A stretch of 64,000 bases of DNA, from NCBI GenBank assembly GCA_910575255.1, contig CAJTEM010000011.1, positions 62,001 through 126,000 of the forward strand. Direction: 5' to 3'. Each line of letters begins with the position of its first letter. Position 1 is the stretch's first letter. This DNA is from Lachnospiraceae bacterium. Lineage in GTDB: Bacteria; Bacillota; Clostridia; Lachnospirales; Lachnospiraceae. The notes under the pieces are model-generated. The model was not told the DNA's origin, made no database searches, and saw nothing but the letters and a program-made list of their open reading frames with translations. Shown one piece after another: positions 1 to 64,000 of this stretch. Both the position numbers and the translations under genes were made by a program.

Positions 1-62
1 CTGCGGCCCTCACCTTGTCTTAAGGTGTACCTTCTGGAATTTCACCCCACGTTACTGTTCAC
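1..62. repeat. Small hairpin relative of the foldback repeat family, cut by the window edge
   Basis: A 6-bp hairpin (CACCTT at 11-16, AAGGTG at 22-27) is followed by GTACCTTCTGGA, the same flank seen beside the long foldback repeats and beside the small hairpin at 9012. The motif GTTACTGTTCAC at 51-62 is the left outer boundary motif of the next, full-size copy. It appears to be a minimal family member directly abutting a full copy. Its left part may lie outside the window. Confidence 0.55.
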
Positions 63-68
63 AGGCAA

Positions 69-371
69 TGTCAGTTAGTTAAGAAAATGAGAAACTCAGC
101 CAGGGAAGAGGGGGAAGTCCCCGCCGGAAAGAGTCTGCGGATTTTGACTTTGCAGAGATTTAGAAGTCCTTGGATTTTTGAGTTTTGCGTTGAAACGAAA
201 ATTCACACTGTCTGAGCGGAGCGAGTTTGTGAATTTTCGTTTCGTTTTTAGCAAAAATCAGAAATCTTAGGAATTCTTAATCTCGAAACCGGAAAAATCC
301 GCAGACTCTTTCCGGCGGGGACTTCCCCCTTTTCCCTGGCGTACCTTTTGGAACAGCTTAACTAACCGACA
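69..371 (-). repeat. Long foldback repeat, copy A (inverted orientation)
   Basis: The 303-bp unit runs from TGTCAGTTAGTTAA (69-82) to TTAACTAACCGACA (358-371). The arms 100-145 and 294-339 are reverse complements over 46 bp with one mismatch, a G opposite T. The inner part carries the family core, including a second inverted repeat (ends AAACGAAAATTCACA and TGTGAATTTTCGTTT around the loop near 215). Outer boundary motifs GTTACTGTTCAC (51-62) and GTGAACAGTAAC (378-389) frame it. The GTACC side lies on the right, so this copy is inverted relative to the other five. No coding capacity is seen. Confidence 0.9.
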
Positions 372-710
372 TTGGGTGTGAACAGTAACCACCTCACCCC
401 GTGAAATGTAAAATTAATATTTTGGACTTGTTAAGGGCTGGTTTTCGTGTTAAGATGAGAGAGCGTCCCGTGACAGGGAAGGGGCGATGGCTGATATTAT
501 GATTCACCGTGATTCAGACGGTATGATCTTGAGGGATTCTCTCGGAATGATTCCATGGAAGTAACAGAAAAGGTAACGGTTCGGATAGATCTGCGTGTTC
601 ACCGCGCGAAAACGTGGTGGTCACCAGAAAAGAGGATAAGCCGAAAATATGAAACGCAGGGGTGAGAACTGCAGCACATAAAAGGATTCCTATAAAAGGG
701 CAGGTATCAG
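372..710. other. Intergenic stretch with no convincing gene
   Basis: After the boundary motif of copy A there are about 320 bases without a supported gene. Two tiny overlapping reading frames exist: 25 codons from ATG 487, preceded by GGGAAGGGG, and about 36 codons from ATG 554. Neither resembles a family I know, so I do not call them. No tRNA, terminator or clear SigmaA promoter was seen. Confidence 0.5.
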
Positions 711-1040
711 ATGAAGAGTAGGGGCAGGGTTTACCGGGGGAGATGTTCCTGGAGAAAAAGACAGATCAGAAGGGCGGCGCATTGCGGGAGAACCCGGCTG
801 CGTTATGCAATGGCTGCGATGCTGGCCGTGGAGGCGGCTGTGCTGGTTCCGTATAGCCTGCGGGCGCAGGGGATCCGTTTTCAGGTTTTGCGTCAGGAAC
901 AGAGCTGCCAGGTGGAGTGGGTCATTCCGGGAGAGGGTTTGCAGGCGTCAGCGGGGGAGATATATGGACTTCGCCTGGTTCCGGGTACCTGGGAAATCCA
1001 GATTTATCATCGGCAGGAGATCCTCCGGCCAGAAGGGTGA
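711..1040 (+). CDS. Hypothetical protein, possibly a decayed remnant
   Basis: This is a 109-residue frame with a very Arg-rich N-terminus (about residues 1-30), one hydrophobic segment (about 33-50) that could be a signal or membrane segment, and a short soluble tail. I recognise no domain. The ribosome site is weak (GGGCAGG before the ATG). It lies between a foldback repeat and a broken ATPase gene, a poor neighbourhood for an intact gene, so it may be non-coding or the leftover start of a disrupted gene. Confidence 0.3.
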   Translation: MKSRGRVYRGRCSWRKRQIRRAAHCGRTRLRYAMAAMLAVEAAVLVPYSLRAQGIRFQVLRQEQSCQVEWVIPGEGLQASAGEIYGLRLVPGTWEIQIYHRQEILRPEG

Positions 1041-1068
1041 TGCCGTTACTTTTATAGGGGGAGATAAG

Positions 1069-1808
1069 GGGCCGCGGCAGGTAGGAAAAACCACATTATC
1101 GACCAAAATGGCAAAAAAGGATCGGAAGACTATATCAGCCGGGATATAAAAGAGTTATCTCAGGTTGCAGATGAAACTGCATTTTTAAACTTCATGAGCG
1201 TGATTGCCGCAAGGACAGCGACAAATGTCAATTATGAAGCTCTTGCAAATGAGACTGGCGTTTCTGCGCCCACGGCAAAGCATTGGCTGTCTGTCCTGGT
1301 GTCTTCCGGAATCGTTGCGCTCATTCAGCCATATTCCAACAATGCCCTCAAGCGTGTCATCAAAGCTCCCAGAATGTATTTTCTGGATACAGGTCTTTGT
1401 GCATATCTGGCAAAATGGAGCAGTCCGGATACCCTGGAGGCAGGAGCTGTGGGCGGGGAGTTCTTTGAAACCTGGGTGGTATCAGAAATATATAAAAGCT
1501 ACCTGAATACCGGCCAGAAGCCGCCCCTGTATTTTTACCGTGACAGCAATAAAAAAGAGATTGACGTCATCATTTATCAGGATGGCACAGTGACTCCTGT
1601 TGAGATCAAGAAAAGTTCTGCACCTAAGAATGCGGTAAAAAATTTCTCTGTTCTTAATCCGATTGAGCAGGAGTCCACGGAAGAAAATGTCTTCTCCGGC
1701 GCCGCCCGTTTAAAAGTAAATGTGGGAACGGGAGCGGTAGTCTGTATGTGCGCTGATCTGATACCGGCAGATAAAAAGAATTGGTATGTGCCGGCCTGGC
1801 TCATTTAG
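1069..1808 (+). pseudogene. Broken AAA_14/DUF4143 family ATPase gene
   Basis: The frame at 1069 encodes GPRQVGKTTL, the Walker A motif of DUF4143-type ATPases, and stops at 1149. In another frame the conserved segment DYISRDIKEL (about 1120) leads into the complete C-terminal part (residues from MSVIAART at 1194 to the stop at 1808). That part has the winged-helix-like stretch, YFLDTGLCAYL and the nuclease-like DVIIYQDGTVTPVEIKK segment. The roughly 150-200 residues that normally separate Walker A from DYI are absent, and the two pieces are out of frame. So an internal deletion plus frameshift removed most of the ATPase core. Intact relatives are about 400 residues, often mobile or toxin-like accessory genes of unclear role. 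The 204-codon downstream frame may still be translated. Confidence 0.75.
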
Positions 1809-1847
1809 TTATAAAGGATTATTAATGATGACATCGCAAAGAATCTA

Positions 1848-1876
1848 TTGCAATTATAAATCTGATATATTATAAT
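1848..1876 (+). promoter_or_regulatory. SigmaA-type promoter of the purine cluster
   Basis: TTGCAA (1848-1853) and TATAAT (1871-1876) are separated by 17 bases. The predicted start is near 1883, giving an untranslated leader of about 80 nt. The leader holds a short CCCCG/CGGGG hairpin near 1893-1912. I see no PurR box or recognisable purine riboswitch. Confidence 0.8.
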
Positions 1877-1963
1877 CTCACTGTGTCAACGGCCCCGCTG
1901 CAGGTAACGGGGTATCAGGATGTTTTCATGATTGTTTATTACGGAAAAGGACAGGTGGATACC

Positions 1964-2674
1964 ATGGAAAAGAAAGAATTATTGTATGAGGGAAAGGCGA
2001 AGAAGGTTTTTACGACAGAGGATCCCGAGCAGCTGATTGTATCCTATAAGGATGATGCCACGGCATTTGACGGCCAGAAGAAGGGGACTATCGTTGGCAA
2101 GGGTGCGATCAATAACCGCATGACCAATCATATCTTCCGTCTGCTGGAGCAGAAGGGAGTTCCGACTCATCTGGCAGAGGAGCTGAATGACCGTGAGACC
2201 CTGGTGAAGAAAGTGGAGATTGTGCCTCTTGAGGTGATTATCCGCAACTACTCTGCCGGCAGCTTTGCCAAGAAGCTGGGGATGGAAGAAGGAATCCGGC
2301 TAGCCTGCCCGACCCTGGAATTCAGTTACAAGAATGATGATCTGCATGATCCCTTCATCAACAGCTATTATGCGCTGGCTTTAAAGCTGGCTACCCAGGA
2401 GGAGATCGATACTATTACGAAATATGCTTTTATTGTCAATGAAGTGATGCAGGAATATTTTGCAGGGCTTGGGATTGACCTGATTGACTTCAAGATTGAG
2501 TTCGGACGGCTTGCGGACGGTACGATTATTCTGGCCGACGAGGTATCTCCGGATACCTGCCGTCTGTGGGATAAGGTGACACATGAGAAGCTGGATAAGG
2601 ATCGCTTCCGCCGGGATCTGGGGAATGTAGAGGATGCTTACAATGAGGTGTTCCGCCGTCTGGGGATTCAGTAG
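1964..2674 (+). CDS. purC: Phosphoribosylaminoimidazole-succinocarboxamide synthase
   Basis: SAICAR synthetase joins CAIR and aspartate using ATP in purine synthesis. The 236-residue protein has the family start ([16 protein letters not shown]), the ATP-binding [10 protein letters not shown], the substrate-binding [11 protein letters not shown] and [12 protein letters not shown] near the C-terminus, all expected for the short bacterial form. I chose ATG 1964 because the family begins at MEKKEL and the upstream in-frame GTG 1883 sits at the predicted transcription start. It is first in a purC-purF-purB-purA cluster, 16 bases before purF. Confidence 0.96.
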
Positions 2675-2690
2675 ATAAGGGAGCAGGGCA

Positions 2691-4133
2691 ATGATGGAAG
2701 AGAGAGAGCAGCCGGCAGAGGAGAAGCTTCGCGAAGAATGCGGGGTTATTGGGGTGTATGACCTGGACGGCAATCCGGTGGCAGGAGAGATCTATTACGG
2801 TCTGTTTGCCCTGCAGCATCGGGGGCAGGAGAGCTGTGGGATCGCAGTCAGCGATACCGAAGGACCGAAGGGAAGAGTCAATGCTTACAAGGGGATGGGG
2901 TTGTGCAACGAGACATTTACCCCTGAGATTCTGGAAGGGCTGAAGGGCAATATCGGGGTAGGGCACGTGCGCTATTCCACTGCCGGCAGCAGTACACTGG
3001 AGAATGCCCAGCCGCTGGTTCTCAATTATGTAAAGGGTACGCTGGCCCTGGCGCATAACGGCAATCTGGTCAATGCGCCTGGGCTGCGCCGTGAGCTGGA
3101 ATATGGCGGAGCGATCTTTCAGACCACGATCGATTCGGAGGTGATCGCTTATCATATCGCCAGAGAGCGGGTGCGCACGGCGAATGTGGAAAGCGCGGTG
3201 GCGAATGCGATGAAGAAGCTGTCCGGGGCCTATGCGCTGGTGATCGCCAGTCCCCGCAAGCTGATCGGTGCCCGGGATCCTTTTGGCTTTAAGCCGCTGT
3301 GTATCGGGAGAAAGGACAATGCCTGGATCCTGGCTTCGGAAAGCTGTGCCCTGGATACGCTGGGGGCAAGGTTTATCCGGGATGTCGAGCCGGGAGAGAT
3401 CGTGATGATCAACAGAGACGGCATTCAGTCTGACCGGTCCATGTGCCTGGCGGATCCGAGAAAGCAGGCACGGTGCGTATTTGAATATATCTATTTTGCC
3501 AGACCGGACAGCGTGTTTGACGGGATCAGTGTGTACCATTCCCGCATTTATGCGGGCCGCTGCCTGGCCAAGGACTCGCCGGTCGAGGCGGATCTGGTGA
3601 CAGGAGTTCCCGAGTCCGGCAATGCTGCCGCTCTGGGATATTCCATGGAGTCGGGAATCCCTTACGGCACTGCCTTTGTGAAGAATACTTATGTGGGCCG
3701 GACCTTTATAAAGCCCGGACAGAGCAGCCGGGTGTCGGCTGTGCGGGTGAAGCTCAATGTCCTGAAGGAAGCGGTGGCCGGAAAGCGGATCATCATGATC
3801 GATGATTCGATCGTCCGCGGCACGACCAGCCATCAGATCGTGCGGATGCTGCGCGAGGCGGGTGCCAGGGAGGTTCACGTGAGAGTCAGCGCACCGCCGT
3901 TTCTGCATCCCTGCTACTTCGGGACGGATATTCCGAGCGAGGATCAGCTGATTGCGCACGGGAAGACCGTGGAGGAGATCTGCACACTTCTGGGCGCGGA
4001 TTCCCTGTCCTATCTGCGAACAGAGCGGCTGTCGGAGATGGCCGGCAACCTGCCGATCTGTACGGCCTGCTTTACCGGCGAATATCCGGTTGCACCTCCC
4101 GCGGAGGATATCCGCGGAGATTATGCAAGATAA
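2691..4133 (+). CDS. purF: Amidophosphoribosyltransferase
   Basis: This enzyme makes phosphoribosylamine from PRPP and glutamine, the committed step of purine synthesis. The 480-residue protein has a class II glutamine amidotransferase domain (catalytic Cys17 in EECGVIG, exposed after removal of a short propeptide) and a C-terminal phosphoribosyltransferase domain with the PRPP loop IIMIDDSIVRGTTS near residue 366. Cysteines in ARCVFEY, PCYFGTD and CTACFTGEY fit the Fe-S-containing, B. subtilis-type subfamily. It starts at ATG 2691 (a second ATG follows immediately) and sits between purC and purB. Confidence 0.96.
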   Translation: MMEEREQPAEEKLREECGVIGVYDLDGNPVAGEIYYGLFALQHRGQESCGIAVSDTEGPKGRVNAYKGMGLCNETFTPEILEGLKGNIGVGHVRYSTAGSSTLENAQPLVLNYVKGTLALAHNGNLVNAPGLRRELEYGGAIFQTTIDSEVIAYHIARERVRTANVESAVANAMKKLSGAYALVIASPRKLIGARDPFGFKPLCIGRKDNAWILASESCALDTLGARFIRDVEPGEIVMINRDGIQSDRSMCLADPRKQARCVFEYIYFARPDSVFDGISVYHSRIYAGRCLAKDSPVEADLVTGVPESGNAAALGYSMESGIPYGTAFVKNTYVGRTFIKPGQSSRVSAVRVKLNVLKEAVAGKRIIMIDDSIVRGTTSHQIVRMLREAGAREVHVRVSAPPFLHPCYFGTDIPSEDQLIAHGKTVEEICTLLGADSLSYLRTERLSEMAGNLPICTACFTGEYPVAPPAEDIRGDYAR

Positions 4134-4158
4134 GCTTATGCACAAAATGGAGGAGACC

Positions 4159-5589
4159 ATGTACGATAAATATCAAAGCCCTCTGTCAGAACGCTACGCC
4201 AGCAAGGAGATGCAGTATATCTTCTCTCCGGATAAAAAGTTTAAAACCTGGCGGAGACTGTGGATTGCCCTGGCGGAGACAGAGAAGGAATTGGGACTGC
4301 CCATCACACAGGAACAGATCGACGAGATGAAAAGCCATGCCGAGGACATCAATTACGAGGCGGCGAAGGAGCGGGAGCGCCAGGTGCGTCATGATGTAAT
4401 GTCCCATGTGTATGCCTATGGGCTGCAGTGTCCCTTGGCAAAGGGCATCATTCATCTGGGCGCGACCTCCTGTTATGTGGGAGACAATACCGATATTATT
4501 ATCATGACAGAGGCCCTGAGGCTGGTACGAAAGAAGCTGATCAATGTCATGGCCAAGCTGGCAGGATTTGCCGAAACCTACAAGGATCAGCCGACACTGG
4601 CCTTCACCCATTTTCAGCCGGCCCAGCCGACGACCGTGGGCAAGCGGGCGACCTTGTGGCTGCAGGAGCTGTGCCTGGATCTGGAGGATCTGGATCATGT
4701 GCTGAATTCGATGAAGCTGCTTGGGTCCAAGGGGACGACCGGTACCCAGGCCAGCTTTTTGGAGCTTTTTGACGGAGATCATGAGAAATGCCGTCTGGCG
4801 GATCGGATGATAGCCGGAAAGATGGGTTTTTCGGATTGTTATCCGGTATCCGGACAGACGTATTCCCGCAAGGTAGATACCCGGGTGGTCAATGTCCTGG
4901 CAGGCATTGCCCAGAGCGCCCATAAGTTCTCCAATGATATCCGCCTTCTGCAGCATCTCAAGGAGGTGGAGGAACCCTTTGAGAAGAGCCAGATCGGGTC
5001 CTCTGCCATGGCATACAAGAGAAACCCCATGCGGAGCGAGCGGATCGCCTCTCTCTCCAATTATGTGATGAGTGATGTGATCAATCCCATGCTGGTGGCA
5101 TCGACACAGTGGTTTGAGCGGACATTGGATGATTCCGCCAATAAGCGTCTCAGCATACCGGAAGGATTTCTGGCAGTGGACGGCATTCTGGATCTGTATC
5201 TGAATGTGGTGGACGGTCTGGTAGTCTATCCGAAGGTGATCGAGAAGCATTTCCTGGCGGAGCTGCCGTTCATGGCTACCGAGAATATCATGATGGACGC
5301 GGTGAAGGCCGGAGGAGACCGTCAGGAACTCCATGAGCAGATCCGCAGGCTGTCCATGGAGGCCGGGAGGAATGTCAAGGAAAAGGGCCTCGAGAATAAC
5401 CTGCTGGAGCTGATTGCGGCGGAGCCGGCCTTTGGGTTGTCTTTGGAGGAGCTTAAGAAGTGTATGGAGCCGTCCCGCTATGTGGGCCGGGCGCCGCAGC
5501 AGGTAGAGGAATTTCTGGATGAGGTGGTGCGTCCGCTTCTGAAGGAGAATCAGGAACTGTTGGGCATGACAGCCGAGATTGCGGTGTAA
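4159..5589 (+). CDS. purB: Adenylosuccinate lyase
   Basis: It cleaves SAICAR and adenylosuccinate, releasing fumarate, in the IMP and AMP branches. The 476-residue protein carries the fumarase/ASL signature GSSAMAYKRNPMRSE and HLGATSCYVGDN, an all-alpha architecture of normal length. ATG 4159 is chosen because GGAGGAGACC lies just upstream. An ATG at 4138 would give only a short unconserved extension. It follows purF by 25 bases and precedes purA, so the cluster covers a late de novo step plus the IMP-to-AMP branch. Confidence 0.95.
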   Translation: MYDKYQSPLSERYASKEMQYIFSPDKKFKTWRRLWIALAETEKELGLPITQEQIDEMKSHAEDINYEAAKERERQVRHDVMSHVYAYGLQCPLAKGIIHLGATSCYVGDNTDIIIMTEALRLVRKKLINVMAKLAGFAETYKDQPTLAFTHFQPAQPTTVGKRATLWLQELCLDLEDLDHVLNSMKLLGSKGTTGTQASFLELFDGDHEKCRLADRMIAGKMGFSDCYPVSGQTYSRKVDTRVVNVLAGIAQSAHKFSNDIRLLQHLKEVEEPFEKSQIGSSAMAYKRNPMRSERIASLSNYVMSDVINPMLVASTQWFERTLDDSANKRLSIPEGFLAVDGILDLYLNVVDGLVVYPKVIEKHFLAELPFMATENIMMDAVKAGGDRQELHEQIRRLSMEAGRNVKEKGLENNLLELIAAEPAFGLSLEELKKCMEPSRYVGRAPQQVEEFLDEVVRPLLKENQELLGMTAEIAV

Positions 5590-5633
5590 TCAGACAGGAG
5601 CAAACAAGAAATCATATGGGTTTGGATTGATAA

Positions 5634-6950
<1,317 letters not shown>

Positions 6951-7000
6951 CAGCTGTTCGGCGGAGAAGGGAAAACCTCTGAAAATTGGAAAATGTATCT

Positions 7001-7027
7001 TATAATTTTACTTTGGAAGGTCGATAT
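7001..7027 (+). promoter_or_regulatory. Candidate Sigma28 (FliA/SigD) promoter for the FliD-like gene
   Basis: TATA (7001-7004), 15 bases, then GTCGATAT (7020-7027) matches the Sigma28 pattern TAAA-N15-GCCGATAT with one mismatch in each box. Transcription would begin about 90 bases before the ATG at 7128. A flagellar sigma factor of this class is encoded at 30305 in the same window, so late-class control of the FliD-like gene is a reasonable inference. Confidence 0.65.
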
Positions 7028-7127
7028 ATACTATGTATTTTGATTCGTCTCTGTGTGTCGGCAGGGATAGCCGGGGCAGAACGGATCCAGTAAAATCAGG
7101 TATGATGATACCGGAAAGGAGAAAATC

Positions 7128-8012
7128 ATGGCAGCAGTAAACGGATATTCCTCCAACTACAGCTACGGTTACGGTTATGACAGCTATCAGAACTCGAAGA
7201 TCAACAGCTCCAGCTGGACGGAGAATGCGGAGCAGGCGGCGAATAAGATGAAAGAGGATCTGGGAATCAGTACTTCCGAGAGCTCCAGTACGGCAAAGGC
7301 CACCAGCAGCGCTTCAACATTCCTGATGGAATATCAGACTCGTCTGGAGGAACTGGAGGCAGCGGCAGCGAAGCTGCAGACCAGTAAGAAGGACAATGTT
7401 TTCAGCAAATACGAAGCAGCTCTTGCAGAGGCATCCAAGACGCAGATCGTCGGAAGCGACGGAACCGTTACCAATAAGGAGCTGGACGAGGCAGAAGATG
7501 CAGTGGTAGACGCAACCAAGGAATTCATGGATAAGCTGAACGACACCATTTCCTATCTGTCCAAGAACAGCGGACACAGCGCAACCGTAGCTTTCCAGCT
7601 GGCCTCCTTAAAGAGGACGATTCCCTCTGAGAAGGGTCTGGCTAAGATCGGAATCAGCATTGACACCAGCGGCAAGCTGAAGATGGACGAGGATAAGTTC
7701 AGAGAAGCCTTACAGAAGGATCCGAACCTGGTGAAGGATGTCCTGGGCGGGCAGTTCGGTATGGCGGAGCGTGCAGGAGAGAAGGCGACGACGATTCTGG
7801 ATATGTCTGTGAATGAGATCATGGACAAGGAGGAGGTTTCGGATACCTATACCGGTTCTAACAGCTCTTCCTCCTCTTCAGGGAGCACTTCCTCTGCATC
7901 TTCCAAGTCGGCAATGTCGGATTCCTTCCGGCAGTTCGCGACATTTGCCAAGAGCGGCGCTTATAACCTGAGCAACTATTATGCAGTATCCATGTTAAAC
8001 ATTCTGGTCTGA
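7128..8012 (+). CDS. FliD-like (flagellar hook-associated protein 2) C-terminal domain protein
   Basis: A 294-residue protein. Residues about 180-215 (LAKIGISIDTSGKLKMDEDK followed by an FREALQKDP-type helix) match the C-terminal motif of the filament cap protein FliD. The N-terminus is Tyr/Ser/Gly-rich rather than the FliD N-domain, and a Ser-rich linker lies near residues 245-260. It has no signal peptide, as expected for flagellar type III export substrates. Length is well below normal FliD (400 or more). It has its own Sigma28-like promoter and a strong terminator, so it is a single-gene unit beside the fla operon. It may be a cap-related or other filament-associated secreted protein. The family link is moderately sure; the exact role is unknown. 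Confidence 0.6.
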   Translation: MAAVNGYSSNYSYGYGYDSYQNSKINSSSWTENAEQAANKMKEDLGISTSESSSTAKATSSASTFLMEYQTRLEELEAAAAKLQTSKKDNVFSKYEAALAEASKTQIVGSDGTVTNKELDEAEDAVVDATKEFMDKLNDTISYLSKNSGHSATVAFQLASLKRTIPSEKGLAKIGISIDTSGKLKMDEDKFREALQKDPNLVKDVLGGQFGMAERAGEKATTILDMSVNEIMDKEEVSDTYTGSNSSSSSSGSTSSASSKSAMSDSFRQFATFAKSGAYNLSNYYAVSMLNILV

Positions 8013-8036
8013 GAAGACATATCATGTAAAACTTAT

Positions 8037-8062
8037 CCGGCGGGATCTCCCGCCGGTTTTTT
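8037..8062 (+). terminator. Rho-independent terminator after the FliD-like gene
   Basis: A perfect 9-bp stem CCGGCGGGA/TCCCGCCGG (8037-8045 and 8048-8056) with a TC loop is followed by six T. It lies 25 bases after the stop codon. Confidence 0.93.
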
Positions 8063-8335
8063 CTATCATAGGAAAGTGCGTCCTAAGATAGAAAACGCTC
8101 CGCGGGGATGCGCACTCCGCGCAGAGGAAGATGGCTGCTGTCGCAGCCGCGCTCCGGCGCGAGAGTCCGGCTTGCCGGACTCTTTGTTCTATCATAGGAA
8201 AGTGCGTCCTAAGATAGAAAACGCTCCGCGGGGATGCGCACTCCGCGCAGAGGAAGATGGCTGCTGTCGCAGCCGCGCTCCGGCGCGAGAGTCCGGCTTG
8301 CCGGACTCTTTGTTCTATCATAGGAAAGTGCGTCC
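8061..8335. repeat. 126-bp tandem repeat, two full copies plus the start of a third
   Basis: Units begin with TTCTATCATAGGAAAGTGCG at 8061, 8187 and 8313. The first two are essentially identical over 126 bp; the third diverges after about 22 bp (CCCACGATACAAAAAACGC). Each unit contains a short inverted repeat (GAGTCCGGCTTGCCGGACTC) and is rich in CG dinucleotides. Because 126 is a multiple of three, both strands show repetitive open frames, but these look like by-products. It begins inside the T-run of the preceding terminator. Confidence 0.9.
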
Positions 8336-8402
8336 CACGATACAAAAAACGCTCCGCAAGGATCGCAACACGGTGTGCGAATAAGGTACGTCTTCGCCGG
8401 AG

Positions 8403-8591
8403 GCATTTCTGATCGTCTGCGGTGATGAAGTGGACGAGGCGGTGAAAATTATGATGAGTTTGTTTGATGAAGAGCAGATAATGAAATCGTTTATCAAGAG
8501 TGAACGCTATGAAGCGGCACAGGATAAGGCAAAAGAAAATTCCAGAGCTGGTATTTGCCGGCCTAGTACAGCATTGCTTAAATTCCGGTGA
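8403..8591 (+). pseudogene. C-terminal fragment of an Rpn/PD-(D/E)XK nuclease-transposase-like gene
   Basis: An open frame without a start codon encodes a segment containing VDEAVKIMMSLFDEEQIM and KSFIKSERYEAAQDKAKE. This resembles the helical C-terminal tail of the Rpn/YhgA-like recombination-promoting nuclease (transposase-like) proteins common in Lachnospiraceae. It runs into the inverted-repeat element at 8563 and stops there. Only the tail is left, so it is a decayed remnant. The family match rests on memory of such tails and is tentative. Confidence 0.4.
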
Positions 8592-8822
8592 ATCAATTGC
8601 TTGATATCGGTGTCATCTGTGCGTCTGCAAAGCGACGGCGTAGTGGCGCCTACGTCTAGTACTGCATTGCGAAAATAACGGTGAATCCAGTGCTTGATAT
8701 TTTCGTCATCTGTGCGTCTGCAAAGCGACGGCGCAGCGGTGCCTACGTCTAGCTTTGCAGGCGTGCAGAGGGCGCTGATAGCAGGTGATTGATTCACCGG
8801 AATTTAGGCAATGCTGTACTAG
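8563..8822. repeat. 260-bp MITE-like element with 36-bp terminal inverted repeats
   Basis: The left end CTAGTACAGCATTGCTTAAA (8563 on) and the right end (8787-8822, finishing AATGCTGTACTAG) are reverse complements over 36 bp with about one mismatch. Inside, two 93-bp direct repeats start at 8563 and 8656, and a truncated third begins at 8749 (CTAG CTTTGCAGG). There is no transposase inside. It could be a non-autonomous mobile element or an array of smaller insertions. Confidence 0.8.
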
Positions 8823-8985
8823 TATAACCCGTTTTAAATAACCTTCCGTTTCGCCAGTCTGCTTTCCCGATAGCACAGAGGGAAAATGCTCAACGTAGCC
8901 CCACTACGCCTCCGCTTTTCCCTCTGCACTCTCGGAAAAGTATCCTTGCCGAAACAGAAAGGTATTTAAAACGGGTTATACTAGT
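8818..8985. repeat. 168-bp imperfect palindrome, sharing ACTAGT with the preceding element
   Basis: ACTAGTATAACCCGTTTTAA at 8818 is mirrored by TTAAAACGGGTTATACTAGT ending at 8985. The inverted repeat continues inward through CTTTCCCGATAGCACAGAGG against CCTCTGCACTCTCGGAAAAG. The whole unit is a near-complete foldback with a small apical loop (about 8895-8915). It touches the 8563 element, and both use the hexamer ACTAGT (8818-8823) as a terminus. Confidence 0.8.
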
Positions 8986-9011
8986 AAGAATAATAGGGAA
9001 CGGGATGTTCA

Positions 9012-9064
9012 GCCTTGTTCCAAGGCGTACCTTTTGGACCTCACCCCACCCCGTGAACAGTAAT
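9012..9064 (-). repeat. Minimal hairpin member of the foldback repeat family
   Basis: GCCTTG (9012-9017), TTC, CAAGGC (9021-9026) forms a 6-bp hairpin followed by GTACCTTTTGGA and, after a C-rich stretch, the boundary motif GTGAACAGTAAT (9053-9064). Hairpin, GTACC flank and boundary are the same parts found in the long copies, but the arms are only 6 bp. Confidence 0.6.
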
Positions 9065-9102
9065 GTAACCGGAAACAGGAATATGAAAATGTGATGAAGT
9101 CC

Positions 9103-9131
9103 TTGACATTGAAAAAAGGTTGAGGCATAAT
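9103..9131 (+). promoter_or_regulatory. SigmaA promoter of the fla/che operon
   Basis: TTGACA (9103-9108), a 17-base spacer and CATAAT (9126-9131) lie about 170 bases before flgB. It is the only good promoter in this gap, so it probably drives the long + strand flagellar operon, with a leader of about 160 nt. A Sigma28-type motif was not found here. Confidence 0.8.
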
Positions 9132-9297
9132 ATGTTATGTATGAAAATCGGTTGGGGAAGGGGAATTTACTTTTTTACATCTGTGCATCCCCTGCTTTTG
9201 CCTGTATTTTTTACGCAGTGAAGAAACTGGAAAATGAATCCTATTGAAAAGAACCGGGATATAGAGGAAAATAAAAAGGAAAGGGAGACCGAAAACT

Positions 9298-9690
9298 ATG
9301 GAAGCGATTTACGGGAATGGCATTGCCTTATCAGAAAAGGTGCTTGACTATCTCTGGGGAAGGCAGGCCGTGTCACTGAACAATGTTGCGAATGTGGATA
9401 CGCCGGGATTTAAGTCCCAGTATGTAACCTTTGAGGAAGAGATGAGCAGACGTCTGTCGCGGGCCAGCGCCTCAGATCAGTCTCCGAAGAAGGCGGTGTC
9501 CCGCGCGATTGAGGCTTCGAGATCCCGGCTGAATACGACCTGGACGGAATCAAGCAGGCTTGACGGCAACAACGTGGATATGGACCAGGAGCAGGTGGAG
9601 ATCGTCCGGACAGCGTATCAGTATCAGTACATGCTGAATTCGATTACGAATGATATCAACCGCCTCAGAAACGCGGCGAAGACCTTCTAA
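9298..9690 (+). CDS. flgB: Flagellar basal-body rod protein FlgB
   Basis: Proximal rod subunit of the flagellum, exported by the flagellar type III system. The 130-residue protein has the rod signature SLNNVANVDTPGFKS near residue 28-42 and the C-terminal amphipathic helix (VRTAYQYQYMLNSITNDINR) that packs with other rod proteins. The start ATG 9298 follows GGAAAGGGAGACC. It is first in the fla/che operon. Its usual partner flgC is not next but at 23092. Confidence 0.93.
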   Translation: MEAIYGNGIALSEKVLDYLWGRQAVSLNNVANVDTPGFKSQYVTFEEEMSRRLSRASASDQSPKKAVSRAIEASRSRLNTTWTESSRLDGNNVDMDQEQVEIVRTAYQYQYMLNSITNDINRLRNAAKTF

Positions 9691-9724
9691 AAGACAGAGA
9701 TAGAAGCGGGAAAGAGAGGATACT

Positions 9725-10048
9725 ATGGAGGGAGCGGCATTTATCGTACCTATAACACCGTGGGGCAATATCGGTCTTAACGGTGATCTGAACCAGACAC
9801 AGAATGCGCCTACAGTGAATGCGGAGGCGTCATTGTTCAAGGATATTTTTAAAAACACATGGAATCAGGTGCAGGAGACACAGGCGGACGTGGAGCATAA
9901 GCAGTATCTGCTTTCCACCGGGCAATTGGATGATGCCCACACGCTTCCGATTGCAGAAGCGAAGGCAGGGCTGGCCGTGGATGTGATGATCGGGCTGCGC
10001 AATAAGACACTGGAGTCCTACAATGAACTCATTAAGATCAATGTCTGA
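9725..10048 (+). CDS. fliE: Flagellar hook-basal body complex protein FliE
   Basis: FliE links the MS-ring to the rod. The 107-residue protein has the family C-terminal half: TGQLDDAHTLPIAEAKAGLA then VMIGLRNKTLESYNELIKINV. A variable N-terminus precedes it. The start is ATG 9725 after AGAGAGGATACT. It directly follows flgB because flgC is missing from the standard flgB-flgC-fliE order. Confidence 0.9.
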   Translation: MEGAAFIVPITPWGNIGLNGDLNQTQNAPTVNAEASLFKDIFKNTWNQVQETQADVEHKQYLLSTGQLDDAHTLPIAEAKAGLAVDVMIGLRNKTLESYNELIKINV

Positions 10049-10107
10049 TTCCGGCGTGCTTGGGTTTGGTGCTTTGATATTATTATGACAAAAGGTTGGA
10101 TAAAAAG

Positions 10108-11850
10108 GTGCAGAATTGGAAAGAAAGCTGGCAGAATATACCAGAAAAGACCCGGACTCTGATCAAGGTAATCGCAGGGGGGACTGTGGCGATTGCCCTG
10201 ATTGCGATAATCGCGTTGAATATGGGGAAGGACAGGGATTACAGCACGTTGTTTACGGGGCTGAATCAGGAGGAAGCGCAGCAGGTGGTCAGTCTTCTTC
10301 AGGATCAGGGGATTGATTACCGATATAATAATGATGGCGCCATACGGGTGCCGGCCGCCATGGTAGACCAGACAAGAGCGAACCTTCTGAGTCAGGGTTA
10401 TCCCAAGAGCGGCTTTACATATGACATGTATCTGAACAACACAGGCCTGATGACGACAGAGTCTGATAAAGAGCAGATCACCCTGTATGAACTGCAGGAT
10501 CGCCTGGGAGCGCAGATTCGGCTTTTTGAGGGAGTGCAGGACGCCAAGGTGACGATCTCTCCGGCAGGGGAGCGGCGTTTTGTGGTCGGTGACGAGGCTG
10601 AGATGAATGCGTCTGCCTCGGTGGTAGTTACCATGAATAACGGAAGTACTTTGACGCCGGAGAAGGCGCAGGCAGTCCGCGGCTTGATTTCGCATGCTGT
10701 CCGGGGGCTGAATATCACGGATGTGGCAGTGTACGATGCGGTTACCATGATTGAAGTGGGAAGCGACGGGGACGGCACATCCGGCGGGGCGAACGATCTG
10801 ACCAGCCTGACCAGTTTGGTTGAGAACAGCATCGCGGCCAACGTCAGAAGGGTTCTCGAGCAGCTTTACGGCTCGGGGAATGTGGCTGTTTCCGTCAAGG
10901 GAACCCTGAACATGGAGCGCCTCATCCAGGAGACGACGCAGTATACGACGCCGGATAAGATCGACGAAGAGGATAAGGACGGACTTCTGCAGAGAGAGCA
11001 GGTGTCTGACCAGAGTACTGTTTCCTCCGGCCAGGGGGCAGGCGGCCTGGTGGGGGCGGATGCCAATGCGGATATTCCGCGTTATACGAATCAGAATGGC
11101 AATGGACAGGTTAATGACAGTTATACGGATGCAAGCGCAACCCGGGAGTGGCTTTTCAATATTTTGAAGGAACAGCGCCAGATCGAACCAGGGGTTCTGG
11201 AGGATATTTCCATTGGCGTCATGATAACAACTACGGATACGGAGTCCGTGACACAGGAGAATCTGCTGCGCCTGGTGGCGAATTCCGCAGGCATTCCGGT
11301 GGATTCCATCGATCAGAAGGTGACGGTGTTGAGAGCGCCTGGGCCGCAGGCGGAAATGCCGACCACACCGCCGGTTGTGCCGGCAGGAGGGATAGCCGGT
11401 CTGGTAGAGGTGATTCCGCTGCCGATACTGATTGCAATCGGCGCAGGGATTCTGCTGCTGGTTCTGCTGCTGATTCTGCTGCTGCTCCGCTCCGGACGTA
11501 AGAAGAAGGAAGAAGTGGTGATGGCAGGCGACGACTTCATTGACGGCGACCAGACGTTGGATGAGCTGACGGCTGAGCCGGGGGAAGAGACCGGGCTGAC
11601 GGCCGGCGAGGATGAGATGCCGGGAGGTGTCGGGTTGTCTGAGGAAGAAGAGGAAGAGGATGAATTTGCCAAGAGCGAAGAGATTCTGAATCTTCGTATG
11701 CAGCGCAGCCTGCGACTGAAGCAGAATATTTCGGAATTCGTGGATCAGAATCCGCAGATTGCAGCGAAGCTGGTACAGAACTGGCTGAGCGGAGAGGAGG
11801 AGTTGAGCGATGGCGCAAAGCATAGAGGAGCTCGAAAGCAGTCTCGATAA
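10108..11850 (+). CDS. fliF: Flagellar MS-ring protein FliF
   Basis: Forms the membrane-embedded MS-ring on which the rotor and export gate assemble. It is about 580 residues: N-terminal membrane segment (about 25-45), ring-building domains with LNQEEAQQVVSLLQDQGIDY and LFEGVQDAKVTISPAGER, a second membrane segment near 455 and an acidic cytoplasmic tail binding FliG. No in-frame ATG precedes the conserved region. Candidate starts are TTG 10096 and GTG 10108; I prefer GTG 10108 because AAAAGG lies about 12 bases upstream. The end overlaps fliG by 41 bases, suggesting coupling. Confidence 0.92.
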   Translation: MQNWKESWQNIPEKTRTLIKVIAGGTVAIALIAIIALNMGKDRDYSTLFTGLNQEEAQQVVSLLQDQGIDYRYNNDGAIRVPAAMVDQTRANLLSQGYPKSGFTYDMYLNNTGLMTTESDKEQITLYELQDRLGAQIRLFEGVQDAKVTISPAGERRFVVGDEAEMNASASVVVTMNNGSTLTPEKAQAVRGLISHAVRGLNITDVAVYDAVTMIEVGSDGDGTSGGANDLTSLTSLVENSIAANVRRVLEQLYGSGNVAVSVKGTLNMERLIQETTQYTTPDKIDEEDKDGLLQREQVSDQSTVSSGQGAGGLVGADANADIPRYTNQNGNGQVNDSYTDASATREWLFNILKEQRQIEPGVLEDISIGVMITTTDTESVTQENLLRLVANSAGIPVDSIDQKVTVLRAPGPQAEMPTTPPVVPAGGIAGLVEVIPLPILIAIGAGILLLVLLLILLLLRSGRKKKEEVVMAGDDFIDGDQTLDELTAEPGEETGLTAGEDEMPGGVGLSEEEEEEDEFAKSEEILNLRMQRSLRLKQNISEFVDQNPQIAAKLVQNWLSGEEELSDGAKHRGARKQSR

Positions 11851-12868
11851 GCAGGATACGGAACCGATTACCGACCCCAGAAGCAAGGCGGCTCTGGTAG
11901 TGGTTTCTCTGGGCGCAGACCGTGCTTCTCAGATCTATAAGTATCTGAGCGAACAGGAGATTGAGGATCTTACATACGAGGTTGCCAAGCTGGGAAAGAC
12001 CGGCAACGCTCAGGTGGAGGCAGTGCTGGATGAATTCTATAAGCTCTGCCTGACCCATAAGATGATGACAGACGGCGGCCTGGATTATGCCCGGAACGTG
12101 CTGGAGAAGGCCTTTGGCGAATCGACGGCCCGGAACCTTCTGGAGAAGGTGTCCAAGACGCTTCAGTCCAAGCCTTTCAACTTCTTTATGAAGGGGGATC
12201 CGAAGGCGCTTCTGTCACTGCTCCAGAACGAGCGCGCGCAGGTGATTGCCCTGATTCTGGCTTATATGGAACCCATGCAGGCAGCCCAGGTACTGGAGGA
12301 GCTTTCGGACGAAAAGCGGATCCAGACTGTGGAAAGCATGGCACGGATGGATCGGGTATCCCCCGAAGCGATTGCGATCGTAGAGGAGGAGATGAAGAGA
12401 AAGTTTGCTACGATCATCACCAGCGAGGACAATATGAGCCTTGGCGGCGTCGATTATGTGGCTGATATGATGAACCATGTAGACCGCAGCAGTGAGCGGA
12501 AGATATTTGAAGAGCTCGATAAGCGGAATCCGGATCTGGCACAGACCATCCGCGACAAGATGTTTGTCTTCGAGAATATTCTGGATATGGACGATCGCTC
12601 GGTGCAGCGCTTTGTCCGGGACTGCGATGCCAAGGATATTGTATTCGCACTCAAGAATGCCTCCGAGGATATGCGGGCGATCTTCTTCAGCAACATGTCC
12701 AAGCGTATGGCCGAGACTGTGCGGGGCGATCTGGAGATTACCACCAATGTAAGGCTGAAGGATGTGGAAGAGGCACAGCAGCGTATCGTCAATATTATCC
12801 GGAACCTGGAGGAGCAGGGCGAAGTGATCATTAAGAAGGGAGGCGAAGATGATAACATCATCGTCTAA
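11810..12868 (+). CDS. fliG: Flagellar motor switch protein FliG
   Basis: Rotor protein that transmits stator torque and sits on FliF. The 352-residue protein has the FliG N, middle (the EERAQ-like ENERAQVIALILAYMEPMQA) and C domains; the C-terminal torque helix region reads IFEELDKRNPDLAQTIRDKM and MFVFENILDMDDRSVQRF. The start ATG 11810 is preceded by GGAGGAG and overlaps the end of fliF. It overlaps fliH by 20 bases. Confidence 0.95.
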   Translation: MAQSIEELESSLDKQDTEPITDPRSKAALVVVSLGADRASQIYKYLSEQEIEDLTYEVAKLGKTGNAQVEAVLDEFYKLCLTHKMMTDGGLDYARNVLEKAFGESTARNLLEKVSKTLQSKPFNFFMKGDPKALLSLLQNERAQVIALILAYMEPMQAAQVLEELSDEKRIQTVESMARMDRVSPEAIAIVEEEMKRKFATIITSEDNMSLGGVDYVADMMNHVDRSSERKIFEELDKRNPDLAQTIRDKMFVFENILDMDDRSVQRFVRDCDAKDIVFALKNASEDMRAIFFSNMSKRMAETVRGDLEITTNVRLKDVEEAQQRIVNIIRNLEEQGEVIIKKGGEDDNIIV

Positions 12869-13775
12869 ACGGATCATCAAACGCCCGGATACCACAGAAA
12901 AATATAATGTAGAAAGATATCTTCCGCCGACAGAGCAGTTATCCGGCGGGAGGGAGCTTGTCCAGAGAAAGCCGGTATTTCCGCATTACAGCCTGGATGG
13001 GAGGCTGAAGGAAGAGGAGGAGGTTCCGGCAGCTGTGCCGGAGTTCCAGGAACCGGAATTTCGGGAACCGGCATTCGAAATGCCTAAGGAGAGTGTGCCG
13101 GAGATTTCGGAGGAAGACGAACCCGATCCGGGAATGGAGTTTCTGGAACAGAAAAGGCAGGAGGCAGAAGAGCTTCTGGAGAAAGCTCGGCAGGAGGCTG
13201 CGCAGATTCTGGAAGAGACTGCTGTCCGCGCAAAGCAGGAGCAGGAGGAGGCCCGTGAGGTCGGGCTTCGGGAAGGATATGAAGCCGGCTATCGGGAAGG
13301 CAGGGTAAAAGCAGAAGCAGAGTGCAGAAGCGAACTGGACAGAACCCTGCAAACCTTCCGGGAGGATATGCGCCTGGCCCTGAAGTCCGTGGAGACAGCC
13401 AAGGAGCGCTGCGTCCGCACTTATCTGGAGGAGCTGAAAGACTGCGCAATCGCCATAGGTGAAAAAGTGATTCATATCAGTCTGCGATCCAGCGGTGAGG
13501 TGATCAAGCAGATGATTGTCGCGGCTACGGAAAAGCTAAAGAAGACTGCCTGGGTCAAGATTTATATTGACAAATGCGATTATGATATGATGATGGAAGC
13601 AGATGCCGACATCTTAGATGAGCTTTCTCACCTTTCCGACAACATCAAGTTCATTGTGATGGATAAGGAGGAAAGGGGCAACTGCATTATCGAGATGCCG
13701 GAGGAGATCATAGATGTAAGTGTCAATACACAGATTGAGAACATTAAGGATATATTAGAGAATGTGAGAGTATAG
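12849..13775 (+). CDS. fliH: Flagellar export ATPase regulator FliH
   Basis: Cytoplasmic stator-like protein that binds the export ATPase FliI. The 308-residue protein has a variable Pro/Glu-rich N-terminus (to about 100), a long charged coiled coil, a Gly-spaced stretch GLREGYEAGYREGRVKAE near residue 140 typical of FliH, and the conserved C-terminal domain (ending PEEIIDVSVNTQIENIKDI). It overlaps fliG by 20 bases and lies 9 bases before fliI. Confidence 0.88.
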   Translation: MITSSSKRIIKRPDTTEKYNVERYLPPTEQLSGGRELVQRKPVFPHYSLDGRLKEEEEVPAAVPEFQEPEFREPAFEMPKESVPEISEEDEPDPGMEFLEQKRQEAEELLEKARQEAAQILEETAVRAKQEQEEAREVGLREGYEAGYREGRVKAEAECRSELDRTLQTFREDMRLALKSVETAKERCVRTYLEELKDCAIAIGEKVIHISLRSSGEVIKQMIVAATEKLKKTAWVKIYIDKCDYDMMMEADADILDELSHLSDNIKFIVMDKEERGNCIIEMPEEIIDVSVNTQIENIKDILENVRV

Positions 13776-13784
13776 GAGCCGCAT

Positions 13785-15089
13785 ATGTATGAGAAGATCC
13801 CTTCTCTGATCAACAAGTCAGAGACGATCAGTCATATCGGGAAAATTGAAAATGTGGTGGGAATGTCCATGGAGGCTTCCGGCGGCCGGTCGAGTATCGG
13901 GGACATTGTGATGATCTACAATGAGGAGCAGAACCGGCAGATGCCTGCGGAGGTGGTGGGTTTTAAGGACGGAAGGATCCAGCTGATGACCTATGAGGCT
14001 ACCAGCGGGATTGCTTCCGGAAGCTTTGTACGCAATACCAGGCGTCGTCTTAAGGTTCCGGTAGGGGACTTTCTTCGCGGAAGGATTATCAACGCCCTGG
14101 GTGAGCCGATGGACGGAGGGGAGGACTTTCCGACCAACCGCCATTATACGGTCAGCAGCCCCTATATCAATCCTCTGAACCGTCCGCCGATCCGGGAACG
14201 CCTGGAGTTTGGCGTGAAAGCGATTGACGGGCTGAATACGATCGGTAAGGGACAGAGAATCGGCATTTTTGCCGGCTCCGGTGTAGGAAAGAGTACCCTG
14301 ATGGGTATGATTGCCAAAAATGTAAAAACAGATATCAATGTGATTGCCCTGGTAGGAGAGCGTGGGCGCGAGGTGCTGGAATTCATCGAGAAGGATCTGG
14401 GGGAGGAAGGTATGAAGCGTTCCGTGCTCGTGGTGGCCACCTCGGATCAGCCGGCGATGCTTCGTATGAAGTGTCCCCTGGTGGCAACTACCGTAGCGGA
14501 ATATTTTAAGGATCAGGGTTACGATGTGCTCCTGATGATGGATTCTCTTACCCGTTATGCGATGGCACAGCGGGAGATCGGTCTCGCCATTGGCGAACCA
14601 CCCATCGCCAGAGGCTATACGCCGTCTATTTACGCGGAATTTCCCAAGCTTCTGGAGCGGAGCGGGAATTTTGGAAAGGGTTCGATTACGGGTGTATATA
14701 CCGTATTAGTAGAGGGAGATGACACCAATGAACCGATTTCAGATACCGTACGCGGTATTCTGGACGGTCATATCGTTCTCAGCAGGCAGCTTGCCAATGA
14801 GAATCATTTTCCGGCCATTGACATTGGAGCCAGCATTTCCCGTCTGATGGTGGAGATTGTCTCTGAGGAGCATCAGAAAGAGGCGTCCCGTTTCCGGAAT
14901 CTGCTGGGAATTTATCAGAAAAACGCGGACCTGATTTCCATCGGCGCCTATAAAAAGGGGGCGAATCCTGCGCTCGATGAGGCGGTTTCCAAGATTAATG
15001 CGATCAATGGTTTTTTACAGCAGGGGATTCATGAGCGTTTCAGCTATGAGGAGACGCTGCAGTGTATCCGGGAAATCACGAAAAGCTGA
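13785..15089 (+). CDS. fliI: Flagellum-specific export ATPase FliI
   Basis: ATPase energising flagellar type III export, related to F1 beta. The 434-residue protein has Walker A GIFAGSGVGKST near residue 162, Walker B VLLMMDSLTRYAMAQRE, and the family stretch GEPPIARGYTPSIYAELP-like (AEFPKLLERSG). The start ATG 13785 follows AGGAGCCGCAT. It is immediately downstream of fliH and upstream of fliJ. Confidence 0.96.
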   Translation: MYEKIPSLINKSETISHIGKIENVVGMSMEASGGRSSIGDIVMIYNEEQNRQMPAEVVGFKDGRIQLMTYEATSGIASGSFVRNTRRRLKVPVGDFLRGRIINALGEPMDGGEDFPTNRHYTVSSPYINPLNRPPIRERLEFGVKAIDGLNTIGKGQRIGIFAGSGVGKSTLMGMIAKNVKTDINVIALVGERGREVLEFIEKDLGEEGMKRSVLVVATSDQPAMLRMKCPLVATTVAEYFKDQGYDVLLMMDSLTRYAMAQREIGLAIGEPPIARGYTPSIYAEFPKLLERSGNFGKGSITGVYTVLVEGDDTNEPISDTVRGILDGHIVLSRQLANENHFPAIDIGASISRLMVEIVSEEHQKEASRFRNLLGIYQKNADLISIGAYKKGANPALDEAVSKINAINGFLQQGIHERFSYEETLQCIREITKS

Positions 15090-15106
15090 CTTCGGAGGAC
15101 AGAAAG

Positions 15107-15574
15107 GTGAAAAGATTTCAGTACAGGCTGGAGACGGTGCTGGCGTATAAGACACAGGTTCTGGATAATCTCAAGACCGAGCATGCGACGATCATGCAGA
15201 AGGTGAACCGTAAGGAGGATGAGATCCGGGGGCTGAACCGGAAGCTGGCCGGATATGAGAATGAGTTTGATCAGGTTAAGGAGCAAGGGACCAGCATTGA
15301 GCATTACCGGCTGTTTGACATGTGTATCGGGCGCATGGAGGAGATCATTGATACGGAAAAGGAGCGTCTTTTAGTGCTGCAGAAGCAGGAGGATGCGAAG
15401 AAGGAAGAGGTCATCAGCGCCAAGGTAGATACCTCGCGGTATGAAAAGCTGAGGGAGAAAAAAGCATTCGAGTATCAGAAGGCGGTTGCCAGGGCAGATG
15501 AACTGTTTGTGGAGGAATTCGTATCCGGCACAGCGCTGCGGCAGAGGCAGGCATATCAGAGACAGCATCGTTAA
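15107..15574 (+). CDS. fliJ: Flagellar export chaperone/stalk protein FliJ
   Basis: A 155-residue, almost wholly alpha-helical, charged coiled-coil protein beginning MKRFQYRLETVL, the characteristic FliJ start. FliJ works with FliH and FliI in export. GTG 15107 is chosen: it fits that start and is preceded by CGGAGGACAGAAAG. An upstream in-frame start would lie inside fliI. Confidence 0.87.
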   Translation: MKRFQYRLETVLAYKTQVLDNLKTEHATIMQKVNRKEDEIRGLNRKLAGYENEFDQVKEQGTSIEHYRLFDMCIGRMEEIIDTEKERLLVLQKQEDAKKEEVISAKVDTSRYEKLREKKAFEYQKAVARADELFVEEFVSGTALRQRQAYQRQHR

Positions 15575-15794
15575 CAAGGGAACCGACCAGGCTGCCTTTC
15601 AACCATTTTCGTGAAGAGTTACAAAGAAGTATCCGTTCAAGTGTTATCGGAACTGTTGCAGAAAGAAAATATGAAGATGCAAAAAAATGTCTTAAAAAGT
15701 AGAAATTTGTATGGCACTGTGATATAATAGTTAGGATAATCCCGGCTTATGGCCGATGATTATAGATAAAAATGACTGAGGAAGGAGGAATCAG
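15575..15794 (+). other. Gap between fliJ and fliK with a short frame and promoter
   Basis: This 220-base gap is the largest inside the operon. It is AT-richer than its surroundings. A 38-codon frame from GTG 15611 to TAA 15727 exists but lacks a ribosome site, so I do not call it a gene. The extended -10 promoter at 15720 overlaps its end. No terminator hairpin was seen. Confidence 0.4.
15720..15728 (+). promoter_or_regulatory. Candidate extended -10 promoter upstream of fliK
   Basis: TGATATAAT (15720-15728) is a perfect extended -10 (TGnTATAAT). There is no clear -35 box. It lies about 65 bases before the fliK start and could give the hook-length/hook genes extra expression within the operon. 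Confidence 0.5.
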
Positions 15795-16955
15795 GTGGAA
15801 GCAGCAGGAAAGGTTCAGAGCATGGCGTCATTGAAGGCGAGCATGACAGAGCGTCCGGCTTCTCAGGATGCGTCGGTGCAGGCTAGTGATTTTACGAAGC
15901 TTTTGCAGACAAAGCAGGAATCGGCAAAGGATGCAAAGCCGGCAGCTGATGAGACGGCCGCAAGTGATAATACTGCGAAGGAGCCGGAGACAAAGCCGGC
16001 CGGAGACAAGAAGGATGACACCCAGGTCCAGGCAGAAGAGACCGGGGACAGCGGACAGCAGGAAGCGCTTGAGAAAGCGGCATTGCAGCTGTTGGCAGCC
16101 CAGATGGTGGTTGTCCCGCAGGAACAGACAGAAGCCGCGGCAGAGATGCCTGTGGAAGCTGTCCGGACAGAGACGGCGGCATTGACCGGCGAGACTCCGA
16201 TAGTGCAGGAACAGCCGACGGAAGAGTTGGGAAAGGTACAGGAGTTCTTTCGCGAGGATGTGACGGTGCCGGCAGAGGAAAAGGCGGAACCGGTGAAGGA
16301 AAGCAAGGCGGAGGAGAATCCGGAAGGCTTTCAGGTTGTAAAACCGGCCGGGGAGGAACCGAAGGCAGAGGTAAAGCCTGACACAAGAAGGCAGGAGAGC
16401 CGGGAGGATTTCCAGGACTCGGCGGCAAAGCAGGTGCAGGAGGGCAACAGCAGCGGGCAGCAGCTGGCGGGCGCCGGAGAGTTCCGGATGTCGGGACAGA
16501 CAGAGCCGGTGTTTAAGGATGCGGGACGGATGGAGAATCTGCCGCTGAAGACGACGCCGGAACATCTGCCGCAGGATCTGGGCAAGACACTGGCGGCGAG
16601 ACTGCCGGAGGCGGGAAGAACCCTGACCGTGGAGCTGGAGCCGGCTTCGCTTGGCAAGCTGACGATCCGCATGACGTATGAGGCGGGCCGGGCGGCGGTG
16701 TCTATCTTGGCGACAAATCCGCGGACACTGGAGCTTCTCAGTGAGAAGGCGGCAGAGATTGCTTCGATTCTGGAGGAGAAGACGGGACAGGAGACGGTGA
16801 TTCTGACCCAGCAGCCCCAGGAGCAGGAAGAATATCAGGAGAACAAACATGGCGGGAACGCCCAGAAAGACCAGGAGCAGGGGGAACAGGGGAAGGATGA
16901 ACAGCATTCCCGGAGCGATTCCTTTGCGCAGCAGCTGAGGCTGGGGCTGGTCTAG
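15795..16955 (+). CDS. fliK: Flagellar hook-length control protein FliK
   Basis: Secreted ruler protein that sets hook length and switches export specificity. The 386-residue protein has a long low-complexity Ala/Glu/Lys/Pro-rich N-terminal two-thirds and the conserved C-terminal domain (TLTVELEPASLGKLTIRMT then ATNPRTLELLSEKAAEIASI, about residues 275-335), then a Gln/Glu-rich tail. The start GTG 15795 follows AAGGAGGAATCA. It is upstream of flgD as in other Firmicutes. Confidence 0.88.
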   Translation: MEAAGKVQSMASLKASMTERPASQDASVQASDFTKLLQTKQESAKDAKPAADETAASDNTAKEPETKPAGDKKDDTQVQAEETGDSGQQEALEKAALQLLAAQMVVVPQEQTEAAAEMPVEAVRTETAALTGETPIVQEQPTEELGKVQEFFREDVTVPAEEKAEPVKESKAEENPEGFQVVKPAGEEPKAEVKPDTRRQESREDFQDSAAKQVQEGNSSGQQLAGAGEFRMSGQTEPVFKDAGRMENLPLKTTPEHLPQDLGKTLAARLPEAGRTLTVELEPASLGKLTIRMTYEAGRAAVSILATNPRTLELLSEKAAEIASILEEKTGQETVILTQQPQEQEEYQENKHGGNAQKDQEQGEQGKDEQHSRSDSFAQQLRLGLV

Positions 16956-16968
16956 GAAAGGAGACATA

Positions 16969-17592
16969 ATGGCAGATGCTTTATCCGTCAGCGGCAGCTC
17001 GAATCCGTATGCGACACAGTCTTTTACGGCGGAGGCCAATGACAGAAACACGATTACCATGACGGGATTTTTCCAGTTGCTGGCAACGCAGCTTCAGAAC
17101 CAGGATATGACGAATCCCATGGACAACAGCGAGATCATGAACCAGATGACCCAGATGGCGATGGTGCAGTCGATCAGCTCGATGACCGACGCCATGAAGA
17201 ATATGACTACGATTAATTCCCAGACTTATGCAGCCAGCCTGGTCGGGCAGGAAGTTACCATGGCAGTGACCGAGGAGAATTCTTACGGACAGGAAGTACC
17301 GGTGGATGTCAAATATGCCAAGGTGGAGTGGGTGAACTTCACTTCCGGGAATCCCACGATCAAAGTGGAGGGTGACGACAAGGAGTATCAGCTCAAGCAT
17401 CTGGTAGGTATGGGCCGTGTGCCGAATCCCTTTGAAGTAGAAGAGGAAGAGGATGAAGATGACGGAGGGGATGAAGACGACCTGACAGTGGATGAGTCTG
17501 ACAAGGTTACGGATACAGAAGGGGCCGATGATCCGGATAAGGATACGGACCTGGAGAATGACGTCGCGGATCCGGATGCAGATCTGATCTAA
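16969..17592 (+). CDS. flgD: Flagellar hook capping protein FlgD
   Basis: Scaffold for hook assembly. The 207-residue protein has the conserved N-terminal part FFQLLATQLQNQDMTNPMDN followed by MNQMTQMAMVQSISSM, then a short beta region. From about residue 155 it is almost continuous Asp/Glu (EEEEDEDDGGDEDDL and onward), a tail not part of the usual family. The tail may be a species-specific extension. It lies 13 bases after fliK. Confidence 0.9.
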   Translation: MADALSVSGSSNPYATQSFTAEANDRNTITMTGFFQLLATQLQNQDMTNPMDNSEIMNQMTQMAMVQSISSMTDAMKNMTTINSQTYAASLVGQEVTMAVTEENSYGQEVPVDVKYAKVEWVNFTSGNPTIKVEGDDKEYQLKHLVGMGRVPNPFEVEEEEDEDDGGDEDDLTVDESDKVTDTEGADDPDKDTDLENDVADPDADLI

Positions 17593-17645
17593 GGAGAAGC
17601 CCCGGAGACTGGCGGCAAAGGATGGTCATGGAAAGAGGAGAGATT

Positions 17646-18026
17646 ATGGATGTAAATGGAATGCGTTGTTATGAGAGCGGCAGTTCCGGCATCTCCCGCC
17701 AGCATACGGCAGTACCTGGGAACGGGGGGCGTCAGGCTGAATTTGGCGAGCTTCTCCAGGAGAAGGCAAAAGCGGGCTTGAATTTTTCAAAACATGCCAC
17801 AAAGCGCCTGAGCGAACGGGGAATCGCCGTGGACAATCAGCTGATGAGCGAGTTGGAACAGGCGGTGGAGGACGCCAGGAAAAAGGGCGCCCGTGATGTG
17901 GCCGTGATCGGCCGGCAGGGAGTATTCATCGTAAACGTACCGAATAATACCGTAGTTACCACTATGGGGCAGCAGGATATGCGGGAACGGGTGTTTACGA
18001 ATATCGACAGCGCCATCCTTTTGTAA
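17646..18026 (+). CDS. Flagellar operon protein of the TIGR02530 type
   Basis: A 126-residue protein whose C-terminal part (FSKHATKRLSERGIAVDN, then GARDVAVIGRQGVFIVNVPN and VVTTM) matches the small conserved protein found between flgD and flgE in Firmicutes fla operons. Its function is not firmly established, but its position suggests a role in hook assembly. ATG 17646 is chosen for its GAGGAGAGATT ribosome site; an upstream in-frame ATG at 17622 is less well placed. Confidence 0.8.
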   Translation: MDVNGMRCYESGSSGISRQHTAVPGNGGRQAEFGELLQEKAKAGLNFSKHATKRLSERGIAVDNQLMSELEQAVEDARKKGARDVAVIGRQGVFIVNVPNNTVVTTMGQQDMRERVFTNIDSAILL

Positions 18027-18117
18027 ACAGGACCTCGGATGAGGATGTTTCTTCTGCCTGCCGGACGGGCAGGCAGGAGGGATGGCAGCAGGAAAAGGGA
18101 AAGGAAAACAGAAAAAT

Positions 18118-19320
18118 ATGTTAAGAGCAATGGACGCAGCAGTGGCGGGCCTGCGGGCCCACCAGAACAAGATGGACGTAGTGGGACATAATATTGCAAA
18201 TGTGAATACATTCGGTTTTAAGGCGCAGACCTATACTTTCAAGGAGGCGATGTACCAGACTTCTACTTCTTCTACCGGAGGTACGGATGTGGCGGCCGGT
18301 GCAAACGCGGCGCAGTTCGGTTACGGTGCCTTGATGGGAACGATCGGTATGGATATGACAGCCAGTACCCCGACTTATGTAGGCGGCTTCAATGCTACGA
18401 TCAGCGGAGACGGGTTCTTTATGGTGAAGTCCACAAAAAATCCGTGCGCTGCAGAGGAAGAGGCGATTAAAGGGAATGATTTTTATTATACCAGGGTCGG
18501 GCAGTTTTCACTGGACAGCAACGGTTATGTGGTAGATGGGGATAAGAATTTTGTGTACGGTTTTATGATGAATGAAGACGGAACACTTAATACAGACGAA
18601 TTGGTTCCGCTGAGGATGCCTGCGAGCGTGGATGTGGATCCGGTAACAGGGGAGGTTACGGCGAATTTTGACAATCAGGGCAGCGACGAAGTCGTTTTGT
18701 CAAAGGAGATTACGATTAATGCTGCCGGTGAGATTGTGTCAAAGTTTGAGTATGATCGCGATACAGAAGTTACAAAGAATACGAACAGAAAGACTACGGC
18801 CTCTCATACCGCAGATGATCTTAAGGATACGAATAAATGGATACAGCAAACGGATCCCACTACTGGTAAGTTGATTAGCGTATGGCAGAATGCTAATGAT
18901 GCGACAGAGTTCATAGACAAAAACGGATATATAATGAAGCAAAAGGAAGATAGTACTGGTGCGCCGATTCCGGGTCAGTACGAGAAGGAAAAAGAGAAAA
19001 CTTCAGAAATAAAGCAAAGCACCGCAACCGTTTCTCTGGGAAAAGTGGCAATTGCCACTTTCCAGAACCCCAACGGTATGACAAAAGCGGGCGGGAACTA
19101 TTATACAACGACCGACGGCGATAATGCCGGTAAGGTAGCGGCCGGAATCGCAGGCGGAGCCAATCCCGACCTCATGACCGGTTATGTGGAAGCATCCAAC
19201 GTTGACCTGTCAAAGGAATTCGCAGACATGATCACCACCCACAGAGGCTTCCAGTCCAATACCAAGATGATCACCGTATCGGACGAGATGCTTTCCGACC
19301 TGGTGGCCATGAAGCGGTAG
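18118..19320 (+). CDS. flgE: Flagellar hook protein FlgE
   Basis: Builds the hook. It is about 400 residues from MLRAMDAAVAGL, with the rod/hook signature VVGHNIANVNTFGFKAQ and the C-terminal signature (YVEASNVDLSKEFADMITTH, RGFQSNTKMITVSDEML). ATG 18082 is also possible, but its AGGAGGG is only one base away; ATG 18118 gives the normal family N-terminus. The middle segment (about nt 18640-19030) is AT-richer and Lys/Thr/Asn-rich compared with the rest, consistent with a variable surface domain. It lies between the TIGR02530-like gene and flbD. Confidence 0.92.
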   Translation: MLRAMDAAVAGLRAHQNKMDVVGHNIANVNTFGFKAQTYTFKEAMYQTSTSSTGGTDVAAGANAAQFGYGALMGTIGMDMTASTPTYVGGFNATISGDGFFMVKSTKNPCAAEEEAIKGNDFYYTRVGQFSLDSNGYVVDGDKNFVYGFMMNEDGTLNTDELVPLRMPASVDVDPVTGEVTANFDNQGSDEVVLSKEITINAAGEIVSKFEYDRDTEVTKNTNRKTTASHTADDLKDTNKWIQQTDPTTGKLISVWQNANDATEFIDKNGYIMKQKEDSTGAPIPGQYEKEKEKTSEIKQSTATVSLGKVAIATFQNPNGMTKAGGNYYTTTDGDNAGKVAAGIAGGANPDLMTGYVEASNVDLSKEFADMITTHRGFQSNTKMITVSDEMLSDLVAMKR

Positions 19321-19421
19321 TATCCGGCAGGAGTTAAGGTGAGATGAAGATCCGGCGTCAGAGTGAGAACCAGAAGATTATGGACCGTGCCCGCAAGGCG
19401 CGGAAGGAGAGAATATCCGGG

Positions 19422-19443
19422 GAGAGAAGCCGCGCAAGGCGCG
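19422..19443 (+). promoter_or_regulatory. GC-rich hairpin between flgE and flbD
   Basis: AGCCGCGC AAG GCGCGGCT forms an 8-bp stem with a 3-base loop, without a T-run. It lies 50-75 bases before the chosen flbD start. It could be an mRNA processing or stability element, or just coding sequence if flbD starts earlier. Confidence 0.45.
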
Positions 19444-19496
19444 GCTATTCCACCGGGGATGCGGAGAATCAGGTGAGCAACAGGGGAGGGAAGGGA

Positions 19497-19697
19497 ATGG
19501 TAAGGGTAGTCCGGCTGAATGGAGAAGAACTGTACCTGAATTTGCTCCAGATCGAATCCATGGAGTCAATTCCGGAGACGAAGGTAAAGATGATGAACGG
19601 GGATTATTTTCTTGTGAAGGATTCTGCGGATTCAATACTGAATCAGATCAGAGCGTTTATCAAGAGCTGTGTGGTCTACGACGGCGAGGGTGAATAA
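19497..19697 (+). CDS. flbD: FlbD/SwrD family flagellar protein
   Basis: A 66-residue protein, MVRVVRLNGEELYLNLLQIE and onward to FIKSCVVYDGEGE, matches the small FlbD (SwrD) proteins encoded after flgE. SwrD of B. subtilis raises motor torque. ATG 19497 is chosen because the family starts there and GGGAGGGAAGGGA precedes it. An in-frame ATG at 19344 would add a 51-residue, very basic extension (many Arg/Lys) unknown to me in the family. It is followed by motA and motB. Confidence 0.82.
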   Translation: MVRVVRLNGEELYLNLLQIESMESIPETKVKMMNGDYFLVKDSADSILNQIRAFIKSCVVYDGEGE

Positions 19698-19734
19698 GCG
19701 TTTCGATGATTGATATATTTAGGAGGAAGATACA

Positions 19735-20550
19735 ATGGATTTGACAACGCTTATCGGTATTATCATGGCATTGGGGCTGTGCCTGTGGGGGATCGGACCC
19801 AGTAAGATCGGGAATTTCATAGACCCGCAGTCTCTTGCCATCGTTATCGGAGGCACGATCGCAGCGGTTACAGCCAGTTATCCGTTCCGTATTCTGATGG
19901 ATGTTCCCAAGCACATCACGGTGCTGTTCCGGGGAAAGAAATACAATATCCCCAAGCTGGTGGATCAGCTGGTGGATCTGGCCATGCTGGCCAGGCAGAG
20001 CGGCCTTCTGGCGCTGGAGGAAAAGGCGGAGGAGATCAAGGATCCCTTTTTGAAACAGAGCGTACTGATGATTGTGGATGCCAGCGATCCGGATAAGGTC
20101 CGGGATATGCTGGAGAAGCAGATGGATGATATGATGGCCAGACATGACGAGGCAGCCGGGCTTTACGAGAAGGCGTCTTCTTATGCGCCGGCATTTGGTA
20201 TGATCGGAACCCTGATCGGCCTGATTAACATGCTGAAAGGCCTGAACCTAGACGGCGGCGGCGGAGCCAGCAGCCTGGGTGCAGACATGTCCGTGGCATT
20301 GATTACGACGTTTTACGGCAGCGGTTTTGCCAATATTTTCTGCCAGCCGATCGCGAAGAAGCTGCGTGTGCGGCAGGCAGAGGAAGAACTGTATTGTACT
20401 ACGGTAGTCGAGGGATTGATGGGAATTCAGGCAGGGGAGAACCCCAAGATGCTGAGAGAGCATCTTTTGTCCTGTATGAAGCAGTCGCAGCAGAAGAAGC
20501 TGCTGCTGAAGGCCGAGAAGGCCGGCGGCGCTGGAGGTGGTGAAGCATAA
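19735..20550 (+). CDS. motA: Flagellar motor stator protein MotA
   Basis: Forms the proton or sodium channel stator with MotB. The 271-residue protein has four membrane segments (about 3-22, 35-55, 150-170, 185-205) with the cytoplasmic loop between 2 and 3. The segments YAPAFGMIGTLIGLINML and ALITTFYGSGFANIFCQPIA are family hallmarks. The start ATG 19735 follows AGGAGGAAGATACA. Its stop overlaps the motB start. Confidence 0.94.
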   Translation: MDLTTLIGIIMALGLCLWGIGPSKIGNFIDPQSLAIVIGGTIAAVTASYPFRILMDVPKHITVLFRGKKYNIPKLVDQLVDLAMLARQSGLLALEEKAEEIKDPFLKQSVLMIVDASDPDKVRDMLEKQMDDMMARHDEAAGLYEKASSYAPAFGMIGTLIGLINMLKGLNLDGGGGASSLGADMSVALITTFYGSGFANIFCQPIAKKLRVRQAEEELYCTTVVEGLMGIQAGENPKMLREHLLSCMKQSQQKKLLLKAEKAGGAGGGEA

Positions 20551-21485
20551 TGAGCAGGAGAAAAAAAGGCGGCGGAGGCGGCGAAGACTGCGGAAGCTGG
20601 ATGGATACATACGGCGACATGGTGACGCTTCTGTTGTGCTTTTTCGTTATGCTGTATTCCATGTCCAACCTTGATCAGCAGAAATGGGAGGTGTTTGTCA
20701 AGAGTGTTTTCCCGAATGCCTCCGATGAACAGCAGATCGCAATTAATGAGAATATTATGGAGGGAGAATTCGATGTATCCGGCAATCTGGAGACCAACCA
20801 GGATCTGGATGAGATGGATGAGCTGGATAAGCTGTATCTCTCTATTGTTGAATATTTGAGCAACAGCGGGGTGGAAGGCGTCAGTATGAGCCGGGGTGAG
20901 GGCTATGCTTTCATTGCATTTGAGAACCAGACCTTTTTCAACGGCGACAGCTCGGTGCTGACGGATGAGGCCACCAAAACCCTGGATGTGTTCTGCGAGG
21001 CGATCGCGCCCAATGCAGAGCTGATCTCTCAGATTGAGATCATGGGGCATACCGCACAGGCAGATCCCAACAGGCCCAACAGGCCGAGAACCGACCGGAT
21101 GCTTTCGTCCCTGCGTTCGGCAGAGGTGGCAGCCTATATCCAGGAGAAGAATATCATTGATCCCAGCAAGCTGATTGGCATCAGCTATGGGCAGTTCCGT
21201 CCGGTAGATACCTTTGAGACGGCGGAAGGGCGGGCGAAGAACCGCCGGGTTGAGTTTTTGATTGTGGACAAAGGGGCGGATATCAAGTCCATGAATGATT
21301 TTTACGATGAGTATTATAACAGTATAGAAGCCGGTGATGTGACCATTACGGGCCAGGAACATAAAGGTGAGATGTTCACACCGGTTGAGGGAAGCGCGGA
21401 AGACTCGGCGAGTATGATGGAACAGCCGTCAGAGGTTGTTCCGGATGGTGCGGCGCAGCCTGCAGAAGGCGCCCCAACAGAATAA
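20550..21485 (+). CDS. motB: Flagellar motor stator protein MotB
   Basis: Cell-wall-anchored stator subunit. The 311-residue protein has one N-terminal membrane helix with the ion-binding Asp in TYGDMVTLLLCFFVMLYSMS, then an OmpA-like peptidoglycan-binding domain (NRPNRPRTDRMLSSLRSAEV, GISYGQFRPVD, EGRAKNRRVEFLI). The tail is acidic and Pro/Ala-rich. It overlaps motA by one base. No fliL gene follows, although fliL often sits between motB and fliM. Confidence 0.94.
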   Translation: MSRRKKGGGGGEDCGSWMDTYGDMVTLLLCFFVMLYSMSNLDQQKWEVFVKSVFPNASDEQQIAINENIMEGEFDVSGNLETNQDLDEMDELDKLYLSIVEYLSNSGVEGVSMSRGEGYAFIAFENQTFFNGDSSVLTDEATKTLDVFCEAIAPNAELISQIEIMGHTAQADPNRPNRPRTDRMLSSLRSAEVAAYIQEKNIIDPSKLIGISYGQFRPVDTFETAEGRAKNRRVEFLIVDKGADIKSMNDFYDEYYNSIEAGDVTITGQEHKGEMFTPVEGSAEDSASMMEQPSEVVPDGAAQPAEGAPTE

Positions 21486-21511
21486 CAATTAAGTAAAGGT
21501 GGCGTTTAACT

Positions 21512-22624
21512 ATGGCAGACGTATTATCTCAAAGTCAGATTGACGAGCTTTTGAAGTCCATGCAGGGCGGAGGTTCTGCGAAAACAGAGGAGAAGAAGGC
21601 ATCGGCAGAGACAGCAAAGAAGCAGGATCTTGCGGGAGATAAGCCTCAGAAGCAGGAGAAGGCCGAGATCAAGTACAACAAATACGACTTCTACAGTCCG
21701 AGAAAATTCACCAAGGATAAGATGAAGATTCTGGGCAGCGTATTTGAAAATTATGCCCGGATTGCCACCTCACAGGTGAATGGCGTGTTCCGGGTATTGA
21801 CCGACATTACGGTGATGGAGGTCCAGGAGCGGCGTTATTATGAATTTGTAAATGCTTTAAAGGAAAATGATATCATTACTTTAGTCAATACCACGATAGA
21901 GAACAGCACCCGGAAACTGGTTCCCCTGATGATGTATGTCACACCGGGACTGGTGATCACGCTGATTGACCATATGCTGGGCGGCGGAGAGGATGTAGTG
22001 AAGGTAAAGGACGGATATCGGTATTCGGATGTGGAGAACGCTTTGTACCGGAGAATCCTTTCTCAGCTGATCCATGCACTGGGGGATGGCTTTGCCAGCT
22101 ATATCAACGTCAATTTTGAGGCATACCGGATTGAGGAGAATCCCAGCATGATGCAGGATGTGGGATTGGATGAGACAGTAGTCATTATTACACTGAATGT
22201 GGATGTGGCGGGGCAGGCCATGGAGCGGATACGGATCTGCATGCCGGGCAACCTGCTCGAATCCATGTTCCAGGTGATGGACAGCCGGCGGCACATGGCC
22301 AAGGGCTATGCCTACGAGGACAACCGGGAGACAATTCTGGACAATATCCGGTATTCCCGGCTCCCGATTACCGGACAGCTCGGTACGGTATCATTGGATC
22401 TGGACGATATTTACCATCTGAAGGTGGGCGATGTAATCGATATGAACAAGCCGAAAGACCGCGATGTGAAGCTTTATGTCGGCCGGCAGGCATGGTTTAC
22501 CGGTAAGATGGGTATCTATAAGAAGAATGTGGCTATCCGGATTAACCAGAGACTCTATGAATCAGAGGAACTGGAAGGGGACGAGGCAGCTGCTACAGAA
22601 GAATCGCAGGTTTTAGAAGGATAA
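21512..22624 (+). CDS. fliM: Flagellar motor switch protein FliM
   Basis: Switch component binding CheY-P. The 370-residue protein has the N-terminal CheY-binding motif DVLSQSQIDELLKSM, a Lys/Glu linker, the CheC-like middle domain (IATSQVNGVFRVLTDITVME to MLGGGEDVV) and the C-terminal SpoA domain (LGTVSLDLDDIYHLKVGDVI). The start ATG 21512 follows AAAGGTGG. It lies downstream of motB and upstream of cheY. Confidence 0.95.
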   Translation: MADVLSQSQIDELLKSMQGGGSAKTEEKKASAETAKKQDLAGDKPQKQEKAEIKYNKYDFYSPRKFTKDKMKILGSVFENYARIATSQVNGVFRVLTDITVMEVQERRYYEFVNALKENDIITLVNTTIENSTRKLVPLMMYVTPGLVITLIDHMLGGGEDVVKVKDGYRYSDVENALYRRILSQLIHALGDGFASYINVNFEAYRIEENPSMMQDVGLDETVVIITLNVDVAGQAMERIRICMPGNLLESMFQVMDSRRHMAKGYAYEDNRETILDNIRYSRLPITGQLGTVSLDLDDIYHLKVGDVIDMNKPKDRDVKLYVGRQAWFTGKMGIYKKNVAIRINQRLYESEELEGDEAAATEESQVLEG

Positions 22625-22639
22625 TCGGCAATTTTTCTG

Positions 22640-22668
22640 TTGATATTATGTACGGTTGATATTAAAAT
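22640..22668 (+). promoter_or_regulatory. Candidate internal SigmaA promoter before cheY, with direct repeats
   Basis: TTGATA (22640-22645), 17 bases, TAAAAT (22663-22668). The surrounding AT-rich gap contains GTTGATATTA twice at a 16-base interval (22639 and 22655). It could give cheY and the downstream genes extra expression. The repeats might bind a regulator; this is inference. Confidence 0.55.
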
Positions 22669-22706
22669 TATATCATAATATTATTTAAAAGAGAGAGGGG
22701 AACACA

Positions 22707-23069
22707 ATGCCTAAGATTATGTTGGTAGATGACGCTGCATTTATGAGAATGATGGTGAAAAATGCCTTGACCAAAAGCGGATATGATAATATTATAGAGG
22801 CTCAGGATGGGGCAGAGGCAGTGAAGAAGTATGCCGAGGAGAAGCCGGATATGGTATTTATGGATATTACCATGCCGAATATGGACGGACTTCAGGCTCT
22901 TAAGAAGATCCGCGAGGATGATCCGAATGCCAAGATTGTGATGTGCACGGCCATGGGCCAGGAGGGAATGGTGGTAGATGCCATCAAGTCCGGTGCGCGG
23001 GATTTTATTGTAAAGCCGTTTAATGCGGATCGTATCGTTCAGACAGCGCAGGCGATTTTAGGCAGCTAA
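22707..23069 (+). CDS. cheY: Chemotaxis response regulator CheY
   Basis: A single-domain receiver of 120 residues: acidic pocket DDAAF at the start, phospho-acceptor Asp in MVFMDITMPNMDG (about residue 54), Thr in CTAMGQEG and Lys in DFIVKPFNAD. It binds FliM and FliY at the switch. The start ATG 22707 follows GAGAGGGG. It sits between fliM and the displaced flgC. Confidence 0.95.
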   Translation: MPKIMLVDDAAFMRMMVKNALTKSGYDNIIEAQDGAEAVKKYAEEKPDMVFMDITMPNMDGLQALKKIREDDPNAKIVMCTAMGQEGMVVDAIKSGARDFIVKPFNADRIVQTAQAILGS

Positions 23070-23091
23070 TATCGGGCAGGAGGAATGACAG

Positions 23092-23541
23092 ATGGCTTTT
23101 TTGAGTTCTTTTGATATCAGTGCGTCTGCTTTGAGCGCCCAGCGTGTCCGGATGGACATTGCAGCGGAGAATATTGCGAATATTGATACAACTCGGACAG
23201 AGGGCGGCGGCGCATACCGCAGGAAAGATGTGCTTTTTGAGAGCTTCGGTGCCGGTTCCTTTAAGGAAGCGCTGCACAATGCATCCGCAGGAAAAGGCTT
23301 TTCCGGCAGGAATGCAGGAGTCCGTGTGGCAGGGATTATCGAGGATGACCGTGAGATGAAGCAGGTATACAATCCGGGTCATCCGGATGCGGATGAGAAT
23401 GGTTTTGTGACAATGCCGAATGTGGATCTGTTGAAAGAGACGGTGGACAGCATGTCGGCAACCCGGTCCTACGAGGCGAATGTTACGGCTCTGAACGCAA
23501 TGAAGCTGATGGCGCAGAAGGCGCTGGAAATTGGAAAATAA
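23092..23541 (+). CDS. flgC: Flagellar basal-body rod protein FlgC (displaced)
   Basis: Proximal rod subunit. The 149-residue protein has the rod N-terminus (SSFDISASALSAQRVRMDIA then AENIANIDTTRTEGG) and C-terminus (PNVDLLKETVDSMSATRSYE). In most operons flgC lies between flgB and fliE; here it is about 13 kb downstream, between cheY and fliY. The start ATG 23092 follows GGCAGGAGGAATGACAG. It looks intact. Confidence 0.92.
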   Translation: MAFLSSFDISASALSAQRVRMDIAAENIANIDTTRTEGGGAYRRKDVLFESFGAGSFKEALHNASAGKGFSGRNAGVRVAGIIEDDREMKQVYNPGHPDADENGFVTMPNVDLLKETVDSMSATRSYEANVTALNAMKLMAQKALEIGK

Positions 23542-23586
23542 TGTTCCGCGCGTTGAAAAAAAAGGATAAAAGGAGATTGAAGAAAA

Positions 23587-24903
23587 ATGGGCGCTAGCAG
23601 CTTTAACGAAATGGAGCTGGATGCCATAGGCGAGATTATGAATATCAGCCTCGGGGCATCAGCGACAGCAGTTTCTACCATGCTGGGGACAAAAGTGAAT
23701 ATCACAACGCCCGTGGTGCTGGTCCAGACGAAAGAACAATTTGAATTCAAACGTCTGGAACCGGCTATTGGTGTTGAGATCAGTTATGTGGAAGGTTTGG
23801 AAGGCAAGAACATCATGATGTTCCGCAAGGAGGATATCCGGATTATTGTGAGCACCATGATGGGCGGCGACATACCGGAAGCGGAATTCGAGATGGATGA
23901 GCTGTATGTCAGTGCGATCTGTGAAGTGATGAATCAGATGATGGGGTCCTCGGCTACGGCGCTGTCGGAGTTTTTGGGCACTATTGTAAATATATCGACG
24001 CCGAAATCTTTTGAGATCGGTGAGCCGGAGGAGTTTAAAAACAAGTATTTTGTTGAAGCGGACGGAATGGTAGTGGTGCGTTTCCGGCTGGAGATTGAAG
24101 ATAAGCTTAACAGTGAGTTTATGAACATCATGCCGAGGAAGCTGGCCAAGAGGCTGCTCGAGCCATTTGCGGATTCTCTTGGCTTATCGGCGGAGGCGGC
24201 AGCGCCGGAACCGGAGCCGGTAGTGCAGCCGGAACCGGTAGTGCAGCCGGAACCGCAGATGCCGGAACCGGAACCGGTAATGCAGCCGGAGCCGGTAATG
24301 CAGGCAGCGCCGGAGCCGCAGATACAGGCAGAGCCCGCACCTGCACCCGCAGTCCCGCCGGTACAGCCAATGGCGCAGCCGGTACAGCCCATGGCCCAGG
24401 CGGCCGATCCGGCTATGCAGGGGATGCAGCAGCCGTATTATCCCTATCCTTCTGCAGGGATGGATCCCATGATGATTCAGCTCCTCAACCAGATGCAGCA
24501 GACGCAGATGCAGATGATGGAAATGATGAAGAATACCAGGACGGCGTCCTCTGCAGAGTCGTCCGCATCCAATGCGGGCGGTTCGATTATCCGGCCTTTG
24601 GCGTCACCGCAGATTCAGGACGGCGCCGGAGAGGGAGAAGAGGACAAGACCAACCAGGAGATGCTGATGAAGGTGCCTCTGGAGGTATCCGTGGAGATCG
24701 GGAGGACCAAGCGGCTGGTTAAGGATATTCTGGAGTTTACCCAGGGAACCCTGGTCGTTTTGGATAAGATGGCAGGAGAACAGGTGGATCTGTTCGTGAA
24801 CGGCCAGTGCATCGCCAAGGGAGATATCGTGGTGGTGGAAGATAACTTTGGCATCCGTGTTACTGAGATTGTGACAAGGGAACTGAATCCGGAAAGCTTA
24901 TAA
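23587..24903 (+). CDS. fliY: Flagellar motor switch phosphatase FliY (FliN/FliY)
   Basis: Switch protein that also removes phosphate from CheY-P in Firmicutes. The 438-residue protein has an N-terminal CheC-like domain with two active-site stretches (EIMNISLGASATAVSTML at about 15-32 and AICEVMNQMMGSSATALSEF at about 108-127), a long Pro/Glu/Gln/Val linker with PEPVVQ-type repeats (about 203-275), a Met/Gln-rich segment, and a C-terminal FliN/SpoA domain (KVPLEVSVEIGRTKRLVKDI). It is longer than usual because of the linker. It lies one base before fliO. Confidence 0.93.
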   Translation: MGASSFNEMELDAIGEIMNISLGASATAVSTMLGTKVNITTPVVLVQTKEQFEFKRLEPAIGVEISYVEGLEGKNIMMFRKEDIRIIVSTMMGGDIPEAEFEMDELYVSAICEVMNQMMGSSATALSEFLGTIVNISTPKSFEIGEPEEFKNKYFVEADGMVVVRFRLEIEDKLNSEFMNIMPRKLAKRLLEPFADSLGLSAEAAAPEPEPVVQPEPVVQPEPQMPEPEPVMQPEPVMQAAPEPQIQAEPAPAPAVPPVQPMAQPVQPMAQAADPAMQGMQQPYYPYPSAGMDPMMIQLLNQMQQTQMQMMEMMKNTRTASSAESSASNAGGSIIRPLASPQIQDGAGEGEEDKTNQEMLMKVPLEVSVEIGRTKRLVKDILEFTQGTLVVLDKMAGEQVDLFVNGQCIAKGDIVVVEDNFGIRVTEIVTRELNPESL

Positions 24904-24904
24904 G

Positions 24905-25258
24905 ATGCTGACATTTTTTCATGCAATGCTGACGGTGATTCTTGTATTGGTGATGGCCTGGTGGTGCAGCCGCCTGCTGGGAAAGCAGTGGGGGCAATTC
25001 TCCGGGAGTGGCAATATCCGTCTGGTCGGACAGCTGCAGGTGGGAAGGGACCGGAGCATCCTTCTTGTGAAGGTGGGAGGGGATCATTTCCTGATTGGCG
25101 TCAGTCCGGCAGGAATTCAGCTTTTGTCAAAGGTGGATGGCGAATTCGAGACAGGGCAGCCGACGGAGCTTCCCGCGGGAACTTTGTTTCCCTTTCAAGA
25201 GCTGCTGAAGAAGCAGCTTGGACGTACCGGAAAAAAGGGAGGGGAAAGTGATGAATGA
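24905..25258 (+). CDS. fliO: Flagellar biosynthesis protein FliO
   Basis: Assists assembly of the FliP-FliQ-FliR export gate. The 117-residue protein has one N-terminal membrane helix (about 5-22) and a small conserved domain with IRLVGQLQVGRDRSILLVKV and GDHFLIGVSPAGIQLL, typical of FliO. It starts one base after fliY and overlaps the start of fliP by eight bases. Confidence 0.82.
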   Translation: MLTFFHAMLTVILVLVMAWWCSRLLGKQWGQFSGSGNIRLVGQLQVGRDRSILLVKVGGDHFLIGVSPAGIQLLSKVDGEFETGQPTELPAGTLFPFQELLKKQLGRTGKKGGESDE

Positions 25259-25907
25259 CCTTCTGACACAATTGAATGGCGGAAATGTCCCTGTCCTGGA
25301 CTTGATCCTTTTGCTTACCCTGGCAGCATTGCTGCCGTCGATTGTTGTTATGATGACATCCTTTACCAGGACGATCATCATCTTGTCCTTTACCAGGAAT
25401 GCAATGGGTGTCCAGCAGGCCCCGCCGAATATGGTACTGGTGGGAATTGCGCTTTTTCTGACACTGTATATTATGAGTCCGGTTCTGGATCGGATCAACG
25501 CAGAAGCCTATCAGCCATATCTTCGGGAGGAGATCTCCCAGGAAGAGGCAGTGGAGCGGATGATCGTGCCGCTGAAGGATTTCATGCTTCGCAACACAGA
25601 GGCGAATACCATGGAGACTTTTCTTCGTCTGTCAGATACTCCGGTGCAGGAGAATCCTCAGGACTATCCTCTGACTGTAGTGGTTCCGGCATTTATGACC
25701 AGTGAACTCAAGGCGGGGTTTCTGGCGGGATTTCTGATCTATCTGCCGTTTCTGCTTGTAGATATCATTGTTTCCACGACACTGATGTCCATGGGTATGG
25801 TCATGCTTCCGCCGGCGATGATTTCCCTGCCCTTTAAGCTGCTGCTTTTTGTGACTGTGAACGGCTGGGAACTGTTGTTTGAAAGTATTGTGACGAGCTT
25901 TCGTTAG
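25251..25907 (+). CDS. fliP: Flagellar export gate protein FliP
   Basis: Core of the type III export gate. The 218-residue protein has four membrane segments with FliP signatures (PSIVVMMTSFTRTIIILSF near 30-48, VVPAFMTSELKAGFLAGF, SMGMVMLPPAMISLPFKL). ATG 25251 is chosen, preceded by GGGAGGGGAAAGTG; GTG 25248 is an alternative. There is no separate cleavable signal peptide beyond the first hydrophobic segment. It is part of fliO-fliP-fliQ-fliR. Confidence 0.94.
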   Translation: MNDLLTQLNGGNVPVLDLILLLTLAALLPSIVVMMTSFTRTIIILSFTRNAMGVQQAPPNMVLVGIALFLTLYIMSPVLDRINAEAYQPYLREEISQEEAVERMIVPLKDFMLRNTEANTMETFLRLSDTPVQENPQDYPLTVVVPAFMTSELKAGFLAGFLIYLPFLLVDIIVSTTLMSMGMVMLPPAMISLPFKLLLFVTVNGWELLFESIVTSFR

Positions 25908-25930
25908 CGCCAAAGGAAGGAGGATCGGCC

Positions 25931-26191
25931 ATGTCAGACTTACAGATTCTGGATATTATGTATGATACCTTTCAGCTGGCGGTACGGCTGACGATGCCGT
26001 TTTTGCTGATCAGTATGGTGGTGGGTGTGTTGATTGCCATTTTTCAGGCGGCAACGCAGATCAATGAGCAGACGCTTACCTTTGTGCCGAAATTCCTGTC
26101 GATCCTGGCAGTCATGGGATTTCTGGGAAGTACGATCCTGGCGATGCTGCAGGATTTTACCAGGTTGATGATGTCCCTGATGGGGGGCTGA
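25931..26191 (+). CDS. fliQ: Flagellar export gate protein FliQ
   Basis: Small two-helix membrane protein of 86 residues, with MPFLLISMVVGVLIAIFQAA and QINEQTLTFVPKFL, the standard FliQ sequence. The start ATG 25931 follows GGAAGGAGGATCGGCC. It lies between fliP and fliR. Confidence 0.94.
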   Translation: MSDLQILDIMYDTFQLAVRLTMPFLLISMVVGVLIAIFQAATQINEQTLTFVPKFLSILAVMGFLGSTILAMLQDFTRLMMSLMGG

Positions 26192-26197
26192 TGAATC

Positions 26198-26950
26198 ATG
26201 TTTATTTTGTTTGCCCTGGTGTTTATGCGGATGAGCGGGGCGATCGCTTTTAACCCGATTTTCGGACGGACCAATTATCCCAGACTGGCGAAAGGAGCCC
26301 TGATCTTTGTGCTGTCCCTGATGATGTATGCAGGGGTGGGCGGCACACTGAATCATCAGCCCGTAAATATGCTGGAATATGGGATTATGCTGATTAAGGA
26401 GCTGATGCTTGGCTTTGTGATGGGGTTTTCCATGGAGCTGATGTTTGCCATTGTCCGGTTTGCCTCGGCAATCATGGATAATACCATGGGATTGTCGATG
26501 GCTCAGGTCTATGATCCGCAGTATAATACTCAGATGACGATTACGTCTGGCCTGTATTATGCCTTTCTGGCAATGATTTTTCTGGCAGTGGACGGGCATG
26601 TGCGTCTGATCGCTCTGTTTTTCACCTCAGCGAGGCTGATTCCTTTCGGGGAGGTGGTGATTCGCCCGGAGCTTGCCCAGCTGATGTCGGAGATTTTTTT
26701 CACCAGCATTGTGGCAGGTTTTCAATTTGCCTTTCCGGTGATAGCCATGGAGCTGGTAACCGAGGCGGCAGTGGGAATTTTGATGAGGATGATTCCTCAG
26801 ATCAATGTCTTTGCTGTCAATTTCCAGGTCAAGATCATTGTCGGACTGATGATGCTTGTGTATATGTTCAGCCCGATGGCAGCCAGACTGTATGGGATGA
26901 TTGATGATATGTTTCTTTACATGCAGCGCCTCCTGGCGCTTATGGGGTAA
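26198..26950 (+). CDS. fliR: Flagellar export gate protein FliR
   Basis: Export-gate membrane protein of 250 residues with several hydrophobic segments and family stretches (MRMSGAIAFNPIFGR, YGIMLIKELMLGFVMGFSME, LFFTSARLIPFGE). ATG 26198 is forced because an in-frame stop lies just upstream; the N-terminus is slightly shorter than in many relatives. It starts 6 bases after fliQ. Confidence 0.92.
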   Translation: MFILFALVFMRMSGAIAFNPIFGRTNYPRLAKGALIFVLSLMMYAGVGGTLNHQPVNMLEYGIMLIKELMLGFVMGFSMELMFAIVRFASAIMDNTMGLSMAQVYDPQYNTQMTITSGLYYAFLAMIFLAVDGHVRLIALFFTSARLIPFGEVVIRPELAQLMSEIFFTSIVAGFQFAFPVIAMELVTEAAVGILMRMIPQINVFAVNFQVKIIVGLMMLVYMFSPMAARLYGMIDDMFLYMQRLLALMG

Positions 26951-27024
26951 GGGTTTTTCGGCCGAGGGGCCAAAGCAGCCCGGACCGGGGAAGGCTTCCG
27001 GTATGACAGAAGGGAGTGGTGAGC

Positions 27025-28098
27025 TTGGCGGAGTCAAACGGACAGGAAAAGACTGAGCAGCCAACCAGTAAACGGCGAAAGGATGCCCGCAAAGAGGGAA
27101 ATGTATTTCAGAGCCGGGATGCTGTGACAGTCGTGATGCTGTTCGGTGTGTTTTGTATGATCAGGCTGTGCCTTCCGTTCCTGTATGAAACCATACGGGA
27201 TTGTATGGTTTATTTTTTTACAAAGGTAGGGACAGATAATCCTCTGGATTCCTCACCTCATATCTATATTTACATGATAGTGGCGACGCTGAAGTGTTCG
27301 ATGCCGATTCTGCTGGCATCCATGGCGCTGGGGATCCTGGCGCATGGGGTGCAGACGCGGTTCAATATCAGCTTTCAGTCGCTTCGCCCCAAATTCAGCA
27401 AGATGAATCCGATCAATGGGATCAAGCGGATGTTCGGCATTAAAAAGCTGGTGGATCTGGCGAAGAACCTGATTAAGATTACCTTGCTGATGGCATTGCT
27501 TTATAACCTGCTGCGCACGGATCTGGTTGAGATCTCCCAGATGCTGGATATGCAGGTGCTGTTATCCGCGGCAGAGATGCTCCGGCTGGTGTTTGAGCTG
27601 GTAGTAAAGGTCTGCATTGCTTTTACGGTAGTAGCGTTTTTTGATTACCTTTACCAGAGATGGGATTACGAGAACAATCTCAAGATGACCAAGCAGGAGG
27701 TAAAGGAAGAATATAAGATGACTGAGGGGAATCCGGAGATCAAAGGGAGAATCCGGAAGCTGCAGCGTCAGATGGCGATGAGCCGTATGATGCAGAAGGT
27801 TCCCGAGGCGGATGTGATTGTGAGAAACCCGACTCATTTCGCGGTGGCGCTGAAATACGACCCGGAAAAGAACGGGGCGCCGGTGGTGCTTGCCAAGGGG
27901 CAGGATGAGCTGGCATTGAGAATTATACGGGTCGGTGAAGAGCATGGTGTGTTTGTGATCGAGAACCGGCCGTTGGCGAGGGCGCTCTATGCGTCCTGTG
28001 AGCTGGATCGCGAAATTCCGGCAGAGTTTTACGGAGCGGTGGCAGAGATTCTGGTATATATTTATCGGGAGAGCCACAGGGAGGATATGCTTCGATAG
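27025..28098 (+). CDS. flhB: Flagellar export switch protein FlhB
   Basis: Controls export specificity through self-cleavage. The 357-residue protein has the charged N-terminus (GQEKTEQPTSKRRKDARKEG), four membrane segments and the C-terminal domain with the autocleavage motif NPTH (about residue 268, in VRNPTHFAVALKYDP). There is no ATG: possible starts are GTG 27016, GTG 27019 and TTG 27025. TTG 27025 has the best spacing from GAAGGGAG. It is 3' of fliR and just before flhA. Confidence 0.94.
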   Translation: MAESNGQEKTEQPTSKRRKDARKEGNVFQSRDAVTVVMLFGVFCMIRLCLPFLYETIRDCMVYFFTKVGTDNPLDSSPHIYIYMIVATLKCSMPILLASMALGILAHGVQTRFNISFQSLRPKFSKMNPINGIKRMFGIKKLVDLAKNLIKITLLMALLYNLLRTDLVEISQMLDMQVLLSAAEMLRLVFELVVKVCIAFTVVAFFDYLYQRWDYENNLKMTKQEVKEEYKMTEGNPEIKGRIRKLQRQMAMSRMMQKVPEADVIVRNPTHFAVALKYDPEKNGAPVVLAKGQDELALRIIRVGEEHGVFVIENRPLARALYASCELDREIPAEFYGAVAEILVYIYRESHREDMLR

Positions 28099-28136
28099 AT
28101 TTGGAATACCGATTACGATTGACGGATGGAGTTGCG

Positions 28137-30281
28137 ATGAAAAAGTTACTGAGCTATTCGGTGGTACTGTTTGTACTTACCATTGTCCTGTTATTGATTA
28201 TACCGCTGCCGGCGGCGCTGGTGGATGTGGCCATCATCATCAACATGTCGCTTTCGATGATGATTCTGGTGACCACGATGACCATCCGGGAGCCGCTGGA
28301 GTTTTCTATATTTCCTTCACTGCTGCTGATCACGACATTGTTCCGCCTGGGAATCAATGTCTCTACCACACGGAATATTCTTTCTCATTCCGGTTCTTCC
28401 GGCCAGATTATCAAGGCTTTTGGTGATTTTGTGCTCCAGGGGAACGTGGTAGTCGGTATGATCATCTACATGATCATCGTGTTGATGCAGTTTATTGTTA
28501 TTACCAAGGGTGCGGAGCGTGTATCCGAGGTAGCGGCAAGATTCACCCTGGATGCCATGCCGGGAAAACAGATGGCCATTGATGCGGATCTGAATTCCGG
28601 ACTGATCAATGAGCAGCAGGCTAAAATCAGGCGTGAGAAGATTCAGCGTGAGGCTGACTTTTATGGTTCCATGGATGGTGCCACCAAGATTGTAAAGGGC
28701 GATTCGGTGATGTCTCTGATCACGACAGCCATCAATCTGATCGGGGGCAGTATCATAGGAATTGTCCAGGGAGGCGGAACGATCGGGGATGTACTGAGCA
28801 CCTATTCGATCGCAACGGTGGGTGACGGTCTGGTAGGACAGATCCCGTCCCTGCTGATTTCCACGGCTACCGGCATGATCGTTACGCGTGCGGTCTCCGA
28901 GGGCAGCCTCAATGAGGATGTATCCAAGCAGTTCATGGGACAGCCGACCGCGATTATGATCAGCGGTATTGTGATTGCCGTGCTGACTGTAGTTCCGGGA
29001 ATGCCGGTGATCCAGCTTCTGATCATTTCTGTAGGGCTGATCGGGGGCGGTTATTATCTGTCGCGGAGGATCAAGGCAGAGCCGGGGATGGCGCTGGCCG
29101 GGGCCTTCGGGATGCCGGGTGTCCGGGGAGCAGAGCCGGAGCTGGCTGAGAATGCTCCCGAGGAGGAGGCGCCGAGGCCGGTCAGTGAGGAGGAATACTA
29201 TAAGGATGTGAACAACGTCTACACCTTGCTTGCGGTGGAGGCGATTGAGATGGAATTCGGATATAGCCTGATTCCTCTGGTAGACGAATCCGTGGGAGGA
29301 CGTCTGATTAACCGGATCATCATCTTCCGGAGACAGTATGCGCAGGATATGGGGTTTGTGATTCCGTCTATCCGGCTGCGGGACAGCTCGGGACTGAATA
29401 CGAATCAGTACTGCATCAAGATCAAGGGGGAGGAAGTGGCCAGGGGAGAGATTCTGGTGGATTATTTCCTGGCTTTGGATCCGGAGAACCCGGAGAAGGA
29501 GATCGATGGCATTGAGACCATTGAGCCGGCTTACGGGATTCCCAGCCGCTGGATCCGGCCGGAAGACCGGGAGATGGCGGAGATATACGGGTACACGGTG
29601 ATTGACCCGCTCTCCGTGCTGGTAACTCATTTGTCGGAGGTTGTCAAGCAGCATGCCCATGAACTGATTACCCGCCAGGAGGTGATCCATCTGGTGGAAA
29701 ATATCCGCAAGGCGTCGCCGGAGCTGGTGGAGGAGGCGTTCCCGAACGTAATCAGCTACAGCCTGTTTCAGAAGATTCTTACCAGCCTGTTAAAGGAAGG
29801 CGTCCCGATCAAGGATCTGGAGACGATTATCGAGACCATCATCGAGACAATATCCGATACGGGGATGCCGCCGAAGGATGTAGATGCGTTGATTGAGAAT
29901 ATCCGTGCAGCCCTGAAGCGTACGATTACCCGCATGTATTGTGAGGACGGCAGCATGAAGGTGATTACCATGGATGCGGAGCTGGAGCGGACGATGGTGA
30001 GCTGTCTGGCTAAGGGAGAGCGTGGTTACTATCTGGCATTGAGTCCGGATGTGCTGCAGAGTCTGGTGAACCAGATTACGGTGCAGCTGAAAAAGTTCAG
30101 CGGCCTCTCCCAGAATCCGGTTATCCTGACTTCCCAGGTGATGAGGGTCCATTTCTACCGGCTGATTGATCAGTTTTATCCGAATGTCCGGGTATTATCT
30201 TTTAATGAGATTTCGAATAATGTGCAGATTCAGTCCATCGGCAGCCTGACCCTTGACACGACGGGGAGAAAAGGTGCCTGA
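28137..30281 (+). CDS. flhA: Flagellar export gate protein FlhA
   Basis: Large export-gate subunit. It has 714 residues: eight N-terminal membrane segments with the FHIPEP-type region (ASRFTLDAMPGKQMAID-like, read as AARFTLDAMPGKQMAIDADL), and a cytoplasmic domain from about residue 330. ATG 28137 is chosen because GGAGTTGCG precedes it; TTG 28101 would add twelve residues. The flhF and flhG genes that usually follow are absent; a sigma factor gene follows instead. Confidence 0.95.
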   Translation: MKKLLSYSVVLFVLTIVLLLIIPLPAALVDVAIIINMSLSMMILVTTMTIREPLEFSIFPSLLLITTLFRLGINVSTTRNILSHSGSSGQIIKAFGDFVLQGNVVVGMIIYMIIVLMQFIVITKGAERVSEVAARFTLDAMPGKQMAIDADLNSGLINEQQAKIRREKIQREADFYGSMDGATKIVKGDSVMSLITTAINLIGGSIIGIVQGGGTIGDVLSTYSIATVGDGLVGQIPSLLISTATGMIVTRAVSEGSLNEDVSKQFMGQPTAIMISGIVIAVLTVVPGMPVIQLLIISVGLIGGGYYLSRRIKAEPGMALAGAFGMPGVRGAEPELAENAPEEEAPRPVSEEEYYKDVNNVYTLLAVEAIEMEFGYSLIPLVDESVGGRLINRIIIFRRQYAQDMGFVIPSIRLRDSSGLNTNQYCIKIKGEEVARGEILVDYFLALDPENPEKEIDGIETIEPAYGIPSRWIRPEDREMAEIYGYTVIDPLSVLVTHLSEVVKQHAHELITRQEVIHLVENIRKASPELVEEAFPNVISYSLFQKILTSLLKEGVPIKDLETIIETIIETISDTGMPPKDVDALIENIRAALKRTITRMYCEDGSMKVITMDAELERTMVSCLAKGERGYYLALSPDVLQSLVNQITVQLKKFSGLSQNPVILTSQVMRVHFYRLIDQFYPNVRVLSFNEISNNVQIQSIGSLTLDTTGRKGA

Positions 30282-30304
30282 GGGAAGAGGGGGAGGTGAT
30301 GGAG

Positions 30305-31075
30305 ATGATGCCGGCAGATTATCTGGAAGAGAAGACGAATGAAGAGCTTCTGGAGATGTATCGCAGAGACGGACAGCTGGAAGTAAAGCAGGCGCTGACT
30401 CTCCGTCATCTCTATATTGTAAAGACGATTGCCCTGCAGATGCGCAGTGTCTATGCAGGCACGCTTCAGATGGAGGATATTATCAATGAAGGCGTGATTG
30501 CCATCATGAAAGGTATTGACAGATACGACCCGGAGCGGGATAATAAGTTTGAGACTTTTATCTCGCGCAGGATTCGGGGGATGATCATTGACCTGGTCCG
30601 CAAGAATGACTGGATGCCGCGAGATTTCCGCAAGCAGGTCAAGGCAATGGAGAACGTCCGCCTGGAGTTGGAGAGGACATTGGGAGTTCCGCCTTCGGAT
30701 GAGCAGATCGCAGAGCAGATAGGGATGGATATCCGCAAGTACCGGAAGATTCAGCGGATGAGTGTGATGATGAATGTCCTGTCACTGGATATGATTACGG
30801 ATGACGAGGGGGAGCATCAGTCCATGCAGTTGTCCAGCTCAGACGCGGATTCCCAGCCGGAGAAGGCATTTCTGAAAGAGGAGTCCCGCCAGATCCTTAC
30901 AGAGGCCGTCAACAGCCTGAAGGAAAAGGAGAAGCTGGTGGTTTCTTTGTACTATGTGGAAGAGCTGAACATGGGGCAGATTGCCCAGATTCTGAATGTC
31001 AGCGAACCACGCATTTCTCAGATCCACAGCTCAGCGATACGCAAGCTGAAGGCATATATGAGTAATTATCGATAG
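30305..31075 (+). CDS. fliA: RNA polymerase sigma factor for flagellar genes (FliA/SigD/WhiG type)
   Basis: Sigma28-class factor of about 256 residues with region 2 (HLYIVKTIALQMRSVYAGTL, EDIINEGVIAIMKGIDRYD, KFETFISRRIRGMIIDLVRK), region 3 and region 4 (LYYVEELNMGQIAQILNVSE then PRISQIHSSAIRKLK). It should transcribe late flagellar genes, possibly including the FliD-like gene behind the promoter at 7001. The leader has a near-perfect GGGAGGTGAT; ATG 30305 gives the best spacing, with GTG 30296, ATG 30299 and ATG 30308 as alternatives. No anti-sigma factor FlgM gene is seen in the window. Confidence 0.93.
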   Translation: MMPADYLEEKTNEELLEMYRRDGQLEVKQALTLRHLYIVKTIALQMRSVYAGTLQMEDIINEGVIAIMKGIDRYDPERDNKFETFISRRIRGMIIDLVRKNDWMPRDFRKQVKAMENVRLELERTLGVPPSDEQIAEQIGMDIRKYRKIQRMSVMMNVLSLDMITDDEGEHQSMQLSSSDADSQPEKAFLKEESRQILTEAVNSLKEKEKLVVSLYYVEELNMGQIAQILNVSEPRISQIHSSAIRKLKAYMSNYR

Positions 31076-31107
31076 CCAAAAGACATAAATTGAAGGAGGA
31101 GACAGCC

Positions 31108-31899
31108 ATGTATCAGGGATTTTATAATCTGACATCCGGTATGCTGACCCAAAGCCGGAACCTGAATGTGATCAGTAATAATATGGTGAATATTCAGACG
31201 CCTGGCTACAAGCGGGATAAGATGGTCAGCACGACCTTTCAGGAGGAGATGCTTTACCGTACAGGGAAGCGTTATAAGGAAGGGGCGGAGCCGCTGGCAA
31301 CTACCTCCAAGATCCGTGCGGCAGACCAGACCTATGTGAATTATGAGCAGGGAAGTTTTGAGACAACAGACGGAATCTTTGATTTCGCCCTGGCAAGCCC
31401 GGGATTTTTCTGTGTGGACACCCCTATGGGAACCCGTTATACGCGCAACGGTTCTTTTATGGTGGATGACGAAGGATATCTGGCGCTCAATGGTCTGGGA
31501 AGGGTGCAGGGAACCGATGGCCCGATCCAGATCGACAATGAGAACTTTACCGTGGACAGCAGCGGGCATATAAAGGTCACTGAGGTCAGCGGCGGGGGGT
31601 CTGAGGATGAGGAGACCACGGTGGAGACACGGGATCTGGGAACCCTCCGGGTCGTGGATTTTGAGGACTATGAGCAGTTGCATAAAGAGGATTACGGGGT
31701 GTTTTCTTATGCGGGCGAGGCACAGGATGTGGAGTCTCCTTCTGTCTTATGGAAGGCAGTGGAGAAGTCCAATGTCGATATGGTGGAGGAGATGGTTTCT
31801 ATGATGTCCTCCCAGAGGGCGCTGCAAAGCGCTGCCCAGGTGCTCAAGATGTATGACCAGATACTCAGCAAGGCGTCTACGGACGTCGGAAGATTATAA
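31108..31899 (+). CDS. Flagellar rod/hook-basal body protein, FlgF/FlhO-like
   Basis: Rod-type protein of 263 residues with the N-terminal signature LNVISNNMVNIQTPGYKRDK, the mid-domain (FDFALASPGFFCVDTPMGTR then YTRNGSFMVDDEGYL) and the C-terminal signature SNVDMVEEMVSMMSSQRALQ. Firmicutes often carry two such distal-rod genes (flhO, flhP) together; this is the first of the pair. The start ATG 31108 follows GAAGGAGGAGACAGCC. FlgF and FlgG cannot be separated with certainty by eye. Confidence 0.85.
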   Translation: MYQGFYNLTSGMLTQSRNLNVISNNMVNIQTPGYKRDKMVSTTFQEEMLYRTGKRYKEGAEPLATTSKIRAADQTYVNYEQGSFETTDGIFDFALASPGFFCVDTPMGTRYTRNGSFMVDDEGYLALNGLGRVQGTDGPIQIDNENFTVDSSGHIKVTEVSGGGSEDEETTVETRDLGTLRVVDFEDYEQLHKEDYGVFSYAGEAQDVESPSVLWKAVEKSNVDMVEEMVSMMSSQRALQSAAQVLKMYDQILSKASTDVGRL

Positions 31900-31920
31900 G
31901 GGTGAGGGAGGAGATATTCT

Positions 31921-32706
31921 ATGTATCAGTCATTTTATACGGGTGCGCTGGGCGCCGGAAGCTGTATGGCAAAGATGAGTGTGATTGCCAATAACCTTGC
32001 CAATATTAACAATGACGGTTATAAGCCCAAGACGGCAGTGTTTTCTGATCTTCTGAACTATAACCTGAATGATTCTGAAGAAGCGGTTACGAATCTGATG
32101 GCAGGCAATGGCGTGCGGCTGCAGAGAACCTACACCAGCTATGATGTGGGCGCGATGACACAGACCAACAGCCCGCTGGATTATGCCATTGCGGAAGACA
32201 ATGCCTTCTTTATGGTGCAGGATCCGGCCACCGGTGAGATCACCTACACGCGGAGCGGAAGCTTTCACCGCGGTCAGTGGGAGGATAATTATTACCTGAC
32301 CACGGACAACGGCAAGCTGGTTCTGGACCAGAACGGGGAGCCCCTGGAAGCAGAGGTTCCGGATATTGAGAAGCTGCAGGCAATGCTGGAGGAGGATTAT
32401 GAGCCGGAGGAGGACGACGAGGATGACGAGGATGATGAGGATAAGCCGCGCATCAGTGTATATACCTTCTCCAATCCCAGCCACCTGACCAGCGTGGGGA
32501 ATAACGAATATGCGGCGCCGGAGGGGATGGAGCCGGTGCTGGTGGAGCGGGCGAAGATCGTGTCGAGTGCGCTGGAGCGTTCCGGGACAGATCTTTCCAA
32601 GGAGATGGTCAGGATGATCGAGTGTCAGCGGGCATATTCCTACGCGCTCAAGATGGTAACCACGTCGGATGAGATCGAGACTACGATCAATTCCCTGCGC
32701 GGATAA
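31921..32706 (+). CDS. flgG: Flagellar distal rod protein, FlgG/FlhP-like
   Basis: Rod-type protein of 261 residues with SVIANNLANINNDGYKPK near the start, YAIAEDNAFFMVQDPATGEI in the middle and DLSKEMVRMIECQRAYSYAL at the end. An acidic insert of about fifteen Asp/Glu residues (around 160-175) interrupts the middle domain. It echoes the acidic tail of FlgD. The start ATG 31921 follows AGGGAGGAGATATTCT. It lies between the first rod gene and cheC. Confidence 0.86.
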   Translation: MYQSFYTGALGAGSCMAKMSVIANNLANINNDGYKPKTAVFSDLLNYNLNDSEEAVTNLMAGNGVRLQRTYTSYDVGAMTQTNSPLDYAIAEDNAFFMVQDPATGEITYTRSGSFHRGQWEDNYYLTTDNGKLVLDQNGEPLEAEVPDIEKLQAMLEEDYEPEEDDEDDEDDEDKPRISVYTFSNPSHLTSVGNNEYAAPEGMEPVLVERAKIVSSALERSGTDLSKEMVRMIECQRAYSYALKMVTTSDEIETTINSLRG

Positions 32707-32727
32707 CAGAAACGAACAGGAGGCCAA

Positions 32728-33357
32728 GTGGTGGTTAAGAGACTGAAAAGCTATGAGGACATGAATCTTCAGGAACTGGATGTAATGAAGGAGATCAGCA
32801 GTATCGGCACCAGCCATGCGGCTACGTCCCTTTCAAAGCTCTTACAGAAGGAGGTCCGGATCTCGATTCCGGAGGTCAGTGTGTTAAGCTATGAAGAGAC
32901 GGTAGACCGGATGGGGAATATTGAGGAGCTGGTGGCGGCAACGCTGGTTCAGATGTCGAATGAGGTGAATGGGCTGATGCTGTTCGTGTTCAAGCTGGAC
33001 ATGGCGAATGTGGTCCTGGAGAAGCTGATCGGCAGGAAATATGAGTCCTTTGAGGAGATGGATGAGCTGGATTATTCGGCTTTGGAGGAAGTGGGGAACA
33101 TTATCATCTGTTCTTATGTCAACGCTTTTGCCCAGCTGGTCGATGTGGGGATTGACCTGTCCGTTCCAAGCTCCACGGTGAATATGCTGGGCGGGGTCCT
33201 GACGGTTCCGATTGCGGAATATGGCTATGAGACAGATAAGCTGATGTACATAAACGCGGAGTTTATTATGGACGGCACCAAGCTTTCCGACGGATTGCTG
33301 ATGCTTCCGGACATAGAGTCTTTGAATAATATTTTAGTGAAATTAGGAGTTCTATAA
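32728..33357 (+). CDS. cheC: CheY-P phosphatase CheC
   Basis: Chemotaxis phosphatase and CheD partner. The 209-residue protein has two active-site regions: DVMKEISSIGTSHAATSLSK (about 19-38) and ALEEVGNIIICSYVNAFAQL (about 117-136), with the family Glu and Asn residues. GTG 32728 follows ACAGGAGGCCAA; GTG 32731 is next in frame. Its stop overlaps the cheD start. Confidence 0.92.
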   Translation: MVVKRLKSYEDMNLQELDVMKEISSIGTSHAATSLSKLLQKEVRISIPEVSVLSYEETVDRMGNIEELVAATLVQMSNEVNGLMLFVFKLDMANVVLEKLIGRKYESFEEMDELDYSALEEVGNIIICSYVNAFAQLVDVGIDLSVPSSTVNMLGGVLTVPIAEYGYETDKLMYINAEFIMDGTKLSDGLLMLPDIESLNNILVKLGVL

Positions 33358-33842
33358 TGGCGGATAAGGATTTGAAGGTAGGAATCGGTGATATGAAGTT
33401 CACCAGGGGCGGTGGTACGGTGATTACCTATGCGCTGGGTTCCTGTATTGGGATTACCTTCTACGACCCCGCGATTAAACTGGGCGGCCTTCTGCACATT
33501 ATGCTGCCGACCAGGAATGACAGTAATGATACCAAGGTCTTTAAGTATGCAGACAGCGGGATCCGGGAGACGATCCGCAAGCTTTCTGCTTTTGGCATGA
33601 TGAAAAGCAGGACCATAGTGAAGATTGCGGGAGGAGCCAAGATGTTCGATATCAAGGGGAACTCGGATTTTGGCAATATCGGACAGAGAAATGCGGCAAT
33701 GGTGAAAAAGGTTCTGATGGAGGAGAGGATGCGGATTTCGGCGGAGGATACCGGCGGCGCTTATGCACGGACCATGGTTTTGAATGTGAATACCGGAGAA
33801 GTGTTCATCCGTACTGTGGGCAAGCCGGAAAAACGCCTGTAA
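33357..33842 (+). CDS. cheD: Chemoreceptor glutamine deamidase CheD
   Basis: Deamidates chemoreceptors and is bound by CheC. The 161-residue protein shows TYALGSCIGITFYDP (catalytic Cys in GSC, about residue 30), the active-site His in GGLLHIMLPTRN and the KIAGGAKMFD stretch. It overlaps cheC by one base and precedes cheV. Confidence 0.94.
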   Translation: MADKDLKVGIGDMKFTRGGGTVITYALGSCIGITFYDPAIKLGGLLHIMLPTRNDSNDTKVFKYADSGIRETIRKLSAFGMMKSRTIVKIAGGAKMFDIKGNSDFGNIGQRNAAMVKKVLMEERMRISAEDTGGAYARTMVLNVNTGEVFIRTVGKPEKRL

Positions 33843-33863
33843 GGAAGAGAGGAGTGTAGGAAC

Positions 33864-34805
33864 ATGGAGAAAGAAAAAGAGGGGATCCTGTTAGAGTCGG
33901 GGACAAATGAGATTGAGATCATGAAGTTTACCATCCAGGGGGAATTCTACGGGATCAATGTGGCAAAGGTGAAAGAGATCATGATGTCAGAAAAAGTCAA
34001 GGTTATGCCGCATGCGCATCCGGCTGTGGAGGGGATCTTCAAGCCCCGTGACATCCTGATTACGGTGATTGACCTGGGTCTCTATCTGACAGATGAACGT
34101 CTGGAGCATCAGTCAAGGGATCTTTTCATTGTGACCAATTTCAACAAGATGACGGTAGCCTTCCGTGTACAGAGCATCGAGGGGATCAGCCGGATCTCCT
34201 GGAGGGATATCCAGAAGCCGGATAAGACGCTGTCCCATGGAGAGGAGGGCGTGGCTACCGGTATTGCCCAGTGCGGCGGGGAGCTGGTGACGATCCTTGA
34301 CTTTGAGAAGATCGTGGCAGAGATCGCCCCGGAGACGACGATCCAGCTTTCCGAGGTAGACCGGATGGGTGACCGCCCGATCTGTTCGAGTCCGCTGGTG
34401 ATTGCAGAGGATTCGATCCTGCTGCAGAAGATGATTGACGAGGCGCTGGAGCGGGCCGGATTCACGAATGTGAAGAATTTTAATAACGGGCAGGAGGCAT
34501 GGGATTACCTGCACTCCATTCAGGGAGATTCCGATCTTTATGACAAGGTGAACCTGATTATCACGGATATCGAGATGCCGAAGATGGACGGACACCGCCT
34601 GACCAAGCTGGTGAAGGATGATCCGAGGCTGAAGCATCTGCCGGTAGTGATTTTCTCTTCCCTGATCGATGACCAGATGCGGATCAAGGGAGAGCAGCTG
34701 GGGGCAGACGAGCAGCTGACCAAGCCCGAGATCGGCAACTTGGTACATGTGATTGACCGGCTTCTGGAGCGCTTTGAGGAGAACCTGAAAAAGCTGGAAG
34801 AGTAA
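33864..34805 (+). CDS. cheV: Chemotaxis protein CheV (CheW-receiver fusion)
   Basis: Adaptor coupling receptors to the kinase CheA. The 313-residue protein has an N-terminal CheW-like domain (about 15-165) and a C-terminal receiver domain (about 175-310) with the phospho-acceptor Asp in LIITDIEMPKMDG. The start ATG 33864 follows AAGGAAGAGAGGAG. cheA, cheB, cheR and cheW themselves are not in the window. Confidence 0.92.
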   Translation: MEKEKEGILLESGTNEIEIMKFTIQGEFYGINVAKVKEIMMSEKVKVMPHAHPAVEGIFKPRDILITVIDLGLYLTDERLEHQSRDLFIVTNFNKMTVAFRVQSIEGISRISWRDIQKPDKTLSHGEEGVATGIAQCGGELVTILDFEKIVAEIAPETTIQLSEVDRMGDRPICSSPLVIAEDSILLQKMIDEALERAGFTNVKNFNNGQEAWDYLHSIQGDSDLYDKVNLIITDIEMPKMDGHRLTKLVKDDPRLKHLPVVIFSSLIDDQMRIKGEQLGADEQLTKPEIGNLVHVIDRLLERFEENLKKLEE

Positions 34806-34836
34806 GCGGCAGTGATACGGCCGGCAGGTAAGAAAG

Positions 34837-35787
34837 GTGGAGAGTGCGGCGTTGAAAAGGCAGGCGGCTGCCGTTCTGGGAGCTTTCCTCTTGGCAGCGG
34901 CGGGAGCATTTCCTGTCATGGCAGGAGAGTGGGAGCTGTCAGAGAACGGCAAATACTGGACTTACTGTGAATCGCCGGGGGATCCGGTGGAGGATGAGTG
35001 GATCGAGGACAACGGAAAGATTTATTATGTGGATGCCAAGGGAAGGATGAAGACCGGCTGGGTGAAGGATGCTGACAGCGGGGACAAGTACTTTTTGGGT
35101 GAGGACGGAGCCATGTGTTTCAACACCTTTACCAAGGACGACAAATATGTGGGGCCGGACGGGCGGCAGGTGGAGCGCTATGACACTTACCGCAAGGCGG
35201 TGAAGTCGGAGCTGAAAAAGGCGACGAAGAAGAAGAATACCCGCAGGAATTCGAAGAAAGCCGCAGAGGCATCAGAGGCGGACAACAGACAGTTCTATTT
35301 TATGCTGGCGGATCTGAATCTGGATGATTATGCGGATCTGGTGGTGATGGAGGGCACCGAGACGGATAAGGGGCCGGTGGAGATTGCCATCTGGGATCCG
35401 GCTGAGGAAAAATTTCAGCTTTCCGCAGAGTTTGACGCACCTTCCGGGGACGGAGTACGCAGTACTTTGTATCAGGATCCGCAGGGAGAGACCGTGTGGC
35501 TGGAGATTGAGGAGAAGAACGGCGATTTCTATCTGTTTCAGATGAAGGATCAGAGCATGGAGTTTGAGAATCTCTGGAGCTTCGTGATTGAGATGGATGA
35601 TTGGGACGGGCCGGTTTATCTGGTCAACGGACAGCCAGAGGATCGCGAGGACTGGGAACTGTTTCAGGCAGAGGCCAGACAGGCGCGGGGCGGCAAGGTG
35701 CTGGATGGCTACCAGCCTGCATTGGAAGAGAATATCAAGAATCTGGTAGATCGAGTGCTGACAGAGGAAGAGTTGGATCTGTGGTAA
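34837..35787 (+). CDS. Secreted protein with cell-wall-binding repeats at the end of the fla operon
   Basis: A 316-residue protein. The signal peptide (KRQAAAVLGAFLLAAAGAF, likely cleaved after VMA near residue 29) is followed by choline/glucan-binding-type repeats (KIYYVDAKGRMKTGWV, DKYFLGEDGAMCFN, about 45-105), a basic Lys-rich stretch (about 120-150) and a C-terminal domain of about 160 residues with Asp-rich turns (LADLNLDDYADLVVM). The last resembles VCBS/integrin-like or IseA-type surface domains, but I do not assign it. GTG 34837 is taken as start; TTG 34852 gives a more usual signal peptide. It lies 31 bases after cheV, so it is probably co-transcribed. Confidence 0.72.
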   Translation: MESAALKRQAAAVLGAFLLAAAGAFPVMAGEWELSENGKYWTYCESPGDPVEDEWIEDNGKIYYVDAKGRMKTGWVKDADSGDKYFLGEDGAMCFNTFTKDDKYVGPDGRQVERYDTYRKAVKSELKKATKKKNTRRNSKKAAEASEADNRQFYFMLADLNLDDYADLVVMEGTETDKGPVEIAIWDPAEEKFQLSAEFDAPSGDGVRSTLYQDPQGETVWLEIEEKNGDFYLFQMKDQSMEFENLWSFVIEMDDWDGPVYLVNGQPEDREDWELFQAEARQARGGKVLDGYQPALEENIKNLVDRVLTEEELDLW

Positions 35788-35797
35788 GAATCATGTT

Positions 35798-35822
35798 CCC
35801 GGTTTCTTTTTCGGGTTTTATA
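35798..35822 (+). terminator. Possible weak terminator after the fla operon
   Basis: CCCG, ten bases, CGGG then TTTTAT follows the last operon gene. The stem is only about 4-5 bp, so it may not act alone. The foldback repeat copy B about 100 bases downstream could form a much stronger hairpin. Confidence 0.35.
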
Positions 35823-35900
35823 ATCAGGAAAAGAGGCCGGGGCATTTGTTTTTGGTTATGGGGCATATGCTGTTACGGTTACAGGGTATCTGTGGGGCAA

Positions 35901-36153
35901 TGTCGGTTAGTTAAGCGGTTCCAAGAGGTACGCCAAGGAAAAGGGGAAAGAATTCACCGGAAATGGTCTGCGGATTTTTCCGGTTTCGAGATTAAGAATT
36001 CCTAAAATCCCTGATTTTTGCTAAGAGCGAAACGAAAAATTCAGGGATTTAAGGACTTCTAAATCTCTGCAAAGTCAAAATCCGCAGACCATTTCCGGTG
36101 GATTCTTTCCCCTTTTCCTTGGCTACGTTTCTCGTTTCCTTAACTAACTGACA
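35901..36153 (+). repeat. Long foldback repeat, copy B (shortened core)
   Basis: It runs from TGTCGGTTAGTTAA (35901) to TTAACTAACTGACA (36153). The 47-bp arms (35932-35978 and about 36077-36123) pair with one T-G mismatch. The inner CCACAAACTCGCTTCGCTC module and its mirror are deleted, leaving a shorter core. The sequence between TGACAT at 36149 and TGACAT at 36192 is an additional 37-bp insert with a near-palindrome (GTCAAAAGGTCTTTTGAC), then the boundary GTGAACAGTAAC (36203-36214). The region 35788-36262 holds no gene. Confidence 0.9.
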
Positions 36154-36154
36154 T

Positions 36155-36191
36155 GATGTTGGGGTCAAAAGGTCTTTTGACACTGGTATCA
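36155..36191. repeat. 37-bp insert flanked by TGACAT direct repeats
   Basis: It has near-palindromic GTCAAAAGGTCTTTTGAC, a left part GATGTTGG and a right part CACTGGTATC. It interrupts the right flank of copy B. The same insert core occurs in opposite orientation in the flank of copy F (about 53537-53575), again between TGACAT copies. Confidence 0.6.
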
Positions 36192-36262
36192 TGACATTGC
36201 TTGTGAACAGTAACAAAGGATGATCAGGAAAAGAGCGGTCAGTTAGGGGGAAGAGGAGAGAT

Positions 36263-37072
36263 ATGATTTCACGAAGAAAAGGGGCAGCGGCAGGTCTGAT
36301 GGCAGGGGTTCTGGCGGTAATGCCGGTGATGGGAAGCAGGGTAATGGCGGCGCCGGTGATTAATAGCGGGGAAGCTGACGCCCAAAGCTCTCATATGGCC
36401 GGACCTGGTCAGGAGGAGACCGTTCGTCCGGAGCGTTTTGTGCTGCCGGCCGGGGCACGGGTGCTGGTGGTAGTGGAGGGGACGGGGGGAAGCAGCTGCC
36501 AGGTATCGGTCTATGAACGGGAGACGGAAGGGAGCGCTGCCTGGAGCCTTAAGATGAGCACGCCAGGATATCTGGGACATAATGGTATGAGTAATCACCG
36601 CACCATGGGAGATATGACAACTCCTATCGGAGTGTTTCAGTTGAATACTCCCTTTGGACAGGCAGATCCGCTGCCTGGATTTCCGGAGGATTATGTCAAA
36701 GTGACAGAGAGCTATGTGTGGGAGTCCAGGACGAACCGTCTGACAGAGGCCAGCGAGGAGGACGGCGAGCGTGTGGGGACAAAGGGATATGCCGGGCATT
36801 ATGACTATGTACTGGACAGTGGTTATAACAGAAATGCGATAGAAGGAAAAGGGGCGGCTTTGTTTCTGCATTGCTCGGTGGAGGGAGGAAGCGGATCCTC
36901 TGGCTGTGTGGCGATTCCGAAGGAACGGATGGCAGAGGTAATGCGCCTCTATGGAACCTATGGCAGGGCCTGCTATATTGCGCAGGCACCGAAGGGAACC
37001 TTTTCTCAGATCTATGATTCCTACGGGACGAATCAGGGATTGTCACCGGACGGGGACTTTGAAAGGAATTAG
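36263..37072 (+). CDS. Secreted L,D-transpeptidase family (YkuD-like) protein
   Basis: Probable peptidoglycan cross-linking or modifying enzyme acting outside the membrane. The 269-residue protein has a signal peptide (about 1-30, hydrophobic AGLMAGVLAVMPVMGSRVMA) and a catalytic domain (about 65-250) with the family motif HCSVEGGSGSSGCVAIP, whose Cys (about residue 219) is the nucleophile and whose upstream His is in FLHC. Substrate-loop sequence MTTPIGVFQLN also fits. GAGGAGAGAT precedes ATG 36263. It is 3 bases upstream of mscL. Confidence 0.85.
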   Translation: MISRRKGAAAGLMAGVLAVMPVMGSRVMAAPVINSGEADAQSSHMAGPGQEETVRPERFVLPAGARVLVVVEGTGGSSCQVSVYERETEGSAAWSLKMSTPGYLGHNGMSNHRTMGDMTTPIGVFQLNTPFGQADPLPGFPEDYVKVTESYVWESRTNRLTEASEEDGERVGTKGYAGHYDYVLDSGYNRNAIEGKGAALFLHCSVEGGSGSSGCVAIPKERMAEVMRLYGTYGRACYIAQAPKGTFSQIYDSYGTNQGLSPDGDFERN

Positions 37073-37075
37073 TGT

Positions 37076-37486
37076 ATGAAGAAGTTTATCGAAGAATTTC
37101 GGGCATTTGCCCTGCGGGGAAATGTAATGGATATGGCGGTCGGTGTGATCATCGGAGGTGCGTTTTCCGGGATTGTCACCTCATTGACCGACAATTTCAT
37201 CAATCCGGTCTTGAATGTCTGTACCGGGCATGCGACCTATACGCTGCAGGATGCGGCGGGGTTTGTGTCGGCTTTTGTATCATCGGTTGTGAACTTTATT
37301 ATCATGGCCTTTATCCTGTTCTGCCTGATGAAGCTGGTGAACCGGGCAGCTGGCCTGGGAAAGAAAAAGGAGGAAAAGCCGGCGGCGCCGACGACAAAGA
37401 TCTGTCCTTTTTGCAAGAGCGAGATTCCTCTGGCTGCCACCCGCTGTGCTCATTGCACTTCCGAGCTGCCGAAGGAGGAGAACTGA
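37076..37486 (+). CDS. mscL: Large-conductance mechanosensitive channel MscL with zinc-ribbon tail
   Basis: Emergency osmotic-release channel. The 136-residue protein begins KKFIEEFRAFALRGNVMDMA, with two membrane helices (about 18-42 and 68-90), as in MscL. The C-terminus carries CPFCKSEIPLAATRCAHC (two CxxC pairs), a zinc-ribbon-like addition after a Lys-rich linker; classical MscL ends near the helix bundle. It starts 3 bases after the transpeptidase stop, so it is likely translated from the same mRNA. Confidence 0.93.
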   Translation: MKKFIEEFRAFALRGNVMDMAVGVIIGGAFSGIVTSLTDNFINPVLNVCTGHATYTLQDAAGFVSAFVSSVVNFIIMAFILFCLMKLVNRAAGLGKKKEEKPAAPTTKICPFCKSEIPLAATRCAHCTSELPKEEN

Positions 37487-37565
37487 TTCCTGTGAGGTGT
37501 GCACCGACCGAAGCGGAGAGCAGACCACATACCCCGCTGCTCTGCAGCGCACAGCAAGCCTGATG

Positions 37566-37590
37566 CCCCGTTGCTTGCAGCGGGGTTGTT
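37566..37590 (+). terminator. Probable terminator after mscL
   Basis: CCCCGTTGC (37566-37574), TT, GCAGCGGGG (37577-37585) forms a 9-bp stem with one wobble, then TTGTT. The T-run is imperfect. Confidence 0.55.
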
Positions 37591-37608
37591 GACTGAAAGA
37601 CGGAGTTA

Positions 37609-39231
37609 ATGATGAAAAGACGAAATTGCTATCAAAGATCAGGAGTATTTCTGGCAGCAGTGCTGATTCTGACAACTGTTTTTTGCGTGGTATCAGAGGC
37701 AGCAGTGCCGGGAAAGCTGAAATCCGTGACTTATGTGTCGGATGCCTGGGTGATTAACTTCTGGAATACAGAGAGCGACCATATGGAGGAGGAGCTGGCG
37801 CAGATTGCTGCGGATGGATTCAACAGCATTGTGCTGGCGGTCCCCTGGCGGGAATTTCAGCCAGAGACAGCGCCGGTTTCTTATAACAGCTACGCATTTG
37901 CGAAGCTGGATCGGGTGATGCAGGCGGCGCAGGCGCAGGGATTGGGTGTGAGATTGAGAGTCAGCTATACCTGGGATCATTATGAGCGGGAGCAGCCCAC
38001 AATGCGTTTCCGGAGAATGATGAAGGATGAGAAACTGCGTTCTGCCTGGTTGGAATATGTGGGAAAGCTGTATCAGTCAGTGTGCGGGTATGATAATTTC
38101 TGCGGAGGGTTTATTACCTGGGAGGATTTCTGGAATTATATGGAGGACGCTCCCGGATTATATACCGGGAGAACCGCCGGGGTGAAAGAGGCAGAGCAGA
38201 TTGGCTTCCAGGAATATCTTAAAAAGCATTACACCCTGGCGGAGGTTCAGGAGTATTTTGGGCCGAAGGAGAGAATCAGGGATTATACCTCGGTGGGAAT
38301 TCCCGGAAGAAACAGTCCGGCTTATCTGCTGTTTTACGAGTTTTACGATGAATACCTGATGGAGCTTTTGAATGAGGCGCAGCAGGTGTTTCCGGATCTG
38401 TCCATGGAGGTGCGTCTGGATGTGGATCCGGTCAAAGGCCGGGATGGATCGGATGTGGGAGCAGAGCACTTTAAGACCTTTCCGTGCGGGGAAGCATCGT
38501 ACACGGCTTTGATGTACAGTGTTTCTATGGGACAGAAGGCGGGGAGTCTGATCACGGCAGCGGAAGCAGTGGCCATGACTGTGGAGCAGCTGCAATTGGT
38601 GAAGGCGCATAACGGAGGAAAGCCGATCTATATCGATCAGCTTCTTTATACGGACAGTACGCCGGGGTTTGAACAGAATGCCCGTCTGCGCCAGGAGGAG
38701 CTTGGCGATTATCTGATCATGCTTCCGGAAGTGCTAGACAGCTATACGAATGGCTATGCGGTCTGGAGCTACCGCAATTATGCGAATAATCCGGTGTACA
38801 ACTGCCAGTTTGCCTTAGGAGATCGGGGATGGGAGACCAGCCGCACCAGAATCGTACAGCGAGGGGGCAGCAGTCAGGCCCGTATCCAGGCAAACGGAAG
38901 CCTCTCCCAGGAGATCGGACACTGGATATCAGGAAAGACCAGGTATGACAATCATGTACGGTTTACGGCAGACAGTGAAAGGCCGGTATGGGTATCAGTG
39001 AGATTGGGCTATCGGACAGAGGAGGTTCTGGTAGACGGAGAGATGCAGTTTGACCTGAATTTCGGGCCGACAGAATATGATCTGGTAGAATTCCGTGCCC
39101 GGGACGAGGTGTATCTGGATAATATCTGTGTGTATAATTTTGTTCAGGACGGACAGGTGTATGATCTGGACGGAAACGCTCTTTCCTGTCTGGACGGACT
39201 GCGGACGCTGAACCGGCTGTTTGGTGAATGA
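37609..39231 (+). CDS. Secreted TIM-barrel glycosidase-like protein
   Basis: A 540-residue exported protein with a signal peptide (about 1-32, ending VVSEA). The segment from 40 to about 390 has repeated features of GH-A-type barrels: NSIVLAVPWREFQPE near 60, FCGGFITWEDFWNYME near 165 and YANNPVYNCQ-type loops later. ITWEDFW and the downstream YIDQLLY may be the acid/base and nucleophile regions. The last 140 residues look like a beta-sandwich module. It resembles glycoside hydrolase/cellulase-like extracellular enzymes but I cannot fix the family. It starts at ATG 37609 (ATG 37612 next). Single gene. Confidence 0.65.
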   Translation: MMKRRNCYQRSGVFLAAVLILTTVFCVVSEAAVPGKLKSVTYVSDAWVINFWNTESDHMEEELAQIAADGFNSIVLAVPWREFQPETAPVSYNSYAFAKLDRVMQAAQAQGLGVRLRVSYTWDHYEREQPTMRFRRMMKDEKLRSAWLEYVGKLYQSVCGYDNFCGGFITWEDFWNYMEDAPGLYTGRTAGVKEAEQIGFQEYLKKHYTLAEVQEYFGPKERIRDYTSVGIPGRNSPAYLLFYEFYDEYLMELLNEAQQVFPDLSMEVRLDVDPVKGRDGSDVGAEHFKTFPCGEASYTALMYSVSMGQKAGSLITAAEAVAMTVEQLQLVKAHNGGKPIYIDQLLYTDSTPGFEQNARLRQEELGDYLIMLPEVLDSYTNGYAVWSYRNYANNPVYNCQFALGDRGWETSRTRIVQRGGSSQARIQANGSLSQEIGHWISGKTRYDNHVRFTADSERPVWVSVRLGYRTEEVLVDGEMQFDLNFGPTEYDLVEFRARDEVYLDNICVYNFVQDGQVYDLDGNALSCLDGLRTLNRLFGE

Positions 39232-39366
39232 GATTCATGTATAGATTTTAAAAATTAAATGCATACTAACCTTGATATTGGATGATATCGATTTTTGCCT
39301 GGATACATTGGCCGGGAATGGCCGGTGTTCCATCATTTCATCTTATGAAGGAGGTATGCATTTATT

Positions 39367-39681
39367 ATGACAAAGCTGGATTGTACGGTAACAAACTGTC
39401 TGCATAATGCAGATAACTGCTGCTGCAAGCAGGCAATCATTGTGGATGGCCATGGGGCAAAGGAGCGGGAAGGCACCTGCTGCGGCAGTTTTGACGAGAA
39501 CAAGGAGGGAGCCTTTAAAAATATTTTTAAGACTCCTGAAAGCCGCCTGGAGGTGGACTGCGAGGCAGTGAACTGCATTTATAATGAAGGACGTCACTGC
39601 CAGGCCGAGCATATTGATGTGTGCGGCGACGGCGCCAGCCGGGCGGAGCATACCCAGTGTGCAACCTTTACCGTGCGCTGA
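39367..39681 (+). CDS. DUF1540 double-domain cysteine-rich protein
   Basis: A 104-residue protein with two DUF1540 units: LDCTVTNCLHNADNCCCKQ (about 4-40) and VDCEAVNCIYNEGRHCQAE (about 62-100), each with four to six Cys that could bind metal. Function unknown; such proteins are common in Clostridia. GAAGGAGG lies 11 bases upstream of the ATG. It is convergent with the NSS transporter gene. Confidence 0.85.
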   Translation: MTKLDCTVTNCLHNADNCCCKQAIIVDGHGAKEREGTCCGSFDENKEGAFKNIFKTPESRLEVDCEAVNCIYNEGRHCQAEHIDVCGDGASRAEHTQCATFTVR

Positions 39682-39688
39682 AAGCGCC

Positions 39689-39710
39689 CCGGAAGCCAAT
39701 GCGCTTCCGG
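39689..39710. terminator. Possible hairpin between convergent genes
   Basis: CCGGAAGC, CAATGC, GCTTCCGG (8-bp stem) just after the DUF1540 gene and before the end of the NSS gene on the other strand. It lacks a T-run on either side, so its action as a terminator is doubtful. Confidence 0.4.
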
Positions 39711-39762
39711 TACATAGCAGATTCCTGCTGCAAAGTCAGGAGCTTCGTGCTGCTTTTTCTTT

Positions 39763-41091
39763 TTACGGAAATATGGTCTGGTAAATGCTGAAAAATCCGG
39801 TGAAAGAAACGATAATGACCATAATGGGGGTCACAAACCGGATCAAAAAGAGCCATGCACCGGCAAAGGGAAATGGCACGTCATTCAGGCGGATCTCATC
39901 GATCAGCAGAGCAGGGTTCCATTTCCAGCCGATGTAATAGCACATGAAGATGCCGCCAAACGGCAGGAAGATATTGTCAGTGAGCATGCATACAAAGTCA
40001 AAGATATTGTAATTGAGAATGGAAATCCCGGCCAGCGGGCCAAATGACAGGGAGCTGGGGATTCCGATAAGGAAGATGGCAACGGACAGGAGGACAACTG
40101 CTTTTCTGCGGCTCCAGTGCCAGCTGCCGATCACAAAGGAGACGGATACCTCGAGGAGGGCCACTGCGCTGGTCAGGGCCGCGAAAAGCACCAGCAAAAA
40201 GAACAGGGCTGCGAAGAGGGGGCCTCCGGCCATGGCGGAGAATACCTCAGGCAGGGTAACGAATATCAACCCGGGTCCTGAGGCCGGTTCCAGCCCGCAG
40301 GCGAATACAGCGGGAAAGATGGCAATCCCGGCCAGTACTGCCATACAGGTATCCAGCACAGCGATCTGAATGCAGCCTTTGGGAATGCTCACATCCTTAT
40401 GCAGATAGCTGCCGTAGGTGATGGTAATGCCCATACACAGACTCAGGGAATAGAAGACCTGTCCCAGAGCGGCGCTGACAGAATGGATGCTGAAGTCATC
40501 CAGCTTTGGCGTAAGGACAAAGGACAGCCCGGCGGCAGCGCCCGGCAGGGTGAGTCCGCGCACAATGATAATCAGCAGAATCACAAAAAGAGCGGGCATC
40601 ATGAATTTGCTCGTTTTTTCAATGCCGCTGACACCGAAATAGCAGATCAGGGCAGTGGAAAGCATAAAAAGAAAGAACCAGATGAGAGGCTCTGTCGGAT
40701 GACCGATGAAGGCGGAAAAATCCTCTGGCGCCCGTGCGGTAAGGGTATAGCTGAAGAAATATTTGATAATCCAGCCGCCGATCACTGCATAGTAGGACAG
40801 GATAAAGAAGGCTGCCAGAACGCCGAAATAACCGACGATCCGTGCATGCGGATGGACGCTGTCATAGGCCAGAACCGGATTATGGCCGGTCTTGCGCCCC
40901 AGCGACATCTCGGTGATCATGACCGGAATGCCCAGAAGCCCGATAAAGATCAGATAGGCAGCCAGAAAAGGAAAGCCGCCGTTGCGTCCCATGAGATAGG
41001 GAAATTTCCATAGATTGCCGAGGCCGATCGCGGCGCCGGCGGTTGCGAGAATGAAGCCCATTTTACTGGCCCATTTGTTGGTCGATTTCAT
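39763..41091 (-). CDS. Neurotransmitter:sodium symporter (NSS) family transporter
   Basis: Sodium-coupled amino-acid-type transporter of the LeuT fold. The 442-residue protein has about eleven membrane segments and the family start FILATAGAAIGLGNLWKFPY (sodium and substrate-binding helix 1). The substrate is not readable. The short C-terminus fits the eleven-helix MhsT type. It is last in a probable operon with the Rrf2 regulator and tcdA (22-base gap). Confidence 0.93.
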   Translation of the reverse strand: MKSTNKWASKMGFILATAGAAIGLGNLWKFPYLMGRNGGFPFLAAYLIFIGLLGIPVMITEMSLGRKTGHNPVLAYDSVHPHARIVGYFGVLAAFFILSYYAVIGGWIIKYFFSYTLTARAPEDFSAFIGHPTEPLIWFFLFMLSTALICYFGVSGIEKTSKFMMPALFVILLIIIVRGLTLPGAAAGLSFVLTPKLDDFSIHSVSAALGQVFYSLSLCMGITITYGSYLHKDVSIPKGCIQIAVLDTCMAVLAGIAIFPAVFACGLEPASGPGLIFVTLPEVFSAMAGGPLFAALFFLLVLFAALTSAVALLEVSVSFVIGSWHWSRRKAVVLLSVAIFLIGIPSSLSFGPLAGISILNYNIFDFVCMLTDNIFLPFGGIFMCYYIGWKWNPALLIDEIRLNDVPFPFAGAWLFLIRFVTPIMVIIVSFTGFFSIYQTIFP

Positions 41092-41113
41092 ACGATTCCC
41101 CCTTGTAAAAATA

Positions 41114-41830
41114 TTATGAGATATTCAGAATTTCCCTTACGGCCTCACCGGCGATCAAAAGCCCGGCCACCGGAGGAACAAAGGAAATGCTTCCCGGTAT
41201 CTGACGCCGGCTGCTCTCCTCATCGGATGAGGGAGACGGCGGAATCGGTATCTCCTTAGAGTACAGAACCTTGAGACGGTCAATGCCCATCTTTTTTAAT
41301 TCCCGCCGCATGACACGGCACAGGGGACAGACCGAGGTCTGAGAGATGTCGGTGATTTCAAAGCTCTCTCCGTGAAGCTTGTTGCCGGTTCCCATGGAAG
41401 AGATCAGCGGGATCTTCTGCTCATGGGCATAGCGGACAATCGCCAGCTTGGCGGAGACCGTGTCGATGGCATCAATGATATAATCGACATGGCCGATGGT
41501 ATGCATCAAAGCATTCAGATTATCCGGCAGTACGAAGACTTCGCAGGTATCTACCCGGGCAGCCGGATGGATATCCAGAATCCGTTCTTTCATAATCCGG
41601 GTCTTAAGCTGTCCGAGGGTGCTGTGGGCTGCAATGCTTTGGCGGTTGATATTTGTCAGGGAAACTCTGTCATTGTCTATCAGCACGAGGTGTCCGATCC
41701 CGCATCGGGCCAATGCCTCAATACAATGGGAGCCGACACCTCCCACACCGAATACGGCGATGGTGGTGCCGGCCAGCTGCTGCTGTCTGTCGGTTCCGAT
41801 TAACCGTTCTGTTCTGGAAAATTCATTCAT
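41114..41830 (-). CDS. tcdA: tRNA threonylcarbamoyladenosine dehydratase (TcdA/CsdL, ThiF fold)
   Basis: ATP-dependent cyclisation of t6A at position 37 of tRNAs. The 238-residue protein has the E1-like Rossmann nucleotide site VFGVGGVGSHCIEALARCGI, DNDRVSLTNINRQ, IDAIDTVSAKLAIV and two Cys pairs (CPLC). It is slightly short at the C-terminus relative to E. coli. It sits between the Rrf2 gene and the NSS transporter on the minus strand. Confidence 0.9.
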   Translation of the reverse strand: MNEFSRTERLIGTDRQQQLAGTTIAVFGVGGVGSHCIEALARCGIGHLVLIDNDRVSLTNINRQSIAAHSTLGQLKTRIMKERILDIHPAARVDTCEVFVLPDNLNALMHTIGHVDYIIDAIDTVSAKLAIVRYAHEQKIPLISSMGTGNKLHGESFEITDISQTSVCPLCRVMRRELKKMGIDRLKVLYSKEIPIPPSPSSDEESSRRQIPGSISFVPPVAGLLIAGEAVREILNIS

Positions 41831-41869
41831 GAATATTCACTGCTCCTTGGGTCATCTTGTCGGTAATGT

Positions 41870-42301
41870 TTACATCAGGTGGTCATTGGGGCGTTTTTTC
41901 TGCTCTTCGATCAGATCTGCCAGGGTTACGTTATCTACGACCTGGTTGATGGCATCACGCAACTGCTTCCAGACAGTCAGAGCCGCACAATAGGAAGCGC
42001 GTTCACACTGGTTGATGTCATCATCCAGACAGGCGACCGGAGAAAGGCTGCCTTCGGTCTGGCGGAGAATCATGCCTACCGTGTACTCCTCCGGCTTTCG
42101 GGTCAGCATATAGCCGCCCTGGGCGCCTCGGCTGCTGCGGACGTATCCCGCACGATGCAGCAGGGTTACGATCTGTTCCAGATACTTGTCGGAGATACCC
42201 TGTCGAATAGCCACCTGGCTGATCTTTGTGCATTGATCCAGGTTCAAACCAAACTCAATCATCATGCGAAGGGCATACCGCCCTTTGGTAGAAATCTTCA
42301 T
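41870..42301 (-). CDS. Rrf2 family transcriptional regulator with three cysteines
   Basis: Small winged-helix repressor of 143 residues: KISTKGRYALRMMIEFGLNL, the recognition region GISDKYLEQIVTLLHRAGYV and wing SSRGAQGGYML. C-terminal CLDDDINQCERASYC carries three Cys in a spacing like IscR-type iron-sulfur ligands. ATG 42301 is chosen because GGAGCGTGGAAGT precedes it; an upstream in-frame start at 42322 adds seven residues. It heads a minus-strand operon with tcdA and the NSS gene and may regulate its own promoter. Confidence 0.9.
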   Translation of the reverse strand: MKISTKGRYALRMMIEFGLNLDQCTKISQVAIRQGISDKYLEQIVTLLHRAGYVRSSRGAQGGYMLTRKPEEYTVGMILRQTEGSLSPVACLDDDINQCERASYCAALTVWKQLRDAINQVVDNVTLADLIEEQKKRPNDHLM

Positions 42302-42446
42302 ACTTCCACGCTCCTTATCCATCAGGCAAGTTCATGTGGCAGCCGCCGGCAGGTGTCAAGCCATTCCTGCCGCATGCGAATCAGCAAAACAGCGTTTCGG
42401 TTTCAAAAATGACGACATAGAGATGCTGTTGAGTTGATTCGTTACT

Positions 42447-42478
42447 ATTATTGTACAAAATAATCGGGCAAAAGTAAA
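42447..42478 (-). promoter_or_regulatory. Promoter and possible operator of the Rrf2-tcdA-NSS operon
   Basis: On the minus strand TTTACT (42473-42478), 17 bases, TACAAT (42450-42455). The -10 box lies inside the inverted repeat ATTATT-GTACAA-AATAAT (42447-42464), a plausible site for autoregulation by the Rrf2 protein. Leader of about 145 bases. Confidence 0.6.
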
Positions 42479-42537
42479 TAGGCACTATTGCCGAATGAGA
42501 GGGAAATAAGGTATAATTGTTACTGTTCACGGGTCAA

Positions 42538-42883
42538 TGTCATTTAGTTAAGTTTTACCAGAAGGTACGCCTTGGAAAAGAGGTGGGAGGCGGCCAGAAA
42601 TGGTCTGCTGCTTTTTCCGGTTTCGAGATTCACAGAAAACCTGCCACTGGCAGCTTTTCTGCGTGCTAAGGCAAAGAATTCCTAAAATCCCTGATTTTTG
42701 CTAAAAGCGAAACAAAAATCCCCAAACTCGCTTCGCTCAGACAGAGTGGATTTTTGTTTCAACGCAAAACTCAGGAATTTAAGGACTTCTAAATCTCTGC
42801 AAAGTCAAAATCTGCAGACTATTTCTGGCCGCCTCCCACCTCTTTTCCAAGGCTGAATATTCTCAGAATTTAACTAAATGACA
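42538..42883 (+). repeat. Long foldback repeat, copy C (with a nested hairpin insert)
   Basis: It runs from TGTCATTTAGTTAA (42538) to TTAACTAAATGACA (42883). The arms starting GCCTTGGAAAAGAGGTGGGA (42570) pair with the 3' arm ending at 42853; the outer ~40 bp are perfect, with mismatches only near the inner end. The full core with the CTCGCTTCGCTCAGAC apex is present. Copy C alone carries an extra ~45-bp stretch with its own hairpin AGAAAACCTGCC/GGCAGCTTTTCT (about 42635-42663). It is preceded by the boundary GTTACTGTTCAC (42519-42530). Confidence 0.92.
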
Positions 42884-43145
42884 TTGGTTCACGGGTTCCG
42901 GGAGGTACGCCAGGGAAGAGGGGAGAAACGCGGCCGGAAATGGTCTGCTGTTTTTCCGGTTTCGAGATCAAGAATTCCTAAAATCCACAAACTCGCTTCT
43001 CTCAGACAGTGTGGATTTTCGTTTCAACGCAAAACTCAGTGATTCAAGGACTTCTGAATCTTTGCAAAGTCAAAAGCAGCAGACCATTTCCGGCCGCGTT
43101 TCTCCCCTCTTCCCTGGCTGTGTTTCTCGTTTCCTTAACTAACTA
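42880..43145 (+). repeat. Long foldback repeat, copy D (tandem with copy C)
   Basis: Head-to-tail with copy C, sharing TGACATTG at the junction. The arms 42909-42955 and 43072-43118 pair over 47 bp with a single T-G mismatch. Their sequence (GCCAGGGAAGAGGGGAGAAA) differs from copy C's arms. The apex module is present, but the first AATCCCTGATTTTTG half is missing. It ends in TTAACTAACTATC, then TTGACA. Confidence 0.92.
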
Positions 43146-43156
43146 TCTCTTGACAG

Positions 43157-43215
43157 CCTTGCCTAATTTCCGGTGAATCAATCATCTGCTATTGATTCAG
43201 CGAAATTTAACAATG
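43157..43215. repeat. Short relative of the 260-bp terminal-repeat element
   Basis: CCTAATTTCCGGTGAATCAA and its imperfect mirror TTGATTCAGCGAAATTTAAC (loop around 43185) copy the terminal repeat of the 8563 element, including a terminal TGTACTA. So the two intergenic repeat types lie next to one another here. The family boundary motif GTGAACAGTAA follows at 43232-43242. Confidence 0.6.
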
Positions 43216-43303
43216 ATGTACTATGATAATTGTGAACAGTAAGGTATACTTGGTTGGAAAAGAGAGGGTGGCGGCCGGGAGAGGACGCAGAAGGGAGAAA
43301 AAG

Positions 43304-45250
43304 ATGAAGGATGGATTTTTTCGTGCAGCGGCGGTTACGCCGGAGATCCGGGTGGCGGATCCGGAATATAACAGAGAGCAGATCTGCAGGCTGATTGAGG
43401 AGGGGGCAAAGTCAGGAGCCGCGATGATGGTGTTTCCGGAGCTGTGCCTGACAGCCTACACCTGTGGAGATCTGTTTTTGCAGACGCCGCTTATTAAGAG
43501 TGCCAGGGAAGAGCTTTTGAAGATTGCGGAGTGTACAGCGGATAAGAACATGCTGGTGTTTGTTGGCCTGCCGTGGGAGCACGGCGGTAAGCTTTATAAT
43601 GTGGCAGCGGTATTATCGGGGGGAAAATTGCTGGGGATTGTGCCCAAGACGCATCTGCCCAATTATTCTGAGTTTTATGAGCAGCGGCATTTTACGGCCG
43701 GGATGGAGTCTCCGGTGATGACCGGGTGGCAGGGAGGATCCGTGCCTATGGGCAGCCGGCTTTTGTTCCGATGCAGGGAATTTCCTTCGCTGTTAGTGGC
43801 AGCGGAGGTCTGCGAGGATGTGTGGGTGCCATGTCCGCCCAGTATTCAGCATGCCCTGGCAGGAGCGCTGGTAATTGCCAACTGCTCGGCAAGCGATGAG
43901 ACCGTGGGGAAGGACAGCTACCGCAGGGAGCTGATAGCCGGACAGTCGGCACGGCTGATGTGCGGATATGTGTATGCCAATGCCGGTGAAGGGGAATCCA
44001 CCCAGGATCTCGTCTTCGGCGGTCACAATATCATTGCGGAAAACGGGACCGTGCTGGCGGTATCCAGACGCTTTGTGCCAGAGAGCATCTGTGCAGATCT
44101 GGATCTGGAGCGGCTTTTGGGTGAGCGTCGGCGTGCCAATACGTATCCGGAACAGAGAGCGGGCGGGTATCTGACCGTGGAATTCTCGCTGAATCCGGAG
44201 AGGATGGAGAAACGGCAGCAGGAAAAGCTGCTTCGCAGGCTGGAAAGCCGCCCCTTTGTGCCGGGAGATGCCGGGGAGAGGAGCCGCCGGTGTGAGGAGA
44301 TCTTTGCGATTCAGGCAATGGGCCTGAAGAAACGTCTTCAGCATACGGGCTGCAAGGATGTGGTGCTGGGGATTTCTGGCGGTCTGGATTCCACTCTGGC
44401 GCTGATGGTAGCGGCACGGGCCTTTGATCTTCTGGGGCTTCCCCGCAGGCAGATCCATGCGGTCACCATGCCCTGCTTCGGAACCACAGACCGTACCTAT
44501 CAGAATGCCTGCCAGATGACGAGAAAGCTGGGAGCGTCACTGAGAGAGGCGGATATCAGGAAAGCAGTGCAGCAGCATTTTGCGGATATCGGGCAGGATT
44601 TGTCTGTGCATGACGTGACTTATGAGAATGCACAGGCCAGGGAGCGGACTCAGGTGCTGATGGATATTGCCAATCAGGTGAATGGCCTGGTGGTAGGAAC
44701 CGGGGACATGTCTGAGTTGGCCCTGGGCTGGGCGACTTATAATGGGGATCACATGTCCATGTACGGGGTGAATGCCTCAGTGCCCAAGACCCTGGTGCGT
44801 CATCTGGTGCGCTATTATGCGGACGTTTGTGAGGAGAAGGCGCTGCGGGAGGTGCTTCTGGATGTATTGGACACTCCGGTCAGCCCGGAGCTTTTGCCGC
44901 CGGAGGACGGAGCCATTTCCCAGAAGACAGAGGATCTGGTGGGACCCTATGAGCTGCATGACTTTTTCCTCTATCATATGCTGCGTTTTGGCTATATGCC
45001 GTCCAAGATCTACCGCATGGCTTTGCGGGCCTTTGAGGGAGAATATGACAGTGCAGAGATCGGGAAATGGCTGCGGGTCTTTTACCGACGGTTTTTTACC
45101 CAGCAGTTTAAGCGTTCCTGTCTGCCGGACGGACCCAAGGTGGGTTCGGTGGCAGTGTCGCCGCGGGGGGATCTGCGGATGCCCAGCGATGCCGTAAGCC
45201 GGATTTGGATGGCAGATCTGGAGAAACTGGGAAAGGATGGACAGGCATGA
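43304..45250 (+). CDS. nadE: Glutamine-dependent NAD+ synthetase
   Basis: Last step of NAD synthesis. The 648-residue protein has an N-terminal nitrilase-like glutaminase domain with Glu ([11 protein letters not shown]), Lys ([12 protein letters not shown]) and nucleophile Cys ([11 protein letters not shown]), and a C-terminal synthetase domain with the ATP loop [15 protein letters not shown] 43304 is chosen for AAGGGAGAAAAAG; an upstream in-frame start at 43223 would lie in the repeat. The stop overlaps the downstream methyltransferase start (ATGA). Confidence 0.95.
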
Positions 45251-46038
45251 TAACCAGTACGGCAAACAGACAGATCAAATATGTCAGCGCTTTGCTTAAA
45301 AAGGCAAAGGCACGGCGAGAGGAGCAGCTTTTCGTAGCTGAGGGTGTGCGGATGTGCATGGAGATTCCTCCGGAGCGGATCCGTACCCTCTATATTTCGG
45401 ATAGTTTCCGAAAGAATACAAACTGTGCGGCGCTGACAGAGAGGGTCCGGCAGGTGGAGGTGCTGACGGATACCGTATTTGCCGCTCTGTCGGATACCCG
45501 TACGCCTCAGGGAGTCCTGGCTGTGGCGGAACAGAGCCATTACTGCCCGGAGGATCTGACGATGGCAGGGCCGGACGGCGCGAAGCCTCTTCTGCTGGTT
45601 TTAGAGCAGATTCAGGATCCGGGTAATTTAGGCACTGTTCTGCGTGCCGGGGAGGGAGCAGGGGTGACCGGAATCCTGATGGATGGCGGTACAGCGGATA
45701 TCTACAATCCCAAAGTGGTGCGCTCGACCATGGGCTCCTTGCTTCGGGTTCCCTTTGCCTATGTGGAGGATCTGGATGGGGCGCTTATGATGCTGAAAAG
45801 GAAAGAAATCCGGCTTTTTGCCGCCCATCTGCAGGGCAGCCGGGACTACGACCGGGAGGATTACCGGCAGGCAACGGCATTTCTGATTGGCAATGAGGCG
45901 AATGGCTTAAGTGACAGGACGGCTGCCAGGGCGGATGCCCGGATCCGTATTCCTATGCTGGGCAGGGTCGAATCTCTGAATGCGGCTGTTGCGGCTTCTG
46001 TATTGATGTTCGAGGCGGCGAGGCAGAGGAGGGGATGA
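45247..46038 (+). CDS. RNA methyltransferase, TrmH/SpoU (SPOUT) family
   Basis: A 263-residue 2'-O-ribose methyltransferase-like protein: an N-terminal L30e-like substrate-binding region (FVAEGVRMCMEIPP) and a C-terminal SPOUT domain with LEQIQDPGNLGTVLRAGEGA, VRSTMGSLLRVPF, LIGNEANGLS and IPMLGRVESLNAAVAASVLM. The knotted SAM-binding motifs are complete; the rRNA or tRNA target is not readable. ATG 45247 overlaps the nadE stop, so coupling is likely. Confidence 0.93.
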   Translation: MITSTANRQIKYVSALLKKAKARREEQLFVAEGVRMCMEIPPERIRTLYISDSFRKNTNCAALTERVRQVEVLTDTVFAALSDTRTPQGVLAVAEQSHYCPEDLTMAGPDGAKPLLLVLEQIQDPGNLGTVLRAGEGAGVTGILMDGGTADIYNPKVVRSTMGSLLRVPFAYVEDLDGALMMLKRKEIRLFAAHLQGSRDYDREDYRQATAFLIGNEANGLSDRTAARADARIRIPMLGRVESLNAAVAASVLMFEAARQRRG

Positions 46039-46039
46039 G

Positions 46040-46756
46040 ATGCTTTGGTGGATGCTTGCAACTTTGTGTGCGTTTTTTGTCAAAGGGCTGTGCGGCTTTG
46101 CCAATACCTTGGTATTTACTACGATTCTGAGCTTTGGAAGCAGCAATCTCAGCATTACCCCGGTGGAGCTGCTTTTAGGCTTTCCCACCAATCTGATTTT
46201 GGCCTGGAAGGAGCGCAAATCCATCCAATGGAAGATCTGTGTCCCTCTGATTGTGCTGGTTCTGGCCGGAAATATTCCGGGAATCTTTTTGCTGAAGAAT
46301 GCGGATTCGCGGGGAGTGAAGATCCTTTTCGGTCTGGTGATTGTGGGAATCGGTGTGGAGCTGCTGCTTCGGGAGTACCGTCCGAGGCAGGGAAAGGAGT
46401 CCCGGGCGGCGCTTTTGGCAATCGGGATTCTCTCTGGCATCTTAAGCGGCATGTATGGCATTGGGGCCATGCTGGCGGCTTATGTGGGGCGGGTAACGAA
46501 GGACAGCCATTCCTTTAAGGCGAATATGTGCGCAGTGTTCATTGCAGAGAATTTGTTCCGGCTTCCCATGTATACCATGACAGGGATTCTGACCCTGGCA
46601 TCGCTAAGGCAGGCAGCGCTTCTGTTCCCGGTGATGCTGGCAGGGCTGTTTGCCGGGATAGGGAGCGGGAATCTGCTGGATGAGCGGGTGGTCCGGCGGG
46701 TGGTGATTGTGATGCTGATCGTTTCAGGGATGGCGCTGGTGGGGGCTGTCTGGTGA
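46040..46756 (+). CDS. TSUP (TauE/SafE) family membrane transporter
   Basis: A 238-residue integral membrane protein with about seven or eight hydrophobic segments and the duplicated TSUP motif (FVKGLCGFANTLVFTTIL near 12 and ILSGILSGMYGIGAMLAAY near 137). The family exports or imports sulfite, sulfonates and related small anions; the substrate is unknown here. GAGGAGGGGATGAG precedes ATG 46040. It is one base after the methyltransferase stop and probably in the same operon. Confidence 0.87.
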   Translation: MLWWMLATLCAFFVKGLCGFANTLVFTTILSFGSSNLSITPVELLLGFPTNLILAWKERKSIQWKICVPLIVLVLAGNIPGIFLLKNADSRGVKILFGLVIVGIGVELLLREYRPRQGKESRAALLAIGILSGILSGMYGIGAMLAAYVGRVTKDSHSFKANMCAVFIAENLFRLPMYTMTGILTLASLRQAALLFPVMLAGLFAGIGSGNLLDERVVRRVVIVMLIVSGMALVGAVW

Positions 46757-46790
46757 GGGAGGACGCAAGCCGGGGGATTCCGGGAGGTAC

Positions 46791-47034
46791 GCCTTGGAAC
46801 AAGGGGAGGGCTGTAGCCGGAAATGGTCTGCAGATGTTTCCGGTTTCGAGATTAAGAATTCCTAAAATCCCTGATTTTTGTTAAAGGCAAAACGAAAATC
46901 CACAAACTCGCTTCGCTCAAACAGTGTGGATTTTCGTTTTAACACAAAATTCAGGGATTTAAGGACTTCTAAATCTCTGCAAAGTCAACATCTGCAGACC
47001 ATTTCCGGCTACAGCTCTCCCCTTGTTCCAAGGC
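46791..47034 (+). repeat. Long foldback repeat, copy E
   Basis: The arms GCCTTGGAACAAGGGGAGGG (46791 on, 48 bp) and the 3' arm ending 47034 pair with one G-T mismatch. The full core, with apex CTCGCTTCGCTCAAACAG and the perfect inner inverted repeat, lies between. The preceding GGGAGGTAC gives the usual flank. A second smaller hairpin follows at 47104. Confidence 0.92.
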
Positions 47035-47103
47035 TGGATATCCCTTTTCTAAATGAACTGACATTATTTCACAGGTTGGTTCTTTCGATACCGACAGATG
47101 TCA

Positions 47104-47170
47104 GCTCTGGAAAAAGGGTTCCCTGGATTGCATCCGAAACTCGCAAGCCAGGGAACCCTTTTTCCAGAGC
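47104..47170 (-). repeat. Small foldback relative with a 23-bp perfect stem
   Basis: GCTCTGGAAAAAGGGTTCCC (47104 on) and its perfect complement ending 47170 form a 23-bp stem with a 21-base loop. The 3' flank GTACCCTTCGGAAC then boundary GTGAACAGGAAC (47193-47204) match the long family members. It lacks the inner core altogether, an intermediate between 6-bp and 46-bp relatives. Confidence 0.75.
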
Positions 47171-47243
47171 GTACCCTTCGGAACACACCCCCGTGAACAG
47201 GAACCTTTCGTGGAACAAGGAAAAAATAGTATGGTCAGAAAAC

Positions 47244-47272
47244 TTGAACTAAGAGGGAAAAAATGATATGAT
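47244..47272 (+). promoter_or_regulatory. SigmaA promoter of the NfeD-stomatin operon
   Basis: TTGAAC (47244-47249), 17 bases, TATGAT (47267-47272). A perfect 7-bp hairpin CGTAAGG-TCG-CCTTACG lies at 47355-47371, about 20 bases before the ribosome site. Confidence 0.75.
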
Positions 47273-47400
47273 ATAGTAGCAAACAGAAAAAGCAGACTTC
47301 ACCCAGACAGATTTCAGAATGTGTAAACGGAAATATGCGGGGAGGTTTTCGGATCGTAAGGTCGCCTTACGGCGTTATGATAAAAAGGAGGTAGGAGAGA

Positions 47401-47841
47401 ATGATACCCATCTATTGGCTGATTGCTTTTGTGGCTTTGATCGGGATTGAGATTGCAACGATGGCTCTGACCACGATCTGGTTTGCGGGTGGTGCGGTTG
47501 TGGCATTTCTGCTGGCTTTGTTTGATACCAGCGCAGAGCTTCAGCTGGCAGCATTTGTGGTTACCTCATTCGTGCTTTTGTTTCTCACAAGGCCGTTTGC
47601 GTCAAAGTATGTCAACAGCCATACCGTGAAGACGAATGCGGCAGGACTGATCGGGAAAAAGGCCCGGGTGACGGCAAGGATAGACAATGAGCAGGGAACC
47701 GGCTCTGCCGTTGTGGACGGTCAGGAGTGGACGGCCAGGACAGAAAAGTCCGGGGTAAGCTATGAGATCGGGACGATGGTCCGAATCCGGGAGATACAGG
47801 GAGTGAAACTGATTGTAGAGGCTTTACAGGAGGAAGCGTAA
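47401..47841 (+). CDS. NfeD-like membrane protein
   Basis: A 146-residue protein with two or three hydrophobic N-terminal helices (about 5-70) and a C-terminal OB-fold (about 85-143, GKKARVTARIDNEQGTGSAV, YEIGTMVRIREIQGVKLIVE). NfeD proteins work with stomatin/SPFH partners in membrane organisation. The start ATG 47401 follows AAAAAGGAGGTAGGAGAGA. The stomatin gene starts one base after its stop. Confidence 0.88.
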   Translation: MIPIYWLIAFVALIGIEIATMALTTIWFAGGAVVAFLLALFDTSAELQLAAFVVTSFVLLFLTRPFASKYVNSHTVKTNAAGLIGKKARVTARIDNEQGTGSAVVDGQEWTARTEKSGVSYEIGTMVRIREIQGVKLIVEALQEEA

Positions 47842-47842
47842 T

Positions 47843-48775
47843 ATGACAGCATTGATTATTTTTTTAATCCTGATGATTATCATTTTGGTTGTTTTGGTAT
47901 CTTGTGTGCGTATTGTACCTCAGGCGAATGCCCTGGTGGTTGAGCGGCTGGGGGCGTATCAGGGGACCTGGCATGTCGGAGTCCATTTTCTGATGCCGTT
48001 TGTGGACCGTGTGGCGAAGAAGGTAGTGTTGAAAGAGCAGGTAGTGGATTTTGCCCCGCAGCCGGTGATTACCAAGGATAATGTCACCATGCGCATTGAT
48101 ACCGTGGTATTCTTCCAGATCACGGATCCAAAGCTCTTTGCATACGGGGTGGAGAATCCGATCATGGCGATTGAGAATCTGACAGCGACAACGCTGCGTA
48201 ATATTATCGGGGATCTGGAGCTGGATCAGACGCTGACCTCCAGAGAGACGATCAATACCAAGATGCGTGCTTCTCTGGATGTGGCCACGGATCCGTGGGG
48301 AATCAAGGTGAACCGTGTGGAACTGAAGAATATTATCCCGCCGGCAGCTATCCAGGATGCAATGGAGAAGCAGATGAAGGCAGAGCGCGAACGACGGGAA
48401 GCGATTCTGCGGGCAGAGGGTGAGAAGAAGTCGACCATACTGGTTGCTGAGGGTAAGAAGGAGTCCGCGATTCTGGATGCAGAGGCGGATAAGCAGGCGG
48501 CGATCCTGCACGCAGAGGCAGAGAAGGAGAAGCGGATTAAGGAGGCGGAAGGTGAGGCAGAGGCGATTCTGAAGGTACAGCAGGCGAATGCCAATGGTAT
48601 CCGCTATCTGAAGGAAGCCGGCGCGGATGAGGCAGTGCTTCGTCTGAAGAGCCTGGAAGCCTTTATCGCAGCGGCTGACGGAAAGGCTACAAAGATTATC
48701 ATCCCTTCCGAGATCCAGAGTATTGCCGGACTGGTGAAGTCTGCAGTGGAGATCGGGAAAGAAGATCAAAAATAA
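47843..48775 (+). CDS. SPFH/stomatin-like protein (QmcA/YbbK type)
   Basis: A 310-residue membrane-anchored scaffold: one N-terminal membrane helix (about 4-24), an SPFH domain (about 30-190: RIVPQANALVVERLGAYQGT, PWGIKVNRVELKNIIPP) and an Ala/Glu-rich coiled coil (about 190-270) typical for oligomer-forming stomatins. The immediate upstream NfeD partner supports the call. Confidence 0.92.
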   Translation: MTALIIFLILMIIILVVLVSCVRIVPQANALVVERLGAYQGTWHVGVHFLMPFVDRVAKKVVLKEQVVDFAPQPVITKDNVTMRIDTVVFFQITDPKLFAYGVENPIMAIENLTATTLRNIIGDLELDQTLTSRETINTKMRASLDVATDPWGIKVNRVELKNIIPPAAIQDAMEKQMKAERERREAILRAEGEKKSTILVAEGKKESAILDAEADKQAAILHAEAEKEKRIKEAEGEAEAILKVQQANANGIRYLKEAGADEAVLRLKSLEAFIAAADGKATKIIIPSEIQSIAGLVKSAVEIGKEDQK

Positions 48776-48805
48776 GCTCAGGAAACAGAGCATGCAAAAG
48801 GGGCA

Positions 48806-48834
48806 GAGAGGGCGAGGGATCGCTCTCTTTGTGG
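48806..48834 (+). terminator. Possible terminator after the stomatin-like gene
   Basis: GAGAGGGCGA, GGGA, TCGCTCTC gives an 8-bp stem with a two-base bulge, followed by TTTGTGGTT. It lies about 30 bases after the stop. Confidence 0.4.
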
Positions 48835-48841
48835 TTAAATC

Positions 48842-48870
48842 TTGACAGTATTTGTCAGTTATAGTAAGTT
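48842..48870 (+). promoter_or_regulatory. Candidate promoter of argF
   Basis: TTGACA (48842-48847), 17 bases, TAAGTT (48865-48870). The -35 sits in the inverted repeat TGACA-GTATT-TGTCA (48843-48857), which could be an operator. I cannot match it to the known ARG box consensus. Confidence 0.55.
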
Positions 48871-48921
48871 ATAGAGGATAAAGGAAATGATATCTGACTG
48901 ACAGAGCATGGAGGAAGAATT

Positions 48922-49917
48922 ATGAACTTAAAAGGCAGGCATTTTTTAACTTTAAAGGATTTTACAGCAGAGGAGATTACGTATCTGCTGGATCTTGCCG
49001 CACAGCTGAAGGAAAAGAAGAAAAAAGGGATTCCGGCAGAGCTGTGTAAGGGGAAGAATATTGCCCTGATTTTTGAGAAAACAAGCACACGGACCCGTTG
49101 CTCTTTTGAAGTGGCGGCACAGGATCTGGGGATGGGAAGCACTTATCTGGATCCGTCCGGCTCACAGATCGGGAAGAAGGAAAGCATTGCGGATACGGCG
49201 CGGGTGCTGGGAAGGATCTATGACGGGATTGAGTACCGCGGATACGGACAGGAGATTGTGGAGGAGCTTGCCAGATATGCCGGGGTTCCTGTATGGAATG
49301 GCCTGACCAATGAATATCATCCGACGCAGATTCTGGCGGATATGCTGACGATCCGCGAGAATTTTGGAGATCTGAGGGGGAGAAAGCTGGTTTATATGGG
49401 AGATGCCCGCTACAATATGGGGAATTCCCTGATGGTTGGCTGTGCAAAGCTGGGGATGGATTTCGTGGCCTGCGCTCCGGAGAAATATTTTCCGGATTCT
49501 GAGCTGACAGAACAGTGCAGGGAATATGCGGCAGCTTCCGGAGGCAGCGTTACGCTGACCTCTGATGTGAAGGCGGGAACCGCCGGTGCGGACGTGATCT
49601 ATACGGATGTCTGGGTATCGATGGGGGAACCGGACGAGGTCTGGGAGGAAAGAATCCGTGAGCTGACACCTTACCGGGTGACAAAAGAGGTGATGAGTTA
49701 TGCCAAAGAGAAGGCAATCTTTCTGCATTGTCTTCCGGCTTTTCATGATCTGGGGACAAAGATCGGCAGGGAGATGGGAGAGCGGTTCGGCATCACAGAG
49801 ATGGAGGTGACAGACGAGGTGTTTGAGTCCTCGCAGTCAAGGGTGTTTGATGAGGCAGAGAACCGTATGCACACGATCAAGGCAGTGATGGCGGCGACTC
49901 TGACAACCATGGAGTAG
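48922..49917 (+). CDS. argF: Ornithine carbamoyltransferase
   Basis: Makes citrulline from ornithine and carbamoyl phosphate. The 331-residue protein has the carbamoyl-phosphate site [11 protein letters not shown], the [11 protein letters not shown] stretch and the ornithine site HCLPAFHD, all standard for the OTC family. No other arginine gene adjoins. The direction (anabolic argF or catabolic arcB) cannot be told from sequence alone. It lies 9 bases before the next gene. Confidence 0.94.
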
Positions 49918-49926
49918 GAGCAGGGC

Positions 49927-50238
49927 ATGGCAAATCAGGAAAAGAGAAGAAATCTCCGCAATGAAGCGATGATGCTGGATCTGATGTATATTGTGGTGGG
50001 GATTCTGGTAGTTATCTGCGCGGTTCTGGCCTTTCTGGATCCGGAGAAGAACCAGTTTTTGTTTCCGGTTATTTTCTTTCTGGCCAGTCTGCTGAATGGT
50101 GTCAGTGGCTGGTACAGGCTGAAGAACAGTGGCAGAGACAAAAAGAGAAGGCTGAACGGTGTGGCATTGTTTGTATGTGCCGGGATTTTGGCGCTGATTG
50201 GGATTGCCAGCGCTGTCAGTATCCGGAGGCAGCTGTGA
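49927..50238 (+). CDS. Small membrane protein of unknown function
   Basis: A 103-residue protein with three hydrophobic segments (about 17-39, 45-62, 78-96) and a charged N-terminus. I recognise no domain. Its stop overlaps the birA start (GTGA), so it belongs to the argF-birA-mutY transcription unit by position. Confidence 0.7.
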   Translation: MANQEKRRNLRNEAMMLDLMYIVVGILVVICAVLAFLDPEKNQFLFPVIFFLASLLNGVSGWYRLKNSGRDKKRRLNGVALFVCAGILALIGIASAVSIRRQL

Positions 50239-51212
50239 AGACGAAGATATTGAAGGCTCTGAAAGACGCTCCGGGTTATGTGTCCGGGCAGGAGTTGTGT
50301 AAGAATCTGGGGGTGTCGAGAACTGCGGTATGGAAGGTGATCCGGCAGCTGCAAGAGGATGGATATCAGATTGAGGCTGTTCGTAACCGGGGATATTGTT
50401 TGCTGGAAAGTGAGGATGTATTTACCGGGGAGGAGATCCGCAGTGTTTTGCATACCAGGAGAATCGGGCAGGAGCTGGCATTTCTGGACATTACGGATTC
50501 TACCAATAATGAGGCCAGACGCCGTGCGGAGCAGGGAGCGCCGGACGGAACGCTGGTCGTGGCTTTAGAGCAGACGGCCGGCAAAGGGCGCCGGGGCAGA
50601 TCTTGGGTATCATCAGGCGGCACAGGGATATGGATGAGTCTGCTGCTGAGACCGGATATTCCTCCAGAGTGCGCTTCCATGCTGACTTTGGTGGCTGCGA
50701 TGGCTGTCGAGGCCGGAATTTTCCTCGTAACCGGACTGAAAGGACAGATCAAATGGCCGAATGATGTCATTTTAGACGGAAAAAAGGTCTGCGGAATTCT
50801 TACGGAGATGAGTACGGAGATGGAGAGCATCCATTATGTGATTGTTGGCATTGGCATTAATGTGGGAATCCGAGAGTTTCCTGAGGATCTGCAGGATAAG
50901 GCAACCTCTCTGATCCTGCATACGGATAAGGGAGTGAATCGGGCAGCATTGACAGCGGCAGTGGCAGAGGCGTGGGAGGATTATTATGAAAGTTTTCTAA
51001 AAACGCTGGATCTGAGTCTGCTGAAGGAGGAATACAGCAAAAACCTGGTGAACCGGGATCGGGAGGTCAAAGTGCTGACACCCGGGAATATCTATACGGG
51101 AATCAGCCGGGGAATCAATGAGAGAGGAGAACTCCTGGTGGAGACGGCAGACGGCGTGCGTGCGGTGATGTCCGGGGAGGTGTCTGTCCGGGGAATCTAT
51201 GGATATGTATAA
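50235..51212 (+). CDS. birA: Biotin operon repressor / biotin-protein ligase BirA
   Basis: Attaches biotin to carboxylases and may repress biotin genes. The 325-residue protein has an N-terminal winged helix (about 1-62, GQELCKNLGVSRTAVWKVIR), the ligase domain with STNNEARRRAEQGAPDGTLV, QTAGKGRRGRSWVSS and KWPNDVILDGKKVCGIL, and a C-terminal SH3-like domain. GTG 50235 is chosen: CGGAGGCAGCT precedes it, and it overlaps the previous stop. It overlaps mutY by 14 bases. Confidence 0.94.
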   Translation: MKTKILKALKDAPGYVSGQELCKNLGVSRTAVWKVIRQLQEDGYQIEAVRNRGYCLLESEDVFTGEEIRSVLHTRRIGQELAFLDITDSTNNEARRRAEQGAPDGTLVVALEQTAGKGRRGRSWVSSGGTGIWMSLLLRPDIPPECASMLTLVAAMAVEAGIFLVTGLKGQIKWPNDVILDGKKVCGILTEMSTEMESIHYVIVGIGINVGIREFPEDLQDKATSLILHTDKGVNRAALTAAVAEAWEDYYESFLKTLDLSLLKEEYSKNLVNRDREVKVLTPGNIYTGISRGINERGELLVETADGVRAVMSGEVSVRGIYGYV

Positions 51213-52284
51213 GGAAGGCAAGTGTGCTTTTAAGACCGCGGATCTGGAACGGCTCCGGTCGGTGAATGCTCCGCTGCTGGCCTGGTATCATGCGAACGCC
51301 CGGATGCTGCCGTGGCGGGAGAATCCCCGGCCTTACCGGGTCTGGGTATCGGAAATCATGCTGCAGCAGACGAGAATCGAGGCAGTGAAACCTTATTTTG
51401 ACCGGTTTATGGCAGAGCTTCCGGATATCGCGGATCTGGCTTTTGTGGAGGATGACCGCCTGATGAAGCTGTGGGAGGGTCTGGGATATTACAACCGGGC
51501 AAGGAATCTGAAAAAGGCGGCGGAGCAGATTGTCATGGAATACGGCGGGAGTATGCCGCCGCACTATCACCAATTGGTAAAGCTTCCGGGGATCGGAAGC
51601 TATACGGCAGGAGCGATTGCCTCAATCGCTTTTGGGGAGGCAGTACCGGCAGTGGACGGCAACGTGCTGCGGGTGCTTTCCCGGGTTCTGGCAAGCAGGG
51701 AGGATATTTTAAAGCAGTCCACGAAGAAAAAGATAGAGGGCATGCTCACGGAAACAATGCCAGGACAGGATGCGGGATCTTTTAATCAGGGGATTATGGA
51801 ACTGGGAGAGACAGTCTGTGTGCCGAACGGAAAGCCGCGGTGTGAGGAATGTCCATTGCAGTGTCTTTGCCTGGCATCCCAGAGAGGCCTTACCGATGAG
51901 ATCCCGATAAAGATGCCTCCGAAGAAGCGCCGGTATGAGGAACGGACGGTATGTATCCTGGAGTATGAGGAACAGGTCGGAATCCGCAAAAGAGAGGCGG
52001 CCGGGCTTTTGGCTTCTCTCTATGAGCTGCCGAATGTGGAAGGACATCTGAAACCGGAACAGCTGGCAGAGGCATTTGGCCTGGATCCGGAGTCTGTTGT
52101 CAGCTGTGAAGCGCTCCCGGAGGCCAAACATGTTTTCTCCCATGTGGAATGGCATATGAAGGGATACCGGATTCGAATGGGGAAGGAATTGCCCAAGGCC
52201 TATATTGCGGCAAAAAAAGAGGAATTAAAGACGATTTATCCGCTTCCGAATGCGTTTGGCAGGTATACAAAGCTGATAAAATGA
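51199..52284 (+). CDS. mutY: A/G-specific adenine DNA glycosylase MutY
   Basis: Removes adenine opposite 8-oxoguanine. The 361-residue protein has helix-hairpin-helix LPGIGSYTAGAIASIAFG, catalytic Asp in AVDGNVLRVLSR and a 4Fe-4S cluster motif CVPNGKPRCEECPLQCLC. The first spacing (seven residues between Cys) is one longer than the textbook six but keeps the cluster plausible. A NUDIX-like C-terminal domain follows. It starts inside the birA end. Confidence 0.93.
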   Translation: MDMYKEGKCAFKTADLERLRSVNAPLLAWYHANARMLPWRENPRPYRVWVSEIMLQQTRIEAVKPYFDRFMAELPDIADLAFVEDDRLMKLWEGLGYYNRARNLKKAAEQIVMEYGGSMPPHYHQLVKLPGIGSYTAGAIASIAFGEAVPAVDGNVLRVLSRVLASREDILKQSTKKKIEGMLTETMPGQDAGSFNQGIMELGETVCVPNGKPRCEECPLQCLCLASQRGLTDEIPIKMPPKKRRYEERTVCILEYEEQVGIRKREAAGLLASLYELPNVEGHLKPEQLAEAFGLDPESVVSCEALPEAKHVFSHVEWHMKGYRIRMGKELPKAYIAAKKEELKTIYPLPNAFGRYTKLIK

Positions 52285-52313
52285 GGATAATGAAAAGGAG
52301 GTGAGTACCCGGC

Positions 52314-53231
52314 ATGGAGAATCATGAGAAAATGCTGCTGGTGATTAATCCCAGGTCAGGCAAGGGGAAGATTAAGAACCGGCTGCTGGAGATTCTGGAT
52401 ATATTTACAAAGGCAGGCTATGAGATACAGGTGCATATCACGCAACAGGCATGCGAGGCCAGGGATGTGGTAGCGCGATGCGGCAACAATAAGGATCTGA
52501 TCGTATGCAGCGGCGGAGACGGTACCCTGAATGAGACAATATCCGGAATGATGGAACTGGAACATTGTCCGGAACTTGGATATATTCCTGCCGGCTCAAC
52601 CAATGACTTTGCTGCAAGCCTCAGAATTCCCCGCCAGATGTCGGCTGCGGCATTATCGGCAGTGGGAGGAGAGAGCAGCCGGATCGATATCGGCAAGTTC
52701 TGTGAGGAACGGTATTTTGTCTATGTGGCCGGATTCGGCGCATTTACGGAGGTTTCCTATCTGACCTCACAGGACAAAAAGAATCTTCTGGGACATCAGG
52801 CCTATGTACTGGAGGGAGTAAAAAGCCTTTCTTCGATCAAAGCCTATCCGCTGAAGATCTCAGGAGGAGAGACTTGTTATGAAGGGAATTTTATTTTTGG
52901 GATGGTAACCAATACAATCAGTGTCGGAGGATTCAAGGGGTTGGTGAATCAGAATGTGTCTCTTTGTGACGGACTTTTTGAGGTATTGCTGATCGAGATG
53001 CCGAAGACACCGTTGGATTTGAGCAGTATTGTATCCAGTCTTTTGCTGAAGGATGAGAAATGCGAGCTGCTTCACAAATTTAAGGCCTCCTCCCTGACGA
53101 TAGAGGGGGAGGAGCCGGTAGACTGGGTTCTGGACGGGGAGTTCGGCGGCAGCCACAGCCAGGCGCGGATCGTAAATCTTTGCCAGCAGATCAAAATTCG
53201 GAGAAGTTTGACAAGAACTCTGAGGAAATAG
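52314..53231 (+). CDS. Diacylglycerol kinase family lipid kinase (YegS/DgkB type)
   Basis: Phosphorylates a membrane lipid with ATP. The 305-residue protein has LLVINPRSGKGK at the start, the DAGK motif CSGGDGTLNETISGM, PAGSTNDFAASLRIP and the C-terminal beta domain with DGEFGG. AAGGAGGTGAG precedes ATG 52314 (9-base spacing). It lies 29 bases after mutY and is followed by foldback copy F. Confidence 0.92.
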   Translation: MENHEKMLLVINPRSGKGKIKNRLLEILDIFTKAGYEIQVHITQQACEARDVVARCGNNKDLIVCSGGDGTLNETISGMMELEHCPELGYIPAGSTNDFAASLRIPRQMSAAALSAVGGESSRIDIGKFCEERYFVYVAGFGAFTEVSYLTSQDKKNLLGHQAYVLEGVKSLSSIKAYPLKISGGETCYEGNFIFGMVTNTISVGGFKGLVNQNVSLCDGLFEVLLIEMPKTPLDLSSIVSSLLLKDEKCELLHKFKASSLTIEGEEPVDWVLDGEFGGSHSQARIVNLCQQIKIRRSLTRTLRK

Positions 53232-53249
53232 TTCGTTGCTTACAGGCAA

Positions 53250-53451
53250 TGTCGGTTAGTTAAGTTTTGCCGAAAGGTACGCCTTGGAAAAAGAGGGGAG
53301 AGGCGCTCCGAAATGGTCTGCTGTTTTTTCCGGTTTCGGGATCAAGAAGTCCTAAAATCCCTGCAAAGTCAAAAACAGCAGACCATTTCGGAGCGCTTCT
53401 CCCCTTTTTTTCCAAGGCTGAGTATTCTTAAAGCTAAACAAAAAATGACAT
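53250..53451 (+). repeat. Long foldback repeat, copy F (shortest core)
   Basis: It runs from TGTCGGTTAGTTAA (53250) to AAAATGACAT. The arms GCCTTGGAAAAAGAGGGGAG (53281 on, about 48 bp) pair with the 3' arm ending 53418 with two G-T mismatches. The inner core is reduced to about 45 bases (CCGGTTTCGGGATCAAGAAG then CCCTGCAAAGTC), so this copy is almost a pure hairpin. Confidence 0.88.
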
Positions 53452-53600
53452 GAGGGCGCTAAATGTCCGGTGGACGTTTGTTCAGCGCCGACCGCAACGG
53501 AGTGAAGAAGCGAAAGCACAAAGTGCGGAGCAATCCGGTATCAGAGGGGCCAAAAGACCTTTTGACCCCAACATCATGACATTGGGTGTTGAACAGTAGC
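53452..53600. repeat. Insert in the flank of copy F, with inverted module, then boundary motif
   Basis: Between TGACAT 53446 and TGACAT 53577 there are about 125 extra bases. The end near 53537-53575 (GGTATCAG, then CAAAAGACCTTTTGACCCC, then AACATC) is the reverse complement of the 37-bp insert at 36155. The boundary, here TTGAACAGTAGC, ends near 53600. No gene is seen between 53232 and 53717. Confidence 0.6.
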
Positions 53601-53639
53601 GAAAATAGCAAAAAAGCAAGAAATATAGTAAGAAAAATG

Positions 53640-53668
53640 TTGAAATTTGGAATCTGCTGTTATATAAT
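53640..53668 (+). promoter_or_regulatory. SigmaA promoter of rpoD
   Basis: TTGAAA (53640-53645), 17 bases, TATAAT (53663-53668), with a start about 45 bases before the chosen GTG. Strong match. Confidence 0.85.
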
Positions 53669-53717
53669 GATTAGTTGATAGGTTTCTATGTTACCCTTAA
53701 GTGAAAGGACGTTACTT

Positions 53718-54848
53718 GTGGAAAAAGACAATTTTTTAGAAAAGCTGAAAAAGCTGGTGGAAGTTGCCAAGACGAAGCATAACGCATTGGATGTGGCAGA
53801 GATCAATGACTTCTTTATGGGAGAGAATCTGACCCCGGACCAGATGGAGCAGATATACAGCTATCTGGAGGAAAGACGGGTGGATGTCATTCCGGTCATT
53901 GATGAAAGTCTGATGGCGGAGGATCCGCTCCTTCTGGACGACGATGACTTTGCCGGAGATGACAGTTTCTTAAAAGAGGCAGAAGAGATTGACCTGGAAG
54001 CCGTGGATCTTTTAGAGGGCATCGGGACTGAGGATCCGGTGCGGATGTATCTGAAGGAGATTGGTACGGTTCCGCTTCTGAGCGCGGATGAGGAACTGGT
54101 TCTGGCCAGGCGGAAGGCAGAGGGTGACGAACATGCCAAGGAGCGGTTGATTGAGGCCAATCTGCGACTGGTGGTCAGCATTGCCAAGAGATATACCGGA
54201 AGAGGTATGAGCTTTCTGGACCTGGTACAGGAGGGCAATCTGGGCCTGATCAAAGGTGTGGAGAAATTTGATTATACAAAAGGATATAAGCTGAGTACAT
54301 ATGCTACTTGGTGGATTCGGCAGTCGGTGACCAGAGCCCTTGCGGATCAGGCACGTACCATCCGTGTACCGGTGCATATGGTAGAGACGATCAACAAGAT
54401 GTCAAAGATGCAGCGGAAACTGACCCTGGAGCTGGGATATGAGCCTTCTGTGATGGAGCTGGCGGATGCGCTTGATATGTCAGAGGAGAAGGTGATGGAG
54501 ATCATGCAGATCGCCAGAGAACCGGCTTCCTTAGAGACACCCATCGGAGAGGAGGATGACTCCAACCTGGGTGATTTTGTGGCGGATAATAATGTAGTGA
54601 CTCCGGAGGGCAATGTGGAGTCTGTGATGTTGAGAGAGCATATTGATGCTTTGCTGGGAGATCTCAAGGAGCGCGAGCGTCAGGTGATTGTGTTGCGCTT
54701 TGGTCTGGAGGATGGTCATCCCCGGACGCTGGAGGAGGTAGGCAAGGAATTCAATGTTACCAGGGAGCGTATCCGCCAGATTGAGGCCAAGGCTTTGCGC
54801 AAGCTGCGCAATCCGGTACGGAGCAAGCGAATCCGGGATTTCCTCTAA
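53718..54848 (+). CDS. rpoD: Primary RNA polymerase sigma factor RpoD/SigA
   Basis: Housekeeping sigma factor of about 376 residues with region 1.1-like N-terminus, 1.2 ([17 protein letters not shown]), 2 ([40 protein letters not shown]), 3 and 4 ([20 protein letters not shown]). GTG 53718 follows AAAGGACGTTACTT; ATG 53688 is an alternative adding ten residues, without a good ribosome site. The usual upstream dnaG is missing; a foldback repeat and a lipid kinase gene lie there instead. queH is downstream. Confidence 0.96.
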
Positions 54849-54871
54849 AGAGCTTTTGGGGAAGGGTGGAT

Positions 54872-55516
54872 ATGAATCGCAGGAATTACCAAAAAGAATT
54901 GGAAGCAATCCTGAAACAGAATGAGGACAGGAGCCGGGTACCCCGGCTCTTTCTGCATAGCTGCTGCGCCCCCTGCAGCAGTTATGTGCTGGAATATCTG
55001 TCTCAATATTTTGAAATTACAGTTTTTTATTACAATCCCAACATTGCGCCGGAAGAAGAGTACTGGAAACGGGCGGAGGAGCAACAGCGGCTGACCAGGC
55101 AATTGCCGGCCCGATACCCGATTCATATGGTAACCGGTCCCTATGAGCCGGAGCGCTTTTATGAGCTGGCAAAAGGGCTGGAGCAGGAGCCGGAGGGTGG
55201 GATGCGCTGTAAATTATGCTATCATTTGCGCCTGGAAGAGGCGGCGAGGCTGGCAGCAGAAGGCGGTTATGACTATTTTGCCACCACCTTGTCGATCAGC
55301 CCGCTTAAGAATGCGGAATGGCTGAACGAGATCGGAGAGGAGCTGGAGAGACGTTATCCGGTGAAGCATCTGCCCTCGGACTTCAAGAAAAAGAACGGCT
55401 ACCGGCGCTCGGTGGAGCTGTCAGCCGAATACGGACTCTATCGGCAGGATTATTGCGGCTGTATCTTTTCCAGGGCGGAGAAGCTTGTGAAAAATGCCGG
55501 GAATTCTGTCTTTTAA
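54872..55516 (+). CDS. queH: Epoxyqueuosine reductase QueH
   Basis: Last step of queuosine synthesis in organisms lacking QueG. The 214-residue protein has paired Cys motifs typical for QueH: LHSCCAPCSSYVLEYL, GGMRCKLCYHLRL and YCGCIFS (metal and cluster ligands). ATG 54872 is chosen (GTG 54866 is in frame just upstream). It follows rpoD by 23 bases. Confidence 0.92.
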   Translation: MNRRNYQKELEAILKQNEDRSRVPRLFLHSCCAPCSSYVLEYLSQYFEITVFYYNPNIAPEEEYWKRAEEQQRLTRQLPARYPIHMVTGPYEPERFYELAKGLEQEPEGGMRCKLCYHLRLEEAARLAAEGGYDYFATTLSISPLKNAEWLNEIGEELERRYPVKHLPSDFKKKNGYRRSVELSAEYGLYRQDYCGCIFSRAEKLVKNAGNSVF

Positions 55517-55517
55517 C

Positions 55518-55546
55518 TTGACACCTACCGCGATTTGTAATAAAAT
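55518..55546 (+). promoter_or_regulatory. SigmaA promoter of the HPr gene
   Basis: TTGACA (55518-55523), 17 bases, TAAAAT (55541-55546). A 7-bp stem-loop TTCGTAC/GTGCGAA at about 55559-55578 lies in the leader, 40 bases before the ATG. Confidence 0.85.
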
Positions 55547-55618
55547 TTTAATGAGAGGTTCGTACTGAAAAGTGCGAATTTGAGGGATTATAAATCAATT
55601 AAAAAGGAGAAATGTGCC

Positions 55619-55885
55619 ATGCTTAGTAAGACTTTAACCATTGTTAATCCATCCGGACTGCACTTAAGACCTGCGGGTGTTTTGTCTCAGACCGCAATGA
55701 AGTTTAAATGTGACGTATTGATCGAGTGCGGCGAGAAGAGGATCATTGCCAAGAGCGTGCTGAACGTGATGGCTGCCGGGATCAAGTCCGGTACCGAGAT
55801 TAATTTGATCTGTGACGGTGAGGATGAGGCAGCTGCTATGGAGACTCTGAGCCAGGCGATTGAGAGCGGGCTGGGTGAGCTGTAA
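55619..55885 (+). CDS. ptsH: HPr family phosphocarrier protein
   Basis: Phosphocarrier of the PTS or a regulator of carbon use. The 88-residue protein has the phospho-His motif GLHLRPAGVLSQTA and the regulatory Ser in AKSVLNVMAAGIKSG. ATG 55619 is chosen because AAAAGGAGAAATGTGCC precedes it. A typical catabolite HPr would have KSIMGVM; here LNVM replaces it, so it may be a paralogue rather than the main PTS HPr. It stands alone, without ptsI. Confidence 0.87.
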   Translation: MLSKTLTIVNPSGLHLRPAGVLSQTAMKFKCDVLIECGEKRIIAKSVLNVMAAGIKSGTEINLICDGEDEAAAMETLSQAIESGLGEL

Positions 55886-56004
55886 TATCAGACAGCAGAA
55901 GATTCTAAACGCCAGACAGTATGAGTTCCGCGGGCAATGAGCCGGGCGCCGTGTTCACACGGGCATTTGGCGAATGCAGCGGGGATGTTGGCGAAAAGAC
56001 AGAT

Positions 56005-56046
56005 ACACGCGCATGGAAGGCGGAAGCCTTGATGCGCGTGTTTTTG
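56005..56046 (+). terminator. Rho-independent terminator after the HPr gene
   Basis: ACACGCGCAT (56005-56014) and ATGCGCGTGT (56032-56041) form a perfect 10-bp stem around an inner hairpin (AGGCGGAAGCCT), followed by TTTTTG. It also serves as the boundary to the convergent galactosidase gene. Confidence 0.9.
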
Positions 56047-56058
56047 TGAAAAGATTTG

Positions 56059-58263
56059 TCAGGAAGCCTTTCTGGCAAATTCAAACCGTATTGCCTGATA
56101 ATCCGCCTCGGATACCGGCAGGGGAATTCCGGCATACATCAATACAGCTCCTGTGTACATCTGCCCGCTGTGTTTTTCTTCATACAGTGCTTCCGGATCC
56201 AGCCCCCTTAAACGGATCAGGGTGATTGGCGGATTGGCGTATTTTCTTAAAACGACTCCCAGCACCAGCGCCTGTTCCTGATTCCTGGATACAAAGGCCC
56301 AGACGACCGCATTATTCTCATCCTGCGGAGCAGTGAGGCGATAGTAATCCCCGGATTGAATCAGGGGCTCCAATGCTTTGAAGTCTGCGATCTGAGCAGT
56401 GGCAATGGTCTTTTCCTCTTCTGTCATATGCTCCAAATCCAGCTCATAGCCAAAAGTACCGGACATGGCGACAGCTGCCCGGGTATCCATGGGAGTGGTA
56501 CGTCCGGTCTGATGGTTGGGACAGACACTGATGTGGGCGCCCATGGCGCTGACCGGATAAATAAATGAGGTGCCATACTGAATCTCCAGCCGGTCAATGG
56601 CATCGGTGTTGTCGCTGCACCAGATCTGAGGAGAATAGTAGAGCATACCGGCGTCAAAACGCCCGCCGCCGCCGGCACAGGTCTCAAAAAGAAGATCCGG
56701 ATAGCGGCTTACCAGCTGTTCCATCATGTCATAGACTCCCAGGATGTGTCGGTGCAGGACTTCACCCTGGCGGTCGTCAGGAAGGCTTAAGGAGTAGACA
56801 TTGCTGACAGCCCGGTTGACATCCCATTTTACATATTCAGCATGGCAGGCGTCCAGTACCTGGAAGATCTGGTTCATCACATAGTCCCGTACTTCCTTTC
56901 GCGATATATCCAGATTCAGCTGGCCGCGGCTGGTCATGGGATCACGCCCTGGCACCTTCAGGCACCAGTCCGGATGGGAGCGATAAAGGTCGCTGTCTTC
57001 TGAGATCATCTCAGGCTCAATCCAGATTCCGAATTTCATGTCAAGATCATGGATTTTCTTTACCAGGGCAGGAAGGCCGCCGTGAATCTTTTTCTCATTC
57101 ACATACCAGTCTCCCAGACCGGAAATGTCGTCGTCTCTTTTGCCGAACCAGCCGTCGTCCAGGACAAACATTTCGATCCCGATCTCTCTGGCGGCTTTGG
57201 CGATCCCATAGAGCTTTTTCTCATCAAACTGAAAATAGGTGGCTTCCCAGTTGTTGACAAGAACCGGCCGATGGCGGTTTACGTAGCTGCTGCGGATCAG
57301 ATGTCTGCGGAAGGCGTCATGGAAGTGGTGAGAGATCTGTTCCAGCCCTTTGCCGGACCAGGTCATCACTGCTTCCGGCGCAATGAAGCTTTCTCCCGGA
57401 TTTAACCGGAAGGAGAAGTTGCTGTGATGGATGCCCACAATCAGACGTGTCTGTTCCGTCTGATCCAGTTCTACCTGACATTGGAAATTACCGCTGTATA
57501 CAAAGGCAACGCCATAGCAGTCTCCGTAATCCTCAGTGGCATTGCGGTCGCAGAGAATGACCGCAGGATTGTGGTGGTGGCTGGACATGCCTCGCTTGCT
57601 CTCAATGGTCTGGATGCCATGGAAGACCGGGCGGCGTTCGATCTGCCGCTCCATGTTGTGCCGTCCGTAAAAATGAATCAGGTCCAGGGAACGTTTGGGA
57701 AAGTCCAGCTCTAAGGACATGGCCTTTTTCAGGGCAATCCGGGAGGAACCGGTATTGGAGATTACCACGGCCCGGGTAATTACGTCGCATTCCGGAAAGA
57801 CCCCGTAGAGCAGCTTTACCTCCACGCCGCCGGGAGCATCGGTCAGGATGATCTCCAGAGTGGCCGCTTCCTCTTCATTCCTGGCAAAGAGGGCGGGAAG
57901 CCCGGGCAGGCTGTATTTGCCTGGCAGGATCCGGTGGGAGAGGTATTTCAGCTGCAGGCAGTTGCTGCCGTCTGTATGGCGGATCTCGATGCCCTGGATG
58001 CGGTAGTCTCCGTTTCCTTCTGCCGTATATTCCTGGGGGAGCACATCCAGGGAGAAGCGGCGGTCATCCTCTGCCTCATAAGGATTGCCGGAAAAGCCGC
58101 GGTCCAAATTTACAATCCGGTGAACAATTTCGGCTTCTCCCAGGTTAGCGCCGTAATAGAGATGAACCAGGGTATTGTAGCGCTCGATCTGCATTTGGTA
58201 CATAGAGGAGCGAGTGCTGAGGGTAAATACTTTGGTCTTTGGATTATATTTGATTGGTATCAT
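56059..58263 (-). CDS. Alpha-galactosidase, glycoside hydrolase family 36
   Basis: Hydrolyses alpha-galactosides such as melibiose and raffinose. The 734-residue protein has an N-terminal beta-sandwich, a barrel with the GH36/clan D nucleophile Asp in YVKWDVNRAVS and the acid/base Asp in WCSDNTDAIDRL, plus FETCAGGGGRFDAGML, and a C-terminal beta domain. It has no signal peptide, so cytoplasmic. ATG 58263 is chosen: GGAGGACTCAACT precedes it, whereas the ATG at 58278 overlaps that ribosome site. It is last in a minus-strand sugar locus. Confidence 0.94.
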   Translation of the reverse strand: MIPIKYNPKTKVFTLSTRSSMYQMQIERYNTLVHLYYGANLGEAEIVHRIVNLDRGFSGNPYEAEDDRRFSLDVLPQEYTAEGNGDYRIQGIEIRHTDGSNCLQLKYLSHRILPGKYSLPGLPALFARNEEEAATLEIILTDAPGGVEVKLLYGVFPECDVITRAVVISNTGSSRIALKKAMSLELDFPKRSLDLIHFYGRHNMERQIERRPVFHGIQTIESKRGMSSHHHNPAVILCDRNATEDYGDCYGVAFVYSGNFQCQVELDQTEQTRLIVGIHHSNFSFRLNPGESFIAPEAVMTWSGKGLEQISHHFHDAFRRHLIRSSYVNRHRPVLVNNWEATYFQFDEKKLYGIAKAAREIGIEMFVLDDGWFGKRDDDISGLGDWYVNEKKIHGGLPALVKKIHDLDMKFGIWIEPEMISEDSDLYRSHPDWCLKVPGRDPMTSRGQLNLDISRKEVRDYVMNQIFQVLDACHAEYVKWDVNRAVSNVYSLSLPDDRQGEVLHRHILGVYDMMEQLVSRYPDLLFETCAGGGGRFDAGMLYYSPQIWCSDNTDAIDRLEIQYGTSFIYPVSAMGAHISVCPNHQTGRTTPMDTRAAVAMSGTFGYELDLEHMTEEEKTIATAQIADFKALEPLIQSGDYYRLTAPQDENNAVVWAFVSRNQEQALVLGVVLRKYANPPITLIRLRGLDPEALYEEKHSGQMYTGAVLMYAGIPLPVSEADYQAIRFEFARKAS

Positions 58264-58317
58264 AGTTGAGTCCTCCATATTAAGAAGTATTGTAGTCCGG
58301 ATGAAGTATGTTTACTT

Positions 58318-58965
58318 TCAATCATCCCATTTCTCTTCCTTCTCTCCCTCGAAAAAGGGGCGGAAAAGTCTCCATAGAAACCAGGAACCGGCATAGGCAG
58401 TCAGGGAAAATCCGCATACCAGCCATAGAAACAGATAGACCGGGAAAAGCTCTGCGTCTACAAGGGTGAAATACATGGGCAGGCAGGTGATTGCAGCAAT
58501 GGCCACAGCATACAGGGGCTGCCGGAAAATAAAATATATGGCATGGCAGAAAAGTTTTCCGATCTTATTTTCAAAGGCTGCCACTGTGGGAAAGATATAA
58601 AGGACCACAAGAGCCAGAACAATCCCTGCGGCTGCGATCACGCAGGTAAAGACCTGCTTTGCTCCGGCAGGCATGGTGCCCACAGAGATTTTCTCCAGCC
58701 ACAGGAGCAGGGCGGCTGCCATAATCAGGACCCAGATCAGGGTAGACTGGATAAAATTGCTGCGAAAGCTTTTCCAGAAGAATTTCCAGGCGCTGATATC
58801 CTTCTCCTTGTGAAGCTTCAGGGTGCAGTAGTAAAGGGCCGTAGTGGAGGCTCCGATGGTGATGACAGGAATGCTGGATATCATCCATAAAAGATTCAGC
58901 GCGATCAGCTTTCCCAGAAACAGAAAAAACTGGTGCAGGAAGTTGTCCTCATTAAACAGATTCAT
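58318..58965 (-). CDS. DUF624/YesL-like membrane protein
   Basis: A 215-residue membrane protein with about five hydrophobic helices, starting MNLFNEDNFLHQFFLFLGKL and containing SSIPVITIGASTTALYYCTL, the family hallmark of YesL proteins encoded in sugar ABC transporter loci. Function not known. The start at 58965 has AAAGGAGAACCT upstream. It lies 54 bases before the galactosidase start. Confidence 0.87.
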   Translation of the reverse strand: MNLFNEDNFLHQFFLFLGKLIALNLLWMISSIPVITIGASTTALYYCTLKLHKEKDISAWKFFWKSFRSNFIQSTLIWVLIMAAALLLWLEKISVGTMPAGAKQVFTCVIAAAGIVLALVVLYIFPTVAAFENKIGKLFCHAIYFIFRQPLYAVAIAAITCLPMYFTLVDAELFPVYLFLWLVCGFSLTAYAGSWFLWRLFRPFFEGEKEEKWDD

Positions 58966-59022
58966 AGGTTCTCCTTTCGGCCAGGAGGCACGTGACAAGG
59001 GACGGGAAAACACAGAGAGCAG

Positions 59023-59070
59023 AAAAGCCCGCCGCGCCGCAAGGAATATCCTGGGCTTCAGCGGGCTTTC
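59023..59070 (-). terminator. Terminator between the permease gene and DUF624
   Basis: On the minus strand AAAGCCCGC...GCGGGCTTT (9 bp) with a longer imperfect inner stem, then TTTT-type residues. It separates the ABC transporter genes from the YesL and galactosidase genes, which could then be partly expressed by read-through or from their own promoter. Confidence 0.7.
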
Positions 59071-59157
59071 TTGTCCTACCTGGTTTATCTTATAGAACAA
59101 TAACAGATGCGCAGCATTGTGTGCGTCTGTGTGAAACAGTAACGATTCAGCCTTCTT

Positions 59158-59982
59158 TTACAGCTTACCGCCGGAGGTTGCGATACCTTCTACGAACTGC
59201 TTCTGGAAGATCAGATACAGAACGATCATCGGGATACAAGCCAGCAGAGAGGCTGCCATCAGCTGCGGATAGTTGTTGGTGTACTGACCCTGCATCTTAG
59301 CCAGAGCAGCTGACAGCGGCATTACGTCACGGTTACAGATCAGAGGCCACATCAGATCCTTGTAGGCAAACACTGCAGTGAAGATACCCAGCGCCACCAT
59401 GGATGACTGAGTCAGGGGAGCCATGATCCACAGGAAGGTCTGGCCGATATTACAGCCGTCCAGGCGGGCAGCTTCTTCCAGATCTCTGGGAAGTCCCATG
59501 TAAGCCTGGCGCAGCAGGAAGGTACCGAAAGCAGTAACCAGACCCGGGAATACCAGGGCGAAGATGGTGTTTAACTGTCCCATCTTGCTGACCATCAGAT
59601 ACTGGGGAATAATGTAAATCTGCCCCGGCACCATCATCTGAAACAGGATCAGGGAAAACATGAAATTCTTGCCTTTGAACTCAAGTCTGGCAAAGGCATA
59701 TCCGGCAAGGGTAGCGGTCAGAACCGCGGCGATGACACGGCCTGCGATCAGCAGCAGGGTGTTTAAATACAGGATCGGGAAATTCATGTTGTTGATTACT
59801 GTGGTAAAGTTCTCCGCCCGCCATACGCTCGGGAAAATGACGAAAGGATTGACTGATGTAGCTTCTGTCATTGATTTAAATGCAGTCAGGGCCATCCAGA
59901 CAAACGGGACCAGCATGGTAATGGATACCAGAATCAGGATGAAATGAATGAGAGCTGACATAAGTTTTGCTTTTTGTTCCAT
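59158..59982 (-). CDS. Carbohydrate ABC transporter permease (MalG/CUT1 type)
   Basis: A 274-residue membrane protein with about six membrane segments and the EAA loop EEAARLDGCNIGQTFLWIM, the contact to the ATPase. With the binding protein and the other permease it forms a CUT1 sugar importer. No ATPase gene is in the window, so a shared MsmK-type ATPase elsewhere is likely. The substrate is presumably an alpha-galactoside given the nearby galactosidase; this is inference. Confidence 0.93.
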   Translation of the reverse strand: MEQKAKLMSALIHFILILVSITMLVPFVWMALTAFKSMTEATSVNPFVIFPSVWRAENFTTVINNMNFPILYLNTLLLIAGRVIAAVLTATLAGYAFARLEFKGKNFMFSLILFQMMVPGQIYIIPQYLMVSKMGQLNTIFALVFPGLVTAFGTFLLRQAYMGLPRDLEEAARLDGCNIGQTFLWIMAPLTQSSMVALGIFTAVFAYKDLMWPLICNRDVMPLSAALAKMQGQYTNNYPQLMAASLLACIPMIVLYLIFQKQFVEGIATSGGKL

Positions 59983-60003
59983 AACAGATTCCTCCTTCTA
60001 ATC

Positions 60004-60897
60004 CTAATTATAGTAAACCCATTTTTTCTGGGCGATCATCTGGAATACGGTAATAACCATGATGATGGCAATCAACAGTACAACGATGGTGGAACCATAC
60101 CCTTTGTTGTTCTCCACAAAAGAGTTCTGATAGAACAGGTATACGATGGACTGGGTCTTATAAAGAGCAGGATTGTTCTTATCCATTACCATGAAGATCA
60201 GGTCAAATACCTGCAGTCCGCCGATGATTCTTGTGATACTCACGAAGAAGATGGTCGGGGAAAGCAGCGGGACGGTAATGTTGAAGAACTGCTCGATCCC
60301 GTTGGCGCCGTCAATGTCAGCGGCTTCATAATAGTCCCGGGGGATCTCCTGAAGTCCGGCCAGAAACAGTACCATGTTGTAACCAATGATAGACCAGATA
60401 CCGATCACAGCGATACTGAAAACAGCGATCCTCGGATCCGAAATCCACTGGATGTCGGCATGGAAGACATGGTTTAAGAGACCGAATTCGGTGTTGAACA
60501 GCCATCTCCATACCATAGCTACTGCAGCAGGAGCTGCTACCATGGGCAGGAAGAAGATGGTACGATAGGTGGAGACGCCTTTCATTTTCCGGTTCAGCAG
60601 AACTGCCAGCACCAGGGAAAGCGCGATGGAGAACGGCACTTCCACAATGGCGTATTTGAAGGTGTTCAGTACGGACTGCCATACCTCGGCGTCGCCAAAC
60701 AGACGGATGTAGTTCTCTGCGCCGATGAAGATGTTGCCTCTGCCGAAGTCACCGGTCTTGAAAAAGCTCTGCCAGATGGTCTGAAAAATCGGGATAATGT
60801 TTAAAATAATCAGTCCGATCATGGTGGGAAGGATAAAGAGCCATCCCCACATAAATTCATTGCGCTCCCGGCTGGTTCCTTTTTTAATAGTGCTCAC
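60004..60897 (-). CDS. Carbohydrate ABC transporter permease (MalF type)
   Basis: A 297-residue membrane protein with about six membrane helices and EAA-loop DYYEAADIDGANGIEQFFNI. It is the partner of the downstream MalG-type permease (21-base gap). An IR hairpin precedes it after the binding-protein gene. Confidence 0.93.
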   Translation of the reverse strand: MSTIKKGTSRERNEFMWGWLFILPTMIGLIILNIIPIFQTIWQSFFKTGDFGRGNIFIGAENYIRLFGDAEVWQSVLNTFKYAIVEVPFSIALSLVLAVLLNRKMKGVSTYRTIFFLPMVAAPAAVAMVWRWLFNTEFGLLNHVFHADIQWISDPRIAVFSIAVIGIWSIIGYNMVLFLAGLQEIPRDYYEAADIDGANGIEQFFNITVPLLSPTIFFVSITRIIGGLQVFDLIFMVMDKNNPALYKTQSIVYLFYQNSFVENNKGYGSTIVVLLIAIIMVITVFQMIAQKKWVYYN

Positions 60898-60935
60898 AAG
60901 CTCACCCCTTCTTTGATTTTGCTTTGCCGCCGGCG

Positions 60936-60971
60936 GGGCAGACTGCCTGGAAGTTTCCAGCAGTCTGTCCC
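60936..60971 (-). promoter_or_regulatory. Intercistronic hairpin between binding-protein and permease genes
   Basis: GGGGCAGACTGCCTGGAA-type inverted repeat: GGGACAGACTGC on the minus strand is mirrored by GCAGTCTGCCCC, with an inner GGAA/TTCC stem. There is no T-run. In sugar ABC operons such hairpins raise the amount of binding-protein mRNA relative to permease mRNA; here that is inference. Confidence 0.6.
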
Positions 60972-61004
60972 GGGCCGGGCGGGAATTGTACTATAGGCTA
61001 GGTT

Positions 61005-62315
61005 TTAATTTTCCTCTGCAATCTTTTCGTTCATGATCTGTGTGATGTTGGCGCAGGCGGTAGCCATATCCTCCTCGCCGTTCCAGGGCTTTTTCAGTTC
61101 CTCAACCATCGGATTCCACCAGGCCAGGGTAGACTTGGTAGCGGGACGGAACACCACATCATCCATGGCATCCAGATAGGGCTGTAAGTTGAACAGGTCG
61201 GTGTTGCTGACCCACTGATCGGAAACGCCCTCGTAAGCGGCCATGGTCACGCCGAGTTCCGCCTGCTTCTGCTGCATATCCTTGGAAGCAAACCACTCGA
61301 TCAGCTTGTAAGCGCCTTCCGGGTTCTTGGTGCCTGCGGAGGCGGACCAGCCAAGTCCGTTGTACAGGGAAATGCTTCTGCCGGTCTCCGGATCCTTGGG
61401 CAGTCTTGCCACGTCTGCATGTGCGGCAATGTACTCGTTGTCCTTGAAGGCGGCTACCATCCAGGAACCCTGGCTGATCATGGCAATCTTGCCGGAGCCG
61501 AACAGTACGTCCGTACCGGTCTCTGACATGGTGGATGCCGGAGGCATGGTTTCTTTTACCAGCTTGTCAAAGAACTCCATGGCGGCAACGGTCTTGGGAT
61601 CGTCAAAACCGGACTTGCCTTCTTCGTTCAGCACGCAGCCTCCCAGGGTGTATACGGTGTTCATCCAGGTATCCTGTTCATTGGAAGGATTGGCGCAGAA
61701 ACCGTATTGGCTGCCGTCGTCCTTGGTGAGCTGTTTTGCAATATCATAGAACTCATCCCAGGTCCAGCTTCCGTCCGGATAGGGGATGCCGGCTGCGTCG
61801 AACATATCCTTATTGTACCAGATCGCCACGGTATCTATGTCCTTGGGAAGGGCGTAGATCCTGCCGTCATAGGTGTACATGTTCTTCAGATCCTCCGGGA
61901 ACTTATCCAGCTCCAGGGTTTCGCTGGCATTGACCTTGTCTGTGATATCCAGCAGGATGCCGTTGGACATATATCTCACGGCTTCGTTGGAGTGCATCCA
62001 GAAAACGTCAGGCATATCGCCGCCGGAAGCGCCTGCTTCCAGAAGGGTCCAGTAGCTGTTCCACTCAATGACCTGGAGCTGAGTCTCAATACCGGTGGCA
62101 GCAGTGAAATCATTGAGGATTTCCTGGAGCCCGGGCTGCTGTCCGTTGTCCCAGATGGCTACGGTCAGCTTGCCGCCGGCATCACCGCCGCCCCCCCCAT
62201 TGCCGCCGGCGCTGTCTCCGCCGCCACCGCCTGCGCTGCCGCCGCAGCCGGCCAGGGTGGTTGTTGCCAGGGCCGCACAAAGGCCCAGTGCCAGAAATTT
62301 GTTGTGTCTTTTCAT
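61005..62315 (-). CDS. Extracellular solute-binding lipoprotein (sugar ABC)
   Basis: A 436-residue secreted lipoprotein with signal peptide and lipobox (TTTLAGCGG, Cys about residue 24), a Gly/Ser-rich linker (about 25-47) and the family 1 binding domain. Segments TVAIWYNKDMFDAAGIPYPD and SWTWDEFYDIAKQLTKDDGS are typical for CUT1 sugar receptors. It is first in the minus-strand operon. The promoter at 62363 is about 50 bases upstream. Confidence 0.94.
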   Translation of the reverse strand: MKRHNKFLALGLCAALATTTLAGCGGSAGGGGGDSAGGNGGGGGDAGGKLTVAIWDNGQQPGLQEILNDFTAATGIETQLQVIEWNSYWTLLEAGASGGDMPDVFWMHSNEAVRYMSNGILLDITDKVNASETLELDKFPEDLKNMYTYDGRIYALPKDIDTVAIWYNKDMFDAAGIPYPDGSWTWDEFYDIAKQLTKDDGSQYGFCANPSNEQDTWMNTVYTLGGCVLNEEGKSGFDDPKTVAAMEFFDKLVKETMPPASTMSETGTDVLFGSGKIAMISQGSWMVAAFKDNEYIAAHADVARLPKDPETGRSISLYNGLGWSASAGTKNPEGAYKLIEWFASKDMQQKQAELGVTMAAYEGVSDQWVSNTDLFNLQPYLDAMDDVVFRPATKSTLAWWNPMVEELKKPWNGEEDMATACANITQIMNEKIAEEN

Positions 62316-62362
62316 GGTAATTACCTCCCGTGTTCGTCATATTGACTTAATTTCTTGAAAAT

Positions 62363-62406
62363 ATTATAGAAAAAGAGGACAATATTGTCTATGGATAACT
62401 GACAAT
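62363..62406 (-). promoter_or_regulatory. Promoter and operator of the sugar ABC operon
   Basis: On the minus strand TAGACA (62386-62391), 17 bases, TATAAT (62363-62368). The perfect 12-bp palindrome GACAATATTGTC (62378-62389) overlaps the -35, and a second GACAAT half-site lies at 62401-62406 (23 bases away). Probable binding site of the AraC-type regulator encoded next door. Confidence 0.75.
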
Positions 62407-62445
62407 AAAAGTTGAAAGTTTAACATGGAAAAATAAACAAGGATA

Positions 62446-62474
62446 TGGAAAAATGAATCAGTATGGTGTATAAT
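62446..62474 (+). promoter_or_regulatory. Candidate promoter of the first AraC-type regulator
   Basis: TGGAAA (62446-62451), 17 bases, TATAAT (62469-62474). The -35 fits moderately. It is divergent from the sugar operon promoter, with the GACAAT sites between. Confidence 0.5.
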
Positions 62475-62557
62475 ATGAATAATTGTAAAATCAGTTTTCC
62501 AGTGTCATAGTCATCGGTGATTGTTAAAACTTGCTAAAAACTGGAGGAAACAATTTT

Positions 62558-63466
62558 ATGAAAAATATTAAATATACGGATTCTGCCCAGTTCCGCTGTC
62601 TGGAACATCTAAGGGGAACTTATATGGATCTTTATCTGATCCATTGCGGGTTAGAGCATTGTCTGCCTACCCATGCTATTGAGCATTCGATTCGCGAAGA
62701 GTATATTATCCATTTTGTCCTGGAAGGGAAAGGTTCATACACGATCCATGGGATCACGTATTTTCTTACGGCCAATCAGATGTTTCTGATCCGGCCGGGA
62801 GAAGAGATCCGTTATGCTGCCGATCCGGAAGACCCCTGGACCTATGCCTGGGTGGGCTTTGACGGTATCCGCGCGGAGGCGATTCTGAAAAACTGCGGAT
62901 TTTCCAAGCAGTCCTATGTGCTTCCCTTTAAGAAACGGGATGAGGTGGAGGAGCAGATCAACGCGATTCTTGCCTCGGTCCAGCTTTCCTTTTCCAATGA
63001 TTTAAAGAGGAATTCTGCCCTGATGATGATGCTGGCCCTGCTGGTGGAGAATTATAACCACGATTACATCAACCAGAAAAGCGGCTCCGGCCGTTATGAT
63101 TACAGCAGTAATGTCTATGTGGAGCAGGCGATTGATTATGTAAAGTGGAAGCACAGCTATGGGATCAATGTTACGGACATCGCGGATTACGTGGGGATCA
63201 GCCGCACGTACTTAAATCATGTGTTTCAGAAGGAGCTGGGACTTTCCGCCCAGAAATTTCTGATGGATTTCCGGCTGCACAAAGCGGCCAATCTGCTGAT
63301 ATCCACAGAGCTTCCGGTGACAGAGGTGTCGGCGGCTGTGGGCTATGAAGATTCGCTGGCATTTTCCAAAGCATTTAAGAAAAAGTTCGAGCTGAGTCCC
63401 AAGAATTACCGCAGCCACAAGGAGAAGATGGAGCAGTTTACAGAGAAGCAGCCGCCCATCGAATAA
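62558..63466 (+). CDS. AraC family transcriptional regulator
   Basis: A 302-residue protein with an N-terminal cupin-like sensor (EYIIHFVLEGKGSYTIHGIT near 52-70, GEEIRYAADPEDPWTYAWVG) and C-terminal double helix-turn-helix (INVTDIADYVGISRTYLNHV, VSAAVGYEDSLAFSKAFKKK). Divergent from the sugar-binding gene and therefore its likely activator. The start ATG 62558 has GGAGGAAACAATTTT before it. Confidence 0.93.
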   Translation: MKNIKYTDSAQFRCLEHLRGTYMDLYLIHCGLEHCLPTHAIEHSIREEYIIHFVLEGKGSYTIHGITYFLTANQMFLIRPGEEIRYAADPEDPWTYAWVGFDGIRAEAILKNCGFSKQSYVLPFKKRDEVEEQINAILASVQLSFSNDLKRNSALMMMLALLVENYNHDYINQKSGSGRYDYSSNVYVEQAIDYVKWKHSYGINVTDIADYVGISRTYLNHVFQKELGLSAQKFLMDFRLHKAANLLISTELPVTEVSAAVGYEDSLAFSKAFKKKFELSPKNYRSHKEKMEQFTEKQPPIE

Positions 63467-63644
63467 AGGAGTACTCTCCAAGGGCGCGAAGCAGGAGAAT
63501 ATGAGGGGATGGGGGTTCCGGAGAGGAATGTCAGGAGGCAGGCCAGGTCTTTCTGATATTTGGGAAGTATGCTCCGAAAAGGATAAGAAGAAGGAATCAG
63601 GGAAAGAAACTGAAGAGAAGGGCAAGAGAAAAAGGAACGAATCC

Positions 63645-64000
63645 ATGGAACAGTCATTTGTTCTGCAGCTTACCAACCGGCAGATTCAGGATTTCTATCT
63701 GTGCTTCTGCGGATATGAAAAATGCGATAAGTATCAGAGCTTTGGTCCCGCGGTGCGGCCTAACTATGTGGTTCATTATATCCTGGAGGGAGAGGGGGAC
63801 TATGTGGTGGAAGAGAGGCGTTACCATCTGAAGGCAGGCCAGGGTTTTATCATAGAGCCGAATACCGTGACCTTTTATAAGGCAAGTCCGGAGAATCCCT
63901 GGACTTATGTCTGGGTGGGATTTTCCGGTTCCCGTGCGCCGGAATATCTGTATCGTCTTGGCTATAACCACAACCGCCTGATTTTTTATAATCCGGACCC
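63645..64000 (+). CDS. Second AraC family regulator, N-terminal part (runs off the window)
   Basis: The first about 118 residues show an AraC-type sensor domain: YVVHYILEGEGDYVVEERRY, LKAGQGFIIEPNTVTFYKAS and ENPWTYVWVGFSGS, closely parallel to the preceding regulator (shared PWTY.WVGF). ATG 63645 follows AAAAGGAACGAATCC. The helix-turn-helix part lies beyond position 64000. The gap 63467-63644 holds nothing else I can support. Confidence 0.85.
   Translation, partial: MEQSFVLQLTNRQIQDFYLCFCGYEKCDKYQSFGPAVRPNYVVHYILEGEGDYVVEERRYHLKAGQGFIIEPNTVTFYKASPENPWTYVWVGFSGSRAPEYLYRLGYNHNRLIFYNPD

Follow-up and report, generated by a model that had tools for sequence, protein, structure and literature searches.

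The question raised by this locus is how the two arms of a foldback repeat can differ from one copy to the next and yet match each other almost perfectly within each copy. The window, i.e., the whole stretch of 64,000 nucleotides that was analysed (C11:62001-126000), belongs to a 5.14-Mb, 106-contig assembly of a Lachnospiraceae bacterium. Six long copies of the repeat had been reported in the initial annotation of this DNA, and all of them are present, at or near the places where it had put them. Their features are as follows:

51-389, minus strand: copy A, a complete element, with terminal repeats at 51-83 and 357-389, outer arms at 99-145 and 294-340 and the core in the middle.
43-50 (CACCCCAC) and 390-397 (CACCTCAC): imperfect 8-bp target duplication of copy A (7/8 match by eye).
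35901-36153, plus strand: copy B, with outer arms at 35932-35978 and 36077-36123 and a shortened core.
42519-42895, plus strand: copy C, with its left end GTTACTGTTCACGGG at 42519 and outer arms at 42569-42615 and 42807-42853.
42880-43145, plus strand: copy D, joined to the right end of copy C, with arms at 42909-42955 and 43072-43118 (98% complementary) and a shortened core.
46791-47034, plus strand: copy E, with arms at 46791-46837 and 46988-47034 and a full-length core.
46838-46987, plus strand: core of copy E, with a conserved asymmetric internal loop (TTCCGGTTTC opposite TGCAAAGTCA), covarying stems and an apical AAACTCGCTTCGCTCAAACA.
53250-53451, plus strand: copy F, with arms at 53281-53328 and 53371-53418 and a core that has shrunk to a short loop.

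No open reading frame of more than 55 aa overlaps positions 42510-43150. The hairpin is beyond chance, as copy E folds at -157.1 kcal/mol versus -57.9 (sd 4.6) for 200 shuffles. Six mismatches in total are carried by copies A, B, D, E and F in their outer 47 columns, every one of them a G opposite a T on the plus strand, as had been noticed initially; those of copy C, in the same columns, are one G.T and two pyrimidine mismatches. Copy A is oriented opposite to the other five, and its G.T mismatch is an A.C relative to the core. The core of copy C carries an additional palindromic insert at about 42631-42673 (around CTGCCACTGGCAG), also found in L003 and L004, and a different small palindrome (GCGCCACTGGCGC type) is seen elsewhere in the core of L034 and L072.

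Other repeats are present in the window. Positions 8057-8347 hold a tandem 126-bp unit starting with TTTKTTCTATCATAGGAAAGTGCGTCC: two full copies, which share 99% identity, plus the beginning of a third. At 8563-8986 lies a further palindromic repeat complex (CTAGTACAGCATTGC..., TACTAGTATAACCCG...), and pieces of it recur next to hairpin copies elsewhere in the genome. Finally, a GCCGGAACCGG-type tandem repeat with a spacing of 18-21 occurs at 24186-24317, within a long open reading frame.

The observation is real and larger than the window shows. At least 93 copies are found in the genome by core anchors alone: a search with two such anchors, in which arm complementarity was not used, gave 94 distinct copies, 93 of them with readable arms. 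L100:+1134, a short match, was left out of the 93, and identical sequences were counted once, hence the absence of L002. A search by loop pattern gave 146 matches versus 92 in the control, the pattern being nearly its own mirror image, and the copy number was therefore taken from the core anchors. From the outside inwards, the 8-bp target duplication is followed by the terminal inverted repeat (GTTACTGTTCACnnnCAATGTCAGTTAGTTAAG) and by a stretch that differs between the two sides, with AGGTACGC on one and GGCTGWGTTTCGCG on the other; then come the arm, an internal loop and the core. The internal loop is 10 by 10 and largely non-complementary; the core, of about 150 nt, has imperfect stems and the loop AAACTCGCTTCGCTCAGACA. 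The arms have 43, 45, 46 or 47 columns in 5, 37, 37 and 14 copies, respectively (n=93), and despite these varying lengths only 7 gap letters occur across the 93 arm pairs. There are 86 distinct 5' arms among the 93 copies. The arm pair is perfect in 27/93, and 54 of the 64 pairs carrying any mismatch have one to three.

The usual pair of flanks is found in 83/93 copies; six were not callable, three were called symmetric (L061 as a symmetric-flank copy was a false call) and one, L090, has its core inverted relative to the flanks, as template switching or recombination could produce. Since the other two of the three symmetric calls, L048 and L074, join flanks of different subtypes and have mismatched outer arms, they look like recombinants and nothing was drawn from them. 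Another copy, L089:1136-1272, is a hybrid whose arms do not match and which has the 5' half-core on either side; it is probably a recombinant of two inverted copies. A second family, with 19 copies or more, has both the apical loop and the GGTTTCG / CTGCAAA internal loop in common with this one. Among the matches listed, the core pattern occurs in records named as uncultured Lachnospiraceae and in one that bears the label Clostridiaceae.

Arms that differ by copy yet match themselves, as claimed from six copies, are borne out genome-wide by the 93, beyond chance. Differences between copies that affect both arms (two-sided) rise with core distance, and those that affect one arm (one-sided) do not. 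Among 941 pairs of copies that have arms of the same length and belong to the 78 with a standard core (5/93 gapped copies were left out), two-sided differences increase from 1.8 per pair at a core distance below 0.02 (19 pairs) to 20.0 at 0.13-0.2 (103 pairs), and one-sided differences stay flat at 2.0-2.8. In the same way, a gapped alignment of 60 less similar copies gives 4.2 to 17.9 two-sided and 2.1-3.0 one-sided differences (1769/1770 pairs). These 60 copies, drawn from 70 standard gap-free copies by removal of near duplicates, were also used for covariation and for the tree. Over their 91 pairs, 664 cells are two-sided, whereas shuffling (500 times) leaves 169 (sd 13) and sliding the partner by 1-3 columns leaves no more than 105; the latter comparison favours the structure, which was derived from these very sequences, over the slid versions. 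In total, 97.9% of the cells are paired and 63/91 pairs show two-sided change. Arms drifting independently without compensatory changes had been named as the outcome that would speak against the pattern; the covariation just described shows the opposite.

On a tree built from the 5' arm and the core, parsimony, which charged each double change two steps, counts 201 double changes from one Watson-Crick (WC) pair to another in 38 arm columns of the 60 copies (53 internal and 148 terminal; 94/201 are transversions). The same columns show 43 changes from a WC pair to a mismatch (8 internal, 35 terminal) and 13 from a mismatch to a WC pair. Two-sided changes are mostly transitions between the closest copies (1.6 vs 0.3) and mostly transversions in the last distance bin (11.8 of 20.0); the excess of transversions at larger distances may be due to saturation. 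One-sided arm mismatches are mostly transitions (69/84).

Mismatches number 72 at the inner 8 positions of the arms, 46 at the middle 28 and 34 at the outer 9 (10 of the latter at one position), which makes the rate per position higher toward both arm ends. As for the outer mismatches, 45/68 are private and 23/68 are common to at least two copies (3395 arm pairs). About half of the shared ones occur in arms that resemble each other closely and seem to be inherited; the others, in unlike arms, look recurrent, and 17/23 are at positions 7 or 36-42. The private rate per nt is 0.0066 for one-sided arm changes versus 0.0025-0.0041 for core substitutions; as the arm rate is not below the core rate, it lends no support to in-place correction since the last move. 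Concerning the core itself, its loops are conserved and its stems covary. Columns 1, 2, 4, 5 and 7 of the internal loop are paired with their partners in 0/78 copies, i.e., the loop is not symmetrised. Single core mismatches are symmetrised in none of the 78 copies at columns 16/133 and 26/123, in 4 at 21/128 and in 9 at 37/112.

Relatives of the same genus behave similarly: their 22 copies (1/23 was left out) show 10.3 two-sided and 2.2 one-sided differences (22 pairs), and 0/22 have perfect arms, mainly because of fixed mismatches at inner positions. By DNA search, the element was found in 8/24 genomes of the genus and in 0/17 outside it. A covariance model of the core (R1), built from 23 copies, matched at E <= 0.001 in 18/160 genomes of the family, i.e., the own one and those of 17 other genera. 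With at most 18 candidates scored per genome, more than one match was obtained in 12 of these 17 genera, and the weakest genera have a best E of 1e-6 to 1e-8. From 13 of the 17 genera, 51 loci were retained, with both anchors in 18/51. The loop ACTCG...CTCARACA lies near the centre of 49/51 loci (at most two substitutions; 40 exact) versus 0/1020 plain shuffles, a count that is a check and not an independent proof since the motif is contained in the core model. Among the loci compared, no insertion was the same in two genomes, and hence no case of symmetric change in place was observed; L027 and L192, considered as an orthologous insertion, appear independent and have opposite orientations.

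One of these genomes, G085, is a single contig of 6.9 Mb, given as 99% complete and 8% contaminated. Its nine copies have arms of 60-73 columns (about 70 bp) including the terminal repeat, into which they run straight, with 0-3 mismatches each. Between copies (36 gapped pairs), 19.8 of 67 columns (about 30%) show two-sided and 2.1 one-sided change, and the cores are 92% identical. Because G085 is a single contig, a broken assembly is unlikely to be the cause of the self-matching arms. An exact 8-bp duplication flanks 6/9 copies when shifts of up to 4 bases are allowed. On G085:C1, 9/10 core-model copies, a small sample, run with the replication fork if the terminus lies near the middle (dnaA is at 355).

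The element is a non-autonomous, MITE-like transposon whose ends resemble those of a resident IS66-family element. Its terminal inverted repeat GTTACTGTTCACnnnCAATGTCA, with at most 3 mismatches, occurs at 99 places versus 0 for the reversed pattern, and the ends are degenerate in many copies. Of 19 facing end pairs listed, the one at window position 59331 is due to chance, and L086, L147 and L150 correspond to another repeat or to core-less elements. In the own genome, an exact 8-bp target duplication is found at 2/19 end pairs (L009, L088) and a 7/8 one, by eye, at window copy A, L078, L091 and L136; the remaining pairs have none or a partial one. Furthermore, an element nearly identical to copy C is found at a second genomic site (L002) with different flanks and the identical three arm mismatches, and the L081 site is empty in one relative (L191). 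A different repeat with the same GTTACTGTTCACAGG end is present at L086:830-973, so that a single end type may be common to two or more non-autonomous families. At L150:480-635, the interior of a terminal-repeat element is a short foldback of its own arm, which might be the remnant of a template-switch deletion.

The own genome also carries, at L159:653-2465, an IS66-family element of 1812 bp with one 494-aa ORF, ends GTAACAGTTCAGCCTT and a perfect 8-bp duplication (AATTTTTT). The 5' arms of two G085 copies (L253 and L267) open with the same 16 bases as these ends. The usual end of the window family, GTTACTGTTCAC, matches the L159 end at 9/12 positions, and two copies of the window's genome (C12:94, L068) have the ends GTAACAGTTCAG. 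Full-length end identity between the hairpin element and the IS66-family element was not found, and no such ends occur at 27 other IS66 loci, some of which overlap or are cut by contig ends. Judging from these ends, the element may be mobilised by an IS66-type transposase. Its core may be required for mobility. When applied to 25 IS66 loci, the core model gave one weak match (E 0.022).

Other candidate partners were rejected. The resident IS66 matches L156-L158 are devoid of the ends (L157 has a stop and L158 is partial), related ends being present in L159 alone. Five contigs starting near a terminal repeat, examined for an autonomous partner, break inside the hairpin elements themselves. Three near-identical transposase copies of G085 do not have such ends; the one scanned has an IS6-like best NCBIfam match, below the cut-off.

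How, then, are the arms kept equal? Probably by the copying of one arm from the other within the molecule, for which template switching during replication appears the most likely route. A point mutation in one arm would create a mismatch, and this mismatch would soon be erased as the molecule copies one of its arms from the other; in this process, some mutations would pass to both arms and others would be reverted. The nascent strand could, in the likeliest scheme, fold back on the hairpin during replication and switch template, as in quasipalindrome correction. If one arm is copied from the other, the arms drift in concert and stay complementary. Homogenisation would not reach the loops of the core, the inner base of the arms or the outer flanks, as they do not offer matched sequence on both sides for the switch to start and to return; the same requirement may account for the higher number of mismatches at both arm ends. 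Copies with an altered core would presumably not spread, which would be a second reason for the core loops to stay unhomogenised. Among the closest copies, two-sided changes are about as frequent as one-sided ones and few mismatches are inherited, which arm-to-arm copying explains. Several observations argue against this explanation: a number of core mismatches are rarely or never symmetrised although a switch could be expected to erase them, which would require selection or tract limits, and distant two-sided changes are mostly transversions whereas one-sided ones are mostly transitions. In addition, the private rate in the arms is not below that of the core, the relatives have no perfect arm pair, symmetric change was not observed in place and no transposase is linked to the element.

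The copying could instead take place within transposition, a foldback or snap-back single-strand intermediate being filled in from one arm so that the arms are reset on moving; we consider this appreciably less probable than copying at replication. It would agree with one-sided mismatches that resemble decay after insertion (mostly private, at a rate not below that of the core), with the G085 arms that continue into terminal repeats flanked by exact duplications and with core mismatches kept in nearly all copies. However, about a third of the outer mismatches (23/68) are shared by at least two copies and around half of these look inherited. Furthermore, the copy C element has identical sets of three arm mismatches at its two sites, and the arms were therefore not reset in at least one duplication. 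To our knowledge, IS66-type transposition has no foldback copying step, which also counts against this possibility.

A further proposal, more speculative than the previous one, concerns the core. It might be the working part of an element that multiplies via a folded single strand: the fold would be recognised, the asymmetric loops would set strand and direction, and foldback synthesis would copy one arm onto the other. If so, the element would rewrite its own arms and keep its fold; we know of no description of such a mode of bacterial DNA transposition, which would then be widespread in Lachnospiraceae.

It is unlikely that selection alone is responsible, i.e., that a perfectly paired fold, as single-stranded DNA or in a mobility complex, is needed to move and that double changes are two successive mutations. 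Conserved loops with covarying stems are the classic pattern of a selected fold, and the fold is matched in other genera. Nevertheless, two-sided changes are as frequent as one-sided ones already at a core distance below 2% (1.8 vs 2.0), and the transversions among the double changes (94/201) are unable to pass through G.T. According to our own two-state-model estimate, the two-step route would reach about 0.2% of the neutral rate and thus be too slow by a factor of hundreds; its input, a frequency of shared mismatches of about 0.7% of arm pairs (23/3395), is an upper bound, since about half of them look recurrent.

The weakest explanation is a functional RNA hairpin selected at each genomic copy via G-U intermediates. 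If RNA pairing were selected, G.T should be in excess on the transcribed strand. The six G.T mismatches of copies A, B, D, E and F, the stable fold and the conserved loops point in this direction, as do core columns 8/141, which are T opposite G, pairable in RNA, in 78/78 copies. Genome-wide, however, the G-opposite-T pattern fails, with 30 G.T, 39 A.C and 15 other mismatches (93 copies, beyond the inner 7 arm positions). The counts are 28 G.T versus 45 A.C in the core stems (78 copies), 11 versus 11 in the same-genus relatives (22 copies) and 134 versus 154 at 49 loci of 13 other genera, internal loops counted in. The ratio varies by genus, for instance 11 versus 1 in G121, which would agree with RNA pairing, and 4 versus 14 in G076. 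The slight A.C excess is equivalent to a slight G.U excess on the opposite strand, a weak indication as it is small, comes from copies that are not independent and would be mimicked by strand-biased mutation. By a crude ORF rule, the copies have no orientation bias relative to neighbouring genes (70 same versus 73 opposite gene sides, 43 undecided), which speaks against a cis-acting role in host messages. In the window, no Rfam family matches at gathering score, the hits by E-value below this threshold being nine microRNA models and one plastid UTR model. With no excess of G.T over A.C, the equality of the arms is not attributable to RNA pairing, and an RNA hairpin is very improbable. Thus, of the two explanations offered in the initial annotation, copying that keeps the arms symmetric is favoured by the two-sided statistics, the tree, the relatives and G085, and selection of an RNA hairpin is not.

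These results have consequences beyond the element. Stem covariation is widely taken as the best evidence for a selected RNA structure; here, strong covariation (63/91 pairs two-sided) comes with a mismatch spectrum that does not support RNA, and such repeats can therefore mislead covariation searches. With about a hundred copies in one genome, together with further genera, it would be possible to measure in nature how fast the arms are copied, over what tract length and in which direction. The core, matched across many genera and devoid of ORF, is apparently an undescribed element whose function is testable. The family had initially been presented as undescribed. This appears to stand for the element, since no Rfam family matches at gathering score in the window and, among the open-access papers listed as matches, none describes it in its title or the start of its abstract; nor was an open-access paper found that combines IS66, MITE and Lachnospiraceae. 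It does not stand for the homogenisation of inverted-repeat arms, which is already described.

Among known systems, the integron attC site was considered because it acts in the form of a folded single strand that bears conserved bulges. REPINs consist of two short REP hairpins and are moved by RAYT, unlike the element studied here, which is a single long hairpin with IS66-like ends. They nonetheless resemble it as dispersed palindromic mobile elements of bacteria (PMC3116915). Bacterial IS-derived MITEs are, like this element, short and multi-copy with IS-related terminal inverted repeats (PMC9769881, PMC3189936); it differs from them by its conserved asymmetric folded core and by its arms, nearly matched within copies and diverged between them.

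Regarding arm homogenisation, the perfecting of imperfect inverted repeats by arm-to-arm copying is reported as quasipalindrome correction (PMC7202029, PMC3820800). Template switching has been proposed to cause compensatory changes and stem maintenance (PMC8794818) and, in another study, to homogenise arms and invert spacers (PMC8604942). Compared with quasipalindrome correction, the arms are here 43-73 bp long, and the record is spread over about a hundred copies of a single mobile element, dispersed through one genome, plus further genera. Hairpin elements of sponge mitochondria are dispersed too, and their stems are reported to differ by a few complementary substitutions; they have stems of 15-18 bp, and the available part of the paper makes no mention of terminal repeats or target duplications (PMC2800124). 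The coding palindromes of Nematomorpha mitochondria are long perfect inverted repeats whose arms are in concerted evolution, with paired, two-sided substitution between two individuals (PMC6649704). As described there, those palindromes are coding and belong to animal mitochondria, whereas the arms analysed here are those of a dispersed and mobile bacterial family.
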